Assembly: GCF_005696555.1 (NCBI RefSeq)
Contig: NZ_CP040005.1
Span: forward strand, 1,364,001 to 1,428,000
From: Actinomyces sp. oral taxon 171 str. F0337
GTDB taxonomy: Bacteria > Actinomycetota > Actinomycetes > Actinomycetales > Actinomycetaceae
Direction of reading: 5' to 3'
Length of the DNA: 64,000 nt
This document shows positions 1 through 64,000 of the stretch, one piece after another. The notes under the pieces are model-generated. The model made no database searches, was not told the DNA's origin, and was given only the letters and a program-made list of their open reading frames with translations. The position numbers and the translations under genes were made by a program. Positions within the stretch are counted from its first letter, which is position 1; each line of letters begins with the position of its first letter.

Positions 1-1131
1 TCCTTCCGCGCCCGCAAGGAGGCCATCGTAGGAGGCATGGTGGCCGCTCACGAGAAGATGTTCCCCGCCTCCGGCATGGACTTCGTCAAGGGAACCGCAC
101 GTTTCGTGGGCGAGCGCACCGTCGAGATCGCCCTCAACGACGGCGGCCTGCGGCGCGTGCGCGGCGCCAAGGTCCTCATCAACACCGGCACCACGCCGTC
201 CGTTCCCCCGATCGAGGGCCTGTCCGACGTGCGCTACTGGACCAGCGAGGACCTGCTCACCCTGCCCGAGCTTCCCAGTGGCCTCACTGTCCTGGGCGGC
301 GGCGTCATCGGCGTCGAGATGGCCTCCCTCATGGGGCTCCTCGGAGTCCCGGTCACCATCGTCCACGCCGGGCCGCACATCCTGGACCGCGAGGACGAGG
401 ACGTCGCCGCTGAGGTGACCGCCGGCCTGAAGGCCCTGGGAGTCACGGTCCTGACCGGTGCGCCCGCCTCGAAGGTCGCCGCCGCGGCTGACGGGAACGG
501 CGTCGTCGTCACCACCGCCGACGGTCACGAGGTGAGCGGATCCCACCTGCTCGTCGCCCTGGGACGCACCCCCGTCACCGCCGGCCTCGGCCTGGAGACC
601 GCGGGCGTGGAGCTGACCGAGCGCGGCTTCGTGCGTGTCGACGACCACCTGCGCACTACCGCCGAGAACGTCTACGCCGCCGGTGACGTGGCCGGCACGC
701 CCCAGTTCACCCACGCCTCCTGGAACGACTTCCGCGTCCTGCGCGACCTCTTCGCCGGCAAGGAGGCATCCACTACCGGACGCCTCATCCCCTGGGCCGT
801 CTTCACCACGCCCGAGCTCGGGCACGTGGGCCTGACCGAGACCGAGGCCCGCGAGGCCGGCTACGAGGTACGCGTCGCCAAGACCCCGACGGCGGCCGTC
901 CCGCGCGCCAAGACCCTGGGCCGCACCGAGGGCTTCTTCAAGGTCATCATCGACGCCCGCACCGACCTCATCCTGGGCGCCGCCATCATCGGTGCCGAGG
1001 CCAGCGAGGTCGTCACCAGCATCCAGATGGCGATGCTGGGTGGCCTGATGTGGCAGCAGGTGCGTGACGCCGTCATCACCCACCCCACCATGAGCGAGGG
1101 ACTCAACATCGTCCTGGACTCCCTGGGCTGA
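1..1131 (+). CDS. FAD-dependent pyridine nucleotide-disulfide oxidoreductase (MerA/Lpd-like), 5' truncated by window
   Basis: The reading frame is open from base 1, so the N-terminal FAD-binding part lies outside the window and 376 residues remain. Visible are a GTTPSVPPIEG segment, the NAD(P)H-binding GGGVIGVEMAS motif, the second FAD-contact motif YAAGDVAG, and a C-terminal dimerisation domain ending with HPTMSE, the His-Glu pair typical of the dihydrolipoamide dehydrogenase/mercuric reductase family. The redox CxxxxC motif would lie upstream and cannot be checked, so the exact substrate (lipoamide, mercuric ion, another disulfide) is open. The in-frame ATG at 37 is not the true start because homology-like sequence continues before it. 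A strong hairpin follows the stop. Confidence 0.85.
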   Translation, partial: SFRARKEAIVGGMVAAHEKMFPASGMDFVKGTARFVGERTVEIALNDGGLRRVRGAKVLINTGTTPSVPPIEGLSDVRYWTSEDLLTLPELPSGLTVLGGGVIGVEMASLMGLLGVPVTIVHAGPHILDREDEDVAAEVTAGLKALGVTVLTGAPASKVAAAADGNGVVVTTADGHEVSGSHLLVALGRTPVTAGLGLETAGVELTERGFVRVDDHLRTTAENVYAAGDVAGTPQFTHASWNDFRVLRDLFAGKEASTTGRLIPWAVFTTPELGHVGLTETEAREAGYEVRVAKTPTAAVPRAKTLGRTEGFFKVIIDARTDLILGAAIIGAEASEVVTSIQMAMLGGLMWQQVRDAVITHPTMSEGLNIVLDSLG

Positions 1132-1145
1132 GAGCCTGAGGCCGG

Positions 1146-1185
1146 GCCCCGCCTGAACGGTCTGACCGACCCGCTCAGGCGGGGC
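1146..1185. terminator. Bidirectional terminator-like hairpin
   Basis: GCCCCGCCTGA (1146-1156) pairs perfectly with TCAGGCGGGGC (1175-1185) around an 18-nt loop. It lies between two convergent genes and its right arm overlaps the stop codon of the minus-strand gene, so it probably ends both transcripts. There is no clear T run. Confidence 0.6.
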
Positions 1186-1777
1186 GCACCCCCAGGTTCT
1201 CGACGCGCTCGGCCCCCGGCAGTGCTGCCAGCAGTGCTCCGGGCACCAGTAGCTTGGAGTGGCGCACACCCGAGCCGATGAGCACCGTGGTCCGGTCCGC
1301 CACGGCGCCGTCGATGAAGAGCCTCCAGTCCTCTGGCAGACCGACCGGTGTGATCCCGCCGTACTCCATGCCGCTCATCTCCACTGCCCGCTCCACCGGC
1401 AGGAATGAGGCCTTACGCACGTCAATGCGCTTCTTGACGACGTGGTTGACGTCAGCGAAGTCGGTGGCGCGCACGACGCAGGCGGCGATGCGCTCCTGGC
1501 CGGTGCGCTTACCGGCCACGAGCACGCAGTTCCCGGTCGCCTCGGGGTCCAGGTCATAGTGCGCGTTGAGGGCGTCAGTGTCGGAGTGGGCCGGGTCAAT
1601 GGGAACCACCTGCGCCTGACGGACCAGGTCCGCGCCCTCGGGCGAGGCCGCCTCCAGCGCCCGCAGCGCGGCGGCCACCGGCTCAGCGAGCAGATCGGTA
1701 CGCTCCAGAGCCGGCTGCCAGCCGATCTCCGCGGCGAAGACCTCAGCCGGGTCGCGCAGAACACTCATTCCTCTCAT
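1175..1777 (-). CDS. YbaK/EbsC-family aminoacyl-tRNA deacylase
   Basis: A 200-residue protein of the YbaK/ProX editing-domain type, which hydrolyses mischarged aminoacyl-tRNA (typically Cys-tRNAPro). Family features are the central GKRTGQERIAACVVRATDF region, a VKKRIDVRKASF segment carrying the conserved Lys, and GYGGITPVGL-like EYGGITPVGLP near residue 150. The ATG at 1777 overlaps the stop of the upstream acetyltransferase as ATGA, implying translational coupling; an internal ATG at 1768 is an alternative. The specificity (Cys, Ala or another residue) cannot be read from the sequence. Confidence 0.8.
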   Translation of the reverse strand: MRGMSVLRDPAEVFAAEIGWQPALERTDLLAEPVAAALRALEAASPEGADLVRQAQVVPIDPAHSDTDALNAHYDLDPEATGNCVLVAGKRTGQERIAACVVRATDFADVNHVVKKRIDVRKASFLPVERAVEMSGMEYGGITPVGLPEDWRLFIDGAVADRTTVLIGSGVRHSKLLVPGALLAALPGAERVENLGVRPA

Positions 1778-2427
1778 CCTTTCGACGACGTCGAGCGCCT
1801 CTCGATGCGCTCCACCAGACGGGTCCTGACCCCGGGCCACTGCTGCGGGGTGATGGCGAACATGGCTGTGTCGCGCGTGCGCCCCTCCTCGCCGGGAGCC
1901 AGGGAGGGCTGCCAGGCGCGCAGGATCCCCTCGAAGGTCGCGCCCAGCGCCGCGATCGCACCGCGAGCCAGCTCGTTGCGCGCATCGGTCTTGATGTCCA
2001 CGCGGTCCACGCCCCACTCCTCAAAAGCCTGTGTGAGCAGCAGGAGCTTGGCGGCCGGGTTGACGGCGGTGCCGCGAACAGCCGGCGAGAGCCAGGAGGA
2101 GCCGACCTCGACGGCGAAGAGCCGCCCGTCCGGCATCCATCGGGGTGTCAGGTAGGCGGTGTGCCCGACGACGCGGCCGGTGGCGACCTCCACCTGGGCG
2201 AACGGCGCGTAGGTACCTGTGTCCCGGCGGGCCAGGCTATGAGCCACATAGTCTTCGACCGTCTCCGGTGCCGGCACCGTGGCGAAAGGGCTGGTCGCGG
2301 CTGCCTCGGCGGCCTGCTGCAGCCCCGGCACGTGCTGGGGCTGCAGTGGCTCCAGGCGCACGATGTCGCCCTTCAGCACGCCACAGGTCAGAACGGGGGA
2401 GGGGGTGTGCGACTCGGTAGTGCTCAT
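1774..2427 (-). CDS. GNAT-family N-acetyltransferase (RimJ/RimL type)
   Basis: A 217-residue acetyltransferase of the RimL-like branch. It opens the usual way (GDIVRLEPLQPQHVPGL), has a VGHTAYL strand, and a core EVGSSWLSPAVRGTAVNPAAK region corresponding to the acetyl-CoA pyrophosphate-binding segment, followed by RNELARGAIAALGATFEG, typical of the family C-terminal half. Such enzymes acetylate N-terminal or small-molecule amines; the substrate is not predictable here. It is the first gene of a two-gene unit with the YbaK-like deacylase and is divergent from trmL across a 67-bp gap. Confidence 0.8.
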   Translation of the reverse strand: MSTTESHTPSPVLTCGVLKGDIVRLEPLQPQHVPGLQQAAEAAATSPFATVPAPETVEDYVAHSLARRDTGTYAPFAQVEVATGRVVGHTAYLTPRWMPDGRLFAVEVGSSWLSPAVRGTAVNPAAKLLLLTQAFEEWGVDRVDIKTDARNELARGAIAALGATFEGILRAWQPSLAPGEEGRTRDTAMFAITPQQWPGVRTRLVERIERRSTSSKG

Positions 2428-2494
2428 GCCTCAAGCATGGCAGCCGTGGCGCAGTCGCCGTCGGGACGCCTCAGTATGTGGTCTCATTGTCCCC

Positions 2495-2953
2495 GTGCTG
2501 CACGTCATCTTCTTCTCCCCGCGCATCCCGGGCAACACCGGGGCGGCGATCCGCCTGAGCGCCAACACCGGTGCCATGCTCCACCTCGTGGACCCCCTGT
2601 TCGACATGGATGACGCCAAGCTGCGCCGCGCCGGCCTGGACTACCACGACCTGGCCAGCACGCGCGTCCACGCTACCTGGCAGAAGTGCCTCGAGCAGAT
2701 CCCCGGACGCATCTTCGCCTTCACCTCCCACACCGAGCGCCTCTACACCCAGGTCGACTGGCACGGCGACGACGCCCTCCTGTTCGGCCCCGAGCCCACC
2801 GGCCTGCCCCAGGAGATCCTCGACCACCCGCGGGTGAGCGCCCACCTGCGCATCCCCATGGTGGAGGGCAACCGCTCCCTCAACCTGGCCAACTCCGCCG
2901 CCATCGGCCTGTACGAGGCCTGGCGGTCCCTGGGCTTCGTCGGAGGAGCCTGA
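2495..2953 (+). CDS. trmL: tRNA (cytidine/uridine-34-2'-O)-methyltransferase TrmL
   Basis: A 152-residue SPOUT (SpoU) methyltransferase matching TrmL/CspR in length. The N terminus HVIFFSPRIPGNTGAAIRL is the family signature. The knotted SAM-binding C-terminal part shows LLFGPEPTGLP, LRIPM and EGNRSLNLANSAAI. TrmL modifies the wobble ribose of tRNALeu. I chose the GTG at 2495 because it places the first strand at the normal position; the frame remains open upstream, but that stretch lies over the divergent gene's start region and has no family character. Confidence 0.88.
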   Translation: MLHVIFFSPRIPGNTGAAIRLSANTGAMLHLVDPLFDMDDAKLRRAGLDYHDLASTRVHATWQKCLEQIPGRIFAFTSHTERLYTQVDWHGDDALLFGPEPTGLPQEILDHPRVSAHLRIPMVEGNRSLNLANSAAIGLYEAWRSLGFVGGA

Positions 2954-2974
2954 GCTCCTGCTTCAACCGCCTTC

Positions 2975-3838
2975 TCAGAGCATGCCGGCGGGGCGGATCG
3001 CCAGGTCCTCCACGACCGCGTCCATCGGGGTGTTCACGGCCAGGCGCACGGCCGCTGCCACCGACTGCGGCGCCATATGGTCCGCAGCCCGGTAGGCGGG
3101 GGTGGCCATGATCCCCTCGGTGCGCAGGCGCGCCGCATTGAAGGCGTGCAACCGCTCCTGCATAGGGGTGTCCACCCGACCCGGGTAGATCGAGGTGACC
3201 CGCACCTTGCCCGTCTCCTCCTGACGCAGCGTGTCAGCCAAGGACTTCAGCCCCGCCTTGGAGGCGGAGTAGAGGGCGTTGCCCGACCGGGGGCTCACTC
3301 CGGCGCCGGAGTTGATGAACACCGTCAGCCCACGGGCCTCTCGCAGTGCCGGCAGCAGCAGGCTCGTCAGGTACGCCGTCGCCACCAGGTTGAGGTTCAG
3401 AACCGCCCGCCAGCGCGTGGGCGTGATCTTGTCAACGGCACCGGGTGCCTCCATGCCGGCGCTGTGCACCAGCACGTCGAGGCTCTCAATATCGATCCGG
3501 CTGACCAACCTCGCCAGGGCCGTGTCGTCGGTCAGGTCGACCGGACAGATGAGGACTGCCGTCTTGGACTCCTCCTCCAGTGCGAGCGCCAGCTCCTCCA
3601 GGTCGTTGACGGAGCGGGCCAACAGAATGAGGTCGTGATCCCGGGCCAGGTCCCTGGCCACGGCCAGGCCGATCCCGGAGGTCGCCCCGGTGATCAGGGC
3701 GATGGGGCGGCGCTGGTGGCGGCCGGAACCGGCGCGCGTGAATCCATGAGCGGGAGTGAAGGGGACGGACTCCCCCTGACGACGACGTCGGCCGGCCTTG
3801 GAGGCCGAGGCGTCGACCTGGGCGATCTGTGGACTCAC
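2975..3838 (-). CDS. Short-chain dehydrogenase/reductase
   Basis: A 287-residue classical SDR. After about 45 low-complexity residues come the Rossmann glycine motif TGATSGIG, an acidic D in CPVDLTDD, the HSAGME motif, and the catalytic Ser (NSGAG) followed by Tyr-Lys in YSASK. The GTG start at 3838 overlaps the stop of the upstream PEBP-like gene as GTGA. This was preferred because the open frame running further upstream only shadows that gene. Substrate unknown. Confidence 0.85.
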   Translation of the reverse strand: MSPQIAQVDASASKAGRRRRQGESVPFTPAHGFTRAGSGRHQRRPIALITGATSGIGLAVARDLARDHDLILLARSVNDLEELALALEEESKTAVLICPVDLTDDTALARLVSRIDIESLDVLVHSAGMEAPGAVDKITPTRWRAVLNLNLVATAYLTSLLLPALREARGLTVFINSGAGVSPRSGNALYSASKAGLKSLADTLRQEETGKVRVTSIYPGRVDTPMQERLHAFNAARLRTEGIMATPAYRAADHMAPQSVAAAVRLAVNTPMDAVVEDLAIRPAGML

Positions 3839-4410
3839 TGGCCGTCCCTGAGGAAGGCGGCGGCCCCGAGCTCCCCGGGCACGGAGTAGGTGGCGGTGAG
3901 CGTGGCCCGGGCGATGCAGTGAGGTGCCAGGGTGAAGGCCGCCTTGGCGGGACTGGCCTCGTCGTTCAGGCCCAGAGTGTCCACGTCCAGGGCGGAGACG
4001 GTGAAGACGTAGCGGTGGTCGCCGTCGCCCGCCGGCGGGTAGGGGCCGAACCAGGCGTGGTCGCCCGAGTCCCCGGCCAGGTGGAAGGCGGCACCGTCGA
4101 GCTGAAGGTCGCTGGCCCCCGAGCCCCGCTCCAGCGAGGTGACCGAGGCGTCCAGGTCCACGATGGTCCAGTGCCACCAGCCCGACATGGTCGGAGCGTC
4201 CGGGTTGAAGCAGGACACGACGAAGGACTGCGTCTGCTCGGGGAAGCCCGACCAGCTCAAGGCGGGGGAGACGTTGTCGTGGATACCGGTGAAGATGTCC
4301 GGGATCCGTCCCCGCTCGGTCAGGTCCGCAGAGGTCAGCGTGAAGGAGGGGACCGAGGGCAGGAGGCCGGTAGGGGCCGGCGGGCGGGGGCGAGTGAGGT
4401 CGGCTGTCAT
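3835..4410 (-). CDS. YbhB/YbcL-type phosphatidylethanolamine-binding-like protein
   Basis: A 191-residue member of the bacterial PEBP/Raf-kinase-inhibitor-like family. Diagnostic elements are NVSPALSWSGFP, FVVSCFNPDAPTMSGWWHW, the GDSGDHAWFGPYPPAGD loop, and the HRYVFTVSALD strand. The family has a small anion-binding pocket; its bacterial role is mostly unknown. The start at ATG 4410 is supported by GGAGGT six bases upstream. An ATG at 4464 in the same frame lacks such a site. Coupled to the SDR by a 4-bp overlap. Confidence 0.85.
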   Translation of the reverse strand: MTADLTRPRPPAPTGLLPSVPSFTLTSADLTERGRIPDIFTGIHDNVSPALSWSGFPEQTQSFVVSCFNPDAPTMSGWWHWTIVDLDASVTSLERGSGASDLQLDGAAFHLAGDSGDHAWFGPYPPAGDGDHRYVFTVSALDVDTLGLNDEASPAKAAFTLAPHCIARATLTATYSVPGELGAAAFLRDGQ

Positions 4411-4609
4411 AGGTGTACCTCCAGGCAGGTGATGGATAGGGGTGGTGGCCTTCCATGAGGGCACAGGCCCACTGTAGACGCCACTCCGCAGACCCGTCCC
4501 TGTGGATCTCCTGTGGGAGAACTTCGCAGACTCGTCATGCTGTGAGACCTCCTTGTTGCCGGCGCCCCCGATTGATGTCGCAGCGCAGCGTTATCCTGAA
4601 CGACAGGCA

Positions 4610-4625
4610 TCGAACCTATGTACAG
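4610..4625 (+). promoter_or_regulatory. Candidate LexA (SOS) box upstream of imuA'
   Basis: TCGAACctatGTACAG matches the actinobacterial SOS consensus TCGAAC-N4-GTTCGA perfectly in the left half and partly in the right. It lies just before the imuA' ribosome-binding site, where a LexA repressor would block transcription. Confidence 0.55.
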
Positions 4626-4638
4626 AAGGAGGGGTGTC

Positions 4639-5466
4639 ATGAGAGCCTCGACCACGCGCGCGCCATCGGACACCCAGAACCGCCTCAACCAGGCCCGCCT
4701 CGCCCTGAGACTGGCCGAGGAACGCACCGGACTACGCGACTGCGCAGCCCTGACAGTGCAGCGCGCCCTCCCCGCGGCGCCCTCTGCCTGGCAGGGTTCC
4801 GGTGTCCTCACCCTCCAAGGATCCACCACCGTCCTCCTGGCCGCCCTCGCCCTGCGCCAGGGCGCTACCGGCTGGTGCGGCGTCATCGGGGGAGACGAGC
4901 TGGGCTGGTGCGCGGCCACCGAGGTCGGCCTCGACCTCAACCGGGTCCTCACCGTCCCAACCTCCCTCCTCGATGACGCCTCCACCCCGACGGTCACCGC
5001 CGCCCTGCTCGACGGCGTCGATGTCCTCCTCATCGGCGCCCCCGTCGCCGAACGCCTGCGCCCCCAGCACCGCAGACGCCTGCTGGCCCGGGCGCGCGAG
5101 CGCGGCCGCCTCATCCTGACCCCCGCCCGCTGGGAAGGCGCCCGCATCCTCCAGGCCGGCCCCCTGGCCCCCGACACCGGAACCGGGAACACACCTCCCG
5201 CTCAGGACCCGGTGGAGGCCCCCGGAAGGCCCTCCGCCGACGGCGTCGTCATTCCCATCGGGCGAGGAGGCTCACCCTCCCCGGTGCGAGCCATCGAGAT
5301 GCCAGCCGGATACCTCCAACGCCTCACCTGGGCCCTGACCGACCCGCAGCGCCCACGGCTCACCGCTACCGAAGAGCTCACGCTCTCACTGTCCGCCGAA
5401 GGACTGCGCACAGGTTCTCGCAACGCCGTCGACTCGGCCCCCAATCCGCAGGAGGCGACCGGATGA
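4639..5466 (+). CDS. imuA': ImuA'-like mutasome accessory protein
   Basis: A 275-residue protein coupled (ATGA overlap) to imuB, the arrangement of the actinobacterial imuA'-imuB cassette. ImuA' is a diverged RecA/SulA-like protein that bridges ImuB and the error-prone polymerase DnaE2 in SOS translesion synthesis. Visible are a QGSGVLTLQGSTTVLLAAL segment and a CGVIGGDELGWCAATEVG segment resembling degenerate RecA-core strands, without an intact Walker A motif. The start at ATG 4639 has AGGAGG six bases upstream; an upstream ATG (4618) lies inside the LexA-box-like site. Assignment rests on position, size and weak motifs. Confidence 0.75.
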   Translation: MRASTTRAPSDTQNRLNQARLALRLAEERTGLRDCAALTVQRALPAAPSAWQGSGVLTLQGSTTVLLAALALRQGATGWCGVIGGDELGWCAATEVGLDLNRVLTVPTSLLDDASTPTVTAALLDGVDVLLIGAPVAERLRPQHRRRLLARARERGRLILTPARWEGARILQAGPLAPDTGTGNTPPAQDPVEAPGRPSADGVVIPIGRGGSPSPVRAIEMPAGYLQRLTWALTDPQRPRLTATEELTLSLSAEGLRTGSRNAVDSAPNPQEATG

Positions 5467-7163
5467 ACCCGCCACAGCCGACCCCGCCGTCCGACCCGCC
5501 CGCCTCCAGACTCGTGGCCATCTGGGTCCCCGACTGGCCCGTCGTCGCCCTCACCCTGGAGACCCGCCAACAGCGTCGACACGCCCGTGCACGCCAAGGA
5601 GCCCCTCACCTGCCGGACCCGGCCACCGAGCCCGTCGCCGTCGTCGGCGCTCGCGGAGTCCTCGCCGCCTCCGCCCCGGCTCGCCGCGCCGGCATCACCA
5701 CGGGCATGCGACTGCGCACTGCCCGGTCCCTGTGCCCTGAGCTCACCGTTCTCCCTCCCCAGGAGGAACGCCAGAGCCGCGCCTTCGAAACCGTCATGGA
5801 GGCCCTCGGCTCCCTCCTGGCAGACCCCACGGTGGCCCGCCCCGGGCTGGCCCTGTCCAGCGCCAGAGGACCCGCCGCCTGGATCGGCGGAGAAGAGCCC
5901 CTCGCCTCGGCCCTCGTGGAGACCGTCACCCAGGAGGCCGACGTCGAGTGTCAGATCGGCATCGCCGACTCCCTGTCCGGAGCCGTCCTGGCCGCCCGCC
6001 AAGGCATCATCGTCGAACCAGGACGGACCCCGGAGTTCCTCGCCCCCTGGCCCCTGGACGCACTCCTGACCTGCCTGCCCCTCAGCCGCCTACGACGCGA
6101 CGCCCGCCCCCTGCTGGAGACCTTCACCCGACTCGGCCTGCGCACCCTGGCGGACCTGGCGGCCCTGCCCAGAAAAGACGTCACCGCTCGCTTCGGCCCC
6201 CTGGGGAGCAGGCTCCACCAGCTGGCCGCCGGCACCCACCACGAGGCCCCCGCCATGCCCCGGCCGGCTCAGGACATCACCGTCACCTCCGAGCTCGACC
6301 CTCCCGTCGAGCGCGCGGACACCGCGGCCTTCGCCGCCCGCCACCTCGCCGAGAACCTGGCGGCCCGCCTCCTGTCCGCAGGGCTCGCCGTCGGACGCCT
6401 CTGCGTTGCCGCCCGCTGCGAGGACGGCACCGACCTGGCCCGAAGCTGGATGCTGGAGGCCATTCCCACCCCCACCGAGCTCACCGAGCGCGTGCGCTGG
6501 CAGCTCGAGGGGTGGCTCTCCGGACGCTCCGGGCGCCCACCCTCCTCCGGACTGACCCACCTGAGCCTGACGGCCCTCGAGCTGAGCCCGGCCACGACCT
6601 CCCAGACGGGACTGTGGCAAGCGCCGGGTCACCAGGGCCAGGCACGCGCCCGCCGCACCGCCGAGCGTGTGGAGTCCCTCCTCGGAGCCGGAAGCATCCA
6701 GGTTCCCCAGGTCATTCCCGGGCGAGACCCGCGCTCACGGGTGCGTCTGATTCCCTGGGGTGAGAGCGGAGGCGTAGGTGACTCCACGGGTGATGAACCG
6801 GCGCCCTGGAGCGGGGCTCTGCCTGAGCCCTCGCCCTCTATCGTCCTGCCCCGGCCGGTTCCCGCGTGCCTCACCGACATTCAGGGGAGAGAGCTCGGCG
6901 TCGACATCCACGGTCAGCTCGACGGTGTCCCCGGCTTCCTCAGCGTCGACGACGGTGCGGATGACGCTGAGGATGATGCTGTTGAGAGCGTGCCCCGGAT
7001 GGAGTCCGTGCTCCTGTGGGCCGGCCCCTGGCCGGTCGACGAGGGCTGGTGGACCTCTCGAGGGCCTTCGCGTCGCGCCTACCTCCAGGTGGTCACTGAG
7101 GTCGGGCCGCCCCGCCTGCTGGTGCGATCAGGCCGGTGGTGGCTCGATGCCGTCTACTCCTGA
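5463..7163 (+). CDS. imuB: ImuB, catalytically inactive Y-family polymerase-like clamp-binding protein
   Basis: A 566-residue DinB-related protein. Fingers/palm-like sequence appears around residues 15-120 (AIWVPDWPVVAL; AGITTGMRLRTARSLCP), and a helix-hairpin-helix-like DVTARFGPLGSRLHQLAAG near 240. The acidic residues that bind metal in active Y-family enzymes are not in place, as expected for ImuB. QTGLWQ near residue 380 fits the beta-clamp-binding pattern (QxxLW). The last ~50 residues (GPWPVDEGWW ... SGRWWLDAVYS) resemble a small domain often separate or C-terminal in ImuB relatives. Overlaps imuA' by 4 bp and runs 36 bp into the convergent PAP2 gene. Confidence 0.88.
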   Translation: MNPPQPTPPSDPPASRLVAIWVPDWPVVALTLETRQQRRHARARQGAPHLPDPATEPVAVVGARGVLAASAPARRAGITTGMRLRTARSLCPELTVLPPQEERQSRAFETVMEALGSLLADPTVARPGLALSSARGPAAWIGGEEPLASALVETVTQEADVECQIGIADSLSGAVLAARQGIIVEPGRTPEFLAPWPLDALLTCLPLSRLRRDARPLLETFTRLGLRTLADLAALPRKDVTARFGPLGSRLHQLAAGTHHEAPAMPRPAQDITVTSELDPPVERADTAAFAARHLAENLAARLLSAGLAVGRLCVAARCEDGTDLARSWMLEAIPTPTELTERVRWQLEGWLSGRSGRPPSSGLTHLSLTALELSPATTSQTGLWQAPGHQGQARARRTAERVESLLGAGSIQVPQVIPGRDPRSRVRLIPWGESGGVGDSTGDEPAPWSGALPEPSPSIVLPRPVPACLTDIQGRELGVDIHGQLDGVPGFLSVDDGADDAEDDAVESVPRMESVLLWAGPWPVDEGWWTSRGPSRRAYLQVVTEVGPPRLLVRSGRWWLDAVYS

Positions 7164-7871
7164 GGAGCTATCGGATGGCCCGGCTGCAGGGATCGAGATC
7201 GGGCGCCGTCGTCCCTTCAGCCACAGGAGTGCCAGCGTCACCAGGCACAGCCAGGCCACCCCCAGGGACCAGCCGGCCAGGACGTCGGTCATCCAGTGGT
7301 AGCCCAGGTAGACGCGGGAGGTTCCCACCAGCAGGGTCGCCCCCGCCGCCGCCATGATCGCCAAGGCCCGGTACAGGGTCACCGCAGTTGATGTCAGAAC
7401 CATCCCCGCCAGCATGCCGGCGAAGACGGCCGTGTTGAAGGAGTGCCCCGAGGGGAAGGAGGTGGTTGAGGCGGGGGTGCCCAGAAGGGTGTCGGTCGAG
7501 GGGCGTGTACGCCTGAAAATCTCTTTGAGCGCTACCGTCAACAGGCTGGAGCCGACCATCGTGAGGGTCAGGACCAGTGCGCGCACGCGGTGGTCCCGCA
7601 TGAAGAGGAGAGCGGCGCAGATCGCGGTCAGTATCGTCAGTCCCACGGTGGATCCCAGGGCGGTGAACACCTGCATGATGACGGTCAGAGCCGGGTGGCG
7701 CTCATCCACGGCCCAGGTGGTGACGCTCTGGTCATGAGGCGCCAGACCCGTCCCGGAGCTCGTGGTCAGGGCCAGCCAGGAGAACAGTGACAGTGTGATG
7801 ACGGCGGTCGCGGCCAGTGCACCGGCCTGCCTGGTGCGCCAAGTGTGAGGCAGGTGGTCGAGTGAGAGCAT
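7128..7871 (-). CDS. PAP2-family membrane phosphatase
   Basis: A 247-residue integral membrane protein with six probable transmembrane helices and all three phosphatase signatures: KEIFRRTRP (KX6RP), FPSGHSF (PSGH), and SRVYLGYHWMTDV (SRX5HX3D). Such enzymes dephosphorylate lipid pyrophosphates or phosphatidic acid at the membrane face; undecaprenyl pyrophosphate recycling is possible but not shown. Its 3' end overlaps imuB on the other strand, so it interrupts the imuB-dnaE2 order. Confidence 0.88.
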   Translation of the reverse strand: MLSLDHLPHTWRTRQAGALAATAVITLSLFSWLALTTSSGTGLAPHDQSVTTWAVDERHPALTVIMQVFTALGSTVGLTILTAICAALLFMRDHRVRALVLTLTMVGSSLLTVALKEIFRRTRPSTDTLLGTPASTTSFPSGHSFNTAVFAGMLAGMVLTSTAVTLYRALAIMAAAGATLLVGTSRVYLGYHWMTDVLAGWSLGVAWLCLVTLALLWLKGRRRPISIPAAGPSDSSSGVDGIEPPPA

Positions 7872-8018
7872 GAGGGGGAGGTTATCCGGGCTGGTCTGGA
7901 TGAGGCTATGCGTGCGCCATGGAGCGGCTGAGCGGCGTCGTCACGTCCTGTCCGCGCCCGGGGCGCTCGGCGGGTAGCATCCGGCCCGAGTGATCTGACC
8001 CGGCTCAGGAGGACCCGC

Positions 8019-8666
8019 TTGGCCAAGCTCTACTTCCGCTACGGCGCCATGAACTCCGGTAAGTCCACCGGGCTTCTCCAGACCGCCTACAACTACGAGG
8101 AACGCGGTCAGCGCGTCCTGCTCCTCAAGGCGGTGGTCGATACCAAGGGTGAGGACTCAGTGGTCTCCCGGCTCGGGGTGTCGCGCCGCGTTGACCTTCT
8201 CGTCGACACCGACGACGACCTACGCGCCCTGGTGCACCGCCGGGCCCTGGCAGGTGTGCGGCCCGTCTGCCACGAGGGCGCCGCTCCGCGGAGGACCATG
8301 TCCTTGCGAGAGGTTCTTGACTGCGTGCTCGTCGACGAGGCCCAGTTCCTCACGGCCCTTCAGGTGGACCAGCTCATGGAGATCGCACTGATGGACGACG
8401 TGCCCGTCCTGGCCTACGGGATCCGCACTGACTTCCGCACAATCAGCTTTCCCGGGTCGCGGAGGCTGCTGGAGATCGCCCACTCCCTCGAGGAGCTCAA
8501 GACCATATGCCGCTGCGGGCGCAAGGCCGTCTTCAATGCCCGCAAGGTGGGGGAGTCCTTCGTCTTCGATGGCGATCAGGTGGCCATCGACTCCGAGGAC
8601 ATCACATACGAGTCGCTGTGCGGTCAGTGCTACCTCGCCGCAGGCGGGAGGCTTCCCGGCCGGTGA
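8019..8666 (+). CDS. tdk: Thymidine kinase (type II)
   Basis: A 215-residue cytosolic thymidine kinase that phosphorylates thymidine (or deoxyuridine) for salvage. Walker A GAMNSGKST is at residues 9-17, the Walker B-like VLVDEAQFL near 105, and two Cys pairs (CRCG near 165; CGQC near 205) form the structural zinc site. The start is TTG at 8019 with AGGAGG eight bases upstream; no ATG precedes the P loop. Confidence 0.93.
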   Translation: MAKLYFRYGAMNSGKSTGLLQTAYNYEERGQRVLLLKAVVDTKGEDSVVSRLGVSRRVDLLVDTDDDLRALVHRRALAGVRPVCHEGAAPRRTMSLREVLDCVLVDEAQFLTALQVDQLMEIALMDDVPVLAYGIRTDFRTISFPGSRRLLEIAHSLEELKTICRCGRKAVFNARKVGESFVFDGDQVAIDSEDITYESLCGQCYLAAGGRLPGR

Positions 8667-8749
8667 TCCGGGCTCCGGGACTGTGCTTGTGCTGGCGGGA
8701 GTACAAGGCTGATCGAGGAGAGGGTGCCAGGAAACATCCCTCGCTCCGA

Positions 8750-8785
8750 GATATTCCTTGTATTCGGGGTATTACAAGCATTATC
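8750..8785. promoter_or_regulatory. 15-bp-arm imperfect palindrome, candidate operator of the satD-like gene
   Basis: Two 15-bp arms (8750-8764 and 8771-8785) match at 13 of 15 positions around a 6-bp centre; the perfect core is CTTGTA-N10-TACAAG. It ends 8 bp before the GTG start of the next gene, so a bound protein would block its expression. The downstream protein has a C-terminal helix-turn-helix and is a natural candidate for autoregulation (inference). Confidence 0.55.
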
Positions 8786-8793
8786 GTGAAGCC

Positions 8794-9492
8794 GTGAATG
8801 CCTCTTACGCACTCATCGCAGACATCATCCGCTCGCGCGAGCTCCCTGATCGCAGGCGTGCGCAGCGCATCATCCACGAGACTCTGGAGCAGGCCGCTGA
8901 AGGGCTGGCGCTGACGCAGCGCCCGTACGCCACGGTCGGTGACGAGCTGCAGGCGGTCTCGGCAACCCTCGCCGACGCTCTCGCTCTCACCATGCGCACG
9001 CACCTCCTTCTGCCTGAAGGGTTGGGCCTGCGCTTCGGTATCGGCGTCGGAGCGATCTCCGAGGTTGAGAGCGCGGCGGGAAGTGGCGCGGACGGTACGC
9101 CAGGACGTCCGATCCAGGACGGCTCGGCATGGTGGGCCGCACGCGAAGCCATCGAGAAGGCGCATCATCTCCAGGATGCGGGGAGGTCCTTCATTCGCAC
9201 CTGGCTGCGCAGCCACCCGGATGCGATCGGCGGCTCCGGAGGGGAGTGGGGTGAGTGTGAGGGGGTCGTCAACTCCGTCCTCATCCTGCGCGACCAGACG
9301 CTCTTCCGCTTTCAGCCCCGTCAGCGCCGCATCATGGCCGGACTCCTCATGGGGATGACTCAGGTTGAGATCGCCCGCCAGGAGAAGGTGAGTCAGCAAG
9401 CCGTCTCTGAATTCGCTCGCAGTGCTGGATCCTCCTTGCTGGAGGTTCAAAAGCTTCTCGGCGGGTTGAGTGGGCGAGGTGAAGGAGAATGA
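8794..9492 (+). CDS. SatD-family protein with C-terminal HTH
   Basis: A 232-residue protein resembling the SatD family. The N-terminal YALIADIIRSRELPDR corresponds to the usual family opening. A mid-section (GDELQAVSATLADAL; LRFGIGVGAI) recalls nucleotide-cyclase-like strands, and a LuxR-like helix-turn-helix near 185-215 reads QRRIMAGLLMGMTQVEIARQ. The function of SatD proteins is not established. I chose GTG at 8794, not the earlier in-frame ATG at 8758, because the latter lies inside the palindromic operator candidate. It overlaps the next membrane gene by 4 bp, forming a two-gene unit. Confidence 0.65.
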   Translation: MNASYALIADIIRSRELPDRRRAQRIIHETLEQAAEGLALTQRPYATVGDELQAVSATLADALALTMRTHLLLPEGLGLRFGIGVGAISEVESAAGSGADGTPGRPIQDGSAWWAAREAIEKAHHLQDAGRSFIRTWLRSHPDAIGGSGGEWGECEGVVNSVLILRDQTLFRFQPRQRRIMAGLLMGMTQVEIARQEKVSQQAVSEFARSAGSSLLEVQKLLGGLSGRGEGE

Positions 9493-10295
9493 CGGCCCTC
9501 CTCGTTCTTCTGTGTGCCGTCGCTTCCGTAGTTGGAGGTTCTGACTGGGTGAGTGGGGGATTGTCCCGGAGGACCACCGGGGTGAGATTCCTGGTGGGAG
9601 TGTCTGCAGTCCTTGCTCTTGGTGTCCTGGTCGGGTGGCCCATTCTTCATCTCGGGGCAGGAAGTGTCGTCGTCAGCGTCCTGGTAGCCGCTGCATGGTT
9701 GTGCTGCGGCCTGGTTTCACAGGCCCAGTGGGAGAAAATGTTGAGAGTCCGTCAGCGGGTGCGGGTGGGGCGGGGTGCCTCCGAGAATGGCACGGATCGG
9801 CTGGAATCGCTTATCCGTCTTGTCCATGCGGGTCTGTTGCTTCTCGCCGTGGCGCTCTGTGTCGTTGTGTCTCAACCGCTTGGGTCTCGGGCTGCCAAGA
9901 TGAGCGCCGTCGTCGGAATCGTCGTCCTCCTGGCTGTGCCCGCCAATCGAGTCGTCGCCGACATTCTTGCTGTTGCTCGCCACTCCACACAGGGGGATGG
10001 GAAAACTGATGCTGCTGATTGCGAGCCCTCGCAGGAGAGCGGGAGGCAGGATGAGTTGGGGAGCTCAATGCGTGGCGGTCGTTGGATCGGTCCGCTTGAG
10101 CGAATCCTCATTCTCCTGCTTGCCTCCGTTGAGGCGCCCGCTGCCATCGCCGCAATTGTCGCCGCCAAGGGTGTGATCCGATTTCCCGAGATCAGTCAGG
10201 ATAAGGCAGGGCAGAAGGCTGAGGAGTTTCTCATCGGATCCTTCGCCTCCTGGATTCTGGCGGTCTTGGGTGCCGTGACCATTCATCTCGCCTGA
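9489..10295 (+). CDS. DUF3307-like multi-pass membrane protein
   Basis: A 268-residue protein with about seven hydrophobic helices. The C-terminal part, AIVAAKGVIRFPEIS followed by AEEFLIGSFASWILAV, resembles the conserved end of DUF3307 membrane proteins, which often sit beside satD. Start ATG at 9489 overlaps the satD-like stop (ATGA), so the two are probably made together. No catalytic motif is visible; transport or membrane-associated partner functions are possible. Confidence 0.55.
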   Translation: MTALLVLLCAVASVVGGSDWVSGGLSRRTTGVRFLVGVSAVLALGVLVGWPILHLGAGSVVVSVLVAAAWLCCGLVSQAQWEKMLRVRQRVRVGRGASENGTDRLESLIRLVHAGLLLLAVALCVVVSQPLGSRAAKMSAVVGIVVLLAVPANRVVADILAVARHSTQGDGKTDAADCEPSQESGRQDELGSSMRGGRWIGPLERILILLLASVEAPAAIAAIVAAKGVIRFPEISQDKAGQKAEEFLIGSFASWILAVLGAVTIHLA

Positions 10296-10475
10296 GTCGT
10301 GTGACGTCGAGAGGGTGGTTGGTTCGGGGTGTGAGTGCTGGGTGCGGGTGTGAGGGCCGACCCGCCCCGGCTTCGTGTATCTCCGGCCAAGAAAGTCGAT
10401 ATCCCGGGTCTTCGTTGCCGCATCGGTGGTTGTGAAGGCTGCTTCACTGTGCGGGTGCGAGGGGCGGGACATATA

Positions 10476-10491
10476 CTGTACATATGTTCGA
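10476..10491 (+). promoter_or_regulatory. Candidate LexA (SOS) box and -10 element upstream of dnaE2
   Basis: CTGTACATATGTTCGA carries a perfect right half-site GTTCGA and a partial left half compared with TCGAAC-N4-GTTCGA. A -10-like TATACT overlaps its left edge (10472-10477). It lies about 280 bp before the dnaE2 start, implying a long SOS-controlled leader. Confidence 0.5.
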
Positions 10492-10650
10492 TGGTGGTGC
10501 GCTTCCTCTCGACCCGGCCGGTGGTGCGGTCGGGATGCTGGGTGCGCCTGCTGGAGGTCCAACGCCGGAATCTGCGACCCCGACAGAGGGGAGTGCTGGG
10601 CCTGCCGGCATCTTTGGCTGCCGGTGCTGGTCCAGAGGAACGACGGCGGT

Positions 10651-10721
10651 GAATGCACAGGGTTTGATGGAGGCAGTGATCCTTCCTGCCATCACTGTCT
10701 CCATCAAACCCCGTGCGATTC
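10651..10721. repeat. Long inverted repeat (about 30-bp arms) in the dnaE2 leader
   Basis: Bases 10661-10680 and 10691-10710 form a 20-bp stem with one G-T wobble around a 10-nt loop. The pairing continues outward to 10651-10660 and 10711-10721 with one mismatch and one bulge. The element lies 50 bp before the dnaE2 start and 160 bp after the SOS box. No T run follows, so it may be an RNA regulatory hairpin or a small mobile palindrome rather than a simple terminator. Confidence 0.7.
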
Positions 10722-10770
10722 ACATCGACCACACCCCACCTCTCTGAACCATCAGGTGCCACGGACAGAC

Positions 10771-13700
10771 ATGACCAGTCGACACCGCTATGCCGAGCTT
10801 CACACCCACTCCGCCTACTCCTTCCTCGACGGAGCCAATGAGCCCGATGACCTGGCCTCGGCCGCTGTCGAGCTCGGGCTGGAGGCCCTCGCCCTGACTG
10901 ATCACGATGGCGTCCCCGGTATCGTCAAGCACGCCCAGGCGGGTCGTTCCCACGGCCTGCCCACCATTCACGGCACTGAGCTCACCCTGGACGACGGCTC
11001 CCACCTGCCTGTCCTGGCTCGCAACCCCACCGGCTACCGTCGCCTGGTATCCGCCATTTCTCAGCACAACCTGGACGTGGGGCAACGCCGAGAACCGGCC
11101 CATGACCTGCCCGCACTCGCCTCGGCTCTCCGCTCCGACCCCACTGGCCAGACCGAGGGGGCGGTGGGGACCTGCCTCGTTCTCACCGGGACCACCAACG
11201 GACCCCTGCGTCGGGCCCTGGGCGATCCTCGTCGACCCGGCACCTGGGACCTGAAGGCGGCAGACGCCTGCCTGGGGCGTCTGACCGAGCTCTTCGCTGC
11301 TCCTGACCGAGGCCGCCCCTCCGGGGCCGGCCCCACGGCGATTGGTCACCCACAGGTTGAAGGGGATGCTGCTTTCGGCCTGGCCGTTGAGCTCACCCTG
11401 GATGGAGGCCCCACTGACGCCATCCTCACTGATGCCCTGACCCGGCTGGCTCACGATCACCGGCTTCCCCTCGTGGCCACCGGTGCAGTGCGCTGCGCCC
11501 GCCCCACCGACGCCCGCCTTGCCGACGTGCTCACCTCAACCCGCCTGGTCACCGACCTGGAAGGCGCCCGCGGTCATCTGCCCGCTATCGGCCGCTGGCT
11601 GCGGGGAGCCCAGGACATGGCTCTGCTCCACCGCCGCAGTCCTGACGCCGTCGATCTGGCCGCCGAGCTCGCCGAGGACCTCGCCTTCGACCTGTCCCTC
11701 ATCGCTCCGGACCTCCCCGATGCCGATGTCCCGGAGGGACATACTCCTGCCAGCTGGTTGCGTGAGCTCACCTTCCAAGGCGCTACCCGCCGCTACGGAA
11801 CCCCGCAGGAGCACCCTCGGGCCTGGGCGGTGCTCAACCACGAGCTCGAGGTCATCGAGTCCCTGGGATTCCCCGGCTACTTCCTCATCGTGCACGCCAT
11901 CGTCGAGTTCTGCGCACAGTCGGGCATCCTGTGCCAGGGGAGAGGATCGGCGGCCAACTCCGCAGTCTGCTACGCCCTGGGCATCACAGCCGTCGACGCC
12001 GTCAGGCACCAGATGCTCTTCGAGCGCTTCCTGTCCCCTGGGCGAGCCGGCTACCCGGATATCGACCTCGACATCGAGGCCTGCCGTCGAGAAGAGGTCA
12101 TCCAACATGTCTACTCCCGATACGGCAGAGAGCGTGCCGCCCAGGTCGCCAACGTCATCTCCTACCGGCCCCGATCCGCAGTTCGTGACGCTGCCCGAGC
12201 TCTCGGCCACCCCGCCGGCGTGCAGGACGCCTGGGCCAAGCAGATGGAGCGGTGGACCTCGGTGCGCCCCGGAGGGCTGACCGGGCAGGGCGACGACGTC
12301 CCTGAGCCGGTCCTCGATATCGCGGAGAAGCTGCTGCGACTGCCCCGCCACCTGGGGGTCCACCCCGGAGGCATGGTCCTGTGCGGCCGCCCTGTCACTG
12401 AGGTCTGCCCGGTGCGATGGGCCGCCATGGACAACCGCTCGGTCCTCCAGTGGGACAAGGACGACTGCGCCGAGGCCGGCCTGGTCAAGTTCGACCTCCT
12501 GGGCCTGGGAGCGCTCACCGCCCTGCGTCTGGCCTTCACCACGCTGGCAGAGCGGAGACAGGTCGTTCCCGACGCCGTGACGGAAGGAGAGCTGCGCACC
12601 TCCCAGTCCGGCCGCCCCTGGGGACTGCACACCCTGCCCGAGGAGGACCCGGCCGTCTACCGGCTGCTCACGGCCGCGGACACTGTCGGGGTCTTCCAGG
12701 TCGAGTCGCGTGCCCAGATGGCCACCCTGCCCCGATTCCGCCCCCGAACCTTCTACGACATCGTCGTCGAGGTCGCCCTCATCCGCCCCGGCCCCATCCA
12801 GGGTGACGCCGTCAACCCCTACATCCGTCGCCGGCTGAAGCGCGAGGAGGTCACCTACCTGCATGACTCCCTCAAACCCGCCCTGACCAAGACACTGGGA
12901 GTGCCACTCTTTCAGGAGCAGCTCATGCAGATCGCCGTCGACGCCGCGGGGTTCAGCCCCGCCGAGGCCGACACCCTGCGTCAGGCCATGGGGGCCAAAC
13001 GATCCATCGAGCGCATGGACGCCCTCCGCGACAAGCTCATAGCTGGGATGATGTCCCGGGGCATCGACTCGCCTACCGCGGAGAAGATCTACAGCAAGCT
13101 GAGGTCGTTCGCCGAGTTCGGCTTCCCCGAGTCCCACGCCTTCTCCTTCGCCTACCTGGTCTACGCCTCGGCCTGGCTCAAGGTGCGCAAGCCCGAGGAC
13201 TTCTATGCCGGGGTCCTGGCCGCTCAGCCCATGGGCTTCTGGTCCCCGCAGTCCCTCGTCGCCGACGCTCTTCGCCACGGTGTGCGCGTCCTGCCCGCAG
13301 ACATCAACCGCTCGCTGGCGCAGGCCACCGTCGAGCAGTGGGAAGACCACCAGGATGCAGACCGATCAGACCAGTGGGGGCCGCTCAGACCCCATCCCGC
13401 CGCCCCATCTGCCCTTGACGTCCACGATGACCTCGCGGTGCGTCTGGGCCTGGCCCCGCTCAAGGGCCTGGGGGAGCGGGCTGCGCAGGCCATCGTCACC
13501 GAGCGCCGTGCCCACGGCCCCTACCGTGACCTGGCTGATCTTGCTCGGCGTGTGAGTCTGAGCCGCTCCCGCCTCGAGGCACTGGCCGTCTCAGGAGCCC
13601 TGGACAGCTTGGGGACGGAGCGACGTCAGGCCCTGTGGGCTGCCGGGGTCCTCTCCGATGAGCATGGTCGACGTCGCGGTACCTCCCACCAGGGACGAGG

Positions 13701-14178
13701 AGCGTGGTGTCAGCCCACGCTTCCGGGGACCGCCGTCGGTGCCCGGGCCCCGACCCTGCCGGCCATGACAGACCGCGAGCGCCAGGGCGCCGACCTGAGC
13801 CTGACCGGAGTGTCCACGCACGGCTCGCCCCTGAGGCTGCTGCGCCCCGCACTAGCCGCCGACGGTGTGCTGAGCGCAGCCGATCTCGCAGGTCAGGAGC
13901 ATGGGAGCCGGGTGCGGGTCGCCGGCGTCGTCACCCACCGGCAGCGCCCCCACACGGCTTCCGGCATGATCTTTCTCAACCTGGAGGACGAGACGGGTCT
14001 GCTCAACGTCTCCTGCCGAGCAGGCATGTGGCGCCGCTACCGCAGTGTCGGTAGACGTGCCGTCGCTCTCATCGTGCGCGGCACCGTGGAGAAGGGCGAC
14101 GGAGTCGTCGCGCTCATGGCCGAGCGTCTCCAGGTCCTTCCCGGTGTTCCCGGAACCGGCAGCCGGGACTGGTGCTGA
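10771..14178 (+). CDS. dnaE2: Error-prone DNA polymerase III alpha subunit DnaE2
   Basis: A 1135-residue C-family polymerase (family usual about 1050-1100) for SOS mutagenesis with ImuA' and ImuB. The N-terminal PHP domain starts RYAELHTHSAYSFLDGA and has ALTDHDGV. The polymerase core has GRGSAANS near residue 392 and the catalytic Asp pair in PDIDLDIE near 429. A helix-hairpin-helix region (GLAPLKGLGERAAQ) lies near 900, and a C-terminal OB fold (GVVTHRQRPHTASGMIFLNLEDETG) near 1050. DnaE2-type enzymes lack an epsilon-binding tail. ATG at 10771 fits the PHP start; the longer open frame from 10375 covers the SOS box and hairpin and is unlikely. Confidence 0.93.
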   Translation: MTSRHRYAELHTHSAYSFLDGANEPDDLASAAVELGLEALALTDHDGVPGIVKHAQAGRSHGLPTIHGTELTLDDGSHLPVLARNPTGYRRLVSAISQHNLDVGQRREPAHDLPALASALRSDPTGQTEGAVGTCLVLTGTTNGPLRRALGDPRRPGTWDLKAADACLGRLTELFAAPDRGRPSGAGPTAIGHPQVEGDAAFGLAVELTLDGGPTDAILTDALTRLAHDHRLPLVATGAVRCARPTDARLADVLTSTRLVTDLEGARGHLPAIGRWLRGAQDMALLHRRSPDAVDLAAELAEDLAFDLSLIAPDLPDADVPEGHTPASWLRELTFQGATRRYGTPQEHPRAWAVLNHELEVIESLGFPGYFLIVHAIVEFCAQSGILCQGRGSAANSAVCYALGITAVDAVRHQMLFERFLSPGRAGYPDIDLDIEACRREEVIQHVYSRYGRERAAQVANVISYRPRSAVRDAARALGHPAGVQDAWAKQMERWTSVRPGGLTGQGDDVPEPVLDIAEKLLRLPRHLGVHPGGMVLCGRPVTEVCPVRWAAMDNRSVLQWDKDDCAEAGLVKFDLLGLGALTALRLAFTTLAERRQVVPDAVTEGELRTSQSGRPWGLHTLPEEDPAVYRLLTAADTVGVFQVESRAQMATLPRFRPRTFYDIVVEVALIRPGPIQGDAVNPYIRRRLKREEVTYLHDSLKPALTKTLGVPLFQEQLMQIAVDAAGFSPAEADTLRQAMGAKRSIERMDALRDKLIAGMMSRGIDSPTAEKIYSKLRSFAEFGFPESHAFSFAYLVYASAWLKVRKPEDFYAGVLAAQPMGFWSPQSLVADALRHGVRVLPADINRSLAQATVEQWEDHQDADRSDQWGPLRPHPAAPSALDVHDDLAVRLGLAPLKGLGERAAQAIVTERRAHGPYRDLADLARRVSLSRSRLEALAVSGALDSLGTERRQALWAAGVLSDEHGRRRGTSHQGRGAWCQPTLPGTAVGARAPTLPAMTDRERQGADLSLTGVSTHGSPLRLLRPALAADGVLSAADLAGQEHGSRVRVAGVVTHRQRPHTASGMIFLNLEDETGLLNVSCRAGMWRRYRSVGRRAVALIVRGTVEKGDGVVALMAERLQVLPGVPGTGSRDWC

Positions 14179-14190
14179 CGGCGGAGTCCC

Positions 14191-15651
14191 TCACTCCTTG
14201 CGGGAGGAGTACGCGGGCAGCTCACCCGTGACCGGGGCGTCTTTGGTGTGCAGCTCGGAGTAGACGGACCAGAGCACGCTGATCAGCGGAACCGCGACGA
14301 TCGCGCCGAGCAGACCGGCGGCGTAGGTCCCCAGGGCGACGCCGATGATCACCACCACGGGGTGCAGCGAAACCTGACGCCCCATGATGAGGGGTTGGAG
14401 GATGTGCCCCTCGATCTGACCGATCCCCGCCACCCCTACGCCAACAACGATCATGGTGACGAAGCCGCCGGAGGCCAGGGCCACCACCATGGCCACGATC
14501 ATCGCCAGAGGGGCGCCGATGATCGGGATGAAGGCGCCGATGAATACGAGTACCGCCAGGGGGGCCGCCAACGGGATCCCCACCAGCTGTAGGAAGATCC
14601 CGGCCATGATGGCGTCGGTGAGCGCCACCAGCACGGTGCCACGGGCGTAACCGGCGAAGGTGTACCAGCCGGCGCCCGCAGCCCGGTGAGTCGACTCCCG
14701 CATCGTGGCAGGCAGCTCGTTGAGGAACCAGCGCCACATCCTGCCCCCGGAGGCGAGGAAGAAGATGGTGACGAACAGTGCCAGGGCCAGGACTGTGAGC
14801 ACATCGACGACCGCACTCGCGTTGGAGAGCAACTCCGAGGCCAGGGAGGGGGCATTGGACTGCAGATAGTGCTGCCCCTGACGCAACCAGAGCTGGAACT
14901 GGTGATAGATCTGCTGCTGTGTCAGGTGCAGCGGTCCGTTCTCCAGGAACTCCATGATCGTGTTGAGGCCATCACCGAACTGGGATGCCAGGGAGCTCCA
15001 CTGACTGGTGACCGAGGTGACCACGTACGTGACCAGTCCGGCAATCGCACCGATGGTGGTGAGCAGTGCCAGGAAGGTTGCCGGATATCGGGGCATGATC
15101 CTGGCGAAGAGGTTGACCATCGGTTGGAGGATCGAGGTGAACACCAGCGCCATGAACAGGCCGATGAAGACCGGGATCACCTGTGAGGTGGCGTAGACGA
15201 CAAGACCGATGGCGATGACGATGCCGAGCCCCAGCCAGGCCCCCATGCCGCCGCGCACCAGCCAGGAGGGTAAGGAGTCCATGATCGAGGAGCGGGTCGT
15301 GACCGTCTCCGGGAAGGAGACCGAGGGCGCCACGCGCACATGGGTGGTCGATACCGGGGGAGCGGCCGGCCTTGCTGCAGCATCCTCGTCTGAGTCGGAC
15401 TCCCAGTGCAGCTGGTGGTCACGATCCGCCTGCCTGCGCCTCTCCGCCCAGTCGATCCCCCGATCCAGTGCCGTGCGGGCATTCCTGAGCCGGCTCAGCA
15501 GGCCGCTGCTGCTGAGAATCTCTCGAGTGGACTTCTTCTCCGAACCGGGTCCCTGAGCCGTCTGGTGGGAGGCGGAGCTCTGGGAGCACTCGGAAACCTC
15601 GGCCGGCGCGTCCTGCGCCGGCTCTTGCGACGGAGAGCTGTTGGTTGCCAT
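14191..15651 (-). CDS. AI-2E/PerM-family membrane transporter
   Basis: A 486-residue protein with a ~150-residue charged cytoplasmic N-terminal extension followed by about eight transmembrane helices. Family marks are VFTSILQPMVNLFARIMPRYPA, the IPLAAPLAVLVFIGAFIPIIGAPLA helix pair and GHILQPLIMGR. The family includes Na+/H+ or organic-molecule exporters, and substrate calls are unreliable. ATG 15651 was preferred to an upstream start because that extension runs over the divergent gene's start. Only 12 bp separate it from the convergent dnaE2. Confidence 0.85.
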   Translation of the reverse strand: MATNSSPSQEPAQDAPAEVSECSQSSASHQTAQGPGSEKKSTREILSSSGLLSRLRNARTALDRGIDWAERRRQADRDHQLHWESDSDEDAAARPAAPPVSTTHVRVAPSVSFPETVTTRSSIMDSLPSWLVRGGMGAWLGLGIVIAIGLVVYATSQVIPVFIGLFMALVFTSILQPMVNLFARIMPRYPATFLALLTTIGAIAGLVTYVVTSVTSQWSSLASQFGDGLNTIMEFLENGPLHLTQQQIYHQFQLWLRQGQHYLQSNAPSLASELLSNASAVVDVLTVLALALFVTIFFLASGGRMWRWFLNELPATMRESTHRAAGAGWYTFAGYARGTVLVALTDAIMAGIFLQLVGIPLAAPLAVLVFIGAFIPIIGAPLAMIVAMVVALASGGFVTMIVVGVGVAGIGQIEGHILQPLIMGRQVSLHPVVVIIGVALGTYAAGLLGAIVAVPLISVLWSVYSELHTKDAPVTGELPAYSSRKE

Positions 15652-15720
15652 GGGGTGAACGATCAGTCCTTCACTGGATATCGGGCTGACGAAACACGCC
15701 CAGCCTACTAGCGTGGCCCC

Positions 15721-16632
15721 ATGACCGCCCCGAATGTCGGCAATCCGACGCACCCCGCCGTGACGAACCAGCTGCGTCTGCCCCGCACCGCCGCGTTAGG
15801 GCCAGGGCGGGGAGGACAGCAGAGGCTTCTCATCGACGCCCCGGCCGGAGCCGCGGAGATCTATCTCCACGGAGCCACCGTGACCTCCTGGGTGCCGCGT
15901 GGCGGCACGGAGGTCATCTTCACCTCACGGCAGGCGGTCTTCGACGGCGCCACCGCCATTCGTGGAGGAATTCCCCTGTGCCTGCCGGAGTTCGGCGTCG
16001 GCATCAACGGTGACGCCGTGCCGAAGCACGGATGGGCCCGCATCGCCCCCTGGCAGCTGCGGACGGTGACCACGACCGACAGCGGTGGTGTCCGCGCTCT
16101 TCTGAGTGTCAGTCGCGACCGCCTGACGGCGCTCTACGAAGTCGAGGTCGGGGAGACGCTGCGTCTAGGACTCAGCCTGCGCAACGAGGGGACCGAGCCC
16201 CGCACGGTGGAGGCCGCCACCCACACCTATCTCTCAGTCCACGATGTCACCGCCAGCCGCATCGGCGGGCTCGCCGGCGTCTCCTACAGCGACAACCTGG
16301 CCCGCAGTCCCCAGGAGGCTCTCCGCGTCCAGGACGGTGACGTGACGATCTCCGGACCCGTGGACCGCATCTACGACTCCGCCGAACCGATCACCGTGAC
16401 CGATCCTGGGCGTCAGCGGACCATCGGCATAGACAAGCGCAACGCGCCCTCGACGATCGTGTGGAACCCCTGGTCCACGTACAGCGCCCCACTGCCGGAC
16501 ATGGCCGACGACGAGTTCCCTGCCATGGTGTGCGTCGAGAGCGGAGCGGTGCGAGAGCACGCTCCGACAATAGCCCCCGGGGCGAGCTGGTCCATGCAGG
16601 TGACCTTGAGCGTCGAGAGCACCGGAGTGTGA
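15721..16632 (+). CDS. D-hexose-6-phosphate mutarotase (aldose 1-epimerase family)
   Basis: A 303-residue YeaD-type protein interconverting alpha and beta anomers of glucose-6-phosphate. Typical features are IYLHGATVTSWVP near residue 42, GIPLCLPEFG, PKHGWARIAPW with the active-site His region, a second conserved His in AATHTYLSV, and the catalytic Glu region MVCVESGAV near the C terminus. The gene stands alone between a divergent PerM-family gene and tRNA-Leu. Confidence 0.87.
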   Translation: MTAPNVGNPTHPAVTNQLRLPRTAALGPGRGGQQRLLIDAPAGAAEIYLHGATVTSWVPRGGTEVIFTSRQAVFDGATAIRGGIPLCLPEFGVGINGDAVPKHGWARIAPWQLRTVTTTDSGGVRALLSVSRDRLTALYEVEVGETLRLGLSLRNEGTEPRTVEAATHTYLSVHDVTASRIGGLAGVSYSDNLARSPQEALRVQDGDVTISGPVDRIYDSAEPITVTDPGRQRTIGIDKRNAPSTIVWNPWSTYSAPLPDMADDEFPAMVCVESGAVREHAPTIAPGASWSMQVTLSVESTGV

Positions 16633-16742
16633 TGGGAAGCACTTGGATGTGGCTTGGTGGCCTCGGTGGCCGTCATGCTAAGTTTCTCTGCGTCGCCGGG
16701 GCGAGGCCGCGGGGAAGTCGCTGAAAAGCGGAGACAACACAA

Positions 16743-16833
16743 GTCCGAGTGGCGGAATAGGTAGACGCGCTAGCTTGAGGTGCTAGTGCCTTATTAAACG
16801 GGCGTGGGGGTTCAAGTCCCCCCTCGGACACCA
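16743..16833 (+). tRNA. tRNA-Leu (anticodon GAG), CCA encoded
   Basis: The acceptor arm GTCCGAG (16743-16749) pairs with CTCGGAC (16823-16829), followed by discriminator A and an encoded CCA (16831-16833). The anticodon loop is TTGAGGT within the stem CTAGC/GCTAG, giving GAG. The long variable arm and T loop (GGTTCAAGTCC) fit a class II leucine tRNA. Confidence 0.95.
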
Positions 16834-16840
16834 CCAACAC

Positions 16841-16874
16841 ATGATCCCCGGAACCATAAGGTTCCGGGGATCAT
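16841..16874. terminator. Terminator hairpin after tRNA-Leu
   Basis: A perfect 15-bp stem (16841-16855 with 16860-16874) closes a 4-nt ATAA loop eight bases after the tRNA. No T run follows on the plus strand. It also lies after the minus-strand DUF805 gene and may serve both. Confidence 0.7.
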
Positions 16875-16898
16875 CGCGTTACCGTCAGGAGGCCTCGG

Positions 16899-17492
16899 TC
16901 AGCTCCATTCGGGACGGTAGAGGTCGGGGCGGGAATCGAAGCAGCACATGATGAGCGGCACGATCTCTAGTCCAGCGATGATGAAGAGCGCCCACAAGCC
17001 CGACTGTCCTGTGTCGTGCAGCCGCCGCACCATGACAGCGATGTGAGGGACGAACGTCGCCAGCCCGAAAATGCCGATGATTCCCATGACGAGAGTTAAG
17101 ACTAATCCTGCTGAGGATTCGGAGGCATCGTTAACGATCAGTGCTGCGAGGCTAACGCCGAACACAAGATACAAAATAAAGATGCTGCCGACTAAGAACA
17201 GATAGGACCACCAGAACTCCGAACGCGAGGCATAGCCGCGGAACTGGGCGTAGCGCTGGAAGAAACGCTTGATGGCCTCACCGAAGCTCGCGCCGGGCAG
17301 AGGGGCGATATCTGGTGTCAACGGCGGAAGCCCGAACTGTCCGAACTGGTTGGGAGCGCCGTAAGGCGCTGGATCGCCAGGGTAGGGGGCAGGGGCGCCA
17401 TAAGGCGCCTGGCTGCCATAGGTCGGCTGGGGCGCTTGACCACCGTAAGCCGGCTGCTCGCCGTAGGGGGCGGGGCCGCTTCCGTAGGACAT
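16899..17492 (-). CDS. DUF805-family membrane protein
   Basis: A 197-residue protein with a ~65-residue Gly/Pro/Tyr/Ala-rich N terminus built of PYG-like repeats. A DUF805 domain with four hydrophobic helices follows: FQRYAQFRGYASRSEFWW, then AVMVRRLHDTGQSGLWAL. Function unknown; in the membrane. ATG at 17492 is preceded by CTTGGAGGATTC, a good ribosome-binding site. The Tyr/Pro-rich head resembles the DUF4190 proteins near 45 kb. Confidence 0.85.
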   Translation of the reverse strand: MSYGSGPAPYGEQPAYGGQAPQPTYGSQAPYGAPAPYPGDPAPYGAPNQFGQFGLPPLTPDIAPLPGASFGEAIKRFFQRYAQFRGYASRSEFWWSYLFLVGSIFILYLVFGVSLAALIVNDASESSAGLVLTLVMGIIGIFGLATFVPHIAVMVRRLHDTGQSGLWALFIIAGLEIVPLIMCCFDSRPDLYRPEWS

Positions 17493-17699
17493 GAATCCTC
17501 CAAGTGAGATGGGTTAGGGGGCTGTGAATGCTTGTACGGTCGGAGGCGTCCGAGTAGACGCGCCTCCTGGCCCTGGAACGGCATACAACTGACAGCCTAG
17601 GGGAGGTGGCTGGAGACGTCATCCTCTTCTTCGCCACCATGGTGGGGAGTAGTCCCTATATCGAGTCACAGGACAGCCACCTCGGTAGACTGAGCTCCC

Positions 17700-18950
17700 A
17701 TGCACTCTGCTACCCCACTGAGTAGCCCTTCAGGTACGCGGCGCAGTCCTGAGCTGGTACGTGCGCGCGCCGGGGTCTGTCTGGTGTTCCTGGCAAATGG
17801 CTTGGGGTTCGCCAACCTGGTGCCGCGTTTCCCGGAGATCGTGGTGCATCTGGGGCTGAGCAAGAGCGCCTTCGGGCAGGCTGTGGCCGCAGTCGGCGTC
17901 GGCGCTCTCGTGGCGGGGTTGGCCGCGTCGTGGCTCATCTCTCGCCTGACCTCAGCCAGGGTCGCCAGCCTGGGCATGCTCGTGGTGGCTCTGGCTCTCC
18001 TCGGAGCGGGGCTGGCACCTTCGTGGGGCGTCCTCGCTGTCTGTCTGCTGATTGTCGGCGGGACGGACTCCATTGTCGATGTCGCGCAGAATGCTCACGG
18101 GTTGCGGGTCCAGCGCCGGTGGGGCGCCTCCATCGTGACGAGCTTCCATGCCTCGTGGTCGTTGGGGGCGGTCCTGGGAGCCGCCATGGGGCAGGCCATG
18201 GCCGGAGCCGGAGTGGGGCTGGGAACCCATATGGTGCTGACGGCGGTAGCGCTGCTCGTCATCTCGGTAGGTCCTCTGCTCGCAGGCTGGTTTCTGCCCG
18301 GCCATGACCGCGCTGATCGCGCCCCCGAACGGCTTGAGGAGCTCGATGACACCCCCGGGGTGAGGTCGGCGACCTCGCCCCGCCGTGCTCGGCCGGTCAC
18401 GATACTCGTGCTCTTCGTCGTCGGCCTGCTGTGCGCCGCCTCGATGTTCCCTGAGGACGTGGCCATGAACTGGTCGTCGCTGCTCCTGTCTGAGCAGGGT
18501 GCTGGCCCCGGTCGCGTCGGGCTGGGGCTGGTGGCCCTTCAAGGAACGATGATCGTGGGGCGTCTGGTGGGCGACCGCATCATCGACGCTGTCGGTCAGC
18601 GAGCCGTGATCGCCTGGGGCGGAGCGCTGGTCACCCTCGGGATGAGTGTCGCCCTTCTGCTCTTCTCCGTTCCCGGGACGCTGCTCGGGATGGCGATATC
18701 CGGAGCGGGGTGCGCTGTCGCCGTACCCGTGGCCTACTCCGCTGCCGACGACGTCGAGGGGCTTCCGCCCGGGCTGGGACTGACCATCGTGTCCTGGCTG
18801 GCCCGTCTGGCGGTCCTCCTGGCGCCGCCGGTTGTCGGCCGGCTCGCTGACAACCACGGACTGTGGGTGGCTCTGGCCTACGGCTTGCTGGGAGGTCTCA
18901 TCATGGTCACCTTCTGGCCGGTCCTGCGCCGCAGGCCTGCCGGGAGCTAG
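17700..18950 (+). CDS. MFS transporter (YbjJ-like)
   Basis: A 416-residue major facilitator with 12 predicted helices. The N-terminal FLANGLGFANLVPRFPEI and a two-half layout split by a charged loop near 205-225 are typical of YbjJ/FucP-like members. Substrate unknown. It starts at ATG 17700, divergent from the DUF805 gene across a ~200-bp control region, and is monocistronic. Confidence 0.8.
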   Translation: MHSATPLSSPSGTRRSPELVRARAGVCLVFLANGLGFANLVPRFPEIVVHLGLSKSAFGQAVAAVGVGALVAGLAASWLISRLTSARVASLGMLVVALALLGAGLAPSWGVLAVCLLIVGGTDSIVDVAQNAHGLRVQRRWGASIVTSFHASWSLGAVLGAAMGQAMAGAGVGLGTHMVLTAVALLVISVGPLLAGWFLPGHDRADRAPERLEELDDTPGVRSATSPRRARPVTILVLFVVGLLCAASMFPEDVAMNWSSLLLSEQGAGPGRVGLGLVALQGTMIVGRLVGDRIIDAVGQRAVIAWGGALVTLGMSVALLLFSVPGTLLGMAISGAGCAVAVPVAYSAADDVEGLPPGLGLTIVSWLARLAVLLAPPVVGRLADNHGLWVALAYGLLGGLIMVTFWPVLRRRPAGS

Positions 18951-18969
18951 GGGACGGGACTGACGCGAG

Positions 18970-20313
18970 TCAGGCCAGTCCCACGAGGCGTCGTCGTCCG
19001 GCGTCCCGGTTGCGCGCCCATACGACACTGACCACCACGGTCGTCGCCACGGCAAGCATGGTGAGTCCGATGTACACAGGAACGCTCAGGAACAGTGCTG
19101 AGACGGCTGAAGCGTCCGAAGCATCCGTTGAGTGCTCTGAACTGCGTTCGATGAAGAGCAGAACGCCTCCGGCTGCGCACAGGACCCAGAAGCCGCTGGC
19201 TGCCGCGTTCCAGTAGTCCTGTCGGAGGCGCGAGGCGCACCATCCGGGAAGATTGTCAATATCGACGTCTCTGAGGCCTATGCGGCGAGGAGCGTCCTCT
19301 CCGGGGACCTGGGTCGGGTAGGTGGCCAGGAGCCGGTCGCAGGCCTGTAATGACGGCATCAGGGCTAATCCAACCATTCCTGTACCGACCAGAATGACGG
19401 AGATGACACGACCGGTGTTGAGGCCTGCCCCGCCTCCGCTGAAGACGTAGAAAAAGCCGAGAATGACGATGATGAGGGAGGAGGTGAGGAGGACCTTGAG
19501 TCTGCCTCTTCTGACGGTCTTGGTGACGCTGTAGGCGTCGGGCCAGGCCGGCCCCATACGGCCATCAAGCGTGACTCCCCGTCTGCGTGTCTCGCTGGAA
19601 GGACGAGTGATGAGATCCGGGCGTAGCCCCGCCTCAACGTCGAGTGGGCGAGACGATCCCGGTTGCTGTCCGGTCATCCGGGTGAGGACTGAGCGCAGGA
19701 GCTGCCACTGCTCCTCGGCGACGAAGTCCGGTGTGCGCAGGATCCAGGCGCTGCGGAGCCCAATGACCATGATCAGAACGCCCAGGATGGTGAATCCAGC
19801 AGGCAGGAGCAGAACAGGGGAGTCGAATACGAAGGAACGTCCCTGAGTCTCCTCCTCCATCCTCATCAAGGGGATGGTCATGATGACAAAGGAGAACGAC
19901 AGCAGGGAGAAGAAGGCTCCGAATCCGACCATAGCCAATCTGCTCCCCATTCCCGGTCCCCACTGCTTACCGGGTGCCGCGGTGCCCAGATCATAGGAGG
20001 AGACGGCGGCCTTGACCGCCTGCTCGACCTGCTCTCGGCCAGCAATCGAAGCCGGCACCGTGAGCCGTTCACGAACCAGGGGGAGCCTGGAGTCGGAGCC
20101 GAGCCCGGACTCGAAGTAGTACGTGCGCACGGTCCGAACGTGCCCACTGTCGTTGGACGTGGTGCTGACCGAGATGTTGCTGACGCGGGCCGGAACCCTC
20201 TGCTCGACTGCGATGACGCCGCCTTCCTGGCGTACTCGCACCGCGGGGAGCTTCCAGCGTGCAATCGCTGGACCGTAGCGACGACTTGCAGGCGCGGGGC
20301 TGGGCATACTCAT
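18970..20313 (-). CDS. Membrane protein of unknown function, paralogue 2 of a tandem pair
   Basis: I do not recognise this 447-residue protein. It has the same length and plan as its upstream neighbour: an N-terminal RRYGPAIARWKLPAVRVRQ block, an EQRVPARV strand, ERLTVPAS, a helix pair near 165-235, a conserved VAEEQWQLLRSVLTRMTGQ segment and GSSRPLDVEAGLRPDLITRPS. MGPAWPDAY follows, then more helices. The C-terminal end is WARNRDAGRRRLVGLA. ATG at 20313 was chosen by matching the paralogue's start. The two genes, 32 bp apart on one strand, look like an ancient duplication. Confidence 0.7.
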   Translation of the reverse strand: MSMPSPAPASRRYGPAIARWKLPAVRVRQEGGVIAVEQRVPARVSNISVSTTSNDSGHVRTVRTYYFESGLGSDSRLPLVRERLTVPASIAGREQVEQAVKAAVSSYDLGTAAPGKQWGPGMGSRLAMVGFGAFFSLLSFSFVIMTIPLMRMEEETQGRSFVFDSPVLLLPAGFTILGVLIMVIGLRSAWILRTPDFVAEEQWQLLRSVLTRMTGQQPGSSRPLDVEAGLRPDLITRPSSETRRRGVTLDGRMGPAWPDAYSVTKTVRRGRLKVLLTSSLIIVILGFFYVFSGGGAGLNTGRVISVILVGTGMVGLALMPSLQACDRLLATYPTQVPGEDAPRRIGLRDVDIDNLPGWCASRLRQDYWNAAASGFWVLCAAGGVLLFIERSSEHSTDASDASAVSALFLSVPVYIGLTMLAVATTVVVSVVWARNRDAGRRRLVGLA

Positions 20314-20345
20314 GTGGATGTGTCTCCGTGGGGTGGGGGCAGAAC

Positions 20346-21689
20346 TCAGATCAGTCCTGCTTGATGGCGCAGCTCGTTGTCCTTCTGCTGTATCCAGTGT
20401 CTGCCGATCACAACGGTGGCGAGTGCCGTAGTGATGATGACCAGGACAAGGACCGAGTTCCATATCAGGGCGTGGGTGTGAGCCTCATGCGAGGAGGAGC
20501 TGGTCGAGAACGCAGTCTGATTCAGCATCACAGAGGCGAATATGGCGAGAACAGCCACGACGAACTCAATCAGGAACACGATCGCAGCAAGGTTCCAGTG
20601 GCGTTCGCGCCGGCGCGCATCGCACCATGCGGGTAAGGAGGCGGTGTCGACATCCTCCCAGCCGAGCTCTCGCGGCTCTTCCTCTCCGGGCATCGTGCTG
20701 GGATAGGAGACAAGGAGGCGGTCGCAACGCTGGGAGATGTGGGAGAGGATCGCGCCGAATACGCTGATGCCGCCGAGCAGGGGAATGAGTGTGAGCTGCC
20801 CGGCGGCGATGAACAGCAGGAAGATCAAGACCCCCACGAGCAGGAAGACTGAGGCGAAGACGGTCATGACGACGAGGGCGCGCCGGCCCTGCCTGACGCG
20901 CTTGGCGACGTCGTAGGCGTCCGGCCATGGAGGACCCATGCGCCCGTCACGGGTGACTCCTCGCGTGAGAGATACTCCGCTCGGGTGAGTAATGAGATCC
21001 CGCCGCAGGCCCGCCTCAATGTCCAGGGGGCGTGACGAACCGGGCTCCTGCCCCGACAGCTGGGTCAGGACCTGACGCAACAGCCCCCACTGCTCCTCGG
21101 CCACGAACCTCGGAGTGCGCAAGACCCAAGCGGCGCGAGCGCAGGTGACCGCGATGGTGAGTGCCATGAGGACGAAGACGCCGGGCAGAACTGCGAAGAC
21201 CTTCTGCAAGCCGGTAAAGGGATCACCCGGGGGTGCGATGGAGGGGCTTCGGTGGAAGGAGATGGCGAGGTACAGGCCGGCTCCCGCCAGGCCCAGTGCG
21301 GCGACGGTCTGCAGCAGCCGCGGCAGCGCGCCCCCACTGAGCTGAACGGACAGCGCCGCCGTGCCCGGGTCGTAGGCGGCGATGGCATGGTCTACGGCTT
21401 GACGAACCTGCTGCTCGCTCACTGCGCTTGCTGGAACGGTCAGCCGTTCCTTGACGAGTGGTACTGATGTCGGTGATCCCAGTCCGGCTTCATAGATCGG
21501 AGTCTGATACTCGTCGTGGATGCTGCTGGAGTCATGCCCGCTGCTCGTGTGTATGCCTTCCACGCGGGCGGGGACGCGCTGCTCGATCGTGATGACATCG
21601 CCGCGTCTGCCTACCCTTACTGAGGGCAACATCCAGCGGGGGATGGCGGGACCGTGGCGTCGGCTCTCAGGCGTTGGGGCGTTAGTCAC
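20346..21689 (-). CDS. Membrane protein of unknown function, paralogue 1 of a tandem pair
   Basis: A 447-residue protein starting with GTG at 21689. It shares RRHGPAIPRWMLPSVRVGR, EQRVPARV, VAEEQWGLLRQVLTQLSGQ, GSSRPLDIEAGLRRDLIT and MGPPWPDAYDVAKRVRQG with the downstream gene. About four transmembrane helices are placed in two pairs, so both copies probably sit in the cell membrane with a large cytoplasmic middle. No enzymatic motif is visible. Paralogue divergence is substantial, suggesting retained, distinct roles. Confidence 0.7.
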   Translation of the reverse strand: MTNAPTPESRRHGPAIPRWMLPSVRVGRRGDVITIEQRVPARVEGIHTSSGHDSSSIHDEYQTPIYEAGLGSPTSVPLVKERLTVPASAVSEQQVRQAVDHAIAAYDPGTAALSVQLSGGALPRLLQTVAALGLAGAGLYLAISFHRSPSIAPPGDPFTGLQKVFAVLPGVFVLMALTIAVTCARAAWVLRTPRFVAEEQWGLLRQVLTQLSGQEPGSSRPLDIEAGLRRDLITHPSGVSLTRGVTRDGRMGPPWPDAYDVAKRVRQGRRALVVMTVFASVFLLVGVLIFLLFIAAGQLTLIPLLGGISVFGAILSHISQRCDRLLVSYPSTMPGEEEPRELGWEDVDTASLPAWCDARRRERHWNLAAIVFLIEFVVAVLAIFASVMLNQTAFSTSSSSHEAHTHALIWNSVLVLVIITTALATVVIGRHWIQQKDNELRHQAGLI

Positions 21690-21805
21690 TCAATCTCTTC
21701 TCGTCGGGGCGTCGCCCTCGAGCATAGGCCCACGCAATGAACCGGGAGGGGAATTCGAGCGACTCATCAAGAGTGGGACCAGGGGAGGCGTTAGCATCGG
21801 CCTCC

Positions 21806-22948
21806 ATGGACTCCTTTGAGATGACTGTTCCCGCGGATGCCGGTCTGCCCGCACTTGTGCTGTCGGTCCCGACCGGCGACGACGTCGACCGCATCACTGA
21901 GATCTGCCAGGACGCGGACATTCAGGAGTGGACCACCATCCCCTGTGGCTACCAGCGCAGCGACGCACAGTTCTTCGTCGAGCGGGTCGTTGCCGACGGC
22001 TGGAGTGAGGGGCGTGAGCTCACCTGGGCGGTTCGCGAGGCCGGCGATGACGGCGCATCGGCGACCCTCGTGGGCATGCTCAGCATGACCCTGAGCGGCC
22101 CTGAGAGCGCTCGGATCGGCGAGATCGGGTACTGGCTCGCCGCTGCCGCGCGCGGGCGCGGCACCATGGCCCGCGCCGTCGTCGCCCTTATCGATACGGC
22201 CTTCGACCCGAGCGGCCCCCTGAGCCTGTCCGTGCTGAGATGGCGCTGCTACATCCACGAGACGAGCCGCGGGCCGGTGCCCAACTGGGCCTCCTGGAAG
22301 GTCGCCTGGTCCCTCGGCTTCCAGCGGGAAGGGCGAGTGCGCCACTTCCTGCCCAATGACGGCCGGCTCCGTGATGGCTGGATCGGCACCCTGCTGCCCG
22401 AGGATCCGCGTGAGCCGCAGGCTCCCTGGGACGGCCCCGTTGACGCAGACGACGTTCTTCCCCTGGTGCCGCACGACGGCGTCGGGGAGCGGGAGGGTGA
22501 CGACCCCGAGGCCTTGGTGCGTCGCTTCCACCATGTCTACGGACTCCCCGTCCAGACCGACGGTGCCAGCCTCGAGCGTGAGAGCCTCGGTATGCGCATG
22601 AGTCTCATCGCCGAGGAGTTTGCTGAGCTCGTCGGCGCCGTCTATGGGCAGGCGGCGCGCGATGAGATCGAGTCGAGCTACCGTCGCGCCGTGGCTGCTG
22701 ATGACGGTGCTCGTGACACCGTCGAGGCCGCCGATGCCCTGGCGGATCTCGTCTACGTCATCTACGGCATGGCTCTGGAGACCGGGATCGACCTGGCGGC
22801 CGTGCTCGCCGAGGTGCAGCGCTCCAACATGTCCAAGCTGGGCGTCGACGGCCGGCCGGTCCACCGTGAGGACGGCAAGGTCCTCAAGGGGCCTGACTAC
22901 TTCCCTCCGGACGTGGAGGCTGTGCTGCGTCGTCGCCGCCTGCGCTGA
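21806..22948 (+). CDS. Fusion of GNAT acetyltransferase and MazG-like NTP pyrophosphohydrolase
   Basis: A 380-residue two-domain protein. Residues ~10-190 form a GNAT domain (ITEICQDADIQEWTTIP; IGEIGYWLAAAARGRG as the acetyl-CoA loop; NWASWKVAWSLGFQREGRVR). Residues ~230-375 are an all-alpha NTP-PPase domain with the metal-binding pattern EEFAELVGAVYG and EAADALADLVYVIYG, and a C-terminal KLGVDGRPVHREDGKVLKGP segment. NTP-PPases hydrolyse non-canonical or phosphoribosyl nucleotides. ATG at 21806 is preferred because the GNAT domain begins immediately after; an in-frame ATG at 21737 is possible. Confidence 0.8.
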   Translation: MDSFEMTVPADAGLPALVLSVPTGDDVDRITEICQDADIQEWTTIPCGYQRSDAQFFVERVVADGWSEGRELTWAVREAGDDGASATLVGMLSMTLSGPESARIGEIGYWLAAAARGRGTMARAVVALIDTAFDPSGPLSLSVLRWRCYIHETSRGPVPNWASWKVAWSLGFQREGRVRHFLPNDGRLRDGWIGTLLPEDPREPQAPWDGPVDADDVLPLVPHDGVGEREGDDPEALVRRFHHVYGLPVQTDGASLERESLGMRMSLIAEEFAELVGAVYGQAARDEIESSYRRAVAADDGARDTVEAADALADLVYVIYGMALETGIDLAAVLAEVQRSNMSKLGVDGRPVHREDGKVLKGPDYFPPDVEAVLRRRRLR

Positions 22949-22974
22949 GAGGAGTCTCTCGAGGCGGCCATAAC

Positions 22975-22996
22975 TATACTGTGCATGTAGTACAGT
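22975..22996 (+). promoter_or_regulatory. Promoter -10 and TetR-type operator for the MFS-tetR operon
   Basis: TATACT (22975-22980) is a -10-like element. A palindrome ACTGT-N9-ACAGT (22978-22996) overlaps it and ends 7 bp before the GTG start. This placement suits steric repression by the TetR protein encoded at the end of the same operon. Confidence 0.55.
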
Positions 22997-23003
22997 TCCG
23001 GCC

Positions 23004-24509
23004 GTGACTCGTACTCCCGGACTGCGCGCCTGGGCCGCCCTGGCCGTCCTGACCCTGGCCGTGACCCTGCTGGCCATCGATTCCACGGTGCTGGCGCTGG
23101 CGATCCCCTCGCTGAGTACCGACCTGAGCCCGACTGCCAGCCAGCTGCTGTGGATCGGTGACATCTACTCCTTCACCCTGGCCGGTCTGCTGGTCACCAT
23201 GGGTAACGTCGCCGACCGCATCGGTCGGCGAAGCCTCCTGCTCATCGGGACGCTCGGCTTCGGGGTGGCCAGCATCATGGCGGCCTTCGCACCCAGCGCG
23301 GGAGCCCTCATCGCCGTTCGAGCCCTGCTGGGTGTCGGTGGCGCCACGATCATGCCCTCCACCCTGTCCCTCATACGCAACATCTTCCTCGACGTCCGCC
23401 ACCGCGCCACCGCCATCGCCATCTGGTCCGCCGGCAGCTCCGGCGGCACCGCCCTGGGGCCGCTGGTTGGCGGTGTCCTGCTCGAGCACTTCTGGTGGGG
23501 CAGCGTCTTCCTCATCAACGTCCCGGTCATGGCGGCTGTCATCGTCACGGGCCTGTGGCTCCTGCCGGAGTCCAAGAACGAGCAGGGCGCCCCGGTGGAT
23601 CTGGCCTCTGCGGTCCTGTCGGTCCTGGCCATCGTGCCGATCACCTACGCCGTCAAGTCCTTCGCGCATGACGGTCTCACTGTCGTTGCGATCGCAGCAC
23701 TGGTGGGTGGTTTGGCCGCCGGATGGCTATTCATCAGGCGTCAGCGCACGCTGGCCACGCCGCTGATCGACGTCGAGCTCTTCCGGCGCCCCGCGTTCAC
23801 CTGGGCGATTGCGGCCACTGTCCTGGCGATCTTCGCCTTGGCCGGTCTGCTGTACTTCTTCTCCCAGTACCTCCAGCTCGTTCGAGGCTACTCCACGCTC
23901 CGAGCGGGCCTGACCGAGGTGCCCGCATCACTTGCCTCCATCGTCGTTGTCGCGGTCGTGGCCACGGTGGTGCGCCGACTCGGCAATGGCCGGGCGCTCG
24001 GGAGCGGCCTGCTCGTGGCCGCGGTGGGGCTGGTTGTGGTCGCTCTGGGGGAGTCCTACGGCGGGATCGTGGTGATCTGCGTCGGCCTGCTCGTCATTGG
24101 CGCAGGTATCGGCCTGGCCTTCACGGTCTCCACCGGAGCGGTTCTGGGGGCGGTGCCGGCGGACCGCGCCGGTGCGGCCTCCGCCATCTCCGAGACCGGA
24201 CTCGAGCTGGGAGTTGCCCTGGGGATCGCGGTGCTCGGCACGATTCAGGATGTCGGTTACCGGCTCCTGCTCGGACAGGCCCCCTCCGGGCTCCCGAGGC
24301 GGGTCGCCGACGCCGCCGAGCAGTCCCTGGCCACCCTGGCGGGTGTCGTCGACCTGGGTGACCCCGGGCAGGCCGAGCTGATGGTTCAGGCCCGGGAGGC
24401 ATTCACTCGCGCCATGCAGGCCACCGCCGTGACTGCTGCCGGTATCCTCCTGTTCGCGGGTGTGATGGCTGCACGTCATGTTCCAGCGGCGAGTGAGGAG
24501 AGCTCATGA
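23004..24509 (+). CDS. DHA2-family (QacA/SmvA-like) MFS drug efflux pump
   Basis: A 501-residue major facilitator with 14 predicted helices, the DHA2 drug:H+ antiporter plan. Signatures are LLAIDSTVLALAIPSL in helix 1, MGNVADRIGRRSLLLIGT (motif A) and the SAGSSGGTALGPLVGGVLLEHFWW motif C region. Family members export cationic biocides or dyes. GTG start at 23004. Its stop overlaps the tetR start (ATGA), so pump and regulator form one operon. Confidence 0.88.
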   Translation: MTRTPGLRAWAALAVLTLAVTLLAIDSTVLALAIPSLSTDLSPTASQLLWIGDIYSFTLAGLLVTMGNVADRIGRRSLLLIGTLGFGVASIMAAFAPSAGALIAVRALLGVGGATIMPSTLSLIRNIFLDVRHRATAIAIWSAGSSGGTALGPLVGGVLLEHFWWGSVFLINVPVMAAVIVTGLWLLPESKNEQGAPVDLASAVLSVLAIVPITYAVKSFAHDGLTVVAIAALVGGLAAGWLFIRRQRTLATPLIDVELFRRPAFTWAIAATVLAIFALAGLLYFFSQYLQLVRGYSTLRAGLTEVPASLASIVVVAVVATVVRRLGNGRALGSGLLVAAVGLVVVALGESYGGIVVICVGLLVIGAGIGLAFTVSTGAVLGAVPADRAGAASAISETGLELGVALGIAVLGTIQDVGYRLLLGQAPSGLPRRVADAAEQSLATLAGVVDLGDPGQAELMVQAREAFTRAMQATAVTAAGILLFAGVMAARHVPAASEESS

Positions 24510-25051
24510 GAACCTCGAAACGGGACCGCATCATCACGGGGGCGCTCGAGCTCGCCCACTGTGACGGTTTCGATTCACTCACCTTCGACACTCTGGCTGA
24601 GCACGTTGGTCTGAGCCGCGGTGGAGTTATCTATTACTTCCGCACCAAGACCGAGCTCCTGGAGGGGATCGCGGCAGCGTTCCTGGAGCGGTGGCGGACT
24701 CAGGCCCTGGCTGCGCTGGGCGGGCCCCTGGAGGAGGCGAGCCGGACCGAGCGCATCGAGGCACTGACTCGCTCAGTCCTCGACGGCGAGATCCTGCCCG
24801 GCGAGGTCAGCTTCATGCTCTCGGCCACGCCGGAGGCGGAGATGCTCAAGGAGGCCTGGAACACGCTGAGCCGGGAGTGGGTGGGTGAGATCCGTGAGCT
24901 CACTGCCATGCAACGCGTGGCGCTGCTGGCCGTGGATGGATGGTGGGCCAACCGCGCCGTCGACAGCCGTAGCCGTAACCCCGATGAGCCCGCCATCGCC
25001 GAGCTCATCGTGTCCCTGGCTCGCGGTGAGGACGCTGGCGGACGGCAGTGA
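24506..25051 (+). CDS. TetR-family regulator of the adjacent efflux pump
   Basis: A 181-residue TetR protein. The DNA-binding domain at residues ~5-50 reads RDRIITGALELAHCDGFDSLTFDTLAEHVGLSRGG in pattern, ending with the typical VIYYFRTKTELLEG. The C-terminal ligand domain contains AEMLKEAWNTLSREWV. Its coupling to the MFS pump and the palindrome at the operon start suggest ligand-relieved autorepression of the operon. Confidence 0.85.
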   Translation: MRTSKRDRIITGALELAHCDGFDSLTFDTLAEHVGLSRGGVIYYFRTKTELLEGIAAAFLERWRTQALAALGGPLEEASRTERIEALTRSVLDGEILPGEVSFMLSATPEAEMLKEAWNTLSREWVGEIRELTAMQRVALLAVDGWWANRAVDSRSRNPDEPAIAELIVSLARGEDAGGRQ

Positions 25052-25060
25052 CAGGGTCCC

Positions 25061-26803
25061 CTAGAAGCGGGGAATGTTACGCATGTTCGATGTCGCCATG
25101 CTCACGGCCTCCCCCGCACCTCGATTGAGAACGATCTTGCTCATTGCTGTGGCGAAGCCGATCAGCTGCTCACCCGTGATCTCCGGAGGAAGCGACAGGG
25201 CATTGGGGTCGGTGACGACCTCTACCAGTGCTGGGCCATTGAAGTCGAAGGCCTTCTGAAAAGCTCTGCGCAAGTCTCGTGGATCGTCAACGCGTTCGCC
25301 ATGGAAACCGATCGACTGTGCTACTCCGGCGTAGTTGACGTCGTGGACATCAGTGCCGAAGTCGGGCAGGCCATTGACCAGCATCTCGAGCTTCACCATA
25401 CCCAGAGTCGAGTTGTTGAAGACCACGACCTTGATCGGCAGGTTGTGCATACGGGCGGTCACGAGCTCTCCCATGAGCATGGACAGGCCGCCGTCGCCGG
25501 ACACGGAGATCACCTGGCGATGGGGATGGGAGACCTGTGCGCCGATGGCATGGGGGAGAGCGTTTGCCATGGATCCGTGCAGGAAGGAGCCGATGAGGCG
25601 GCGCGTACCTAGCGGGTCGATGTAACGTGCGGTCCACACGTTGCACATTCCGGTGTCTGCGGTGAAGATCGCGTCCCTGGCGGCGACCTCGTTGAGCACG
25701 TGGGCGGCATACTCGGGGTGAATGGGTTTGATCCTGTCCGCCTTGCGCGTATAGGCGCCAATGGGTGCCTTCATGATCTTGGCATGCTTCTTGAGCTGAG
25801 CCTTGAGAAAAGCGTCCGAGCGGCGTTTCTTAATATGCGGAATGAGAGCTTCGATAAACGGAATGACGTCTGAGTGAATCGGGTGAGAGACGTCGGTGCG
25901 CCGTCCCAGTTTCTCAGCGTGATTGTCCACCTGGACCGTCACGGTGTCCGGTAGGAACTGATCGTAAGGGAAGTCGGTCCCCAGCAGGAGCAGTACGTCG
26001 GCGTCCTTCATGCCCTCGGCGGCGGCCCCGTATCCCAGGAGGCCCGTCATACCGACGTCGTAGGGATTGTCATACTGGATGAAGTCCTTGCCGCGCAACG
26101 AATGACCGATCGGTGCTTTGAGCAGGTCGGCCAGTGCGATGACTTCGTCATGAGCGCCCTTGACGCCGGCACCGGCGAAGATCGCTACCCTCCGAGACTT
26201 GTTGAGTAAGGCGGACACCTCGGCCACGTCAGCAGGGTTGGGCGACAGGGTGGCCGGTCTGGCCTTGGAATACTCGGGAATGGCGGCAGTGGCCTTCTCG
26301 TCGGAGACATCTCCCGGCAATGAGATCACGCTCACGCCGCTCAGGCTGACAGCGTGGCGGATTGCGGCGTTGACGACACGAGGAGCCTGCTTGGGGGTGG
26401 AGATGAGCTCTGAGTAGACCGAGCACTCGTTGAACAGACGATCCGGGTGGGTCTCCTGGAAGTAGGACTGGCCAATCTGAACGCTGGGGATGTGCGAGGC
26501 GATCGCCAGCACCGGGGCGCCCGAGCGCTGTGCGTCGTACAGGCCGTTAATCAGGTGAAGGTTGCCCGGACCGCAGGAGCCGGCGCACACGGAGAGCTCT
26601 CCGGTCAGCTGCGCCTCAGCCGCAGCAGCGAAGGCAGCGGCCTCCTCATGGCGTACATGGACCCAGTCGATCCCACCCTTGGCGGAACCGCCAGCCTTAC
26701 GGACGGCGTCGACGATCGGATTGAGGGAGTCTCCTACGATTCCGTATATCCTGCGGACACCGGCATCGACGAGCTGGGCCACGAGCTGTTCTGCGACATT
26801 CAT
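25061..26803 (-). CDS. poxB: Pyruvate oxidase / pyruvate:quinone oxidoreductase (ThDP enzyme)
   Basis: A 580-residue thiamine-diphosphate enzyme of the PoxB/Pox family. The N-terminal domain has RIYGIVGDSLNPIVDAVRK and the ThDP-activating Glu in VRHEEAAAFAAAAEAQ, then GSCGPGNLHLINGLYDA. The C-terminal domain has GDGGLSMLMGELVTA ... VVFNNSTLGM, the ThDP/Mg site. It decarboxylates pyruvate to acetate or acetyl phosphate using FAD. Whether it reduces quinone or oxygen cannot be told. ATG 26803 has GGGAGA upstream. Confidence 0.87.
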   Translation of the reverse strand: MNVAEQLVAQLVDAGVRRIYGIVGDSLNPIVDAVRKAGGSAKGGIDWVHVRHEEAAAFAAAAEAQLTGELSVCAGSCGPGNLHLINGLYDAQRSGAPVLAIASHIPSVQIGQSYFQETHPDRLFNECSVYSELISTPKQAPRVVNAAIRHAVSLSGVSVISLPGDVSDEKATAAIPEYSKARPATLSPNPADVAEVSALLNKSRRVAIFAGAGVKGAHDEVIALADLLKAPIGHSLRGKDFIQYDNPYDVGMTGLLGYGAAAEGMKDADVLLLLGTDFPYDQFLPDTVTVQVDNHAEKLGRRTDVSHPIHSDVIPFIEALIPHIKKRRSDAFLKAQLKKHAKIMKAPIGAYTRKADRIKPIHPEYAAHVLNEVAARDAIFTADTGMCNVWTARYIDPLGTRRLIGSFLHGSMANALPHAIGAQVSHPHRQVISVSGDGGLSMLMGELVTARMHNLPIKVVVFNNSTLGMVKLEMLVNGLPDFGTDVHDVNYAGVAQSIGFHGERVDDPRDLRRAFQKAFDFNGPALVEVVTDPNALSLPPEITGEQLIGFATAMSKIVLNRGAGEAVSMATSNMRNIPRF

Positions 26804-26927
26804 GCGTCTCTCCCTGGAGATCCTGGATTCGAGTGACCCCATCAGGCTACGCCCAGTGCGACCATAGTCCTAGAATTGATGGCCTGTTGTGAACGAGAAG
26901 ACCATCAGTGCATGGCACGATGGGCCC

Positions 26928-28979
26928 ATGAGCGAGACCACCGACGGCACCGACCTCCCGGAGTCGAATGTCTTCGCCAAGCCATGGTCGCTCGACCTTG
27001 GCCTACCCGGCTTCACGGCCGTCGACCACGCCGACATCGAGCCGGCCATCCGCGCCGGGATGGCGGCCGAGCGTCAGCAGTGGGAGGCGATAGCCACCAA
27101 CGAGGACGAACCCACCGTTGCCAACACCGTCGATGCGCTGGAAAGTTCCGGTGATCTCCTGGAACGTGCGCTGACCGTTCTGGATGCCCTGACCTCCGCC
27201 ACCGACTGCCCGGACCTCGACGAGCTCGAGGAGGCCCTGGCTCCCGAGCTGGCGGCCCACTCCGACGCCTATCACCTCGACTCACGTCTTTACCGCCGCT
27301 TCAAGGCCCTCGACGACCTCGTTGCCGCAGCCCCTGATGGACAGGACGCGTGCGACGCCGATGGCACGGTCATCGACGCCGAGGCCGCACGCCTCATCCG
27401 CTTGACCGTCGAGGAGTTCGAACGCAATGGCGTCGGCCTGGAGGAGGCGGAGGCTCACGCGCTCAAGGAGATCAACGCCCGTGTCAATGCGCTCAAGATG
27501 CGCTTCTCCGTCCTGGTCACAGAGGCCATGCACGCCGCCGGGGTCACGAACGTCACGGTGCCGCCGTCCCTCGCCACCACCCGGCCCCACAGCGCCAGGC
27601 TCGCCCTGTTGGACAAGTCCATGAGCCGAGGGCTGGGGGAGCAGGGCGCCTCCGGCGACACCCGCAGCATCGTTCTGGAGCTCGCCCTGCTGCGCGCCGA
27701 ACGGGCCGCACTTCTGGGCTTCCCGCACCACGCCGCCCTCGTGGCCGCGGAGTCGGCCGCGCGAACCACCGAGGCGGTCTCGGAGCTGCTGGGCCGGCTC
27801 ACGTCGCCGGCCATGGCCAACGCCCGCGCAGACGCCCAAGTCTACGCCGCTCGCATGGACCTGGATCCGCAGACCCAGGCGGGCGAGGCCTTCGGTCCTG
27901 CCGACTGGCCCCTCTACGAGGCCGCTGAGCGCAAGGAGCGCTTCGGCGTCGACGACGAGGTTCTGGCCCCCTACCTGGAGCTGTGGAGCGTCGTCACCAA
28001 GGGGGTCTTCTATGCCGCCAACCGCCTCTACGGCATCACCTTCCGCGAGCGCGGGGACCTGGCGGAGCACATGTACGCCCCGGGCGTGAAGGTCTGGGAG
28101 GTGCGCGACGGCGAGGACTCGCAGGCGCCGGTTCTGGGCCTGTTCGTCGGCGACTACTATGCCCGAGCAGGCAAGTCCGGCGGCGCCTGGATGGACAGCC
28201 TCGTCACCGGCTCGACGCTCACCGGCCGCAAACCGGTCGTCATCAACTGCTGCAACATCGAGCAACCCACCTCCGGTCCGGCCCTGCTGACCTGGGACGA
28301 GGTGATCACCTGCTTCCATGAGTTCGGGCACGCGCTGCACGCCCTGTTCTCCGAGGCCCGCTACCCCTCGGCCTCCGGGACCGCCGTGCCGCGCGACGTC
28401 GTCGAGTTCCCCAGCCAGCTCAATGAGAAGTGGGCGCTCCACCCTGAGGTGCTGGCCGGCTACGCGCGCCACGTCGACACCGGCGAGCCCCTCCCGCCCG
28501 AGCTCGCCGAGCAGCTGCGTGGCCAGGGCACCTTCGGTCAGGGCTACGGCACCACCGAGTACCTGGGAGCGGCCCTGCTCGACCAGGCCTGGCACACCCT
28601 AGCCCCCGGCGAGGTCCCGGGGGACGTTGACGAGGTGGAGGACTTCGAGCACCGGGCCCTGGCCGAGGCCGGAGTCGATGACGCCCTCGTGCCTCCCCGC
28701 TACCGCACCACCTACTTCTCCCACGTCTTCGCCGGAGGCTACAGCGCGGCCTACTACGCCTATATCTGGAGCGAGGTCATGGATGCCGATGCCATCGAGT
28801 GGTTCACCACTGATGGCGCGATCAACGGCGACCTCGGCCTGAACCGGCTGGCCGGGGGGATCTTCCGCCGCGAGTTCCTCGCCCGCGGTGACTCCCGAGA
28901 CCCTCTGGCCTCCTACCGCGCCTTCACCGGGCGCGACCCCGGTATCCTGCCTCTTCTTCAACGTCGCGGACTGGCCTGA
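26928..28979 (+). CDS. M3-family zinc metallopeptidase (oligopeptidase A / Dcp type)
   Basis: A 683-residue thimet-like oligopeptidase, the usual length for PrlC/Dcp, which degrade short peptides in the cytoplasm. The zinc site is FHEFGHALHALFSE near residue 465 (HEXXH), followed by the third ligand region EFPSQLNEKW. The C-terminal YSAAYYAYIWSEVMDADAIEWF and GGIFRREFLARGDS are standard. ATG at 26928 was chosen; a GTG at 26889 would add 13 residues. Confidence 0.9.
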   Translation: MSETTDGTDLPESNVFAKPWSLDLGLPGFTAVDHADIEPAIRAGMAAERQQWEAIATNEDEPTVANTVDALESSGDLLERALTVLDALTSATDCPDLDELEEALAPELAAHSDAYHLDSRLYRRFKALDDLVAAAPDGQDACDADGTVIDAEAARLIRLTVEEFERNGVGLEEAEAHALKEINARVNALKMRFSVLVTEAMHAAGVTNVTVPPSLATTRPHSARLALLDKSMSRGLGEQGASGDTRSIVLELALLRAERAALLGFPHHAALVAAESAARTTEAVSELLGRLTSPAMANARADAQVYAARMDLDPQTQAGEAFGPADWPLYEAAERKERFGVDDEVLAPYLELWSVVTKGVFYAANRLYGITFRERGDLAEHMYAPGVKVWEVRDGEDSQAPVLGLFVGDYYARAGKSGGAWMDSLVTGSTLTGRKPVVINCCNIEQPTSGPALLTWDEVITCFHEFGHALHALFSEARYPSASGTAVPRDVVEFPSQLNEKWALHPEVLAGYARHVDTGEPLPPELAEQLRGQGTFGQGYGTTEYLGAALLDQAWHTLAPGEVPGDVDEVEDFEHRALAEAGVDDALVPPRYRTTYFSHVFAGGYSAAYYAYIWSEVMDADAIEWFTTDGAINGDLGLNRLAGGIFRREFLARGDSRDPLASYRAFTGRDPGILPLLQRRGLA

Positions 28980-29027
28980 TGGACGCAGTTCGCAACTTCA
29001 CCCTCTCATCACCGGAAGGAACATAAT

Positions 29028-30128
29028 ATGGCTCGCGTCACCATCGTCGGCGGTGGATACGGTGGCATCACCGCCGCCAAGGCCCTCGACGACGTCGCCG
29101 AGGTCACCCTCGTGGAGCAGAAGGACACCTTCGTCAGCCACGCCGCGGCGCTGCGTGCGGCGGTCGATCGTGACTGGGCGGAGAAGATCTTCCTGCCCTA
29201 CGACCGGCTTCTGACCAACGGGCGCGTTGTTCACGGCACGGTGCTGACTGTGCGAGGCGCCACCGTCGAGGTCTCCGGTCACGGGCAGATCGAGGCCGAC
29301 TACCTGGTGCTGGCCACCGGGACCGCCTACCCCTTCCCCGCTAAGCACATGGAGTCCTCCTCCGTCATCGCCAAGGCCCGTATCGAGCGCGTCCACACCA
29401 ACCTCGAGCAGTCCTCGCGAGCGCTCATCGTGGGCGCCGGCGCCGTCGGTATCGAGCTGGCCGGCGAGATCACCTCGGCCTTCCCGGACGTCAAGGTGAC
29501 CATGCTGGAGGCCGCCGACAGGATCCTTCCCGCCGGCGACTACAAGCCGGAGATCCGTGAGGCCATCTCCGACCAGCTCGCCCAGCGCGGGGTGGAGATC
29601 ATCACCGGTGACTCTCTCAGCTTCCTGCCCCCGGTCGACGTCGGCGTGCTCTCTCCCTTCCGGGTCACCACCGAGAACGGGCGCCAGCTCGAGGCCGACA
29701 TGTGGTTCCGCGCCTACGGCTCGGCGGCCGCCACCGGATTCCTCGGCGAGGACTACGACGAGGTGCGCCACTACGACGGCACGATCCGTGTCGATGAGTA
29801 CCTGCGAGTGGTGGACCACCCCGGTGTCTGGGCCATTGGCGACATCACCGACGTGCGCGAGTCCAAGCGCGCCGACGCCGCTCGGGCCCACGCTCGAGTC
29901 GTCGCCAGCAATATCGCCGACATCATCGCGGGTCGGGAGCCCTCCGCGACCTACACGCCCGGAGCCGAACGGATCATCCTGCCCCTGGGGCCCGACGGCG
30001 GCGCCTCCCAGATCCTGCGTGACGGTGTGCGCGTCGTCGTCGGCCCCGAGGAGACCAGCAAGATCAAAGGAGAGGACCTCTTCCTGGGCTTCATCCGTCA
30101 GGAGCTGGGAGTCGATCCGGAGGCGTGA
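29028..30128 (+). CDS. FAD-dependent NAD(P)H oxidoreductase (NDH-2/AIF-like)
   Basis: A 366-residue flavoprotein of the type II NADH dehydrogenase/AIF-like group. N-terminal VTIVGGGYGGITAAKALDD is the FAD fold; VLATGTAYPFPAK and the NAD(P)H motif ALIVGAGAVGIELAGEI follow. The second FAD motif, GVWAIGDITDVRESKRAD, lies near residue 270. No C-terminal membrane helix is obvious and it is shorter than bacterial Ndh (about 430), so it may be a soluble quinone or dye reductase. Starts 48 bp after the M3 peptidase gene and may be cotranscribed. Confidence 0.82.
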   Translation: MARVTIVGGGYGGITAAKALDDVAEVTLVEQKDTFVSHAAALRAAVDRDWAEKIFLPYDRLLTNGRVVHGTVLTVRGATVEVSGHGQIEADYLVLATGTAYPFPAKHMESSSVIAKARIERVHTNLEQSSRALIVGAGAVGIELAGEITSAFPDVKVTMLEAADRILPAGDYKPEIREAISDQLAQRGVEIITGDSLSFLPPVDVGVLSPFRVTTENGRQLEADMWFRAYGSAAATGFLGEDYDEVRHYDGTIRVDEYLRVVDHPGVWAIGDITDVRESKRADAARAHARVVASNIADIIAGREPSATYTPGAERIILPLGPDGGASQILRDGVRVVVGPEETSKIKGEDLFLGFIRQELGVDPEA

Positions 30129-30200
30129 TCGCGCGCGACGCGGCCCGGCAACGCCGTTTACCTGTGCGCTGTGCGAGGGATAGCCGGTAGTGTGTCCTGC

Positions 30201-30515
30201 ATGACGAACGATCCGCGGTCCGCGCTCAACCGACTCATTGCCGCCTTCGAGGCGCACCTGGACGCTGCCGCGACTGGTGATGAGCTCTCCCCGGCCGTGG
30301 TCGCGGCCGAGAACGCCCTCCAGGACGCCTTCTTCACCTATGACGACTCGCTGTTCACCGCTTACGGCATCGAGCTCCCCTTCGAGGCCTTCGACTCCGA
30401 CGGCGACGAGGAGGATGATGATGACGACTATGACGACGACGGTGAGTACGACGAGGATGACGACGACTACGACGATGACAGCGATGATGACGAGGACTAT
30501 GACGATGAGGACTGA
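30201..30515 (+). CDS. Small highly acidic protein with poly-Asp tail
   Basis: A 104-residue protein of unknown function. Residues 1-62 form a normal helical-looking domain (SALNRLIAAFEAHLDAA, AAENALQDAFFTYDDSLFTAYG). Residues ~63-104 are almost only Asp, Glu and Tyr, encoded by GAT/GAC-rich triplet repeats. ATG at 30201 is chosen because the domain begins there. The tail could bind divalent cations or mimic nucleic acid; this is speculation. Confidence 0.75.
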   Translation: MTNDPRSALNRLIAAFEAHLDAAATGDELSPAVVAAENALQDAFFTYDDSLFTAYGIELPFEAFDSDGDEEDDDDDYDDDGEYDEDDDDYDDDSDDDEDYDDED

Positions 30516-30543
30516 CTGAGGTCCGTCGATTGTCCATCGTCCA

Positions 30544-30578
30544 GTGCGGGGTCCGCGCCAGGTGTGCGGACCCCGCAC
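30544..30578. terminator. Bidirectional terminator
   Basis: A perfect 13-bp stem, GTGCGGGGTCCGC with GCGGACCCCGCAC, encloses a 9-nt loop and is followed by TTCTCT. It separates the acidic-protein gene from the convergent aldo/keto reductase. Confidence 0.8.
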
Positions 30579-30588
30579 TTCTCTGTGC

Positions 30589-31569
30589 TCAGAAGCGCTC
30601 GGGGTAGCCGAGCTGCAGGGAGGTGACCTCGTCCAGGGCGTGTCGGATCTGGACCGGAAGCTCCAGGTCGTCGGCCGCCAGGACTCCCTGGAGCTGAGCC
30701 GGAGTGCGCGCCCCCACAATGGTTGAGGCGATGCCGGGGGCGTCGCGGGCCCAGGCGAGCGCGACCTCGGCCGGCTTACGGTCCAGGCCCGAGGCGGCAG
30801 TGGCCACGGCCTCGACCACACCCCGGTGCACGTCACCCAGGTAGGGGGATACGTAGGAGCGCAGGTGAGGTGAAGCTGCCCGTGAGTCCGGTGGGATCGT
30901 CGCCCGGTACTTGCCGGTGAGCACGCCCCTGCCCAGGGGTGCGTACCCCAGGATGCCGAAGCCCAGGGCCTGCGAGGCGGGCCGGAGCTCGCGCTCGATG
31001 CCCCGGGAGAGCAGCGAGTGCTCCACCTCGACGGCCGCCAGTCCCGAACCCCGGCCGCACTCACTGAGCAAGTCATGCATGCGCACCGATGCCCAGGCCG
31101 GGTGGTTGGCGATGCCCACGTACCGGGTGCGTCCGGAGGAGACGGCCAGGCTCAGAGCGTGGGCCGTCTCCTCCAGGGAGGTGCTGGGATCCGGCACCTG
31201 GACCAGCAGGAGGTCCAGGTGGTCGGTGCCCAGCCGGGCCAGACTGGTGTCGAGTGTGTCCAGCAGCGAGCCGCGTGAGGCGTCGGCCACCGAGGACCGC
31301 TCCCCGGTGCGCCAGGTACGCACCCCGGCCTTGGAGACCAGGACGAGGTCCTGCCGATCCACGTGCTCGCGCAGGAGCGCACCGATCACCTCCTCGCTGA
31401 CGCCCTCGCCGTAGGAGGCGGCTGTGTCCACGAGGGTGCCTCCGGCGTCGAGGAAGACGTCGAGCTGTTCCTTGGCCTCGAGATCATCGGTGTCTCGGCC
31501 CCAGGTCATCGTGCCCAGGCCCACGGAGGACACGCGCAGGCCGGTCTGGCCGAGTCTCCTGTGCTCCAT
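30589..31569 (-). CDS. Aldo/keto reductase with His-to-Gln change in the catalytic tetrad
   Basis: A 326-residue AKR of the YajO/general-stress branch. Asp48 and Tyr53 lie in LVDTAASYGEG and Lys80 in LVSKAG. The fourth tetrad residue, normally His in a DLYQIHxPD-like strand, appears to be Gln124 in LDLLLVQVPDP. The C-terminal NADPH-binding end is present (TIVGARTPAQLQ). Changes at the His are known in some AKR branches, so activity may be retained or altered; substrate unknown. Confidence 0.82.
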   Translation of the reverse strand: MEHRRLGQTGLRVSSVGLGTMTWGRDTDDLEAKEQLDVFLDAGGTLVDTAASYGEGVSEEVIGALLREHVDRQDLVLVSKAGVRTWRTGERSSVADASRGSLLDTLDTSLARLGTDHLDLLLVQVPDPSTSLEETAHALSLAVSSGRTRYVGIANHPAWASVRMHDLLSECGRGSGLAAVEVEHSLLSRGIERELRPASQALGFGILGYAPLGRGVLTGKYRATIPPDSRAASPHLRSYVSPYLGDVHRGVVEAVATAASGLDRKPAEVALAWARDAPGIASTIVGARTPAQLQGVLAADDLELPVQIRHALDEVTSLQLGYPERF

Positions 31570-31592
31570 AGGCCTAACCGTAGCGGCTCGGT

Positions 31593-31814
31593 CTACTTGC
31601 GCACGGTGATGGTCCAGGCCGCGTCGCCGGTGCGCTCGAACTCGGTGACGGTGTAGCCGTTGTCGGCGGCCCAGGCGGGCAGTGTCTGAGTCCCCTGGGT
31701 GCAGTCAAAGCCGATGACGAGCTCGTCGCCGGTGCTGAGCTCTTCCATGGCCTCTTCCGCCTCGATGACGGGGAAGGGGCAGACCTGGCCGGTGGTCTCC
31801 AGAACGGTGCGCAT
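31593..31814 (-). CDS. TusA/SirA-like sulfur-carrier protein
   Basis: A 73-residue single-domain protein with the TusA signature CPFPVIEAEEAMEEL, whose first Cys carries persulfide sulfur. It lies 77 bp downstream of a YeeE/TsuA thiosulfate transporter gene on the same strand, so it probably accepts imported sulfur. ATG at 31814 has AAGGAGA well placed. Confidence 0.88.
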   Translation of the reverse strand: MRTVLETTGQVCPFPVIEAEEAMEELSTGDELVIGFDCTQGTQTLPAWAADNGYTVTEFERTGDAAWTITVRK

Positions 31815-31891
31815 GAGTCTCTCCTTGATGCATTGTGATGACGGCGCAGGGTGGGGGTGAGTGGTGTGGTTGCTGTGGTGCAGGTGCGGTC

Positions 31892-32977
31892 TCAGACAGT
31901 GGCGGGCACACGCGAGGCGGCGCGCTCGGCGCGACGATGCTGCCGGGGGCGGATGAGCAGGAACCAGGCGGCCGCCCCGACCCCCAGCACCTGGAAGACG
32001 AGCGCGATCCAGCCCTGCCATGACAGGAGCGAGGTCTGCACCAGGGCATTGCCGATGGAGCAGCCACCTGCCCAGACGGCGCCGATCCCCATGAGGACCC
32101 CGCCGGCGATGGAGCGCTGAATGACCTGGGCACTGGGCACCCGAACCCGGAACTCCCCGGAGGCCTTGGCTGCGACGTAGGAGCCGAGCAGAATACCCAG
32201 GACCAGGAGCACGCCCCAGTCGAGCCGCTTGGCGTCACCGGTGACGATGAGGTTCACCAGGTTCGACGACGGTGTCGTGATCCCGAGCCCGTCCGGGCGC
32301 CCCGAGGCCCAGGACGCGGGCCAGGCAATGACGGCGACGACGCCAACGAGGAAACCGGTGACCAGAGGGTTCCACTGCTTCTCCAGCAGCAGGTGAGCCA
32401 GTCCCGTACGCTGTGCGGGAATCTGGATCTGAGTGGGACGGCTACGCTCCAGGACAACGAAGCGGTGCACGACGACCCCGGTGATGCTGGCCAGAATGAC
32501 GACGCCGCCCCAGCTCGGCAGACCGATGGTGGCCGGAATGGTGGTGAGGTCGGTGACCCACAGCCCTTTGACCCAGGTCGTCACCCCTGACAGGAGTCCC
32601 GTCTTCGACGCGGCCGCGGTGGTGGCATAGGCCATGAGCGCGAACCAGGAGCCGACCAGGCCCTCTCCGGCGCGGTAGTAGGTCCCGGTGGCGCAGCCTC
32701 CAGCCAGGACGATCCCGACTCCGAAGAGGAAGGAACCGACAACGGTGGCGACTACTGACAGCTTGGGGATCTCGGGGGTGATGGAGCCCGCTCCGGTCAG
32801 GACGACGACTCCGACCGCCTGAACGGCGATGGCCAGCAGGAAGGCTGTGAACCAGCGCCAGGAGCGGGAGACCCACAGGTCGCGGAAGGCTCCGGTGATG
32901 CAGAAACGGCCTCGTTGGAGGATGAAACCGAGGACGGCTCCAACGACGAGCCCAGTGAGAATGGCGGGTGACGGCAC
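31892..32977 (-). CDS. tsuA: YeeE/YedE (TsuA-like) thiosulfate transporter
   Basis: A 361-residue, mostly hydrophobic transporter. The three conserved Cys motifs of TsuA are present: QRGRFCITGAFRDL near residue 23, GGCATGTYYRAGEGL near 94 and GGCSIGNALVQ near 310. These relay thiosulfate through the membrane. It starts with GTG at 32977 (no better start), about 200 nt after a short Cys-rich leader ORF, and is followed by the TusA-like gene. Confidence 0.9.
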   Translation of the reverse strand: MPSPAILTGLVVGAVLGFILQRGRFCITGAFRDLWVSRSWRWFTAFLLAIAVQAVGVVVLTGAGSITPEIPKLSVVATVVGSFLFGVGIVLAGGCATGTYYRAGEGLVGSWFALMAYATTAAASKTGLLSGVTTWVKGLWVTDLTTIPATIGLPSWGGVVILASITGVVVHRFVVLERSRPTQIQIPAQRTGLAHLLLEKQWNPLVTGFLVGVVAVIAWPASWASGRPDGLGITTPSSNLVNLIVTGDAKRLDWGVLLVLGILLGSYVAAKASGEFRVRVPSAQVIQRSIAGGVLMGIGAVWAGGCSIGNALVQTSLLSWQGWIALVFQVLGVGAAAWFLLIRPRQHRRAERAASRVPATV

Positions 32978-33050
32978 GGTGTGGTCCTTGTCCGGCTACT
33001 GCTTTCAGGCGCAAGCAGCCTGCGTCGGGGACCGGTGACGCGGCACGGGT

Positions 33051-33179
33051 GAGGAAAGACAGAGACAGGCCACGTCATCCGGTTGGGGAGTGAGGTGGAG
33101 GCCTGGCTGGACGTGGCTGATGAGGCGCCGTCTCAGGAGCGCCGGGAGCCGGGGAGAACGATCTGTCTGAGACCGCCTC
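33051..33179 (-). promoter_or_regulatory. Candidate transcription attenuator upstream of tsuA
   Basis: Two hairpins follow the leader peptide. The first (33122-33179) pairs GAGGC and GTCTCAG with CTGAGAC and GCCTC and begins inside the leader stop codon. The second (33069-33117) pairs GCCACGTC with GACGTGGC and is followed by CTGTCTCTGTCTTTCC on the transcribed strand, terminator-like. A ribosome stalled on the leader Cys codons could change the folding (inference). Confidence 0.5.
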
Positions 33180-33261
33180 AGAACGCCCGAACCAGGCAGC
33201 GCATACACATACCGGCTCCGCGCGAGGCGGTGCGGGTTGTGTGGGCCTGGACGACGTTCAT
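33178..33261 (-). CDS. Putative Cys/Met leader peptide of the sulfur operon (27 aa)
   Basis: A 27-codon ORF with a good ribosome-binding site (GGAGAAG, five bases before ATG 33261). It ends in MCMRCLVRAF, placing two Cys and two Met codons just before its stop. It lies about 200 nt before the thiosulfate transporter start and directly abuts two hairpins. Cys-containing uORFs are known to control sulfur genes by attenuation in mycobacteria. The peptide itself is unlikely to have another function. Confidence 0.6.
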   Translation of the reverse strand: MNVVQAHTTRTASRGAGMCMRCLVRAF

Positions 33262-33366
33262 GTGCTTCTCCGTGGGGAACTGGGAAGTCCGTGGTGACGG
33301 TTGTCAACCGTCACGGACTGTAACCGATGGCTTCTCGCCATGGCAATTCCGGAACAGTGGCTGAGA

Positions 33367-34296
33367 TCAGGCAGCAGCGCGGCGGGCACTCAGGAGACGG
33401 GCGATCCCGTCGTCGGGCACCTGCGGCGTGGTGCCACCGAAGAGCGGGCACTGGGCCTGGAAGGCGCACCAGTCGCACAGCCGGGAGCGGCGGGGGCGGA
33501 AGAATCCGGTGCGAGCGCAGTCCTCGACCTCATCCCACAGGTGCATCAGGCGCGTCTCGGTCCGCTCCAGCTCGGGCAGGCGAGGATCGTGAGTCAGGAC
33601 CCGTCCGTCCTTGAGATAGACCAGCTGGAGGCGGGCCGGCGCCCGCCCGCGCAGGCGCCACAGGACCAGCGCGTAGAAGCGCATCTGGAACAGCGCGTCC
33701 TCCATGAAACGCGTGCCGGGACTGCGGCCGGTCTTGTAGTCGACCACTCGCATGGCGCCGTCAGGTGCCACGTCCAGACGGTCCACGAAGCCCCGCAGGA
33801 GCAGGCCGTCACCGGTCTCGGTCTGGACGAAGAGCTCGCGATCGGCCGGTTCCAGGCGTTGGGGGTTCTCCAGGGTGAAGTAGGTGCGGATGAGTCCGCG
33901 GGCCTCCTCCAGCCAGGTCTCCACCCGGCTAGCGTCCTCGAACAGGTCCATGACCTCCGGGTTCTTCTCCCGGTGGGAGGCCCACTGCTCGGGCAGGAGG
34001 TCAAGCGCCGCCTCAGGGCGGCGATCTGAGGCCGGAAGATCGTAGAGCCGTTCCAGCACGCCGTGAACCACGGTGCCCTTGTGGGTGGCCAGTGATCCGG
34101 GCTCGGGGAGGCGGTCGACCGTGCGCAGACGGAACATGAGCGGGCACTGCATGAAGTCTTTGGCCCGGGAGGGGGACAGGGCTGCTCGGCGTCCACCGCC
34201 GGACCCTCCTCCCGGACTGCCACTGGCGCCCGGACCGGTGGGCCTGACGCCGGCCTGAGGTGATGGGCTGGAGACGGTGTGCGGCTCAGGGAACAT
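33367..34296 (-). CDS. RecB-family PD-(D/E)XK exonuclease with Fe-S cysteines
   Basis: A 309-residue single-domain nuclease like mycobacterial Rv2119, which also lies near trmI. It has the RecB-type motifs GTVVHGVLERL, GFVDRLDVAPDG and VVDYKTG. An N-terminal Cys (MQCPLMF) and three C-terminal Cys (CDWC, QAQCP) form the AddB-like 4Fe-4S cluster pattern. It likely acts in DNA end processing; no helicase domain is present. The ATG at 34296 is preferred (GTG at 34302 possible); upstream sequence of the open frame is a shadow of the divergent M50 gene. Confidence 0.85.
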   Translation of the reverse strand: MFPEPHTVSSPSPQAGVRPTGPGASGSPGGGSGGGRRAALSPSRAKDFMQCPLMFRLRTVDRLPEPGSLATHKGTVVHGVLERLYDLPASDRRPEAALDLLPEQWASHREKNPEVMDLFEDASRVETWLEEARGLIRTYFTLENPQRLEPADRELFVQTETGDGLLLRGFVDRLDVAPDGAMRVVDYKTGRSPGTRFMEDALFQMRFYALVLWRLRGRAPARLQLVYLKDGRVLTHDPRLPELERTETRLMHLWDEVEDCARTGFFRPRRSRLCDWCAFQAQCPLFGGTTPQVPDDGIARLLSARRAAA

Positions 34297-34452
34297 GGGC
34301 ACGACGCTACCGCGAGGAGGTGACGCGGTGTCGGATCTGTCCGGGGGAGACGAGCCTTCCTCCACAGGCCGGGCCCGCGGGCACGGACATCTGCGGCTGT
34401 GGCCCCCGAGTGAATGCGGCAACCGGCTTCCGACGGCGTTAGGCTCGCGCCC

Positions 34453-35574
34453 ATGTCTGCCCCCACATCGAATGGCGAGTGGGTCATCGCCCGCATCGGC
34501 GGCGCCCCCGTCGTCATCTCGCCGACCTCCTTCCTGCTCGGCCTGCTCATCGCCGGCAGCTGGTACCCGCTGGTCTCCTCGGCCCTGGGTGCCTTCGGGA
34601 CCACAACGGTGCTGCTGGTGGTGGTCTCCACGGTGCTGGGCGTTGCGGCATCGGTCCTGCTGCATGAGCTGGCCCACGGGCTGTCCGGCACTCTCATGGG
34701 CAGGCGCCCCACCCGTTACGAGCTCTACCTGTGGGGCGGACGCACGTCCTTCGGACCGGCACGCGACTGGAACGCCTGGAAGGACCTGGTCACCTCCCTG
34801 TCGGGACCGGCCACCAACCTGCTCCTGTGGCTGATCGGAACCCTGATGCAGGAATCCGTCCGTCTGTCGGTCCCCGTGGCCTTCACGGTGTGGGCCGTGA
34901 CCCTGGTCAACCTGGCCCTGGCCATCTTCAACGCCCTGCCGGGTCTTCCTCTCGACGGCGGCTACGCCCTGGCCGCGCTCGTGGTCCAGGTGACCGGCAA
35001 CCGCCGGCTCGGTCTCAAAGTGGCCGGCTGGGGCGGGCTGGCGGTGGTCGGTGGTGTCGTGTGGTGGTGGATCCTGCGCCCACTCGTGCTGTACGGCCAC
35101 CAGCCCGACGCCTTCAACCTCATCCTGGTCGTCATGGTGGGCTGGTCGATCGTGGCCTCCAGCTGGCAGGTCCTCGAGCTCGGGGGAGGCGCCCGGGCCG
35201 CCTCGAAGCTGGACCTGCACGAGCTGGCCCGCCCTGTACGCGTCGTCGCCCCCGACACGCCCGTGTCCCGGGTTCGTGAAGCGCTGGCGCAGGGAGCCGC
35301 ACTCGTCCTCGTCACTGACGGGCCCGAGCTGGTGGGCATGATCGATGAGGCCGCCCTCCAGGAGCTCGGGCTGTCGAACGCAGCAGGCTCGGCCCCCGTG
35401 GCCGGAATGACTGCGAGGCAGATCTGCACGGTGCTGCCGCCCGCAGCGGTGACGACTGACCTGAACGGTCAGGCGGCCGCTGACGCCATGAAACGGGCCC
35501 GGGAGGTCTCACGCTGGCTGGTGCTCGTGGATGCGGGGCACCTGGTCGGCGCGGTGCCCACCGGCGCGCGCTGA
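34453..35574 (+). CDS. Site-2 protease (M50) with CBS domain
   Basis: A 373-residue intramembrane metalloprotease. HELAHG near residue 78 is the zinc-binding HEXXH in a membrane helix, and NALPGLPLDGG near 160 carries the third ligand. About six hydrophobic helices are followed by a C-terminal CBS-like region (VVAPDTPVSRVREALAQGAALVLV). Related M50-CBS proteins are rhomboid-independent regulators of signalling; the substrate is unknown. Divergent from the RecB-like gene, and leads into trmI. Confidence 0.88.
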   Translation: MSAPTSNGEWVIARIGGAPVVISPTSFLLGLLIAGSWYPLVSSALGAFGTTTVLLVVVSTVLGVAASVLLHELAHGLSGTLMGRRPTRYELYLWGGRTSFGPARDWNAWKDLVTSLSGPATNLLLWLIGTLMQESVRLSVPVAFTVWAVTLVNLALAIFNALPGLPLDGGYALAALVVQVTGNRRLGLKVAGWGGLAVVGGVVWWWILRPLVLYGHQPDAFNLILVVMVGWSIVASSWQVLELGGGARAASKLDLHELARPVRVVAPDTPVSRVREALAQGAALVLVTDGPELVGMIDEAALQELGLSNAAGSAPVAGMTARQICTVLPPAAVTTDLNGQAAADAMKRAREVSRWLVLVDAGHLVGAVPTGAR

Positions 35575-35688
35575 GCAGCTGTGCCGTAGCGCGGCATCGA
35601 TCCGCGTCCCACGGTTGGGTGCCGACGCAGCTATCTGTAGGACGGACCCTGGTGGCCCATCGCGGCACACTCACTAGACTTCTCCGTG

Positions 35689-36789
35689 ATGAGCCAGTAC
35701 GAGCCCGCCCCTGAACCCGCTGCGTCCGAAGCGCAACCGCCCACCCAGAGCCCCGCCCCCCAGGAGACCCTGGGACAGGCCGGCCGCCGTGGCCCGTTCC
35801 GCTACGGTGAGCGCATCCAGGTCACCGACACCAAGGGCCGCAAGAACACCTTTCTGCTCGACCCCCACGGCTACTTCCAGTCCGTGCGCGGCTCCTTCCA
35901 CCACAGGGATGTTGTCGGCATGGACGAGGGCAGCGTCATCGAGACCGACACCGGTCACGAGCTGCTCCTGCTGCGCCCGCTCCTGGCCGACTACGTCCTG
36001 TCCATGCCTCGCGGCGCACAGGTGGTCTACCCCAAGGACTCCGGTCAGGTCATCGCGCTGGGGGACATCTTCCCCGGCGCCCGCGTCCTGGAGGCAGGTG
36101 TCGGCTCCGGGGCCCTCACCATGAACCTGCTCTCCGCCATCGGGGAGAGCGGCCACCTGCTGTCCATCGAGCGCCGCGAGGACTTCGCCCAGATCGCCGC
36201 CTCCAACGTCGACGCCTGGTTCGGCCGCCACCATCCCGCCTGGGAGCTGCGCACCGGGGACTTCGCCGACGTCGTCGCCGCCCGGGTGGAACCCGGCAGC
36301 ATCGACCGGGTGGTCCTGGACATGCTCGCCCCCTGGGAGAACGTCGAGGCCGCCTCCTCGGCCCTGGCCCCGGGCGGGCTCTTTCTGGCCTACGTGGCCA
36401 CCGTCACCCAGCTTTCCCGCACCGTGGAGGCCCTGCGTCACAGCGGCCTGTTCACCGACCCCGAGTCCTGGGAGTCCATGGTGCGCACCTGGAACGTCGA
36501 CGGGCTCGCCGTGCGCCCCGACCACCGCATGGTGGCGCACACCGGCTTCCTGCTGACCGCCCGTCGCCTGGCCGCAGGCTCCCGGCCCTTGACCCGCAAG
36601 CGCCCGCCCGCCCGCGGTGCCTACGACGAGGGCGGCTACTGGCTGCCCGATGACGTCAAGGAGCGCACCAGCACTGACAAGAAGGTCCGCCGTGTTCTGC
36701 GTGACTGCCGGGCCAAGCAGCCCACCGACGCCACACCCGTTCTCAGCGGGAGCGCGGATGACGGCCAGGACGGCGCTCACCATGTCTGA
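35689..36789 (+). CDS. trmI: tRNA (adenine-58-N1)-methyltransferase TrmI
   Basis: A 366-residue homologue of mycobacterial Rv2118c. After a ~35-residue Pro/Ala-rich head comes the N-terminal beta domain (GPFRYGERIQVTDTKGRKNTF), then the SAM site LEAGVGSGALTMNLL near residue 140 and the catalytic-domain strand VVLDMLAPWENVE. It methylates A58 in the tRNA T loop as a tetramer. Either GTG 35686 or ATG 35689 may start it. Its last eight bases overlap mpa. Confidence 0.92.
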   Translation: MSQYEPAPEPAASEAQPPTQSPAPQETLGQAGRRGPFRYGERIQVTDTKGRKNTFLLDPHGYFQSVRGSFHHRDVVGMDEGSVIETDTGHELLLLRPLLADYVLSMPRGAQVVYPKDSGQVIALGDIFPGARVLEAGVGSGALTMNLLSAIGESGHLLSIERREDFAQIAASNVDAWFGRHHPAWELRTGDFADVVAARVEPGSIDRVVLDMLAPWENVEAASSALAPGGLFLAYVATVTQLSRTVEALRHSGLFTDPESWESMVRTWNVDGLAVRPDHRMVAHTGFLLTARRLAAGSRPLTRKRPPARGAYDEGGYWLPDDVKERTSTDKKVRRVLRDCRAKQPTDATPVLSGSADDGQDGAHHV

Positions 36790-38476
36790 GACGTCTGCGG
36801 CCGACGCCGGTAAGGCTCAGCCGCTGGAGATGCCTGCCGCGGACTTCATCAGCCACCAGCTGCGTGAGGCCCGCGCCCAGGCCGTCGGCCTGGCGGCCAA
36901 GAACGAGCGCCTGGTGGCCGCGCTGGGCACCGCCCGCGAGCGCATCACGGAGCTCGGCCAACAGCTCGATGCCGTCACCCGGCCCCCGGCCACCCTGGGA
37001 CTGCTCACCGGCCTCCCCCACATGAGGGATGCCGGAGACGGCCCCGCGGGCGCCGCCCAGCCCCGCGAGGTCGCCGTGAGCCTGTCGGGCCGCCAGATGC
37101 TCCTGCACGTCCACCCCGGCGTCGATAACACCGAGCTGCAGGTCGGGCGGCGCGTGGCCGTCAACGACCAGATGCTCGTCGTCGCCACCCTCCCCGAGCC
37201 GGGCACCGGTGAGGCCGTCACCCTCGAGGAAAGGCTCGATGACGCCCGGGTCCTGGTGACCACCGGCGCAGGAGGGACCCGGATCCTCACCCTGTCCTCA
37301 GCTCTTGGCCGCATCGCCGGGACCGGTGAGGGGCTCAAACCCGGAGACACCCTGGCCGCCGACCTGCGCGCCGACGTCGCTACGACTCTCATCGAGCGCA
37401 CCAGCGTGGAGCAGCTCGTCGTGGCCGAGACACCCGACGTCTCCTGGTCGGACATCGGAGGCCTGGGGCCGCAGATCGAGCAGATCCGAGACGCCCTCGA
37501 GCTGCCCTTCACCCACCCCGAGCTCTTCCAAGCCTACGGCCTGCGCGCCCCCAAGGGCCTGCTGCTCTACGGCCCACCCGGATGCGGCAAGACCCTCATC
37601 GCCAAGGCCGTGGCCACCTCACTGGCCGGCTCTCCCAGCACCTCCGGCGTCACAGGGCGCCCGCCCGCGTTCCTCAACATCAAGGGCCCCGAGCTGCTGA
37701 GCAAGTTCGTCGGTGAGACCGAGCGGCAGATCCGCGCCATCTTCGACCAGGCCCGCAAGGCCGCCGCGGAAGACCGGCCGGTGGTCATCTTCTTCGACGA
37801 GATGGAGGCCCTCTTCCGCACCCGTGGCAGCGGCGTGTCCTCCGACGTCGAAACCATGATCGTGCCCCAGGTCCTGGCGGAGATCGACGGCGTGGAGTCC
37901 CTGCGCAACGTCGTCATCATCGGGGCCTCCAACCGTGAGGACATGATCGACCCCGCCATTCTGCGCCCCGGGCGGCTGGACGTGAAGATCCGCATCAACC
38001 GGCCCGATGCAGCCGGTGCCGAGGAGATCCTCGCCCGTCACCTCACTGCCGACCTGCCCCTGGCTCCGGCCGAGCTCGCGGGCCACGGAGGAGACCGCGA
38101 GGCCACCGCCGCCTCCCTGCGCCGCGTCGTCGTCGAGGCCCTCTACGCCCGCAACGAGGCCACCGCCGTCCTGGAGATCACCGAGGCCCACGCGGCCAGT
38201 GGCACCTCCACCCGCGTCCTTCACCTGGCCGACCTGACCAGCGGCGCCATGCTGGCCGCCATCGTCTCCCGCGCCAAGACCGCCTCCATCAAGGATGAGC
38301 TCGCCGGGGGAGAGGGCGGACTGAACGCAGCCAGGCTCCGCTCGGCCGTTGAGACCGAGGCACGGCAGAACGAGGAGATCACCGGCGCCACCACCTTTGA
38401 GGGGTGGGCACGTCTCATCGGCGCCCGTACCTCGCAGATCCGCAGCGTGCGCAGGCTCGGTAAGGAGAGCACATGA
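36782..38476 (+). CDS. arc: Mpa/ARC proteasome-associated AAA ATPase, lacking the docking tail
   Basis: A 564-residue AAA ATPase. Residues ~18-65 form the coiled coil that binds Pup, followed by OB domains; the AAA module has Walker A GPPGCGKT near 264, Walker B VVIFFDEMEALF near 338 and RPGRLDVKIRINRPD. ARC unfolds pupylated proteins. The C terminus ends RRLGKEST and lacks the GQYL motif that docks to the 20S proteasome; no prcBA genes are in the cluster. Starts at ATG 36782, overlapping trmI; ends overlapping dop (ATGA). Confidence 0.93.
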   Translation: MSETSAADAGKAQPLEMPAADFISHQLREARAQAVGLAAKNERLVAALGTARERITELGQQLDAVTRPPATLGLLTGLPHMRDAGDGPAGAAQPREVAVSLSGRQMLLHVHPGVDNTELQVGRRVAVNDQMLVVATLPEPGTGEAVTLEERLDDARVLVTTGAGGTRILTLSSALGRIAGTGEGLKPGDTLAADLRADVATTLIERTSVEQLVVAETPDVSWSDIGGLGPQIEQIRDALELPFTHPELFQAYGLRAPKGLLLYGPPGCGKTLIAKAVATSLAGSPSTSGVTGRPPAFLNIKGPELLSKFVGETERQIRAIFDQARKAAAEDRPVVIFFDEMEALFRTRGSGVSSDVETMIVPQVLAEIDGVESLRNVVIIGASNREDMIDPAILRPGRLDVKIRINRPDAAGAEEILARHLTADLPLAPAELAGHGGDREATAASLRRVVVEALYARNEATAVLEITEAHAASGTSTRVLHLADLTSGAMLAAIVSRAKTASIKDELAGGEGGLNAARLRSAVETEARQNEEITGATTFEGWARLIGARTSQIRSVRRLGKEST

Positions 38477-40152
38477 ACGACGTCGGTTTTCAGCCCGGTC
38501 CGGTGACGCGCCCCGTCGGCCTGGAGACCGAGTTCGGGGTCCTGCACCCGGGTGACGCCTACGCCAATCCCGTGGTCCTGTCCACCCGGGTGGTGGAGGC
38601 CTACTGCACCGGTGCCGGCGTGCCCACGGTGCGGTGGGACTACGAGGGAGAGGATCCACTGGCCGATCTGCGTGGTGGCAGGTTGCAGCGCTCCGCCGCT
38701 CACCCCAGCCAGCTCACCGACGACCCTGCTCGCCCAGCGCCGTCGGGCGACGCACCACCGGCCGATGCGGGGGAGGGGGCCGACCCTCCGCCGGCCCCCT
38801 GGGGCTCACGCGCCCGCCCCAGTGCCGCCGAGGCGGCGCTTCCCCGGGCGACGACGGCGGTCCTGGTCAACGGAGCCCGCTTCTACGTCGACCACGCCCA
38901 CCCCGAGTACTCCTCACCCGAGGTCCTCACCCCCCGCGACGCCCTGGTCTGGGACCGCGCCGGCGAGGTGGTCGCCAGGCGCGCCATGAAAGCCCTGAGC
39001 GACGGGGACGGCGGGGCCGGGACATCCGCGGAGATCGTCCTGTACAAGAACAACGTGGACGGCAAGGGCGTGGCCTACGGCGCCCACGAGAACTACCTCG
39101 TGCGACGCGACGTGCCCTTCGAGGAGCTGGCCGCGGTCCTCACCCCCTTCCTCGTGACCAGGCCCGTCCTCGCAGGTGCCGGGCGGGTGGGCATCGGGCA
39201 GCGCAGTGAGCGCCCCGGATTCCAGATCAGTCAGCGCGCGGACTACGTCGAGTCCGAGATCGGCCTGCAGACGACCTTCAACCGCCCCATCATCAACACC
39301 CGCGACGAGCCGCACGCCGACAGTGCCCGCTGGCGCCGCCTCCACGTCATCAACGGCGACGCCAACCGCTTCGACGTTCCCATCTACCTCAAGGTCGCCA
39401 CCACCGATCTGGTTCTGTGGTTCCTGGAGCAGGCGTACGCCGAGAACTCCAGCCGGTTCACGGAGGCTCTGGATCGCCTCAGAGACCTGGCCATCACCGG
39501 CGACCCCGTCGAGGAGCACTGGGCCCTCTCTCACGACCCCACCCTTTCCCACGAGCTGCGCACCCGGGGCGGGGCCATAGGCGCCCCGGCGATTCAACGC
39601 GCCTTCCTCGACGCCGTCACTCCGGCCGTCATACATTCCGGAGACGCCCAGGCCAGCAGCGCCCTGACTCTGTGGCGCCAGGCCCTCGACGCCCTCGAGC
39701 AGTGGCGCCGCAACGGATCCGGTCCGGCTGCTCAGATGCTGGAGTGGGTCGCCAAGTACGAGCTCTGTGAGGGACTGCGCCGCAGGTCGGGAACCGCCTG
39801 GGACGATCCCCGCCTGGCCGCTCTCGACATCCAGTGGGCCGATCTGCGCTCGGGACGCTCGATCGTCGACAAGCTTGACGCCGCCGGCAGGATCCATCGG
39901 CTGGTCACCGACGCGGAGGTTCAGCGCGCGGCCGACGCGCCCCCCGAGGGCACGCGTGCCGCCATCCGCGGAACCGCCATTCACCGCTACTCGCAGATCG
40001 TGGGCGCCTCCTGGACCTGCCTCCTCCTCGACGTCCCAGGCGCTCCCGAGCTGGCGCGTCTGCGCCTGCCCGACGACGTGATCGTCGGCTCCGATGAGAC
40101 GGCGACCATCCTGGAGGAAATTGGTCGCCGGGCGGCACCTGAGAGACACTGA
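38473..40152 (+). CDS. dop: Pup deamidase/depupylase Dop
   Basis: A 559-residue carboxylate-amine-ligase-fold enzyme. The N-terminal metal/ATP motif reads GLETEFGV, and the catalytic Asp lies in FYVDHAHPEYSSPEV near residue 138. A long Pro/Ala-rich insertion (~80-130) is the Dop-loop that distinguishes it from PafA. Dop deamidates the C-terminal Gln of Pup to Glu, required here because Pup ends in Gln, and removes Pup from proteins. Coupled to arc by a 4-bp overlap. Confidence 0.93.
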   Translation: MNDVGFQPGPVTRPVGLETEFGVLHPGDAYANPVVLSTRVVEAYCTGAGVPTVRWDYEGEDPLADLRGGRLQRSAAHPSQLTDDPARPAPSGDAPPADAGEGADPPPAPWGSRARPSAAEAALPRATTAVLVNGARFYVDHAHPEYSSPEVLTPRDALVWDRAGEVVARRAMKALSDGDGGAGTSAEIVLYKNNVDGKGVAYGAHENYLVRRDVPFEELAAVLTPFLVTRPVLAGAGRVGIGQRSERPGFQISQRADYVESEIGLQTTFNRPIINTRDEPHADSARWRRLHVINGDANRFDVPIYLKVATTDLVLWFLEQAYAENSSRFTEALDRLRDLAITGDPVEEHWALSHDPTLSHELRTRGGAIGAPAIQRAFLDAVTPAVIHSGDAQASSALTLWRQALDALEQWRRNGSGPAAQMLEWVAKYELCEGLRRRSGTAWDDPRLAALDIQWADLRSGRSIVDKLDAAGRIHRLVTDAEVQRAADAPPEGTRAAIRGTAIHRYSQIVGASWTCLLLDVPGAPELARLRLPDDVIVGSDETATILEEIGRRAAPERH

Positions 40153-40211
40153 GCCTCACAGTGCCCTCACCAACGGTGCGCTGCTCGAGAGGACTGCAGA
40201 AGGAGCAAGAC

Positions 40212-40430
40212 ATGACGCCGCAGCACGCCAGTCAGTCCCATGGACAGGTCCGTCGCACCGGCATCGAGACCACTGCTGCAGACACTGACGAGCAGGTCGG
40301 CGCTGGGACGCGGGCCTCGTCAACCACGCAGGTCAGCGACGTGGACAGCATCCTCGATGAGATCGACTCGGTCATCGAGACCAATGCCGCAGCCTTCGTC
40401 CAGGGCTTCGTCCAGAAGGGCGGCCAGTGA
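40212..40430 (+). CDS. pup: Prokaryotic ubiquitin-like protein Pup (PupQ form)
   Basis: A 72-residue, mostly disordered, acidic protein ending FVQGFVQKGGQ. The C-terminal GGQ is the PupQ form, which Dop converts to Glu before PafA links it to lysines. The helical ARC-binding part is VDSILDEIDSVIETNAAAFV. ATG at 40212 has AAGGAG upstream; the earlier in-frame ATG at 40161 lies in dop's tail region. Overlaps pafA as GTGA. Confidence 0.95.
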   Translation: MTPQHASQSHGQVRRTGIETTAADTDEQVGAGTRASSTTQVSDVDSILDEIDSVIETNAAAFVQGFVQKGGQ

Positions 40431-41881
40431 GCATGAGCGGCTCACGGCCCGTGGCGCGGCGCATCATCGGGGTGGAGACCGAGTACGGCATCACCTGCGC
40501 CCCCACCACCGACGGCCCACCTCCCATGGACGCCGACCACGCTGCCCGTGAGCTCTTCGATCCCGTGGTTCAGCGCTCGCGCTCCTCGAACGTCTTCACT
40601 CGCGGGGGTGCTCGCCTCTACCTGGACGTGGGTTCCCACCCCGAGTTCGCCACCGCCGAGTGCGACCGCCTTGAGGACGTGCTCGCTCAGGACCGCGCCG
40701 GCGAGCTCGTCATGGCCGATCTCGCCGAGCGGGCCAATGCCCGCTTGGCTGCCTCAGGTGTTCCCGGGAGGATCCACCTGCTGAAGAACAACCGCGATGC
40801 TGAGGGCAACGGCTTCGGGTGCCATGAGAACTATCTCGTGCGCCGTCGTGGAGACTTCTGGAACGATGCCCGCACCCTCGTGCCCCACCTGGTGACCCGG
40901 CAGATCCTTGTCGGTGCCGGCCATATCGCAGGAGACGGCGATACCCGACCCGCAGGCAACGGGCTCAGGGACCTCAGGGACTACGTCTTCTCCCAGCGGG
41001 CCGACCAGATGTGGGACGCCGTCTCCTCAGCCACGACCCGGGCCAGGCCGCTGATCAACACTCGGGACGAACCGCATGCCGATGTCGAGCACTACCGGCG
41101 CATGCATGTCATCGTCGGGGACTCCAACATCGCTCAGGGATCCACCTTGCTCAAGGTGGCGGCCATGGACCTGCTCCTGGACTACCTGGAGCACGGGGGA
41201 GACCTCAGTGACCTGGCCCTGGCCGATCCCATGAGGGCCATCCGCGACACCTGCCATGACATGAGCGGAGGGGCGCTCCTGGAACGCGTCGACGGACGGA
41301 CCATCACGTCGTTGGAGATGCAGGCCGAGCACCTCGGACGTCTACGCAACCATATCGCGCAAGACATCGAGATCACTGCTCTCCACAAAGCCGCACTGGA
41401 TCTGTGGGAACGGGGGCTCGAGGCCCTCCGCCTGCAGCAGCCCGACCGCGTGGCGACGGAGCTGGACTGGGCGGTCAAGCACCAGCTGCTGACTCGCTAC
41501 TGCCAACGGCACGACACCGATCTGACTGATCCTCGGGTGACCCGGTTGTCCCTCGCCTATCACGACGTCTCTCCCGGTCAGGGGCTGCGTCAACGTCTGG
41601 AGGGTGCCGGTCTCCTGCGCCGATTCGTCGACGATGAGACCTGCCGCCGGGCGGTGGATACCCCGCCCGCGACGACGCGTGCGCGCCTGCGTGGCGCGGT
41701 CGTCGCCAGGGCCGAGGACCTGCGCTGCGATCTGAGTGTCGACTGGGTGGGTGTTCGACTCGACGACGGCGTCTGCTCACCTGTTACCCTGAGTGATCCC
41801 TTTTGTGCCGTGGACGAGCGTATCGATGCACTCCTGGAGAGCATGGAGCGCTCAGCAACCGCTCTTCCCAACGGGGTGTGA
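40427..41881 (+). CDS. pafA: Pup-protein ligase PafA
   Basis: A 484-residue ligase joining Pup to substrate lysines with ATP. The N-terminal motif is GVETEYGI, the catalytic Asp lies in LYLDVGSHPEFATAEC near residue 66, and LLKNNRDAEGNGFGCHENYLV is the ATP/Pup groove. It lacks the Dop-loop. Start is GTG at 40427 overlapping pup (ATG at 40433 possible). Unlike mycobacteria, no prcB/prcA genes lie between pup and pafA. Confidence 0.95.
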   Translation: MSMSGSRPVARRIIGVETEYGITCAPTTDGPPPMDADHAARELFDPVVQRSRSSNVFTRGGARLYLDVGSHPEFATAECDRLEDVLAQDRAGELVMADLAERANARLAASGVPGRIHLLKNNRDAEGNGFGCHENYLVRRRGDFWNDARTLVPHLVTRQILVGAGHIAGDGDTRPAGNGLRDLRDYVFSQRADQMWDAVSSATTRARPLINTRDEPHADVEHYRRMHVIVGDSNIAQGSTLLKVAAMDLLLDYLEHGGDLSDLALADPMRAIRDTCHDMSGGALLERVDGRTITSLEMQAEHLGRLRNHIAQDIEITALHKAALDLWERGLEALRLQQPDRVATELDWAVKHQLLTRYCQRHDTDLTDPRVTRLSLAYHDVSPGQGLRQRLEGAGLLRRFVDDETCRRAVDTPPATTRARLRGAVVARAEDLRCDLSVDWVGVRLDDGVCSPVTLSDPFCAVDERIDALLESMERSATALPNGV

Positions 41882-41928
41882 ACGGTGAGGCTCACGGCAC
41901 TGGTAAGGCGACTGACGGAAGACGCAAC

Positions 41929-43437
41929 ATGAGTACTACCTCCTCCCCGGATCCTGGAGCGGGCACGCCCCTGACACGGCGTCAGCGCCGTGCACTCGAA
42001 CGTGCTCAGCAGGCTCAGCAGGAGGCACTGACCCAGGACCTTCCGACGCTTTCCCAACCTGCTGCGCCGTCACGGCCCGCCGGCACTCCAACCAGCAGTG
42101 CCCAATCTGCCGGCACACCGGCGCCTCGCACCGAGCCGCAGCCTCGGTGGCAGCCACAGGTGTCGGGCCGGGCCTCCGTTCCTGCGCAGGACGCCTCCCG
42201 TCCCGGACGACCCATGGCCGGTGCACAGACATCCGCAGCGCCGCAGGACAGTAGCCATGATCTCCACAGCACGCACATGCCGGCTGTGCGAGCCGATCGA
42301 GGCTATGCAGCCGGCGAGCCCAAGCGCCCGCAGGACGAGGAGGTCACCGGGATACGGGAGCCAGAACCGACGCAGCGGCGGCGCACCCTGGGTGGCCCGC
42401 TGGGTCGTATGCCCAGGGGGCCCCTGGCGGTCGGCCTGATCGGTGTCGTCGTTCTTGCCATGATCCTGGTGCCGCTGGCCGTCAACAAGCTCGTCTCCAA
42501 GAGTAACGGGACGGGTACCAGCACCGTGGCCCAGGCGACCGTGCTGGACGGCAACGCGCCCCTCAGCCAGCTGCTGAGGGTCAGCGGTCGGGTCGGATCG
42601 GGGACGGCGCCCTCCATCGACTTGAACAACGACACCTCTCTGTCAGCCCCCAGCTCGGTGCTGACCGACGTCGTCGAGACCGGGCAGGGTCGTGCAGTCT
42701 CCGAAGGGACGCCAGTGATCCTGCAGGTCTCGCAGTTCTCCGGTCTCGACGGGCGCAACACGACGGGTAACAAGGATGGGTACAAGCTCTGGCAGGGCAT
42801 GCTCGGTCCTGACGTGGGGGACTACATCAACGCGGCGGTCTCCGGTCAGCGTGAGGGGACTCGCGTCGTTCTTCGTGAACCGGCCGACGAGGAGAACGGC
42901 TCTCGGACGACGAAGATCACCGTCGTCGACCTCCTGCCCACCACGGCAACAGGGGAGGCCAAGCAACCGGCGCCCGGTACCCCCACCGTCAGTGAAGGAC
43001 CCGATGGCTCCATCACCGTCAGCAGCGCCGGACTCCCCGCACCAACCGGGGCGTCCACGGAGATCCTCATCAAGGGCACCGGCCCTCAGATCGGTTCCCA
43101 GGACCGTCTTATCGCTCGGACCACGATGGTCAGCTGGGCCACGGGCCAACCCCTCGAGAAATCGACCTTCGGGTACCGGGAGCCGCCCAAGCAGCTCGAC
43201 ATGAGTAACGCGTTGGTGGGAGTCTCCCAGAACCTGGTGGATATCACCGTCGGTTCACGGGTTGTCCTCTCACTGCCTGCGGAGCAGGCGCAGGGGAAGG
43301 AGCCCGTCGTCGTGGTGATCGACGTTCTCGCCAGAGACCCTGCTCAGGCTTCCGGGGCGTCCGAGGATCATGCGGGCAGCGCTGCAAGCGCCGCCCCTCA
43401 GACCTCCGCCGGCCCGACACCCAAGGACCATTCATGA
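41929..43437 (+). CDS. Membrane-anchored FKBP-like protein
   Basis: A 502-residue protein. A ~170-residue Ala/Pro/Gln-rich N-terminal region precedes one transmembrane helix ([20 protein letters not shown], ~165-185). Two FKBP-like beta-rich domains follow; the second has [16 protein letters not shown] and [18 protein letters not shown], matching FKBP strands but with key aromatic residues missing. Such a gene often follows pafA in actinobacteria. Prolyl isomerase activity is doubtful. Overlaps hisF by 4 bp (ATGA). Confidence 0.78.
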
Positions 43438-44204
43438 GCGTTGCCATCCGTATTATCCCCTGCCTGGACGTCAAGAACGGCCGTGTCGTCAAAGGCGTCA
43501 ACTTCCAGGGCCTCAAGGACGCCGGAGACCCCGTGGAGCTCGCCTCCCGTTACGGCGCTCAGGGGGCCGATGAGATCACCTTCTTAGACGTCTCGGCCTC
43601 GCATGAGGGGCGTTCCACCATGCTGGACGTGGTCGGTCGTACCGCCGAGCAGGTATTCGTTCCACTGACTGTTGGTGGGGGAGTGCGTTCCGTCGATGAC
43701 GTGACTCAGCTGCTGCGGGCGGGGGCGGACAAAGTCGGTATCAACACCGCGGCCATCAACCGTCCCGAGCTGTTGACGGACGTGGCGCAGCGTTTCGGAA
43801 ACCAGGTGCTCGTCCTGTCAGTGGATGCGCGTCGGTGTCCCTCCGGCGTCTCGACACCCTCTGGCTTCGAGGTCACGACTCACGGAGGGCGGACCTCCAC
43901 CGGGATCGACGCCGTCGCCTGGGCGGTTCGAGGCGCTGAGCTCGGCGCTGGAGAGATCCTCCTGAACTCCATGGACGCCGACGGGGTCACCCAAGGATTC
44001 GACACCGAGATGATTGACGCCGTTCGTCGACGGGTCCGGGTTCCGCTCATCGCCTCCGGCGGCGCCGGATGTCCAGCGGACTTCGTGACCGCGGCCAACC
44101 ATGGTGCCGACGCCGTTCTGGCAGCCTCAGTGTTCCACTACGGGGTGATGACCATCGCTGAGGCCAAGAATGCCCTGCAAGGCGCAGACCACTCGGTACG
44201 TTAA
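43434..44204 (+). CDS. hisF: Imidazole glycerol phosphate synthase subunit HisF
   Basis: A 256-residue (beta/alpha)8 barrel closing the imidazole ring in histidine biosynthesis, using ammonia from HisH. Active-site Asp residues lie in IIPCLDV and VLSVDARR. Phosphate-binding GGGVRSVDD and [10 protein letters not shown] are intact. Starts at ATG 43434, overlapping the FKBP-like gene; other his genes except hisI are not in the window. Confidence 0.95.
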
Positions 44205-44297
44205 AAATATGGAAGACTGGCTGTGGACGTGGTGCCGGTACGGTGCCCTGTCCTGATTCCCTGATGGTGCCCATGTGGCTAAGTCCAAGGAGAGATC

Positions 44298-44601
44298 GTG
44301 AGCCACTACTATGACAACGAGCCCAGTTATCCAAGTGGCGGGAATCCTTGGAGGAATCCGGATAGTGAGAAGAACCACCTGGGGAACTGGGCTCTTGGTC
44401 TGGGGATCGCTAGTATTTTCTGTTGCGGAATCATTTTTGGGGTTACCGCGATCGTTTTAGGGCTGCAGGCTCAGGCTGCGGCAGACCGAGGTGAGGCGAC
44501 TAACCGAGGTGCGGGGGACCGCTGGAATTATTTTGGGAATCATTGGATTCTGCGCCACTCTCATTTATCTTTTTGTTCAGATGAGAGGGAGTGGGGTTTA
44601 G
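44298..44601 (+). pseudogene. DUF4190-type membrane protein gene with a frameshift
   Basis: The ORF starts well (RBS AAGGAGAG, ATG 44298) with an N-terminal NHLGNWALGLGIASIFCCGI segment like the two following DUF4190 proteins. After GEATNRGAG the frame is wrong. Removing one G from the five-G run 44513-44517 restores TAGIILGIIGFCATLIYLFV, the expected second helix, and a TAG stop at 44599-44601 (about 100 aa). The uncorrected frame instead runs to 44813 over the next gene. This is a real mutation, slippage or a sequencing error. Confidence 0.7.
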
Positions 44602-44648
44602 CTCGGGCGTCATCGCCGTGTCGAGGTGGTGTCGCGAAGGGTCTCGAT

Positions 44649-44693
44649 TTGCGTGCTGCGCGGAGCCTGTTATACTTCAGTGACATACTGTCA
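44649..44693 (+). promoter_or_regulatory. Candidate promoter with palindrome before the second DUF4190 gene
   Basis: TTGCGT (44649-44654), 16 bp, then TATACT (44671-44676) form a promoter-like pair. A palindrome TGACATACTGTCA lies at the start site (44681-44693), a possible operator. Confidence 0.4.
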
Positions 44694-44727
44694 ACGTCAT
44701 CGAACCCTATCTACACGGAGAGATTCT

Positions 44728-45063
44728 ATGAGCAACATGGGTCCCTACCCCGAAGGTCAGTACAATCAGCAGCCCGGGGGCTATGTCCCTGGTGGATTCG
44801 GCCCTCGTCCTGATGAGAAGAACTCGCTGGGAGTCTGGTCCCTCTGTCTGGGGATCGCCAGCTTCCTCTGCTGTGGTATCGTCACCGGTATCCCCTCCAT
44901 CATCGTGGGATATCTGGGTATTCAGGCGGCTAATGAGGGGCGCGCCACCAACAAGGGCATGTCCATTGCTGGCATTGTGCTGTCTGTGGCCGGCACCGTG
45001 CTGGCGATTGTGCTCTATGCGACTGGCGTGACTTCACAGTTCACGAGCGGAATCCAGTCCTAG
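44728..45063 (+). CDS. DUF4190-family membrane protein
   Basis: A 111-residue protein with a short Gly/Pro/Tyr/Gln-rich head (MGPYPEGQYNQQPGGYVPGG) and two hydrophobic helices: SLGVWSLCLGIASFLCCGIV and MSIAGIVLSVAGTVLAIVLY. The AANEGRATNKGMSIAG linker is the family hallmark. Function unknown. GGAGA precedes ATG 44728. It is followed by a strong terminator. Confidence 0.8.
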   Translation: MSNMGPYPEGQYNQQPGGYVPGGFGPRPDEKNSLGVWSLCLGIASFLCCGIVTGIPSIIVGYLGIQAANEGRATNKGMSIAGIVLSVAGTVLAIVLYATGVTSQFTSGIQS

Positions 45064-45081
45064 GACCTTGTCTTCTACCTT

Positions 45082-45127
45082 CGCTCCGCCGCACAGGGGT
45101 TTCGTCGGCCGACTGTGCGGCGGGGCG
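45082..45127 (+). terminator. Terminator hairpin
   Basis: A 15-bp stem (45082-45096 with 45113-45127, one mismatch) encloses a 16-nt loop, starting 19 bp after the DUF4190 stop. Confidence 0.65.
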
Positions 45128-45257
45128 AAGATCGTGTGGGGGCGTGAACGTCGAGACTGATGGGGTGTTCTCCCCATTGAGGTGTGAAGTCCTTCCCGGG
45201 ATGTGATACATGTGCTCGTGTAGGCTACGTTGTGCGCTTCGCCCCAGGGGAGGAATA

Positions 45258-45860
45258 ATGAGCGACTTGAATCTTTACCAAGCGGATCTTTATCGCCAAG
45301 GAGCTGTTGGTTCTCGGTATTACTCCGCTGAGTCTGGCGCGGCCTCCCAAGCCGGATCAGGTGCATCGGCGGCTCAAAACGGTTACTACAGTACTGATTA
45401 TCCCGGCGCCCAGTCGTACCCCTTTCCTGCGGCGCTAGGAAGTCAGGTGGTCCCGTATCCGGGGCCTGGCCAGCAGTCCTACAGCCAGGCCTACGGACAG
45501 CCCTACAGCCAACAGTATCCCTACCCGCCACCTTCTTACGGGCAGTATCCTCCATATGGGCCGGGCATGTACTGGGGGCCGCTCTACGATCCGCGTCGGC
45601 ATGAGGCCAACGCCCTCGGCGGGTGGGCGCTCGGTCTCGGCATCGCGAGCATCTTCATCAACTGCATGTATCTCGGTGCAGTCCTCGGCGTACCGGCGAT
45701 CGTCGTGGGAATCAAGGGGATGCACGCTGCCGATGAGGGGCGTGCCTCCAATAAAGGGGTGTCAATCGCCGGAGTGGTGACGGGTACTATAGGTTCTGTT
45801 ATCAGTGCTGGCTTCCTCCTGCTGTTCATGGTGGTGTTTCTTGATGAAATGTCGGTCTGA
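45258..45860 (+). CDS. DUF4190-family membrane protein with long Tyr/Pro/Gln-rich head
   Basis: A 200-residue protein. Residues 1-110 are rich in Tyr, Pro, Gln, Ser and Gly (QAYGQPYSQQYPYPPPSYG) and likely disordered and cytoplasmic. Two helices follow (ANALGGWALGLGIASIFINC; GVSIAGVVTGTIGSVISAG) with the AADEGRASNKG linker seen in its neighbours. GGGGAGGA precedes ATG 45258. Together with the previous two genes this is a small family expanded in tandem. Confidence 0.8.
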   Translation: MSDLNLYQADLYRQGAVGSRYYSAESGAASQAGSGASAAQNGYYSTDYPGAQSYPFPAALGSQVVPYPGPGQQSYSQAYGQPYSQQYPYPPPSYGQYPPYGPGMYWGPLYDPRRHEANALGGWALGLGIASIFINCMYLGAVLGVPAIVVGIKGMHAADEGRASNKGVSIAGVVTGTIGSVISAGFLLLFMVVFLDEMSV

Positions 45861-46335
45861 AGGCTGCTGCGCGAGCGCGTCGGCGAGGCTCCATCGCTCC
45901 GGTGTGCACTCGGGACCCGGAAGGCGCATCAGGCTGGGCCTCTTGATGGTCGTCCCCGCCTTGCCGGGTAGCCTCATCGTGCTGCGTGCACTGACTCTGC
46001 CTCGCAGTTCGCCGGGGCTTCCCGACCTCTGCCCGCTTCACCGCACCACGGGGCTGTGGTGCCCTTTGTGCGGAGGCACCAGGGCGACTCGCGAGCTCAT
46101 GTACGGCGACCTGTGGGCTGCCATGGGTTACAACCCCTTCGCGCTCCTGCTCGAGGCGCTGGTGGTCCTTCTGGTGCTGCGCTGGCTTCTCGCATATGCC
46201 CGAGGGCTGCGACGGCCGCTCGTCACCGGTAGGGAGGGCGTCCTTCTCGGAGTGGCCCTGGCTGTTTTCGCGGTCGTGCGCAACCTGCCTGGCATGTGGG
46301 TCTACCTGGGCCCGCTGCTCGGCCCTCCTGGCTGA
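45844..46335 (+). CDS. DUF2752-family membrane protein
   Basis: A protein of about 163 residues. It contains the DUF2752 signature CPLHRTTGLWCPLCGGTRATREL followed in pattern by MYGDLWAAMGYNPF, and two further helices. The Cys pairs may bind metal or form a disulfide; function unknown. The start is uncertain: ATG 45844 overlaps the preceding gene by 17 bp and has no strong ribosome-binding site. Confidence 0.7.
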   Translation: MKCRSEGCCASASARLHRSGVHSGPGRRIRLGLLMVVPALPGSLIVLRALTLPRSSPGLPDLCPLHRTTGLWCPLCGGTRATRELMYGDLWAAMGYNPFALLLEALVVLLVLRWLLAYARGLRRPLVTGREGVLLGVALAVFAVVRNLPGMWVYLGPLLGPPG

Positions 46336-46362
46336 GCGGCACCTGAGGTGCATAATGCAGTC

Positions 46363-46725
46363 GTGGCTCTCGATTCTCAGATCTCCGCGCGTCTGAAGCG
46401 CAACGTCGACGGCCTGGTCTGCGCCGTCGTCCAGCAGTACGACTCACGTGAGGTCCTCATGGTGGGATGGATGGATGATGAAGCGCTTCGGCGAACCCTG
46501 GCAGAGGGGCGCGTGACTTTCTGGTCGCGGTCTCGCTGCGAGTACTGGCGCAAGGGAGACACGTCCGGACATGCGCAGTATGTCAAGTCCGTCCATCTGG
46601 ACTGCGACGGAGACGCGCTCTTGATCGAGGTCGATCAGGTCGGAGCCGCCTGCCACACCGGCGAGCGCAGCTGCTTCCTCGCCGGTGGCGACCTGGGCGC
46701 GCACGTGGGAGGACGTCCCGGCTGA
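46363..46725 (+). CDS. hisI: Phosphoribosyl-AMP cyclohydrolase HisI
   Basis: A ~120-residue enzyme opening the adenine ring in histidine biosynthesis. The core is [36 protein letters not shown], and [27 protein letters not shown] with the zinc-binding Cys residues. GTG at 46363 gives the usual N-terminal length; GTG at 46348 is an alternative. There is no HisE fusion. Confidence 0.92.
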
Positions 46726-46839
46726 CCGCTCCTCGGTCAGCACGGTTTGGCGATTTGCAACAGACGGCCTCGGGCCGTCACGATTGATACGGACAGGCGC
46801 CCTTCCGGAGCGCCTCCAGGTGAGATCGGGGAGGTGGCG

Positions 46840-47664
46840 ATGACCTCGTTCGAGGCAATGGTGGCCGAGGCCAAAGCGGCCGCCGACCGTCGCGCGTCGC
46901 TGGTTCCCCTGTCCAGCCTGCGAGAGACCTCCCGCCTGGTCCCCGGTGCCATCAGCGCCCTGTCCAGCTTGCGCACCGACGACCGTGCGGTCACGGTGAT
47001 CGCCGAGGTCAAGCGCTCCACGGCCACGTTCGCGGACCTCAGCGGCGTTGGGGACCCGGGGATGCTGGCCTGCTTCTACGCCGCCGGCGGTGCCGCCTGC
47101 GTTTCAGTGGTCACAGGGCCGAGCGCGACGCGAGGCTCCCTCAAGGATCTGGACGCCGTCAGGGCCTCGGTGGATCTTCCCGTCCTCGCCAACGACCTGG
47201 TGGTCACTCCCTACCAGGTGCACGAGGCCCGGGCTCACGGCGCCGATCTGCTCATGCTCGATGCCCGCCTTGATGCCCTTGTGCTCGAAGGACTCATCGA
47301 AAGGGTCCACTCCCTGGGGATGGGCGCCGTCGTTGAGGTTCGTACCCGCCGTGAGGCGCTGACCGCGGTCGATGCGGGCGCCTGCATCGTCGCCATCGAC
47401 ACCCGGGATCCTGATACCCTGGCCGTTGACTGCAGCATGTTCGATCAGGTCACTGACGTTCTGCCGACGCAGGTCGTGCGGATCGCAACCGGAGGAGTCA
47501 GAGGCCCGCACGACGTCATGGGCCTCGCGCGCTGCGGCGCCGATGTCGTCCTCGTCGGCGAGGCCATCATCCGCTCCACCGACCCCCAGCAGTTCGTTGC
47601 CGAGCTGGTCGCCGCCGGCGCCCATCCGGCACTGATCCCCTCCGCCCATCGAGAGGTCCTCTGA
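46840..47664 (+). CDS. trpC: TrpC-like (indole-3-glycerol phosphate synthase family) protein with altered active site
   Basis: A 274-residue barrel related to indole-3-glycerol phosphate synthase. Kept positions include Glu56/Lys58 in IAEVKRS and Glu166 in VVEVRT. Two catalytic positions differ: the Lys of the usual LRKDF motif is Asn118 (VLANDLVV), and the Asn of the usual INNR motif is Asp187 (AIDTRDP). The SPS phosphate motif after EVKR is also replaced. No other trp genes are near. It may be inactive for tryptophan synthesis or have another role. ATG 46840 has GAGGT upstream. Confidence 0.75.
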   Translation: MTSFEAMVAEAKAAADRRASLVPLSSLRETSRLVPGAISALSSLRTDDRAVTVIAEVKRSTATFADLSGVGDPGMLACFYAAGGAACVSVVTGPSATRGSLKDLDAVRASVDLPVLANDLVVTPYQVHEARAHGADLLMLDARLDALVLEGLIERVHSLGMGAVVEVRTRREALTAVDAGACIVAIDTRDPDTLAVDCSMFDQVTDVLPTQVVRIATGGVRGPHDVMGLARCGADVVLVGEAIIRSTDPQQFVAELVAAGAHPALIPSAHREVL

Positions 47665-48690
47665 GTGCCTGTCGCCACGCTTTCCGCCACGATGTCAACG
47701 ATGCTGCCGATGCCGGTCGCGGCAGCGCTGCCCGCAGGCATACCGAGCCCGTCCTCGGCCGTCTGGTACCTCGGCCCCATCCCGGTTCGGGCCTACGCGT
47801 TGTGCATTCTCGCCGGCGTCTTCGTGGCCGTGTGGTGGTCGGACCGACGCTACCGGGCCAGGGGCGGCCGACCGGATCTGGTCCTCGACGTCGCCATCGT
47901 GGCCGTCCCGGCTGGAATCGTGGGCGCTCGTCTCTACCATGTGGTCTCCTCGCCCGACGACTACTTCGGTCCCAACGGCGACCTGTCCCGTATTCCGCAG
48001 ACATGGCAGGGGGGCCTGGGAATCTGGGGAGGCATCGCCGGTGGAGTCCTGGCCGGGATGCTTCTTCTGCGTCATCGTGGCCTGCGTGTTGCTCCGCTGG
48101 CCGACGCCGTCGCCCCGACGCTGCTGGTCGCTCAGGCGATCGGTCGACTGGGAAACTGGTTCAACCAGGAGCTCTACGGCGCTCCGACGACACTGCCCTG
48201 GGGGCTGCGGATCGATGACGCCCACCTGCCTGCTGGTTCCACCTACCCGCCGGGGACCCTGTTCCACCCGACCTTCCTCTATGAGGCCCTGTGGAATTTG
48301 GCTGGCGCGGTCCTCCTGGTGTGGATCGGAAGGAGGATGGTTGCCCGCAGAGGGGTCACAGGCGGGAGGCTGATGTGGATCTACCTCATGGTCTACACCG
48401 CCGGCCGGGTGTGGATCGAGATGCTGCGCATCGACGAGGCCGAGACAGTCCTCGGTCTGCGACTGAACGTGTGGACCTCCATCGTCATCTTCCTCGTCGG
48501 CGCCATCGGACTGGCCCTCGCCTCCCGACGCCCCCTGAGCGACGCCATCGACAGGCCGGGGTGCGGGGCCGGGAAGAACCGCTCGGGGGTCGAGGAGGAC
48601 GGCTCTGCTGAGGACGACTCGCTCGAAGGCTCCTCACCGGCAGAATCAGCCGCCGCGACAGCGGTCTCCCAGGACCAGACGGATGTGTAG
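47665..48690 (+). CDS. lgt: Prolipoprotein diacylglyceryl transferase
   Basis: A 341-residue membrane enzyme that transfers diacylglycerol to the lipobox Cys of prolipoproteins. About seven helices are visible, with the Lgt signature GRLGNWFNQELYGAPTTLPWGLRI in pattern and YHVVSS carrying the essential His region. A ~60-residue acidic Glu/Ser-rich C-terminal tail is common in actinobacterial Lgt. GTG start directly abuts the trpC-like stop, so they are cotranscribed. Confidence 0.93.
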   Translation: MPVATLSATMSTMLPMPVAAALPAGIPSPSSAVWYLGPIPVRAYALCILAGVFVAVWWSDRRYRARGGRPDLVLDVAIVAVPAGIVGARLYHVVSSPDDYFGPNGDLSRIPQTWQGGLGIWGGIAGGVLAGMLLLRHRGLRVAPLADAVAPTLLVAQAIGRLGNWFNQELYGAPTTLPWGLRIDDAHLPAGSTYPPGTLFHPTFLYEALWNLAGAVLLVWIGRRMVARRGVTGGRLMWIYLMVYTAGRVWIEMLRIDEAETVLGLRLNVWTSIVIFLVGAIGLALASRRPLSDAIDRPGCGAGKNRSGVEEDGSAEDDSLEGSSPAESAAATAVSQDQTDV

Positions 48691-48813
48691 GGACTGAATC
48701 GGAAGACCGGCCCGCCACTGAGGTGGGAGGGAACCGGGTGAGGATGGTCGCAACCTGACACGTGACGGGATTCGTCCTCGTGCACAGGGCCCGATGTCCC
48801 GTATTCTGCATCC

Positions 48814-50244
48814 ATGCGTAGAGCCAAGATCGTATGTACCCTCGGACCCGCTACTGACTCTCCCGAGCAGGTGCAAGCGCTCGTGGACGCCGGCATGAAC
48901 GTCGCGCGCATCAACCGCTCCCACGGTCGCGCAGAGGACCAGGAGGAGGTCATCGCCCGCATCCGTGAGGCAGCAGCAGCTTCCGGCCGCGCCATCGCCA
49001 TACTGGTCGACCTCCAGGGCCCCAAGATCCGCCTCGGGCGTTTCGTCGATGACCAGAAGGTCATGCTCAACAAGGGTGACGAGTTCACGATCACCATCGA
49101 CGATGTCCTCGGCACCGTCAAGCGAGCCTCCACCACCTTCAAGGGACTTCCCGGTGACTGCCGTCCCGGCGACCGGCTCCTCATTGACGACGGCAATGTT
49201 GCTGTTCGTGTCGTGGCCGTCACCGACACCGATGTCGTCACCAAGGTTGAGGTGCCCGGTTACGTCTCCAACAACAAGGGTATCAACCTGCCCGGCGTCG
49301 CCGTCTCCGTCCCGGCCCTCAGCGAGAAGGACCGCGAGGACCTGCGCTGGGCCCTCAAGATCGGTGCCGACCTCATCGCCCTGTCCTTCGTGCGTGACGC
49401 CGATGACATCAAGGACGTCCACGAGATCATGGACGAGGTCGGTGTGCGTATTCCGGTCATCGCCAAGATTGAAAAGCCCCAGGCGGTCGAGAACCTCTTC
49501 GACATCGTCTCCACCTTCGACGGCATCATGGTGGCCCGCGGTGACCTCGGTGTGGAGATGCCCCTGGAGGCCGTCCCGCTGGTGCAGAAGCGAGCCATCG
49601 AGCTGGCCCGCCGCCAGGCCAAGCCGGTCATCGTGGCCACACAGGTCCTGGAGTCCATGATCCAGAACCCGCGGCCCACGCGGGCTGAGGCCTCCGACTG
49701 CGCCAACGCGATTCTCGACGGCGCTGACGCCGTCATGCTCTCCGGTGAGACCTCCGTGGGTGCCTACCCCATCGAGGCCGTGCGCACCATGGCCAGCATT
49801 ATCGAGAATGTCGAGGAACACGGAGGAGAGCGTATCCCCGGCCTGGGCTCCTACCCGCAGACCCGCGGCGGGGCCCTGACCCGCGCCGCCGCCGAGATGG
49901 GTGAGCACCTCGATGTCACCTACCTGGTGACCTTCACCCAGTCCGGTGACACCGCCCGACGCCTGTCGCGCCTGCGCTCTCCGCTTCCACTGCTGGCCTT
50001 CACGCCGCTGCATGAGACACGCAACCAGCTCGCCGTCTCCTGGGGCGTGCAGTGCTACGAGGTGCCCGAGGTAGAGCACACCGACGACATGGTGGCCCAG
50101 GTCGACGAGATCCTTCAGGACAAGCACCTGGCCCAGCCCGGGGATACCGTCGTCATTGTGGCCGGCATGCCTCCGGGTACGCCTGGCTCCACCAACTCGA
50201 TCCGCGTCCACACCGTCGGTGAGACGGTCGACTACAAGGTCTGA
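48814..50244 (+). CDS. pyk: Pyruvate kinase
   Basis: A 476-residue glycolytic enzyme making pyruvate and ATP from PEP. Sequence features include RRAKIVCTLGPATDSPEQV, the IAKIEKPQAVENLFDI strand with the active-site Lys, MVARGDLGVEMPLEAVP, and MLSGETSVGAYPIEAV. The C-terminal domain is complete. A perfect terminator follows. Confidence 0.96.
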   Translation: MRRAKIVCTLGPATDSPEQVQALVDAGMNVARINRSHGRAEDQEEVIARIREAAAASGRAIAILVDLQGPKIRLGRFVDDQKVMLNKGDEFTITIDDVLGTVKRASTTFKGLPGDCRPGDRLLIDDGNVAVRVVAVTDTDVVTKVEVPGYVSNNKGINLPGVAVSVPALSEKDREDLRWALKIGADLIALSFVRDADDIKDVHEIMDEVGVRIPVIAKIEKPQAVENLFDIVSTFDGIMVARGDLGVEMPLEAVPLVQKRAIELARRQAKPVIVATQVLESMIQNPRPTRAEASDCANAILDGADAVMLSGETSVGAYPIEAVRTMASIIENVEEHGGERIPGLGSYPQTRGGALTRAAAEMGEHLDVTYLVTFTQSGDTARRLSRLRSPLPLLAFTPLHETRNQLAVSWGVQCYEVPEVEHTDDMVAQVDEILQDKHLAQPGDTVVIVAGMPPGTPGSTNSIRVHTVGETVDYKV

Positions 50245-50262
50245 ACGCCGGATCCGAACCGT

Positions 50263-50298
50263 CGAGGGGTCTCCCACCTATCACCGGGAGACCCCTCG
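50263..50298 (+). terminator. Terminator of pyk
   Basis: Perfect 13-bp stem CGAGGGGTCTCCC / GGGAGACCCCTCG around a 10-nt loop, 19 bp after the pyk stop. The following minus-strand cdd gene ends beyond it. Confidence 0.8.
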
Positions 50299-50395
50299 CC
50301 CCGTTTCAGGACGACGCTGTTCCGGCACCTGATTTCCACTGAGGAATCGGTGGGGTAAGGGACCCGCCGAACGGAGCTTTCCGGTCACAGCTTCA

Positions 50396-50791
50396 TCACC
50401 GTAGCCACCACTGGGGAGTCAGATCGGCGAGAGTCATCGTCTTCCCCGCAGCGAAGTCGATCATCACCTCGATATCACCGAACCGGTTCGGCATCAGCTG
50501 CGTCATCATTTCTCGACACGCTCCACAAGGCGGACCGGTACAGCCGTCGCGCATAATAGTCAGAACACGCCGAATCGTGTCCTCACCGTTGGTGATCATG
50601 TTGAGTATCGCGTTACGCTCGGCACAGATTCCCAGTGTGCAGGCCGTGTCCACGCAGACGCCCGTATAGATTCTTCCGGAGGACGCCTCCACTGCAGCCG
50701 CGACACCGCCCGCCTCAATATATGAGGACACGTGACGAGGATGCTGAACAGCCTTGGCCGCTTCGTGCAGTGAGACCCACGTCGTGCTCAA
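50396..50791 (-). CDS. cdd: Cytidine deaminase
   Basis: A 131-residue enzyme of standard size. Zinc-binding and catalytic residues are in CAERNAI and PCGACRE. TTG at 50791 is chosen as start because it gives the normal N terminus (STTWVSLHEAAKAV) and has GGAGA seven bases upstream; the longer frame covers the divergent HTH gene. Its substrate could be another pyrimidine or blasticidin-like nucleoside. Confidence 0.85.
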   Translation of the reverse strand: MSTTWVSLHEAAKAVQHPRHVSSYIEAGGVAAAVEASSGRIYTGVCVDTACTLGICAERNAILNMITNGEDTIRRVLTIMRDGCTGPPCGACREMMTQLMPNRFGDIEVMIDFAAGKTMTLADLTPQWWLR

Positions 50792-50846
50792 AGGTGTTCT
50801 CCATCTGACTGACCCGGCCTGCCCTGAGGCAGGGCTGGGTAGGGGC

Positions 50847-51299
50847 TTGCTAGTACACCTGGGCAGCATCAATCCGAACAACTGGCTACCCCTGCTCGCC
50901 TTCCGTAAGCGCCTCATCGCGGGTGAGCTGGCTTCGGAGTCGAGCACGTCTAGCGTAGCGTCTACGACAGAAGTGAGCGAGACCACGACGGCCCGCGGCA
51001 TCCGCAAGACGGCCTGCCGTCCGATCAGCGCGGCGAAGAAGCAGCAGATACTCGATCTGGAGCCCACCGGCATGTCCGCCCGAGCGATCGCTCGGCAGGT
51101 CGGCACATCCACTTCCACGGTGAAGGCTGTCTGCCGCCAGGCCACGCAACCACCCCGCCGCAAGCGACGCTTCACCGACGACGATCTCCAGCGTGCCCAG
51201 CAACTCCACGCCCAGGGCCGTACCTACATCGAGATCGGCCTGGAACTCGGCTTCGGCCGGGATACAGTGAGCAAGCATCTGGCGGCAGCACAAGCCTGA
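50847..51299 (+). CDS. Helix-turn-helix protein, recombinase-like fragment
   Basis: About 150 residues starting at TTG 50847 (GTAGGGG upstream; start uncertain). Two HTH-like segments are seen: ISAAKKQQILDLEPTGMSARAIARQ and FTDDDLQRAQQLHAQGRTYIEIGLELGFGRDTVSKHL in pattern, like the C-terminal HTH of serine resolvases or transposase regulators. No catalytic recombinase domain is present. Could be a relic of a mobile element marking the edge of the accessory island. Confidence 0.5.
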   Translation: MLVHLGSINPNNWLPLLAFRKRLIAGELASESSTSSVASTTEVSETTTARGIRKTACRPISAAKKQQILDLEPTGMSARAIARQVGTSTSTVKAVCRQATQPPRRKRRFTDDDLQRAQQLHAQGRTYIEIGLELGFGRDTVSKHLAAAQA

Positions 51300-51503
51300 A
51301 TGATGGGTGGGGGAGTGGAGATAGACAGAGTCGTTATGCCGCTACTGGTCTTCTCTCATTGCTGTCGCCGGTTGTGCTAGGCAACCGTTCTTGCGCGCTG
51401 TCAGTGGCGGCGATCTCTAGAAGCAGAATTGGGAATCGGAAGGAATACGTCACAACGTCCATCTGTTCTGATCACCATTCAATGTAAATCGTGAAAATTA
51501 CTA
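51300..51503. other. Non-coding gap at the island edge
   Basis: No gene, RNA or repeat could be supported here. GC falls through this stretch towards the small RNA promoter. Confidence 0.5.
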
Positions 51504-51531
51504 TTGACATTGCCGTCAAAAAGCATATAAT
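51504..51531 (+). promoter_or_regulatory. Near-consensus sigma70-type promoter
   Basis: TTGACA (51504-51509), a 16-bp spacer and TATAAT (51526-51531): both hexamers match the housekeeping consensus exactly. It points at a structured region with a terminator and no ORF. Confidence 0.75.
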
Positions 51532-51537
51532 CATAAC

Positions 51538-51616
51538 CAGACACAGTTGATCGCCGTGTCACCAAGAAATCTCCGGCATGTAGTTTTCAGGCTACCCCGC
51601 GGGAGATTTTTATTTG
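51538..51616 (+). ncRNA. Putative structured small RNA of about 80 nt
   Basis: The consensus promoter reads into a short region with two stems and no ORF. Stem 1 is GACAC/GTGTC (51540-51544 with 51556-51560). Stem 2 is AAATCTCC/GGAGATTT (51567-51574 with 51602-51609), enclosing a nested GTAG/CTAC pair (51580-51583 with 51592-51595). TTTATTT follows directly as an intrinsic terminator. The RNA would end eight bases before the stop of the convergent small basic protein gene. I do not recognise an RNA family. Confidence 0.55.
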
Positions 51617-51623
51617 GTGAGCT

Positions 51624-52040
51624 TTAGCGCGGTTTCCTATCAAAGACCGACATGAAGTCCTTGCGTCCAGTGCGCTTGTCTTCCTTAACCTGCACACAGA
51701 AGTAGATGCCATCTTTGGTGATGCCGTAAAAGCGGTGCAGCGAAATGTTGCGATCATCGGCATTAAAGGTCGTTTCCGGAGTGATCTGCGAGTGACGCAA
51801 GACGTCGAGTGCAGCGCGGTAGAATCGAAGCCGTCTTGTGCGTTCTTTCAGTCGCTTCTGCATCACGTGATCCCAAAATACGTTCAAAAATACTTTGTTG
51901 CCATTGAAATACTTCGATTTGACGTACGGCTGTCGTTTGGTTGAGTGCGCGATGACGTTGTATTCCTGGCGAGCGTGGCTCAGTGCCTCAGCATAAGATG
52001 ATCCAGGTAAGCGTGAATATTTCGATGTATAGACATTCAT
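51624..52040 (-). CDS. Small basic protein, candidate RelE/PBECR-like nuclease
   Basis: A 138-residue basic protein. The C-terminal half reads LHRFYGITKDGIYFCVQVKEDKRTGRKDFMSVF in outline (a charged beta-rich end with conserved-looking His, Lys and Arg), preceded by helices KRLKERTRRLRFYRAALDVL. This layout suggests a RelE/barnase-EndoU-like RNase fold, but I cannot name the family. ATG 52040 has TTGGAGTA upstream; earlier in-frame ATGs lack a site. It is convergent with the putative small RNA. Confidence 0.55.
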   Translation of the reverse strand: MNVYTSKYSRLPGSSYAEALSHARQEYNVIAHSTKRQPYVKSKYFNGNKVFLNVFWDHVMQKRLKERTRRLRFYRAALDVLRHSQITPETTFNADDRNISLHRFYGITKDGIYFCVQVKEDKRTGRKDFMSVFDRKPR

Positions 52041-52122
52041 TACTCCAATCAGTATACAATGATTACATGCCCATGAGAAGGCCATCAACGCCGCAATTTT
52101 TCAAAGAAGACAACTTCGATGG

Positions 52123-53793
52123 TTATGAGTCTGAATCTTGCAACGGCCGCTTCTCCGCAAACACTCTGAGGTCGTCCAGCATTTGCGTTGCTTCGGTCAT
52201 GAGGCGTGCGATGTACTCCTGTGGTGTATCATTCCCGAGTTCTTCCTCGAGATAGGCCTGCCCACTGCTGCCTGACGAATGTGCCGCAATGCGGGAACGC
52301 ATCCCCTGGATTCTTTGCAGAAGACGGACGTCTCGTTCGGTATGCCGGTATGACTGGGCCGTGAGGAACTTCTTGAGCTTGGCGATGCCTTTGTCTCCCT
52401 TGGCGTCTGAGAGGTACGAGGCCACCTGTTTCTCGTTGAGGTAATCCACCAAGACAAGTGCGAGGTTGATCAACTGCGCGCGCAGTTCTGCGTCGGTGTC
52501 ATTGACGGGGATACGCAGGCGCTGAAGCACGCCAGCGTCTTGCCCCTCTGCTTTGCGGTGGAGCCGCCATCCCCAGTGCTCTTCCCATGAGTTCTGTAGT
52601 TGGTTGTACGCCAGTTTGAAGCGGTGTTCTGGGTTCTCACTGTCTGCGAACTGACCGAAAAAAGCCCGGCGCACGCCTACGTCGCTCATGCGTTGTGTTG
52701 GTGACACGTTGTATGAGAGCCAGTGTGTCCGGTGGCCTGCAGGAATATCGCGACCGATATCGCCAAGAAACACGACGACGCAATTTGGGTTGCCATTGTC
52801 GATCTTAACGCCCCACATGGAAGCGCACGATAGTTGCCCATCACTCACGGTGTACAGGTCGGAATCATCATAGTATCGCTGGAGCACCTCCGGTTTGAAG
52901 AACACTGGCGTGAGGTAATGAGGTGCGTCTGGATTTTTGCCGAAGTAGTTGGCAAGACGATCTGGATCGCATGTGTACTTGACTGGCTTGCCGTACTCGT
53001 CTTCGCCAATGATGAACTCTGGGTAGTCCGCAGCATCATCCTCGTCCCAGGGCCAGATTCCACAGGTTTCCTGGGGAGGGGCCGGAAGGATGCGCTTGGC
53101 GAACACCAATGAGCCAACACGTGCATCACTAATCGGTAACCTGCCAACACTTCGCGAGAGATACATGAGCTCATTGCCAATTCGTCCCTCAAACTTGAGA
53201 TCCGAAAAATCCGCGACATCGCCAGCATATTCAACAGACACCCTCGTGTCGATGAATAGCACGGCATCGAGTTGCCGTGCCGCCATATAACGCTTCAATA
53301 GCGGCGTCCGCACCTCGATTCGCTTGTCTTTGTATCTAATGGCAAGATCTTTTAAACCATCATCTTTGATCTCGAAGTAGTCACCAGACTTCGGAGCTTG
53401 CCACAGATTCATCAGGAGCCTGAACTCTTCGGAAATATGCAGCACGTCAGGAACAACGCCATAAAAGTAGTGGCAGATTACGAGCGGTTCAAATCCTGGT
53501 GCCTGACTACTTCGATAGTACTCTGTGTCGTCGTGACTGGTTCTGAATCCAGGGTGGCCGTCTCCCTTTGTCGAGTCCCAACCGGCGTGCGAAAGGATCT
53601 TGTCGCGCATCCTCGGCTGAGCAAACGCCATGTATCGACCCCCGTTGTCATTATTGTCGAAACGCCAGTCGTCATACACAATCGTCCATGGGCCATCGCC
53701 GTTTGTGAAGGCAGATTCGATCATCCGCTCTTGCTTGAGTCGATCCCGTATCTGTTCACGTTCGTCGTCGTCCAGTTCGCTGTGCTTTGTCAT
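52123..53793 (-). CDS. 556-aa protein of unknown function with HEPN-like C terminus
   Basis: I do not recognise residues 1-430, a soluble alpha/beta region with many aromatic residues and an acidic head. Residues ~435-556 look all-helical. They carry MRSRIAAHSSG near 505, matching the RX4-6H pattern of HEPN RNases, after a long helix LINLALVLVDYLNEKQVASYL. The ATG overlaps the stop of the upstream membrane-protein gene by 4 bp, so the two form a unit. GC is about 50%, well below the core genome. Confidence 0.6.
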   Translation of the reverse strand: MTKHSELDDDEREQIRDRLKQERMIESAFTNGDGPWTIVYDDWRFDNNDNGGRYMAFAQPRMRDKILSHAGWDSTKGDGHPGFRTSHDDTEYYRSSQAPGFEPLVICHYFYGVVPDVLHISEEFRLLMNLWQAPKSGDYFEIKDDGLKDLAIRYKDKRIEVRTPLLKRYMAARQLDAVLFIDTRVSVEYAGDVADFSDLKFEGRIGNELMYLSRSVGRLPISDARVGSLVFAKRILPAPPQETCGIWPWDEDDAADYPEFIIGEDEYGKPVKYTCDPDRLANYFGKNPDAPHYLTPVFFKPEVLQRYYDDSDLYTVSDGQLSCASMWGVKIDNGNPNCVVVFLGDIGRDIPAGHRTHWLSYNVSPTQRMSDVGVRRAFFGQFADSENPEHRFKLAYNQLQNSWEEHWGWRLHRKAEGQDAGVLQRLRIPVNDTDAELRAQLINLALVLVDYLNEKQVASYLSDAKGDKGIAKLKKFLTAQSYRHTERDVRLLQRIQGMRSRIAAHSSGSSGQAYLEEELGNDTPQEYIARLMTEATQMLDDLRVFAEKRPLQDSDS

Positions 53794-54671
53794 CGTGATT
53801 CCTTTAAATCAGTTGCGCTTTGCCCAGATGGCGCGTTGTGTGTGGGAGGACTGTCTGTCTTTGCAATATCTTCAACTGCTTCGCCAATCGCTGATTCTTC
53901 TATTATACGAGATTTGTGAGGAAATGTAGCGGCCTTCAGGGCTATTGTGCTGGAAATGATCTTGTTTGCGTCCGACTGTTTGTCTGACTGCCTGAACCAT
54001 AGGCACCAGCATTCTTCGCAATGGCGATAGGCCAGCATAGTCGGTGCGAGACGTTTGCGTTTATGGCTGACGTGTTGCGTTATACTATGACCGCATTTGC
54101 AGAGTGGCACTATCGCTGCGGGCTGTTTGCCGCTGATCCGCGTCTTCTTCCCGAGTACGACGCTGCCGTCGCCGAGGAGGACGTACGGCACCAAGGTGAG
54201 TGGCCCGCCCGGCCGATTCTTCCTGAGCCAGCCGTTGTAACGCTCGATGACGACTCGCTGGCTATCGAGTTCATAGTCACGCAACTTCTCTCCTGGAGGA
54301 AATTGTTGTGGCACGAGGAACGACAGGTGGCGGCCCGGCTCGATGGTTGTGTTGATGCTGGCAGATGCTGTCTCAACGAGGAGGGTTCCTCGGAGATCGC
54401 CTTTGGGGTTGATACGTTTGGTGCAAACAGACCAGCGTGGCCGCAGGTGTGCGGGCATGGCACCGACTCGGCTGATGTAGTGCTCAACGGGGCCGTAGTT
54501 GGTGATGTGGACACAGCAGCCCGGGTCGCCGATGGCCGGCTCAAGGCCAAGCCGGAGTCCCTTGGGCTGGCGGATGGCGGTGGGCACCGTCCGGAAGAGG
54601 AAGACGCTGGCAGCAATCGCGACGGGAACGGCGCTGATGATCGTGGCCCAACTGGCAACTGTATTCAGCAT
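53790..54671 (-). CDS. Single-pass membrane protein with C-terminal Cys/His zinc-ribbon-like motif
   Basis: A 293-residue protein of unknown function. One transmembrane helix lies near the N terminus (VASWATIISAVPVAIAASVF). A beta-rich middle with GLRLGLEPAIGDPGCCVHITNYG follows. Near residue 210 come CKCGHSITQH and HCEECWC, a possible zinc-binding site. ATG 54671 with AGGA upstream is preferred; a longer in-frame start at 54836 is possible. Coupled to the 556-aa protein. Confidence 0.6.
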   Translation of the reverse strand: MLNTVASWATIISAVPVAIAASVFLFRTVPTAIRQPKGLRLGLEPAIGDPGCCVHITNYGPVEHYISRVGAMPAHLRPRWSVCTKRINPKGDLRGTLLVETASASINTTIEPGRHLSFLVPQQFPPGEKLRDYELDSQRVVIERYNGWLRKNRPGGPLTLVPYVLLGDGSVVLGKKTRISGKQPAAIVPLCKCGHSITQHVSHKRKRLAPTMLAYRHCEECWCLWFRQSDKQSDANKIISSTIALKAATFPHKSRIIEESAIGEAVEDIAKTDSPPTHNAPSGQSATDLKESR

Positions 54672-54850
54672 GACCGTCCTGTCTGCTTTGGGGGAGCACA
54701 GACCAGTGGTGGTGCTGGTGGCCTGCGTGGGAAGAGTTGCCGTCGCTAGCCAGCCCGGCGTCATCGCATCCGTCTGGTTTCGTACCGAGACTGCTTCATC
54801 GTACGTCGGCAGCTTACCTGTAGATATTATCGTCATCTACAATTTAATTT

Positions 54851-55381
54851 TTATCTACGAATATAATTCAACTCGACAATTCCATTATTTGTTATCGTGT
54901 TGATTAATTTCAATTTATGTTCCGCATCATTTTGGCTAAATAATTTTATACCATTCCCTAAAATTGTCGGAACAATGGATATAAGATACTCATCAATCAC
55001 ATCTGAAGAAATGGCTTGTTGAACTAAGTCTGCTCCTCCACATATCCAAATATCTTTTCCTTCAACCCCTTTTAATTTCTTGATCAATTCCTCCAAATTA
55101 TCACTTGTAAAAATGATCTTATCGGAATCTTGTTGTTCTCGGTGAGTGAAAACATAAGTCAATAAATTGTCATAAACCCAATTATCAGGGGATAACTCAG
55201 TTATTATCTGATTGTAAGTATTCCAACCCATCAGAACTGTGTCTATATTTTTTATAAACTCAGAATAGGTACTTTCGTTTTCTAAACAATCTTCATGGCC
55301 TTGCAGAAAAGCGACACCCCCATTTTTATCAGCAATATAGCCATCTACACTCATAGCTATAAACAGTTTTACTTTTCTCAT
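54851..55381 (-). CDS. RibD/dihydrofolate reductase-family protein, AT-rich, probably from Firmicutes
   Basis: A 176-residue protein of the RibD C-terminal/DHFR-like superfamily (YwjB type): VKLFIAMSVDGYIADKNGG, VLMGWNTYNQI, IWICGGADLVQQAI and IDEYLISIVPTILGNGI are family features. Codon use is strongly AT-rich (AAA, TTA, ATA), unlike all core genes, so it was acquired recently from a low-GC host. The cellular substrate is unknown; such genes occur on clostridial mobile elements. Confidence 0.85.
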   Translation of the reverse strand: MRKVKLFIAMSVDGYIADKNGGVAFLQGHEDCLENESTYSEFIKNIDTVLMGWNTYNQIITELSPDNWVYDNLLTYVFTHREQQDSDKIIFTSDNLEELIKKLKGVEGKDIWICGGADLVQQAISSDVIDEYLISIVPTILGNGIKLFSQNDAEHKLKLINTITNNGIVELNYIRR

Positions 55382-55456
55382 ATCTTAACCTCAACTTCTA
55401 ATTTTTCTCTCTAAATATTTTAGGATATTATACCATTTTCAGAGCGTCTGTTTTCT

Positions 55457-55666
55457 TTATTCTTTCCGCTGGGCTTGCACTATCTTTAACAGCTTATCTT
55501 GAAAGGTGTCTTTGCTCTTTTTATCAAAATATATCTCGGTTACAAAGGTCTTTCCGTTCATCTTTTTTGTTAGAACACCATCAGGCTTGCCTCTACCCTG
55601 CGCCTTTGCTGTACTCGCAGATCGCAGTCTGGTAACGGGGTTGCGTATCCCTGCCATCGCTGGCAA
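55457..55666 (-). CDS. TnpW-like transposon protein
   Basis: A short protein (up to 69 residues). The C-terminal part GKPDGVLTKKMNGKTFVTEI ... KDTFQDKLLKIV matches the TnpW family found on clostridial conjugative/mobilisable transposons. The N-terminal MPAMAGIRNPVTRLR looks chimeric, and the true start is unclear. It marks the adjacent AT-rich block as part of a mobile element; no transposase or recombinase remains beside it. Confidence 0.7.
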   Translation of the reverse strand: MPAMAGIRNPVTRLRSASTAKAQGRGKPDGVLTKKMNGKTFVTEIYFDKKSKDTFQDKLLKIVQAQRKE

Positions 55667-55692
55667 ACCCTTGAAGGGATCGAGCTCTTCTT

Positions 55693-55935
55693 CTACACCT
55701 CCAACCCACTCACCAGCCCACCGGCGTCGGTGTCGAGGGCGGTGGCGATGCGGAGGATGTTGTGGAGGCTGAGGTTGCGTTGGCCGCGTTCGACCTGGCC
55801 GATGTACGACCAGTGCAGGGTGGTGCGCTCGGCCAGCTTCTCCTGGGACAGGCCCAGCTGCTCGCGGCGGGCGCGCACACGCCGGCCGAACTCACCAGTG
55901 GCTGGTGAGAGCGGCGGCTTGCGGTCTGTGGGCAC
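55693..55935 (-). CDS. XRE-family HTH regulator
   Basis: An 80-residue Cro/CI-type DNA-binding protein: FGRRVRARREQLGLSQEKLAERTTLHWSYIGQVERGQRN in outline and LSLHNILRIATALDTDAG. It is high-GC, so it belongs to the host-like part of the island rather than to the TnpW/DHFR block. No partner toxin is adjacent; it may regulate neighbouring minus-strand genes. Confidence 0.8.
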   Translation of the reverse strand: MPTDRKPPLSPATGEFGRRVRARREQLGLSQEKLAERTTLHWSYIGQVERGQRNLSLHNILRIATALDTDAGGLVSGLEV

Positions 55936-56073
55936 GGCTCCATCTCAACCGGCCGAAGACTCCCAATCCAGAGACTATGTATCTCAAGACGATGTATCCT
56001 GTGGCTGTCCGTAGCGGTTGAGTAGGTGAGGAGGTGGATGAGATGAACGGCGGAAGCTGACTATCCCTCGGAA

Positions 56074-57227
56074 CTACCCCTCTCTCGAGGAGGCGACTGC
56101 CTCAGGCTGCTTGGTCTGGGGCAGCTCGTCGTTGGTGGCCCAGGTGAAGGCCACGCCAGATTGGGGGAGGAGCCAGCTAGAGGTCTCGACCGTGATCTCC
56201 TTGCCTGGTACAGCCTCCGGCGAATGGACGACGCTGGAAGCCGGCGTGGTGGCCATCGTGTCACTGACCTGGACTTCGGCAATGGCGGTGTCGGTGTAGT
56301 CCAATCGCAGCGACCAGCCCCGTGTCGGCTGCGCGACGGCGAAGTACAGTCGGTGGCTCCACTGCGGGGTGATGGTGCGGAAGACCTGGCGGATGCGAAC
56401 CGGCTTGCCGCTCCTGGCTTCTTCGTCCAGATCGACGCTGTAGGTCTGGCCGGTAGCACGGGTGCTGCGGCGGATGGGCTGTGGCCGGCCATCGACGGTC
56501 AGCTCCAGCAGTTCGTATGCCTCCCGGCGGCGGGCGTCCATGCCAGGGCGCGGTGCCATGAACCAGGTAGAGGTTGCCGGTACATCCTGGCGGAGCTCGT
56601 TGTACTCATCCTGGTCAGACACACACGCGAAGCGCCGGGTGGCACTGCTGGGTACGGTGGTGTACTCCCACTCCACCGTGACGTCCAGCAGAGGAGTACC
56701 TGCGGTACTCCTCTCTACTGCAGTAGAGAGCCGAACGCGCACCGCCACGTCGTACCACCGCTCAGCGGCGCGGATGGCTTGGTCGCGGATGTCGCGGTAG
56801 ATCTCCCGAGCGAACTGCTCATCGCCCAGGCGCAGCGCCATCACATTGGCCGCGATGTCGTCCAGCAGCTCCGGCGTGGCCACGCGCTTCAAGTCCTCTG
56901 GGTGGATGGCAAAGCCCTCCACCACCGCATCACGCATCGCCGGCGCCTCCTCGCGGATGATTCGGCGGAAGCGAGCCAACGTGTGCGCCTCCTGGTCTCT
57001 CCGGAAGGTGTACTCGAAGAACGTCGACAGCAGCCCCGCACCAAACAGCGTCCCACCCAGCTCGCCTAGTGGCAGGGCATGCAGCCATGCCAGCTTCCCA
57101 GTCGCAGCGGAGCAAGCCAGGCGTTGAGCATCATGAGGAGGATGCCAGCTAGGGTGAAGGATACAGCCAACAGGGCAGCTTTGAGGCGGAGGAGACGGTG
57201 GTGGGGAGAGGGCTCGGCATCGGACAT
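56074..57227 (-). pseudogene. Membrane-anchored protein of unknown function, frameshifted near its N terminus
   Basis: ATG 57227 begins MSDAEPSPHHRLLRLKAALL and a first helix, but that frame stops at about 57060. A second frame reads LHALPLGELGGTLFGAGLLSTFFEYTF, a natural second helix, and continues without a break through FRRIIREEAPAMRDAVVEGF to a stop at 56074. A single-base indel around 57090-57130 would join them into a ~380-residue protein. The soluble C-terminal part has no motif I recognise. Inactivated gene, programmed shift or sequencing error. Confidence 0.6.
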
Positions 57228-57362
57228 TACATTATTAATTTTATCACTATTTGTGAATAGGTAAAACCTGTCTCTGGTTAGCGGGGAGAGGGTTGAGAGA
57301 TCATCGGTACTCCATCTCCACTGCTCTTCCTATGTGAAAAAAGGGGGGGCGTGGGGAGCTAT

Positions 57363-57800
57363 TCAATCAAGTCGAATAGGCTTCCCCGTAGAGTCCCCGT
57401 GGCCTGATGACACTCTTGGAATGATGCGTGTATCGGGTGCATACCCTCGCTTTTGCATAGACTCCTTCAGTTGTAATGGAATGCAATACACTGTAATCAC
57501 TTCGCCTGGACGGAGCTCGCACGGCAATGTTACAGCGTTAGCTGCATCCTCGATAATTTGAAAAACTTTACCGTTAGGAAGTTTGAACGCAACATTATTG
57601 ATGATAGTACTAGAACGGCCAGAATTGGCGATTTGAATACCGAGTAGTTCCATCTCGGGCACCAGACTTCCTAACGGAAAACTGGAAATGCATGATACCT
57701 CCAGTCGTGCTCCAGAAGCACGCCATGAAAACACTTGCCAAGTCAAGGAAATGACTGACAAGATAGTGCCAGTAAATCCAAGCAAAAAATTTACCGCCAT
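57363..57800 (-). CDS. Small protein with N-terminal membrane helix, unknown function
   Basis: A 145-residue protein: one N-terminal helix (AVNFLLGFTGTILSVISLTW) followed by a beta-rich domain (LLGIQIANSGRSSTIINN, LRPGEVITVYCIPLQL) that resembles generic immunoglobulin-like or adhesion folds. No catalytic residues are evident. It lies just downstream of the kinase gene on the same strand, within 100 bp, so it may belong to that module. Confidence 0.55.
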   Translation of the reverse strand: MAVNFLLGFTGTILSVISLTWQVFSWRASGARLEVSCISSFPLGSLVPEMELLGIQIANSGRSSTIINNVAFKLPNGKVFQIIEDAANAVTLPCELRPGEVITVYCIPLQLKESMQKRGYAPDTRIIPRVSSGHGDSTGKPIRLD

Positions 57801-57887
57801 TTCAACGCCTCTGCAGAAAAAGTAATGAAAACTGCCATGAAGTGAAACACTTGTCGAAACCTATAATAAGAGCATGTGTGACGAACT

Positions 57888-59360
57888 TTATTCCCGCCAG
57901 TTGCGCTCTACAGGCTTCTCGGGCATGGTTGACGGCCTAAACAACTTGGAGTCACTTGCCTCCGCAAACCAGCCAATCCAGCGGTCAACAAACTCTCGCA
58001 AGTCTGCGCGGTCGAGCTGCTCGAGGGGCCAAGCAAGTTGCGTGCCGCTAATCACTCGCTCGAACGCCCTCGAGATCTCCTCTGGCTGTGCGGCGTACGG
58101 CACCATTCGTTGATGGTTACGCCAATCCATAAACGCAAGTTCAAACCATTCAAACTGCCCCTTATGCATCGCATCGCAATACCACAGAGAATGTGAGCGT
58201 CCAGGGTAGTCGTTGTGAGTCGATGTTTGCAACAGTTGGATACTGGCGCAGGCAATCACCTCAAATGGTCCGCTCCATCGCTCTGGTTCGACTATTCGTG
58301 GGCCCACAAACTCGAGACGCGCCGCGGCCAACGTCACGCTTGAGATCGTGATCTTGTCACCGAGATTCGTCTGCTCGTCTCGTTGCTCGGTCTTTGCGAG
58401 AGGTGCGTTATCGACGATCGTGTTCTGTACCGTCGCTCGGAGGTTCTCGAATGATCGGCATGCGTCTTGGAATAGCTCCTTGCGCCGTTCCAACAACGTC
58501 CTGCGCTGTTCATCGTCGGCAAACGCTTGCGAGCGCAGCGCCGAAAAGTGTTGCGAGACTTGCTGTAGCTGTTGTATGCCAGGACTTGCAGGAGTGTCTG
58601 CAGCGTGGGCGAGTTGCTGCAGAACCCAATCGGCGGTGGGGCGTGCTTCGGCCGCTTTGTAAAGGCACTGTTCGACCATGACCTGTAGTCGCGGCACCTC
58701 GATGCTCAAATCCGGCGGAGCAGCGTGAAGGTGCATCTCTCGTAGTTCTTCGACGGTGTTTGCTTGGAACGGCAAGTGGCCCTCTAGCAGTTCGTAGGCC
58801 ATCACCCCGAAGGCGTATATGTCGGTGGACGGCGTCGCTCGTTTATTCCGCCACTGCTCAGGGGAAGCATACAGCGCAGTGAAGCTATACTTACGCGTCG
58901 CAGCAGATGTTGAGGCGTCTCGATAGCGGGCGATGCCAAAGTCGCATAGCTTCCAGACGCCGTCCGTGTAGAGCACATTCTCTGGCTTAAGGTCACGATG
59001 AACCAGACCTGCTTGTTGAATCTCTTTCAGCCCGTGCGCGACATCGGAGAGGATGGAAATCTTCTCCTCGAGGCTCAACACATTATCCGTAGTGTACTGC
59101 CGTAGAGAATACTCGGCACGCGGCATGATCAGGACGTACATGCCGTCATCCTCACCACTGTCCAGCACGGGCACGACGTGGGGCAAGTTCGTTGAGGCTC
59201 CGATCAGGAGCTCGCGCTGAGCGCCAGGCTTGATCGAGACGAACTTCGCCACCGCGCGCTCGACGCCGTCCCTCCACGCCTCTCGCACCGATCCATACCC
59301 ACCAGCACCGAGCTCGTCGCCGACTTCCCACGCATGCTGCTCAAGCTTCACCGTCACCAT
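57888..59360 (-). CDS. Serine/threonine protein kinase with unknown C-terminal domain
   Basis: A 490-residue soluble kinase. Residues ~10-270 form a Hanks-type domain: Gly loop GAGGYGSV, catalytic Lys in AVAKFV, HRDLKPENV near 120, CDFGIARY and SPEQW. A coiled, charged linker (~280-330) follows, then a ~160-residue domain I do not recognise (FVGPRIVEPERWSGPF; SLWYCDAMHKGQFEWFELAF; DRWIGWFAEAS). No PASTA repeats or membrane helix, unlike core PknB. Its place beside a helicase-nuclease suggests a defence role (inference). Confidence 0.8.
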   Translation of the reverse strand: MVTVKLEQHAWEVGDELGAGGYGSVREAWRDGVERAVAKFVSIKPGAQRELLIGASTNLPHVVPVLDSGEDDGMYVLIMPRAEYSLRQYTTDNVLSLEEKISILSDVAHGLKEIQQAGLVHRDLKPENVLYTDGVWKLCDFGIARYRDASTSAATRKYSFTALYASPEQWRNKRATPSTDIYAFGVMAYELLEGHLPFQANTVEELREMHLHAAPPDLSIEVPRLQVMVEQCLYKAAEARPTADWVLQQLAHAADTPASPGIQQLQQVSQHFSALRSQAFADDEQRRTLLERRKELFQDACRSFENLRATVQNTIVDNAPLAKTEQRDEQTNLGDKITISSVTLAAARLEFVGPRIVEPERWSGPFEVIACASIQLLQTSTHNDYPGRSHSLWYCDAMHKGQFEWFELAFMDWRNHQRMVPYAAQPEEISRAFERVISGTQLAWPLEQLDRADLREFVDRWIGWFAEASDSKLFRPSTMPEKPVERNWRE

Positions 59361-59814
59361 GGCTGAATGTTACCTGAACAGCGTATCTAAGGCTCTACGC
59401 GTCCCAGCATGAGCAAAGACGGTATTTATCGGGTGGTGGAATGTGTCGTCCTTCGACAGTTTACTCGGGGCAAGCCCCGCCCCGCCGGTAGACCCAGGGC
59501 CTCCAGGTCGGTGCGACAGGGCAGTCGTGACGGAAGACGACATTGGCGCGGGTTCCTGGGAACGAGGGATTGACTAAGCACCACTCATCGTGCCAACGGG
59601 ACCCGTGCCCCCGTCTCAACGACACACCAAACCCCGTCAAACCGGCTCAGCCGCCCCCACCCACCGACTTTGCCGACTCTGATCACTCAGATGAGAAAAT
59701 CTCAATAGATCGCCCGTATCAAATAGATTTGATCGACTTGAATATAGATACCGCTATAGAAGCGTCCTCAGCCGCTAACTCGCTGATCAGGTTCGACCGC
59801 TCGATGTCGCTGAG
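59361..59814. other. Intergenic region between kinase and helicase-nuclease genes
   Basis: No convincing gene. A 91-codon plus-strand frame at 59543-59818 has no recognisable sequence and ends over the convergent helicase gene. An AT-rich block lies at 59690-59770. The region likely holds the kinase promoter. Confidence 0.5.
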
Positions 59815-62316
59815 TTAGTGCCGCCCTGACCTCGAGAAACGCTTCATAAAGTAGGTTGCGCTCAATCCATTATTACTAAGGAGATTGGTGACTCGATCGG
59901 GATCGCGAAAAGCGTCGTTCGTTGCCAGCCCTGTAGCGAAAGCTCGTACGGAATCCCGTAGCCGTGTAAGTCGTTCCGTCGTGATAATGCGGCAGCCTAT
60001 CGGTATTGCGGCATGTGAGTCGAACTTTTCCTCTGGGTGAATCAGCACTGGCGTTGCTTCGCTGCTAGGGTACTGCAGCCGAAACCAGTCCATGGCGTTT
60101 GACAGTTGTTCGGCATCTTTCTTATACACAGGGTGGCCGGAGGCGGCCCCGCTCTTCGCTTCGATGACGTAAAACGATCCGTCGCAAAGTGCCCAGAGAT
60201 TGTCTGGCCCACGTCCGAGTGTATCTTCTGGCCGCTGCCCTGTGTGGCCGATATGCAAGGCGAGATCATGCATGGCCTGTTCGAACCGTGCAGTGCGCGG
60301 TCCCCAATCGAGATCCTGCAATACAGCCTCAAACCCAAGTAAGAGGTCATTACCGGAAACGTATCTCTTTTGCAACCAGGAGGAAGCCTGCTCGCCTTGA
60401 GGGCGGCTTGCCGCCTTGAGATTCTCGTATTGTACTCCCTCCAAAGGGCGAAGGAGTCGCCTGTTCGCAAGGTTCGCTATCTTCTGGATCTGTTGAGCCT
60501 CGGAACGGTCGAAGAAATTAGTGTAGGCCGCGAGCTGCTGTCTATAGATAGCCTGTGTAACGATTTCATCCCCAAGACCATTCACGGCTCTTTGCTGTGC
60601 TCTGACTGCGGCCGCATAGTCTCTACGCTGAGCGGCGTCGAATGCTTCTCGCTCAGCACTGGCGGTGTCGGTAATCCCAGAACTGTCGTACCGGACCGGG
60701 GCCAGCGCAGCCTTACTATAGGCCACCCAATCTTTATCACGTTCGAGGCATTGCTCCATGATTTCGTGGAGGTCATCTAGCGAGTCGGCCTCGATCTCAT
60801 TGGCAATCTCCAATGCGAGGTCCAATTGTGCCCTTGTTGCGGGTGAGAAGTGGTCGCGTGCCTCCGGTGCATTGAGCCGCTCAGCCAGCCGCGCTCCCAG
60901 GAGAAGGACCACAGCATAATCCTCGTTCGAACGGGTAGCTCGCCCCATACCCTGCTCCAAGCGTTGAACCTGTCGACCAAGGAGCCTTGTTGACCCGACC
61001 AACCGAGCCTGTTCCAGCCGCTCCCGTCCGTCGAGCGCTTCTGGCAGGCCATCCAACACCAATACGTGGCAGGCGTTGTCGGGCAAGTCAATCCCGTCGT
61101 AGCGGTTGATGAGCACTATCAGACCCAATTTTGGGTTGTTGCGTAACTGCTCGATGCCCTGATCGATGTTCTCACGGTCCAGCACGTCGGCTGCGTAGTC
61201 CTGCCACCAGTCGGCTCGGCTGCGGCTCGGCACGATAACCACGACGTTCTGCTTCTTGGCTAAGTCGAGGACGAGATCACGTACCTCTTCGTTCGTCGCG
61301 CTGGGTACAAGTTGCTGTGGCACGAGGATCATTCTATCCCCAATATCGCCCGCGCTCGAGGGAGAAATCGGCCGTGAGACTGACTCCGGTGCCGCACCGA
61401 AGTGCCGAATCAGCACCGAGTCGTCAGCAAGGGTGGCGGTGAGGTAGACGCGCCGCCGTGCCTGTGAAAAGCCGAGGAGCATCTCTGTAGGGTGACAAGG
61501 GGGATAGATCTCGAAAGCATCGCTGGTGACCACGGCAGTGCAGAGGGGGAGGCTATCTACGACAAGCGGCCAGCCCCACTTCAGTACCTCGCTTTCCGAG
61601 ATCGGATGGAGGATAGACAAGACCCGATCCTGCTTGTCCTGCCATGCCCAAAATGGGACCTCCTGAATCGCTGACCGACGTCGCGCTTTTAGGTCTAGTA
61701 GACCATTAGGAGACTGCACCCTCAGATCATCAGCAAACAGGTCCAGCAAATCGCTGTACGCCTCCGAGCCGTACTCGATGCGGAGCCGGAATACATGATC
61801 CGCTTGAGCGATGCAGGCATGAGCATCATCAATGATCACTCCGCCGAGACTGTGGGAGGGAGGCTTTGACACATTACCACCGACACCGAATACGGACAGG
61901 CCATTGAAGAGTTTCGCGAACGTCCCGACGAGCACGGCGCGTCCCTGTTGGTACTCGGGTGCCTTGGAATCCTTCGTGGTCGCGATCCCGATCCGGCCCG
62001 CCTCATCTACGACCTGCTCAAGCAAAAAACCATCAGGCACGAGATATGCGACGGGTCGGATACCCTCATTGAGCCAGCTGCGCGCGATGAGGAGCCCGAC
62101 CAGCGTCTTGCCGCCACCTGTGTTCATCTTGATTACAAGGTCTTGCTCGTCGCGACGGTCATACCAGGCGGCCAGAACTTGATCCTGAGGACCTCGCAGA
62201 TAGTCTAGACCAGCAACCTTCTCAGGTAAGGCGTTGAACAGGTCTCGAGGATCGGTAATCGTGTTGACTGAAGCCGAGGCCCCCTGGCTTAGTCGCCTGA
62301 AGTTGATCTTGGCCAT
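59815..62316 (-). CDS. SF2 helicase fused to a PD-(D/E)XK nuclease-like domain
   Basis: An 833-residue protein. Helicase motifs: Walker A KMNTGGGKTLVG (residues 63-74), Walker B IIDDAHA (near 160; DDAH box), motif III LTATLAD, and motif VI EQGMGRATRSNEDYA, as in DinG/XPD-like SF2 enzymes. The C-terminal ~150 residues contain DNLWALCDGSFYVIEAKSGA near 710-723, a D...ExK nuclease pattern. It likely translocates on and cuts DNA. Minus-strand and followed after a gap by the kinase; nothing resembles the core recombination machinery. Confidence 0.8.
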   Translation of the reverse strand: MAKINFRRLSQGASASVNTITDPRDLFNALPEKVAGLDYLRGPQDQVLAAWYDRRDEQDLVIKMNTGGGKTLVGLLIARSWLNEGIRPVAYLVPDGFLLEQVVDEAGRIGIATTKDSKAPEYQQGRAVLVGTFAKLFNGLSVFGVGGNVSKPPSHSLGGVIIDDAHACIAQADHVFRLRIEYGSEAYSDLLDLFADDLRVQSPNGLLDLKARRRSAIQEVPFWAWQDKQDRVLSILHPISESEVLKWGWPLVVDSLPLCTAVVTSDAFEIYPPCHPTEMLLGFSQARRRVYLTATLADDSVLIRHFGAAPESVSRPISPSSAGDIGDRMILVPQQLVPSATNEEVRDLVLDLAKKQNVVVIVPSRSRADWWQDYAADVLDRENIDQGIEQLRNNPKLGLIVLINRYDGIDLPDNACHVLVLDGLPEALDGRERLEQARLVGSTRLLGRQVQRLEQGMGRATRSNEDYAVVLLLGARLAERLNAPEARDHFSPATRAQLDLALEIANEIEADSLDDLHEIMEQCLERDKDWVAYSKAALAPVRYDSSGITDTASAEREAFDAAQRRDYAAAVRAQQRAVNGLGDEIVTQAIYRQQLAAYTNFFDRSEAQQIQKIANLANRRLLRPLEGVQYENLKAASRPQGEQASSWLQKRYVSGNDLLLGFEAVLQDLDWGPRTARFEQAMHDLALHIGHTGQRPEDTLGRGPDNLWALCDGSFYVIEAKSGAASGHPVYKKDAEQLSNAMDWFRLQYPSSEATPVLIHPEEKFDSHAAIPIGCRIITTERLTRLRDSVRAFATGLATNDAFRDPDRVTNLLSNNGLSATYFMKRFSRSGRH

Positions 62317-62556
62317 TGTGCTATCTATCCTTCCCAGGTGCTTTCATTGTCGCCCATACCTCCAACCAGTTATGAGGGGTACGCCACCACTCCTGTCGTC
62401 AGGACTCAATGTTGTTTTAAAACCATTTCTGAAGTTTGATTTACAGGTAGAATTTAGGGCGTTGTATCGAAAATAGCGTGCGCACCACCTAACATTAACC
62501 CTTTTCATCGAATAGTTGGGGACGCTGCTACAGTTTCATTAAATTCACGACGACAT

Positions 62557-63492
62557 TTAATGGCCATTCTCTAGATACGCCGCAATTTGTTTTACTCCCT
62601 CTTCAAGTACAGACAACCTACAATCTTTCATGGTATAGAGCATTTTTGCGGGAATGTTACCCTCACCAAATATTTCGGCGGCCGCACTGTTGGTGTTACT
62701 AGTTCCCGACAGCACTCCTACTGGACATCCTAATCGAGTCATTTCTTGTATTAACGCTTGTATATCCTTGGGTAAACACCACATCCCATAAGCGCGACCA
62801 GGAACTCGCGAAACTGTCCTAAATTTTGGTCTATCCTGAACGTTCTCTAATAATCGAATAAAATCATCGGCCATAATTCCTAGGCGTTTTGAATAGATAA
62901 GAATCTCGTTCCAGAACGAAATTAAGATTGAATCTAAAGCGTTCTCAACATACTTTAATAGTTCAACACTGGAGCGGTTGTTGGTTATAAACTTTGAAGT
63001 ATCGGAGTTTGAATATATGTCAAGTAAATGCTGTGCAGCTTCACCTTCGCCTCCTATTGCAATTCTTTCAGGGTGCCTATTATCCTCGTCGATAGAGGCT
63101 TTTCTTAAGAAGGAGGGGTTTACGGCATATGGGAAATCGGGAATGATTCGCGCCAACCGATCCGCAGTTCCAACAGGACAAGTTGACCTTTGAACAACTA
63201 TCGGATACTTATTCCAATCACGATTAGATATATCGTTGATTACTTTTTCGAAGATAGACAGATCGCACGACCCATCAATAGAAGGCTCAGTTGGTACGCA
63301 AATATGAATAGCGTCCACGTCATGAGGCAAGTCTACTATTTGAGACATCCCACAGTTTTCACCAAGGTCGGACTGTATTCGTTGACATACCGAATTATCG
63401 CTATCGACGCCAATAGCCCGGTGTCCCTGCGCTTTGAGCCATGTAAGATGAGAAAAACCCACTTTTCCACAGCCAACAACAACAATTTTCAT
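62557..63492 (-). CDS. Nucleotide-sugar (UDP-glucose/GDP-mannose type) dehydrogenase-like protein
   Basis: A 311-residue protein, shorter than the usual ~400-450. N-terminal KIVVVGCGKVGFSHLTWL is the NAD fold, IHICVPTEPSIDGSCDLS, VVQRSTCPVGTADRL and FPYAVNPSFLRKASIDED are family motifs, and KYVENALDSILISFWNEI follows. The catalytic-Cys region of classical enzymes (C in GxCxP-like loop) appears as GMWCLPKD. The C-terminal UDP-binding domain is reduced. AT-rich. ATG 63492 overlaps the NUDIX stop (ATGA). Confidence 0.75.
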   Translation of the reverse strand: MKIVVVGCGKVGFSHLTWLKAQGHRAIGVDSDNSVCQRIQSDLGENCGMSQIVDLPHDVDAIHICVPTEPSIDGSCDLSIFEKVINDISNRDWNKYPIVVQRSTCPVGTADRLARIIPDFPYAVNPSFLRKASIDEDNRHPERIAIGGEGEAAQHLLDIYSNSDTSKFITNNRSSVELLKYVENALDSILISFWNEILIYSKRLGIMADDFIRLLENVQDRPKFRTVSRVPGRAYGMWCLPKDIQALIQEMTRLGCPVGVLSGTSNTNSAAAEIFGEGNIPAKMLYTMKDCRLSVLEEGVKQIAAYLENGH

Positions 63493-63998
63493 GACAAGCT
63501 CGCGATCATAATACTGCAAATAGTGAATCCGTCGGTGATGCGTTGAGATTGTATCCAGTCACTTATTTTTGAATAGTGTACAAATTGACGATCGACAATT
63601 TCATCCACATCCTTTAGATTCCCATCCAATTGAGATTCTGTCGCTTCGGCAGCGAATACATATACTATTTGTGAAGTTAACCCAGGAACAGGATAGAACA
63701 TTCCCAAATAATTTAGTTCTACACCATCTACCCCTGTTTCTTCTCGTAGTTCTCTGGCCGCCGCATTAACAGGAAGTTCACCCTCTTCAATACCTCCCAT
63801 AGGCAACTCCCATGAAATCCCGTCTGTTGGGAATCTGTACTGTTTTAAAAAAAGTACTCGTTGCTTATCATCTCTCACTATCACCGATACCGAGTCTTGT
63901 CTATGTACTACTCCGTATATTCCTGGTTGCCCGTTTCTAGTAATTTTTAATTCTGAAACGCTCATCCATGGATTCGAATATACAGTTTCACTTGACAC
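63489..63998 (-). CDS. NUDIX hydrolase
   Basis: A 169-residue protein with an intact Nudix box, GGIEEGELPVNAAARELREETGV in pattern (GX5EX7REUXEEXGU), near residues 68-90, and an N terminus (ETVYSNPWMSV) like ADP-ribose/nucleotide-sugar pyrophosphatases. Apparent start is GTG 63998, two bases from the window end, so an upstream start cannot be excluded. It is translationally coupled to the sugar-nucleotide dehydrogenase-like gene and may hydrolyse the same class of nucleotide sugars (inference). Confidence 0.85.
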   Translation of the reverse strand: MSSETVYSNPWMSVSELKITRNGQPGIYGVVHRQDSVSVIVRDDKQRVLFLKQYRFPTDGISWELPMGGIEEGELPVNAAARELREETGVDGVELNYLGMFYPVPGLTSQIVYVFAAEATESQLDGNLKDVDEIVDRQFVHYSKISDWIQSQRITDGFTICSIMIASLS

Positions 63999-64000
63999 TA

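Follow-up and report, generated by a model that had tools for sequence, protein, structure and literature searches.

Organization of the locus

The window, the whole stretch of 64,000 nucleotides that was analysed, carries a predicted small RNA gene on the plus strand that converges with the gene of a 138-aa basic protein on the minus strand, 12 bases separating the T tract of the former from the stop codon of the latter. The features are as follows.

50754..51299, plus strand: HTH protein gene upstream of the RNA, an Actinomyces neighbour outside the minimal module
51504..51531, plus strand: putative promoter of the RNA gene, TTGACA (51504-51509) and TATAAT (51526-51531) with a spacer of 16 nt between them
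51538..51612, plus strand: predicted small RNA gene of ~75 nt, its start placed at 51538-51540 from the promoter position
51540..51560, plus strand: 5′ hairpin GACAC...GTGTC, which most RNAs of the family lack
51567..51609, plus strand: conserved hairpin (57-row and 55-row RNA alignments)
51567-51574 with 51602-51609, plus strand: outer stem of the conserved hairpin, 8 bp
51575 and 51601, plus strand: G-G mismatch of the conserved hairpin
51576-51577 with 51599-51600, plus strand: GC/GC step of the conserved hairpin
Between the GC/GC step and the inner stem, plus strand: asymmetric internal loop of the conserved hairpin
51580-51584 with 51591-51595, plus strand: inner stem of the conserved hairpin, 5 bp
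51585-51590, plus strand: hexaloop of the conserved hairpin
51607..51611, plus strand: T tract of the intrinsic terminator, sharing its first three bases with the outer stem, where they are paired
51624..52040, minus strand: basic protein of 138 aa (P0001), stop codon included; putative ribonuclease toxin of RelE/BECR fold
52041..52060, minus strand: leader of the protein gene, TTGTATACTGATTGGAGTA (-10-like TATACT, then GGAG), a possible promoter

The sequence-only reading had described an exact TTGACA-N16-TATAAT promoter, a region with two stems and an intrinsic terminator devoid of open reading frames, and a basic 138-aa protein on the other strand, all of which held up. Both boxes are exact in the window sequence (51504-51531), the hairpins lie at 51540-51560 and 51567-51609 and the T tract at 51607-51611, no ORF of at least 60 aa in the window ORF list overlaps the RNA gene, and the coding frame of the protein (51627-52040, minus strand; stop codon 51624-51626; pI 10.2) has its stop codon 8 bases from 51616, the end point given there for the RNA region. 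Eight bases separate the promoter from the 5′ hairpin. The 79-nt segment 51538-51616 folds at −27.7 kcal/mol as compared with −15.2 kcal/mol after shuffling (z −4.6; 0 of 200 shuffles as low), and 51540-51612 gave a z of −4.5; the lowest-energy fold of the window RNA holds one extra U-G pair in the inner stem. Rfam gave no match to the window RNA at the gathering threshold and none at E 5, and on eight related loci it returned only two tRNAs and two weak mirror-strand matches over those tRNAs.

A search of 59 genomes (the window's own and relatives) found the whole protein in the own genome and in two others of the genus, whose copies are 69% and 63% identical to it; one further genome has a truncated copy. 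Both other whole Actinomyces copies have the same RNA downstream in convergent orientation. Promoter and RNA together are 93% (116 bases) and 87% (98 bases) identical in DNA, exceeding the identity of the proteins (63%, 69%), and the TTGACA and TATAAT boxes are unchanged while the intervening spacer differs; because RNA and promoter are kept in these two genomes at such identities, we do not regard them as a product of chance. The leader of the protein gene is near-identical in loci L011 and L012 and takes a variant form in the truncated copy, L005. At L005 (genome G024) the homologue stops after ~36 residues (1501-1608 onward), and a 487-aa frame on the opposite strand (1540-3003) is transposase-like by eye.

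Predicted fold of the 138-aa protein

NCBIfam and PHROG gave no match to the 138-aa protein at E 0.1. No RelE-type model of Pfam or NCBIfam matched the window protein, none of those in Pfam matched 14 homologues, and a ToxN match in Pfam was likewise absent from the window protein and the 14 homologues. Several hits were examined and set aside as weak: Pfam TetR_C_17 in two of the 14 homologues (best E 0.00081; the window protein scored 13.5 bits against a cut-off of 26.1), Pfam DUF1033 and DarT in one homologue each (E 0.0084 and 0.025), and PADLOC Cas13Nterm (E 0.0026, 16.1 bits). The best rows of a PDB sequence search, a Ras-like GTPase (E 0.097) and 4D2 (E 0.019), were taken as chance.

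RelE, BrnT, HigB, YoeB, MqsR and CdiA toxins make up one fold group. A comparison with RelE folds had been proposed from the letters alone, and its outcome leaned that way: among the families listed, RelE/BrnT/YoeB/CdiA-type toxins gave the top alignments of two AlphaFold models (pLDDT ~95), at modest Z scores of only 5.4 and 5.0, all below 8. Foldseek of the protein models against the PDB yielded no match at E 0.001, and its top rows were unrelated proteins (CPLANE, CaMKII hub, orange carotenoid protein and PTP1B, with monellin for the second model). From these models we consider a RelE-like fold supported but not firm. Among the 14 homologues K49, H58, K62, R70, Q117 and S131 are invariant, and R103 and K119 near-invariant.

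Distribution of the pair and linkage of RNA and protein

A three-protein profile searched against genome contigs recovered the two known Actinomyces loci and 11 further loci, of which, by record label, eight are Saccharibacteria, Nomurabacteria or Komeilibacteria, two are "bacterium" and one is a Clostridiales MAG. The contig of the last (L013) is 4.4 kb long and could be mis-binned. The protein occurs in 18 of 392 genomes from the class to which L014's genome belongs (presumably Saccharibacteria) and in 27 of 379 genomes of the phylum of L021's genome (labelled Komeilibacteria; phylum name presumed), two samples that overlap in genome G128; a sample of 286 genomes from the window's phylum yielded it in the window's own genome alone. 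No match was obtained for the window DNA in plasmids, for the window protein in plasmids, phages and viral contigs, for the protein alignments in viral contigs, or for a Komeilibacteria homologue and the RNA in plasmids and phages. An exact-core RNA pattern, which proved too strict, matched nothing in the genome contigs.

The stretches downstream of 63 protein genes were read, and the same RNA motif was recurrent. The resulting alignment has 57 rows: L046, L047, L048, L051 and L081 were left out as truncated, fragmentary or broken, as was L025, where the extracted stretch cut the hairpin and the protein match holds a stop codon; L077 and L078 were retained despite stop codons within their protein matches. 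A covariance model was built from 55 of the rows (without L060 and L083), and the window RNA, itself a training row, scores 51.3 bits at 51562-51614.

A model match faces the stop codon of the protein in 67 of 70 gene copies, a count that takes in L005 and L085-L090 and leaves out a protein fragment at G748:C21; this bears out the co-occurrence of RNA and protein that had been put forward for checking. Outside model training, 12 of 15 gene copies have an RNA match, some of them being paralogues of training rows. The three copies lacking a match are L005, the full-length L060 and the partial L081, and at the latter two divergent hairpins are visible by eye only. The RNA was detected in 20 genomes of the 392-genome sample, including all 18 that bear the protein (Fisher p 4e-29), and in 42 of the 379-genome sample, including all 27 (Fisher p 7e-31), counts that are partly circular because the RNA model was built from protein-bearing loci. 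In two of the 27 (G693 and G595) the RNA matches lie on other contigs than the protein gene. Across 49 genomes of the window's genus the model found the RNA in four, three of which have a whole protein; in the fourth, G059 (E 0.016), the 2.9-kb stretch around the RNA contains no copy of it.

Conserved structure of the RNA

The consensus of the 57 RNAs is a hairpin. Its outer stem, which is variable, is followed by a G-G mismatch, a GC/GC step and an asymmetric internal loop, beyond which an inner stem of 5 bp carries a loop of about six bases. The covariation check proposed beforehand turned out positive, all 14 consensus pairs showing compensatory changes on both sides with pairing kept. Altogether 95.0% of 798 cells are paired, compared with 79.7% after shuffling and 45-58% with the partner slid, and the covariation score is 0.587 against 0.270 for the control; these comparisons are not probabilities, since the alignment tested is also the one that gave the structure, and its rows are related. 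A nested hairpin suffices for the covariation counted. G-U or U-G cells number 73 and A-C or C-A cells nine, which identifies the RNA read from the promoter strand, and not its complement, as the selected molecule. C51577 and G51599 are invariant across 55 rows. The conserved unit is nearly all paired and varies mainly within compensated stems, and neither the 57-row nor the 55-row alignment contains a variable guide-like segment, which speaks against the RNA-guided effector that the sequence-only reading had offered as one possibility.

Promoter-like boxes accompany most copies. A promoter score of at least 10/12 was found upstream of 38 of the 57 RNAs (against 2.9% of 1140 control windows taken from these loci) and one of at least 9/12 upstream of 52 (15.7% of the 1140 control windows), with five RNAs below 9/12. 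In 41 of the 57 the best -10 match lies at most 15 nt from the main stem, which leaves no room for a 5′ hairpin, so most of these RNAs would be little more than the conserved hairpin; the extra 5′ hairpin belongs to a minority that includes the Actinomyces RNAs, L013, L031, L049 and L106.

RNA genes without an intact protein

The RNA is intact beside truncated, frameshifted or stop-bearing proteins at L046, L047, L048 and L051, and beside a 32-residue protein remnant at L145. RNA-only genomes with matches at E 1e-6 or better number seven in the 379-genome sample and one (G385) in the 392-genome sample; in G385 (L149) the frame adjoining the RNA ends like the C-terminus of the protein, at only E 0.035. 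Eight of the 15 RNA-only genomes of the 379-genome sample have weak matches (E 1.8e-5 or worse). One RNA-only match, in G147, was rejected as a plain terminator, and some of the weak ones may be the same. By-eye inspection covered 13 RNA places, of which ten lie in genomes with the RNA only and three are additional copies in genomes that bear the protein; solo RNAs with promoter-like boxes were among them.

One hairpin per gene copy is the usual count, with four RNA genes at L032 and two at L088, where every RNA unit has its own T tract; the extra copies at L032 stand apart from the protein gene's 3′ end. At L143 (G595:C1:1000-5000) four RNA copies fall within 4 kb, a stretch in which no protein partner was detected, and two of these RNAs are near-identical, upstream region included. 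That the RNA outlives the protein, and that whole protein genes hardly ever occur without the RNA, is what an antitoxin predicts. RNA genes that stand without the protein may also have another job.

Evolutionary history and genomic setting

In a tree of 63 proteins the three copies from Actinomyces cluster together (100/93), nested in a set of 17 rows (97/92) whose other 14 rows are labelled Saccharibacteria by titles or class sample; the bootstrap had not converged, and support is weak for 32 of the 60 inner branches. Transfer from a Saccharibacteria lineage to Actinomyces is the simplest reading, its direction and donor being putative. Some Saccharibacteria live on Actinomyces hosts. Cultured Saccharibacteria are described in published abstracts as epibionts of other bacteria.

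The cassettes of Patescibacteria occupy unrelated genomic places, some of them amid housekeeping genes. At L020 (Nomurabacteria; 3023-7069) the genes of ribosomal proteins L5 and S8 flank the cassette together with an IS-type integrase, at L015 the cassette lies between uvrD and an rRNA dimethylase gene, and at L014 a cytosine methylase is nearby. By eye no third gene is common to nine loci; a 94-96-aa gene lies just upstream of the protein at L019 and L022 and was not seen in the other seven. An HTH gene, its likeness judged by eye, lies near the RNA in four Actinomyces loci: the window, L003 (2290-2793, minus strand), L004 (2283-2924, minus strand) and L009 (449-1216, plus strand). It is convergent with the RNA at L009, where HTH gene and RNA occur with no copy of the 138-aa protein within the 2.9-kb stretch, and on the RNA's strand in the other Actinomyces loci. 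As a third component it was dropped, being single-copy in its own genome and unrecognised by eye in seven non-Actinomyces loci.

A putative toxin-antitoxin cassette

Because the RNA and the protein recur as a unit in Patescibacteria, which are ultra-small and depend on hosts, and in a few Actinomyces, the pair looks like an undescribed RNA-antitoxin system. The conserved RNA structure, its strand, the convergent linkage, the persistence beside broken protein genes and the boxes at most copies are computed observations. The reading we favour, to which we give a probability of about two-thirds, is a stand-alone two-gene toxin-antitoxin cassette in which a RelE-like RNase would be silenced by a hairpin RNA. 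The RNA would be transcribed from its own strong promoter, and the 138-aa protein would be a ribonuclease toxin of RelE-like (BECR) fold that recognises the hairpin with its conserved mismatch and internal loop. By binding the protein directly the RNA would hold it inactive; should RNA synthesis stop or the cassette be lost, the RNA would be the first to disappear, leaving the protein free to cut cellular RNA. Distances among proteins and among RNAs are correlated (Mantel r 0.51, 0 of 2000 permutations), as expected of partners and also of linked genes.

The strongest rival, because linkage and structure fit it too, casts the RNA as an activating cofactor or processing substrate that the protein binds or trims to become a ribonucleoprotein effector in defence or regulation. 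Tight pairing and the protein-binding-like shape of the RNA suit it equally well, and the window cassette adjoins a defence-like island, yet the RNA genes persist alone and beside broken proteins, the RNA has no variable guide segment and some cassettes sit among housekeeping genes, all of which makes such an effector unlikely. We hold it improbable that the RNA acts as an antisense transcript of type I kind, blocking expression of the protein by base-pairing to its mRNA at the start or the 3′ end. The two transcripts do converge, and an mRNA extending beyond the stop codon may overlap the RNA; known type I pairs can overlap at their 3′ ends; against this, duplexes of the RNA with the mRNA start are no stronger for cognate than for mismatched partners (−23.4 and −23.6 kcal/mol; 57 loci, start region), a covarying structure is not required for antisense action, the extra RNA copies of L032 are distant from the protein 3′ end, and the protein, basic and 138 aa long, is no small hydrophobic peptide.

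An equally improbable reading makes the RNA an independent regulatory small RNA, with the protein as its processing or regulatory partner. The protein-negative genomes with RNA matches at E 1e-6 or better and the promoter-like boxes seen by eye at several protein-less RNAs would suit this, but the RNA is present in all protein-bearing genomes of both samples and adjacent to the protein in nearly all copies. Least probable of all, and hardly credible, is that the region is only a terminator working in both directions, or a mobile-element hairpin that acts as DNA: the RNA region does end in a terminator and the cassette looks mobile at L020, yet the near-consensus promoter boxes, the excess of G-U over A-C, the conservation of a loop and mismatch motif for which a terminator has no need, and the solo and duplicated RNA copies all argue against it.

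If the toxin-antitoxin reading is correct, the pair would be a compact model for the silencing of an RNase by one RNA hairpin. A wider proposal, that it represents a new class in which a RelE/BECR-fold RNase is silenced by a tail-to-tail hairpin RNA of ~50-75 nt, spread in Patescibacteria and passed between a Saccharibacteria lineage and Actinomyces, with orphan RNAs as retained immunity against incoming copies, is more tentative, and we put it at somewhat less than even odds. Since Patescibacteria carry the pair together with Actinomyces, the hosts of some Saccharibacteria, parasite-host gene exchange would be directly testable in common laboratory strains, as would orphan-RNA immunity. Many genes of Patescibacteria have no known function.

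Comparison with known systems

The suspicion of an unrecognised RNA-protein module was strengthened by the covariation and the conserved linkage, and its protein leans towards a RelE-like fold at modest Z. Its description as type III-like survives in part: as in ToxIN, CptIN, TenpIN and AbiQ, a small structured RNA is linked to an RNase-like protein, but the gene order and the repeat-type antitoxin of strict type III systems are lacking. As defined in PMC5086642, a type III system is an operon that encodes a MazF/Kid-like toxin and, upstream of it, an RNA made of repeats, with a terminator separating the two. In the present family a convergent RNA faces the stop codon in 67 of 70 copies and has promoter-like boxes of its own (at least 10/12 in 38 of 57); the antitoxin would usually be a single hairpin, with a T tract per unit in multi-RNA loci, instead of processed repeats; and the fold may differ as well, since among the families listed RelE-like rows, not MazF/Kid-like ones, rank first for the protein models, with modest Z. 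Direct inhibition of a protein by RNA is known for type III and proposed for the present pair. We file the pair as a kind of RNA-controlled toxin and not as a member of type III.

AvcID, as described in PMC10511110, resembles the pair in having an RNA antitoxin that inhibits a toxin other than a ToxN-like RNase, and differs in that its toxin is a deoxycytidylate deaminase and its RNA is ~170-300 nt long, compared with the ~50-75-nt hairpin here. The type II toxins RelE, BrnT, HigB and YoeB and the BECR-fold CdiA toxins provide the best structural alignments of both models; unlike them, the 138-aa protein has no sequence family match and its conserved partner is an RNA, no conserved protein antitoxin or immunity gene being recognised beside it. 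In the type I pairs bsrG/SR4 and txpA/RatA the RNAs are convergent, 3′-overlapping antisense RNAs that act by base-pairing, and the toxins are small and hydrophobic; the convergent gene order is shared with our pair, whereas its protein has 138 aa and a pI of 10.2. Among the literature matches listed, mostly openings of abstracts and from a search outside which most subscription journals lie, none describes this RNA or protein and none a RelE-type toxin held by an RNA antitoxin.

Other genes near the cassettes

Within the defence-like island that the window cassette adjoins, an 833-aa helicase-like protein (59815-62316, minus strand) matches the PADLOC candidate PDC-S28 near end-to-end (E 1.4e-299), and a Ser/Thr protein kinase (57888-59360, minus strand) resembles mad6 and PD-T4-6 of PADLOC. 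Directly upstream of the A. oris cassette at L011, and divergent from it, lies the gene of a 1255-residue protein (1996-5763, minus strand) that has no Pfam match at E 0.001. A protein whose window copy carries a Pfam RibD_C domain is encoded near the cassette in the window (54851-55381, minus strand) and at L012 (4189-4716, plus strand); the first 60 residues of the two are the same, and the gene that follows also begins alike in both.
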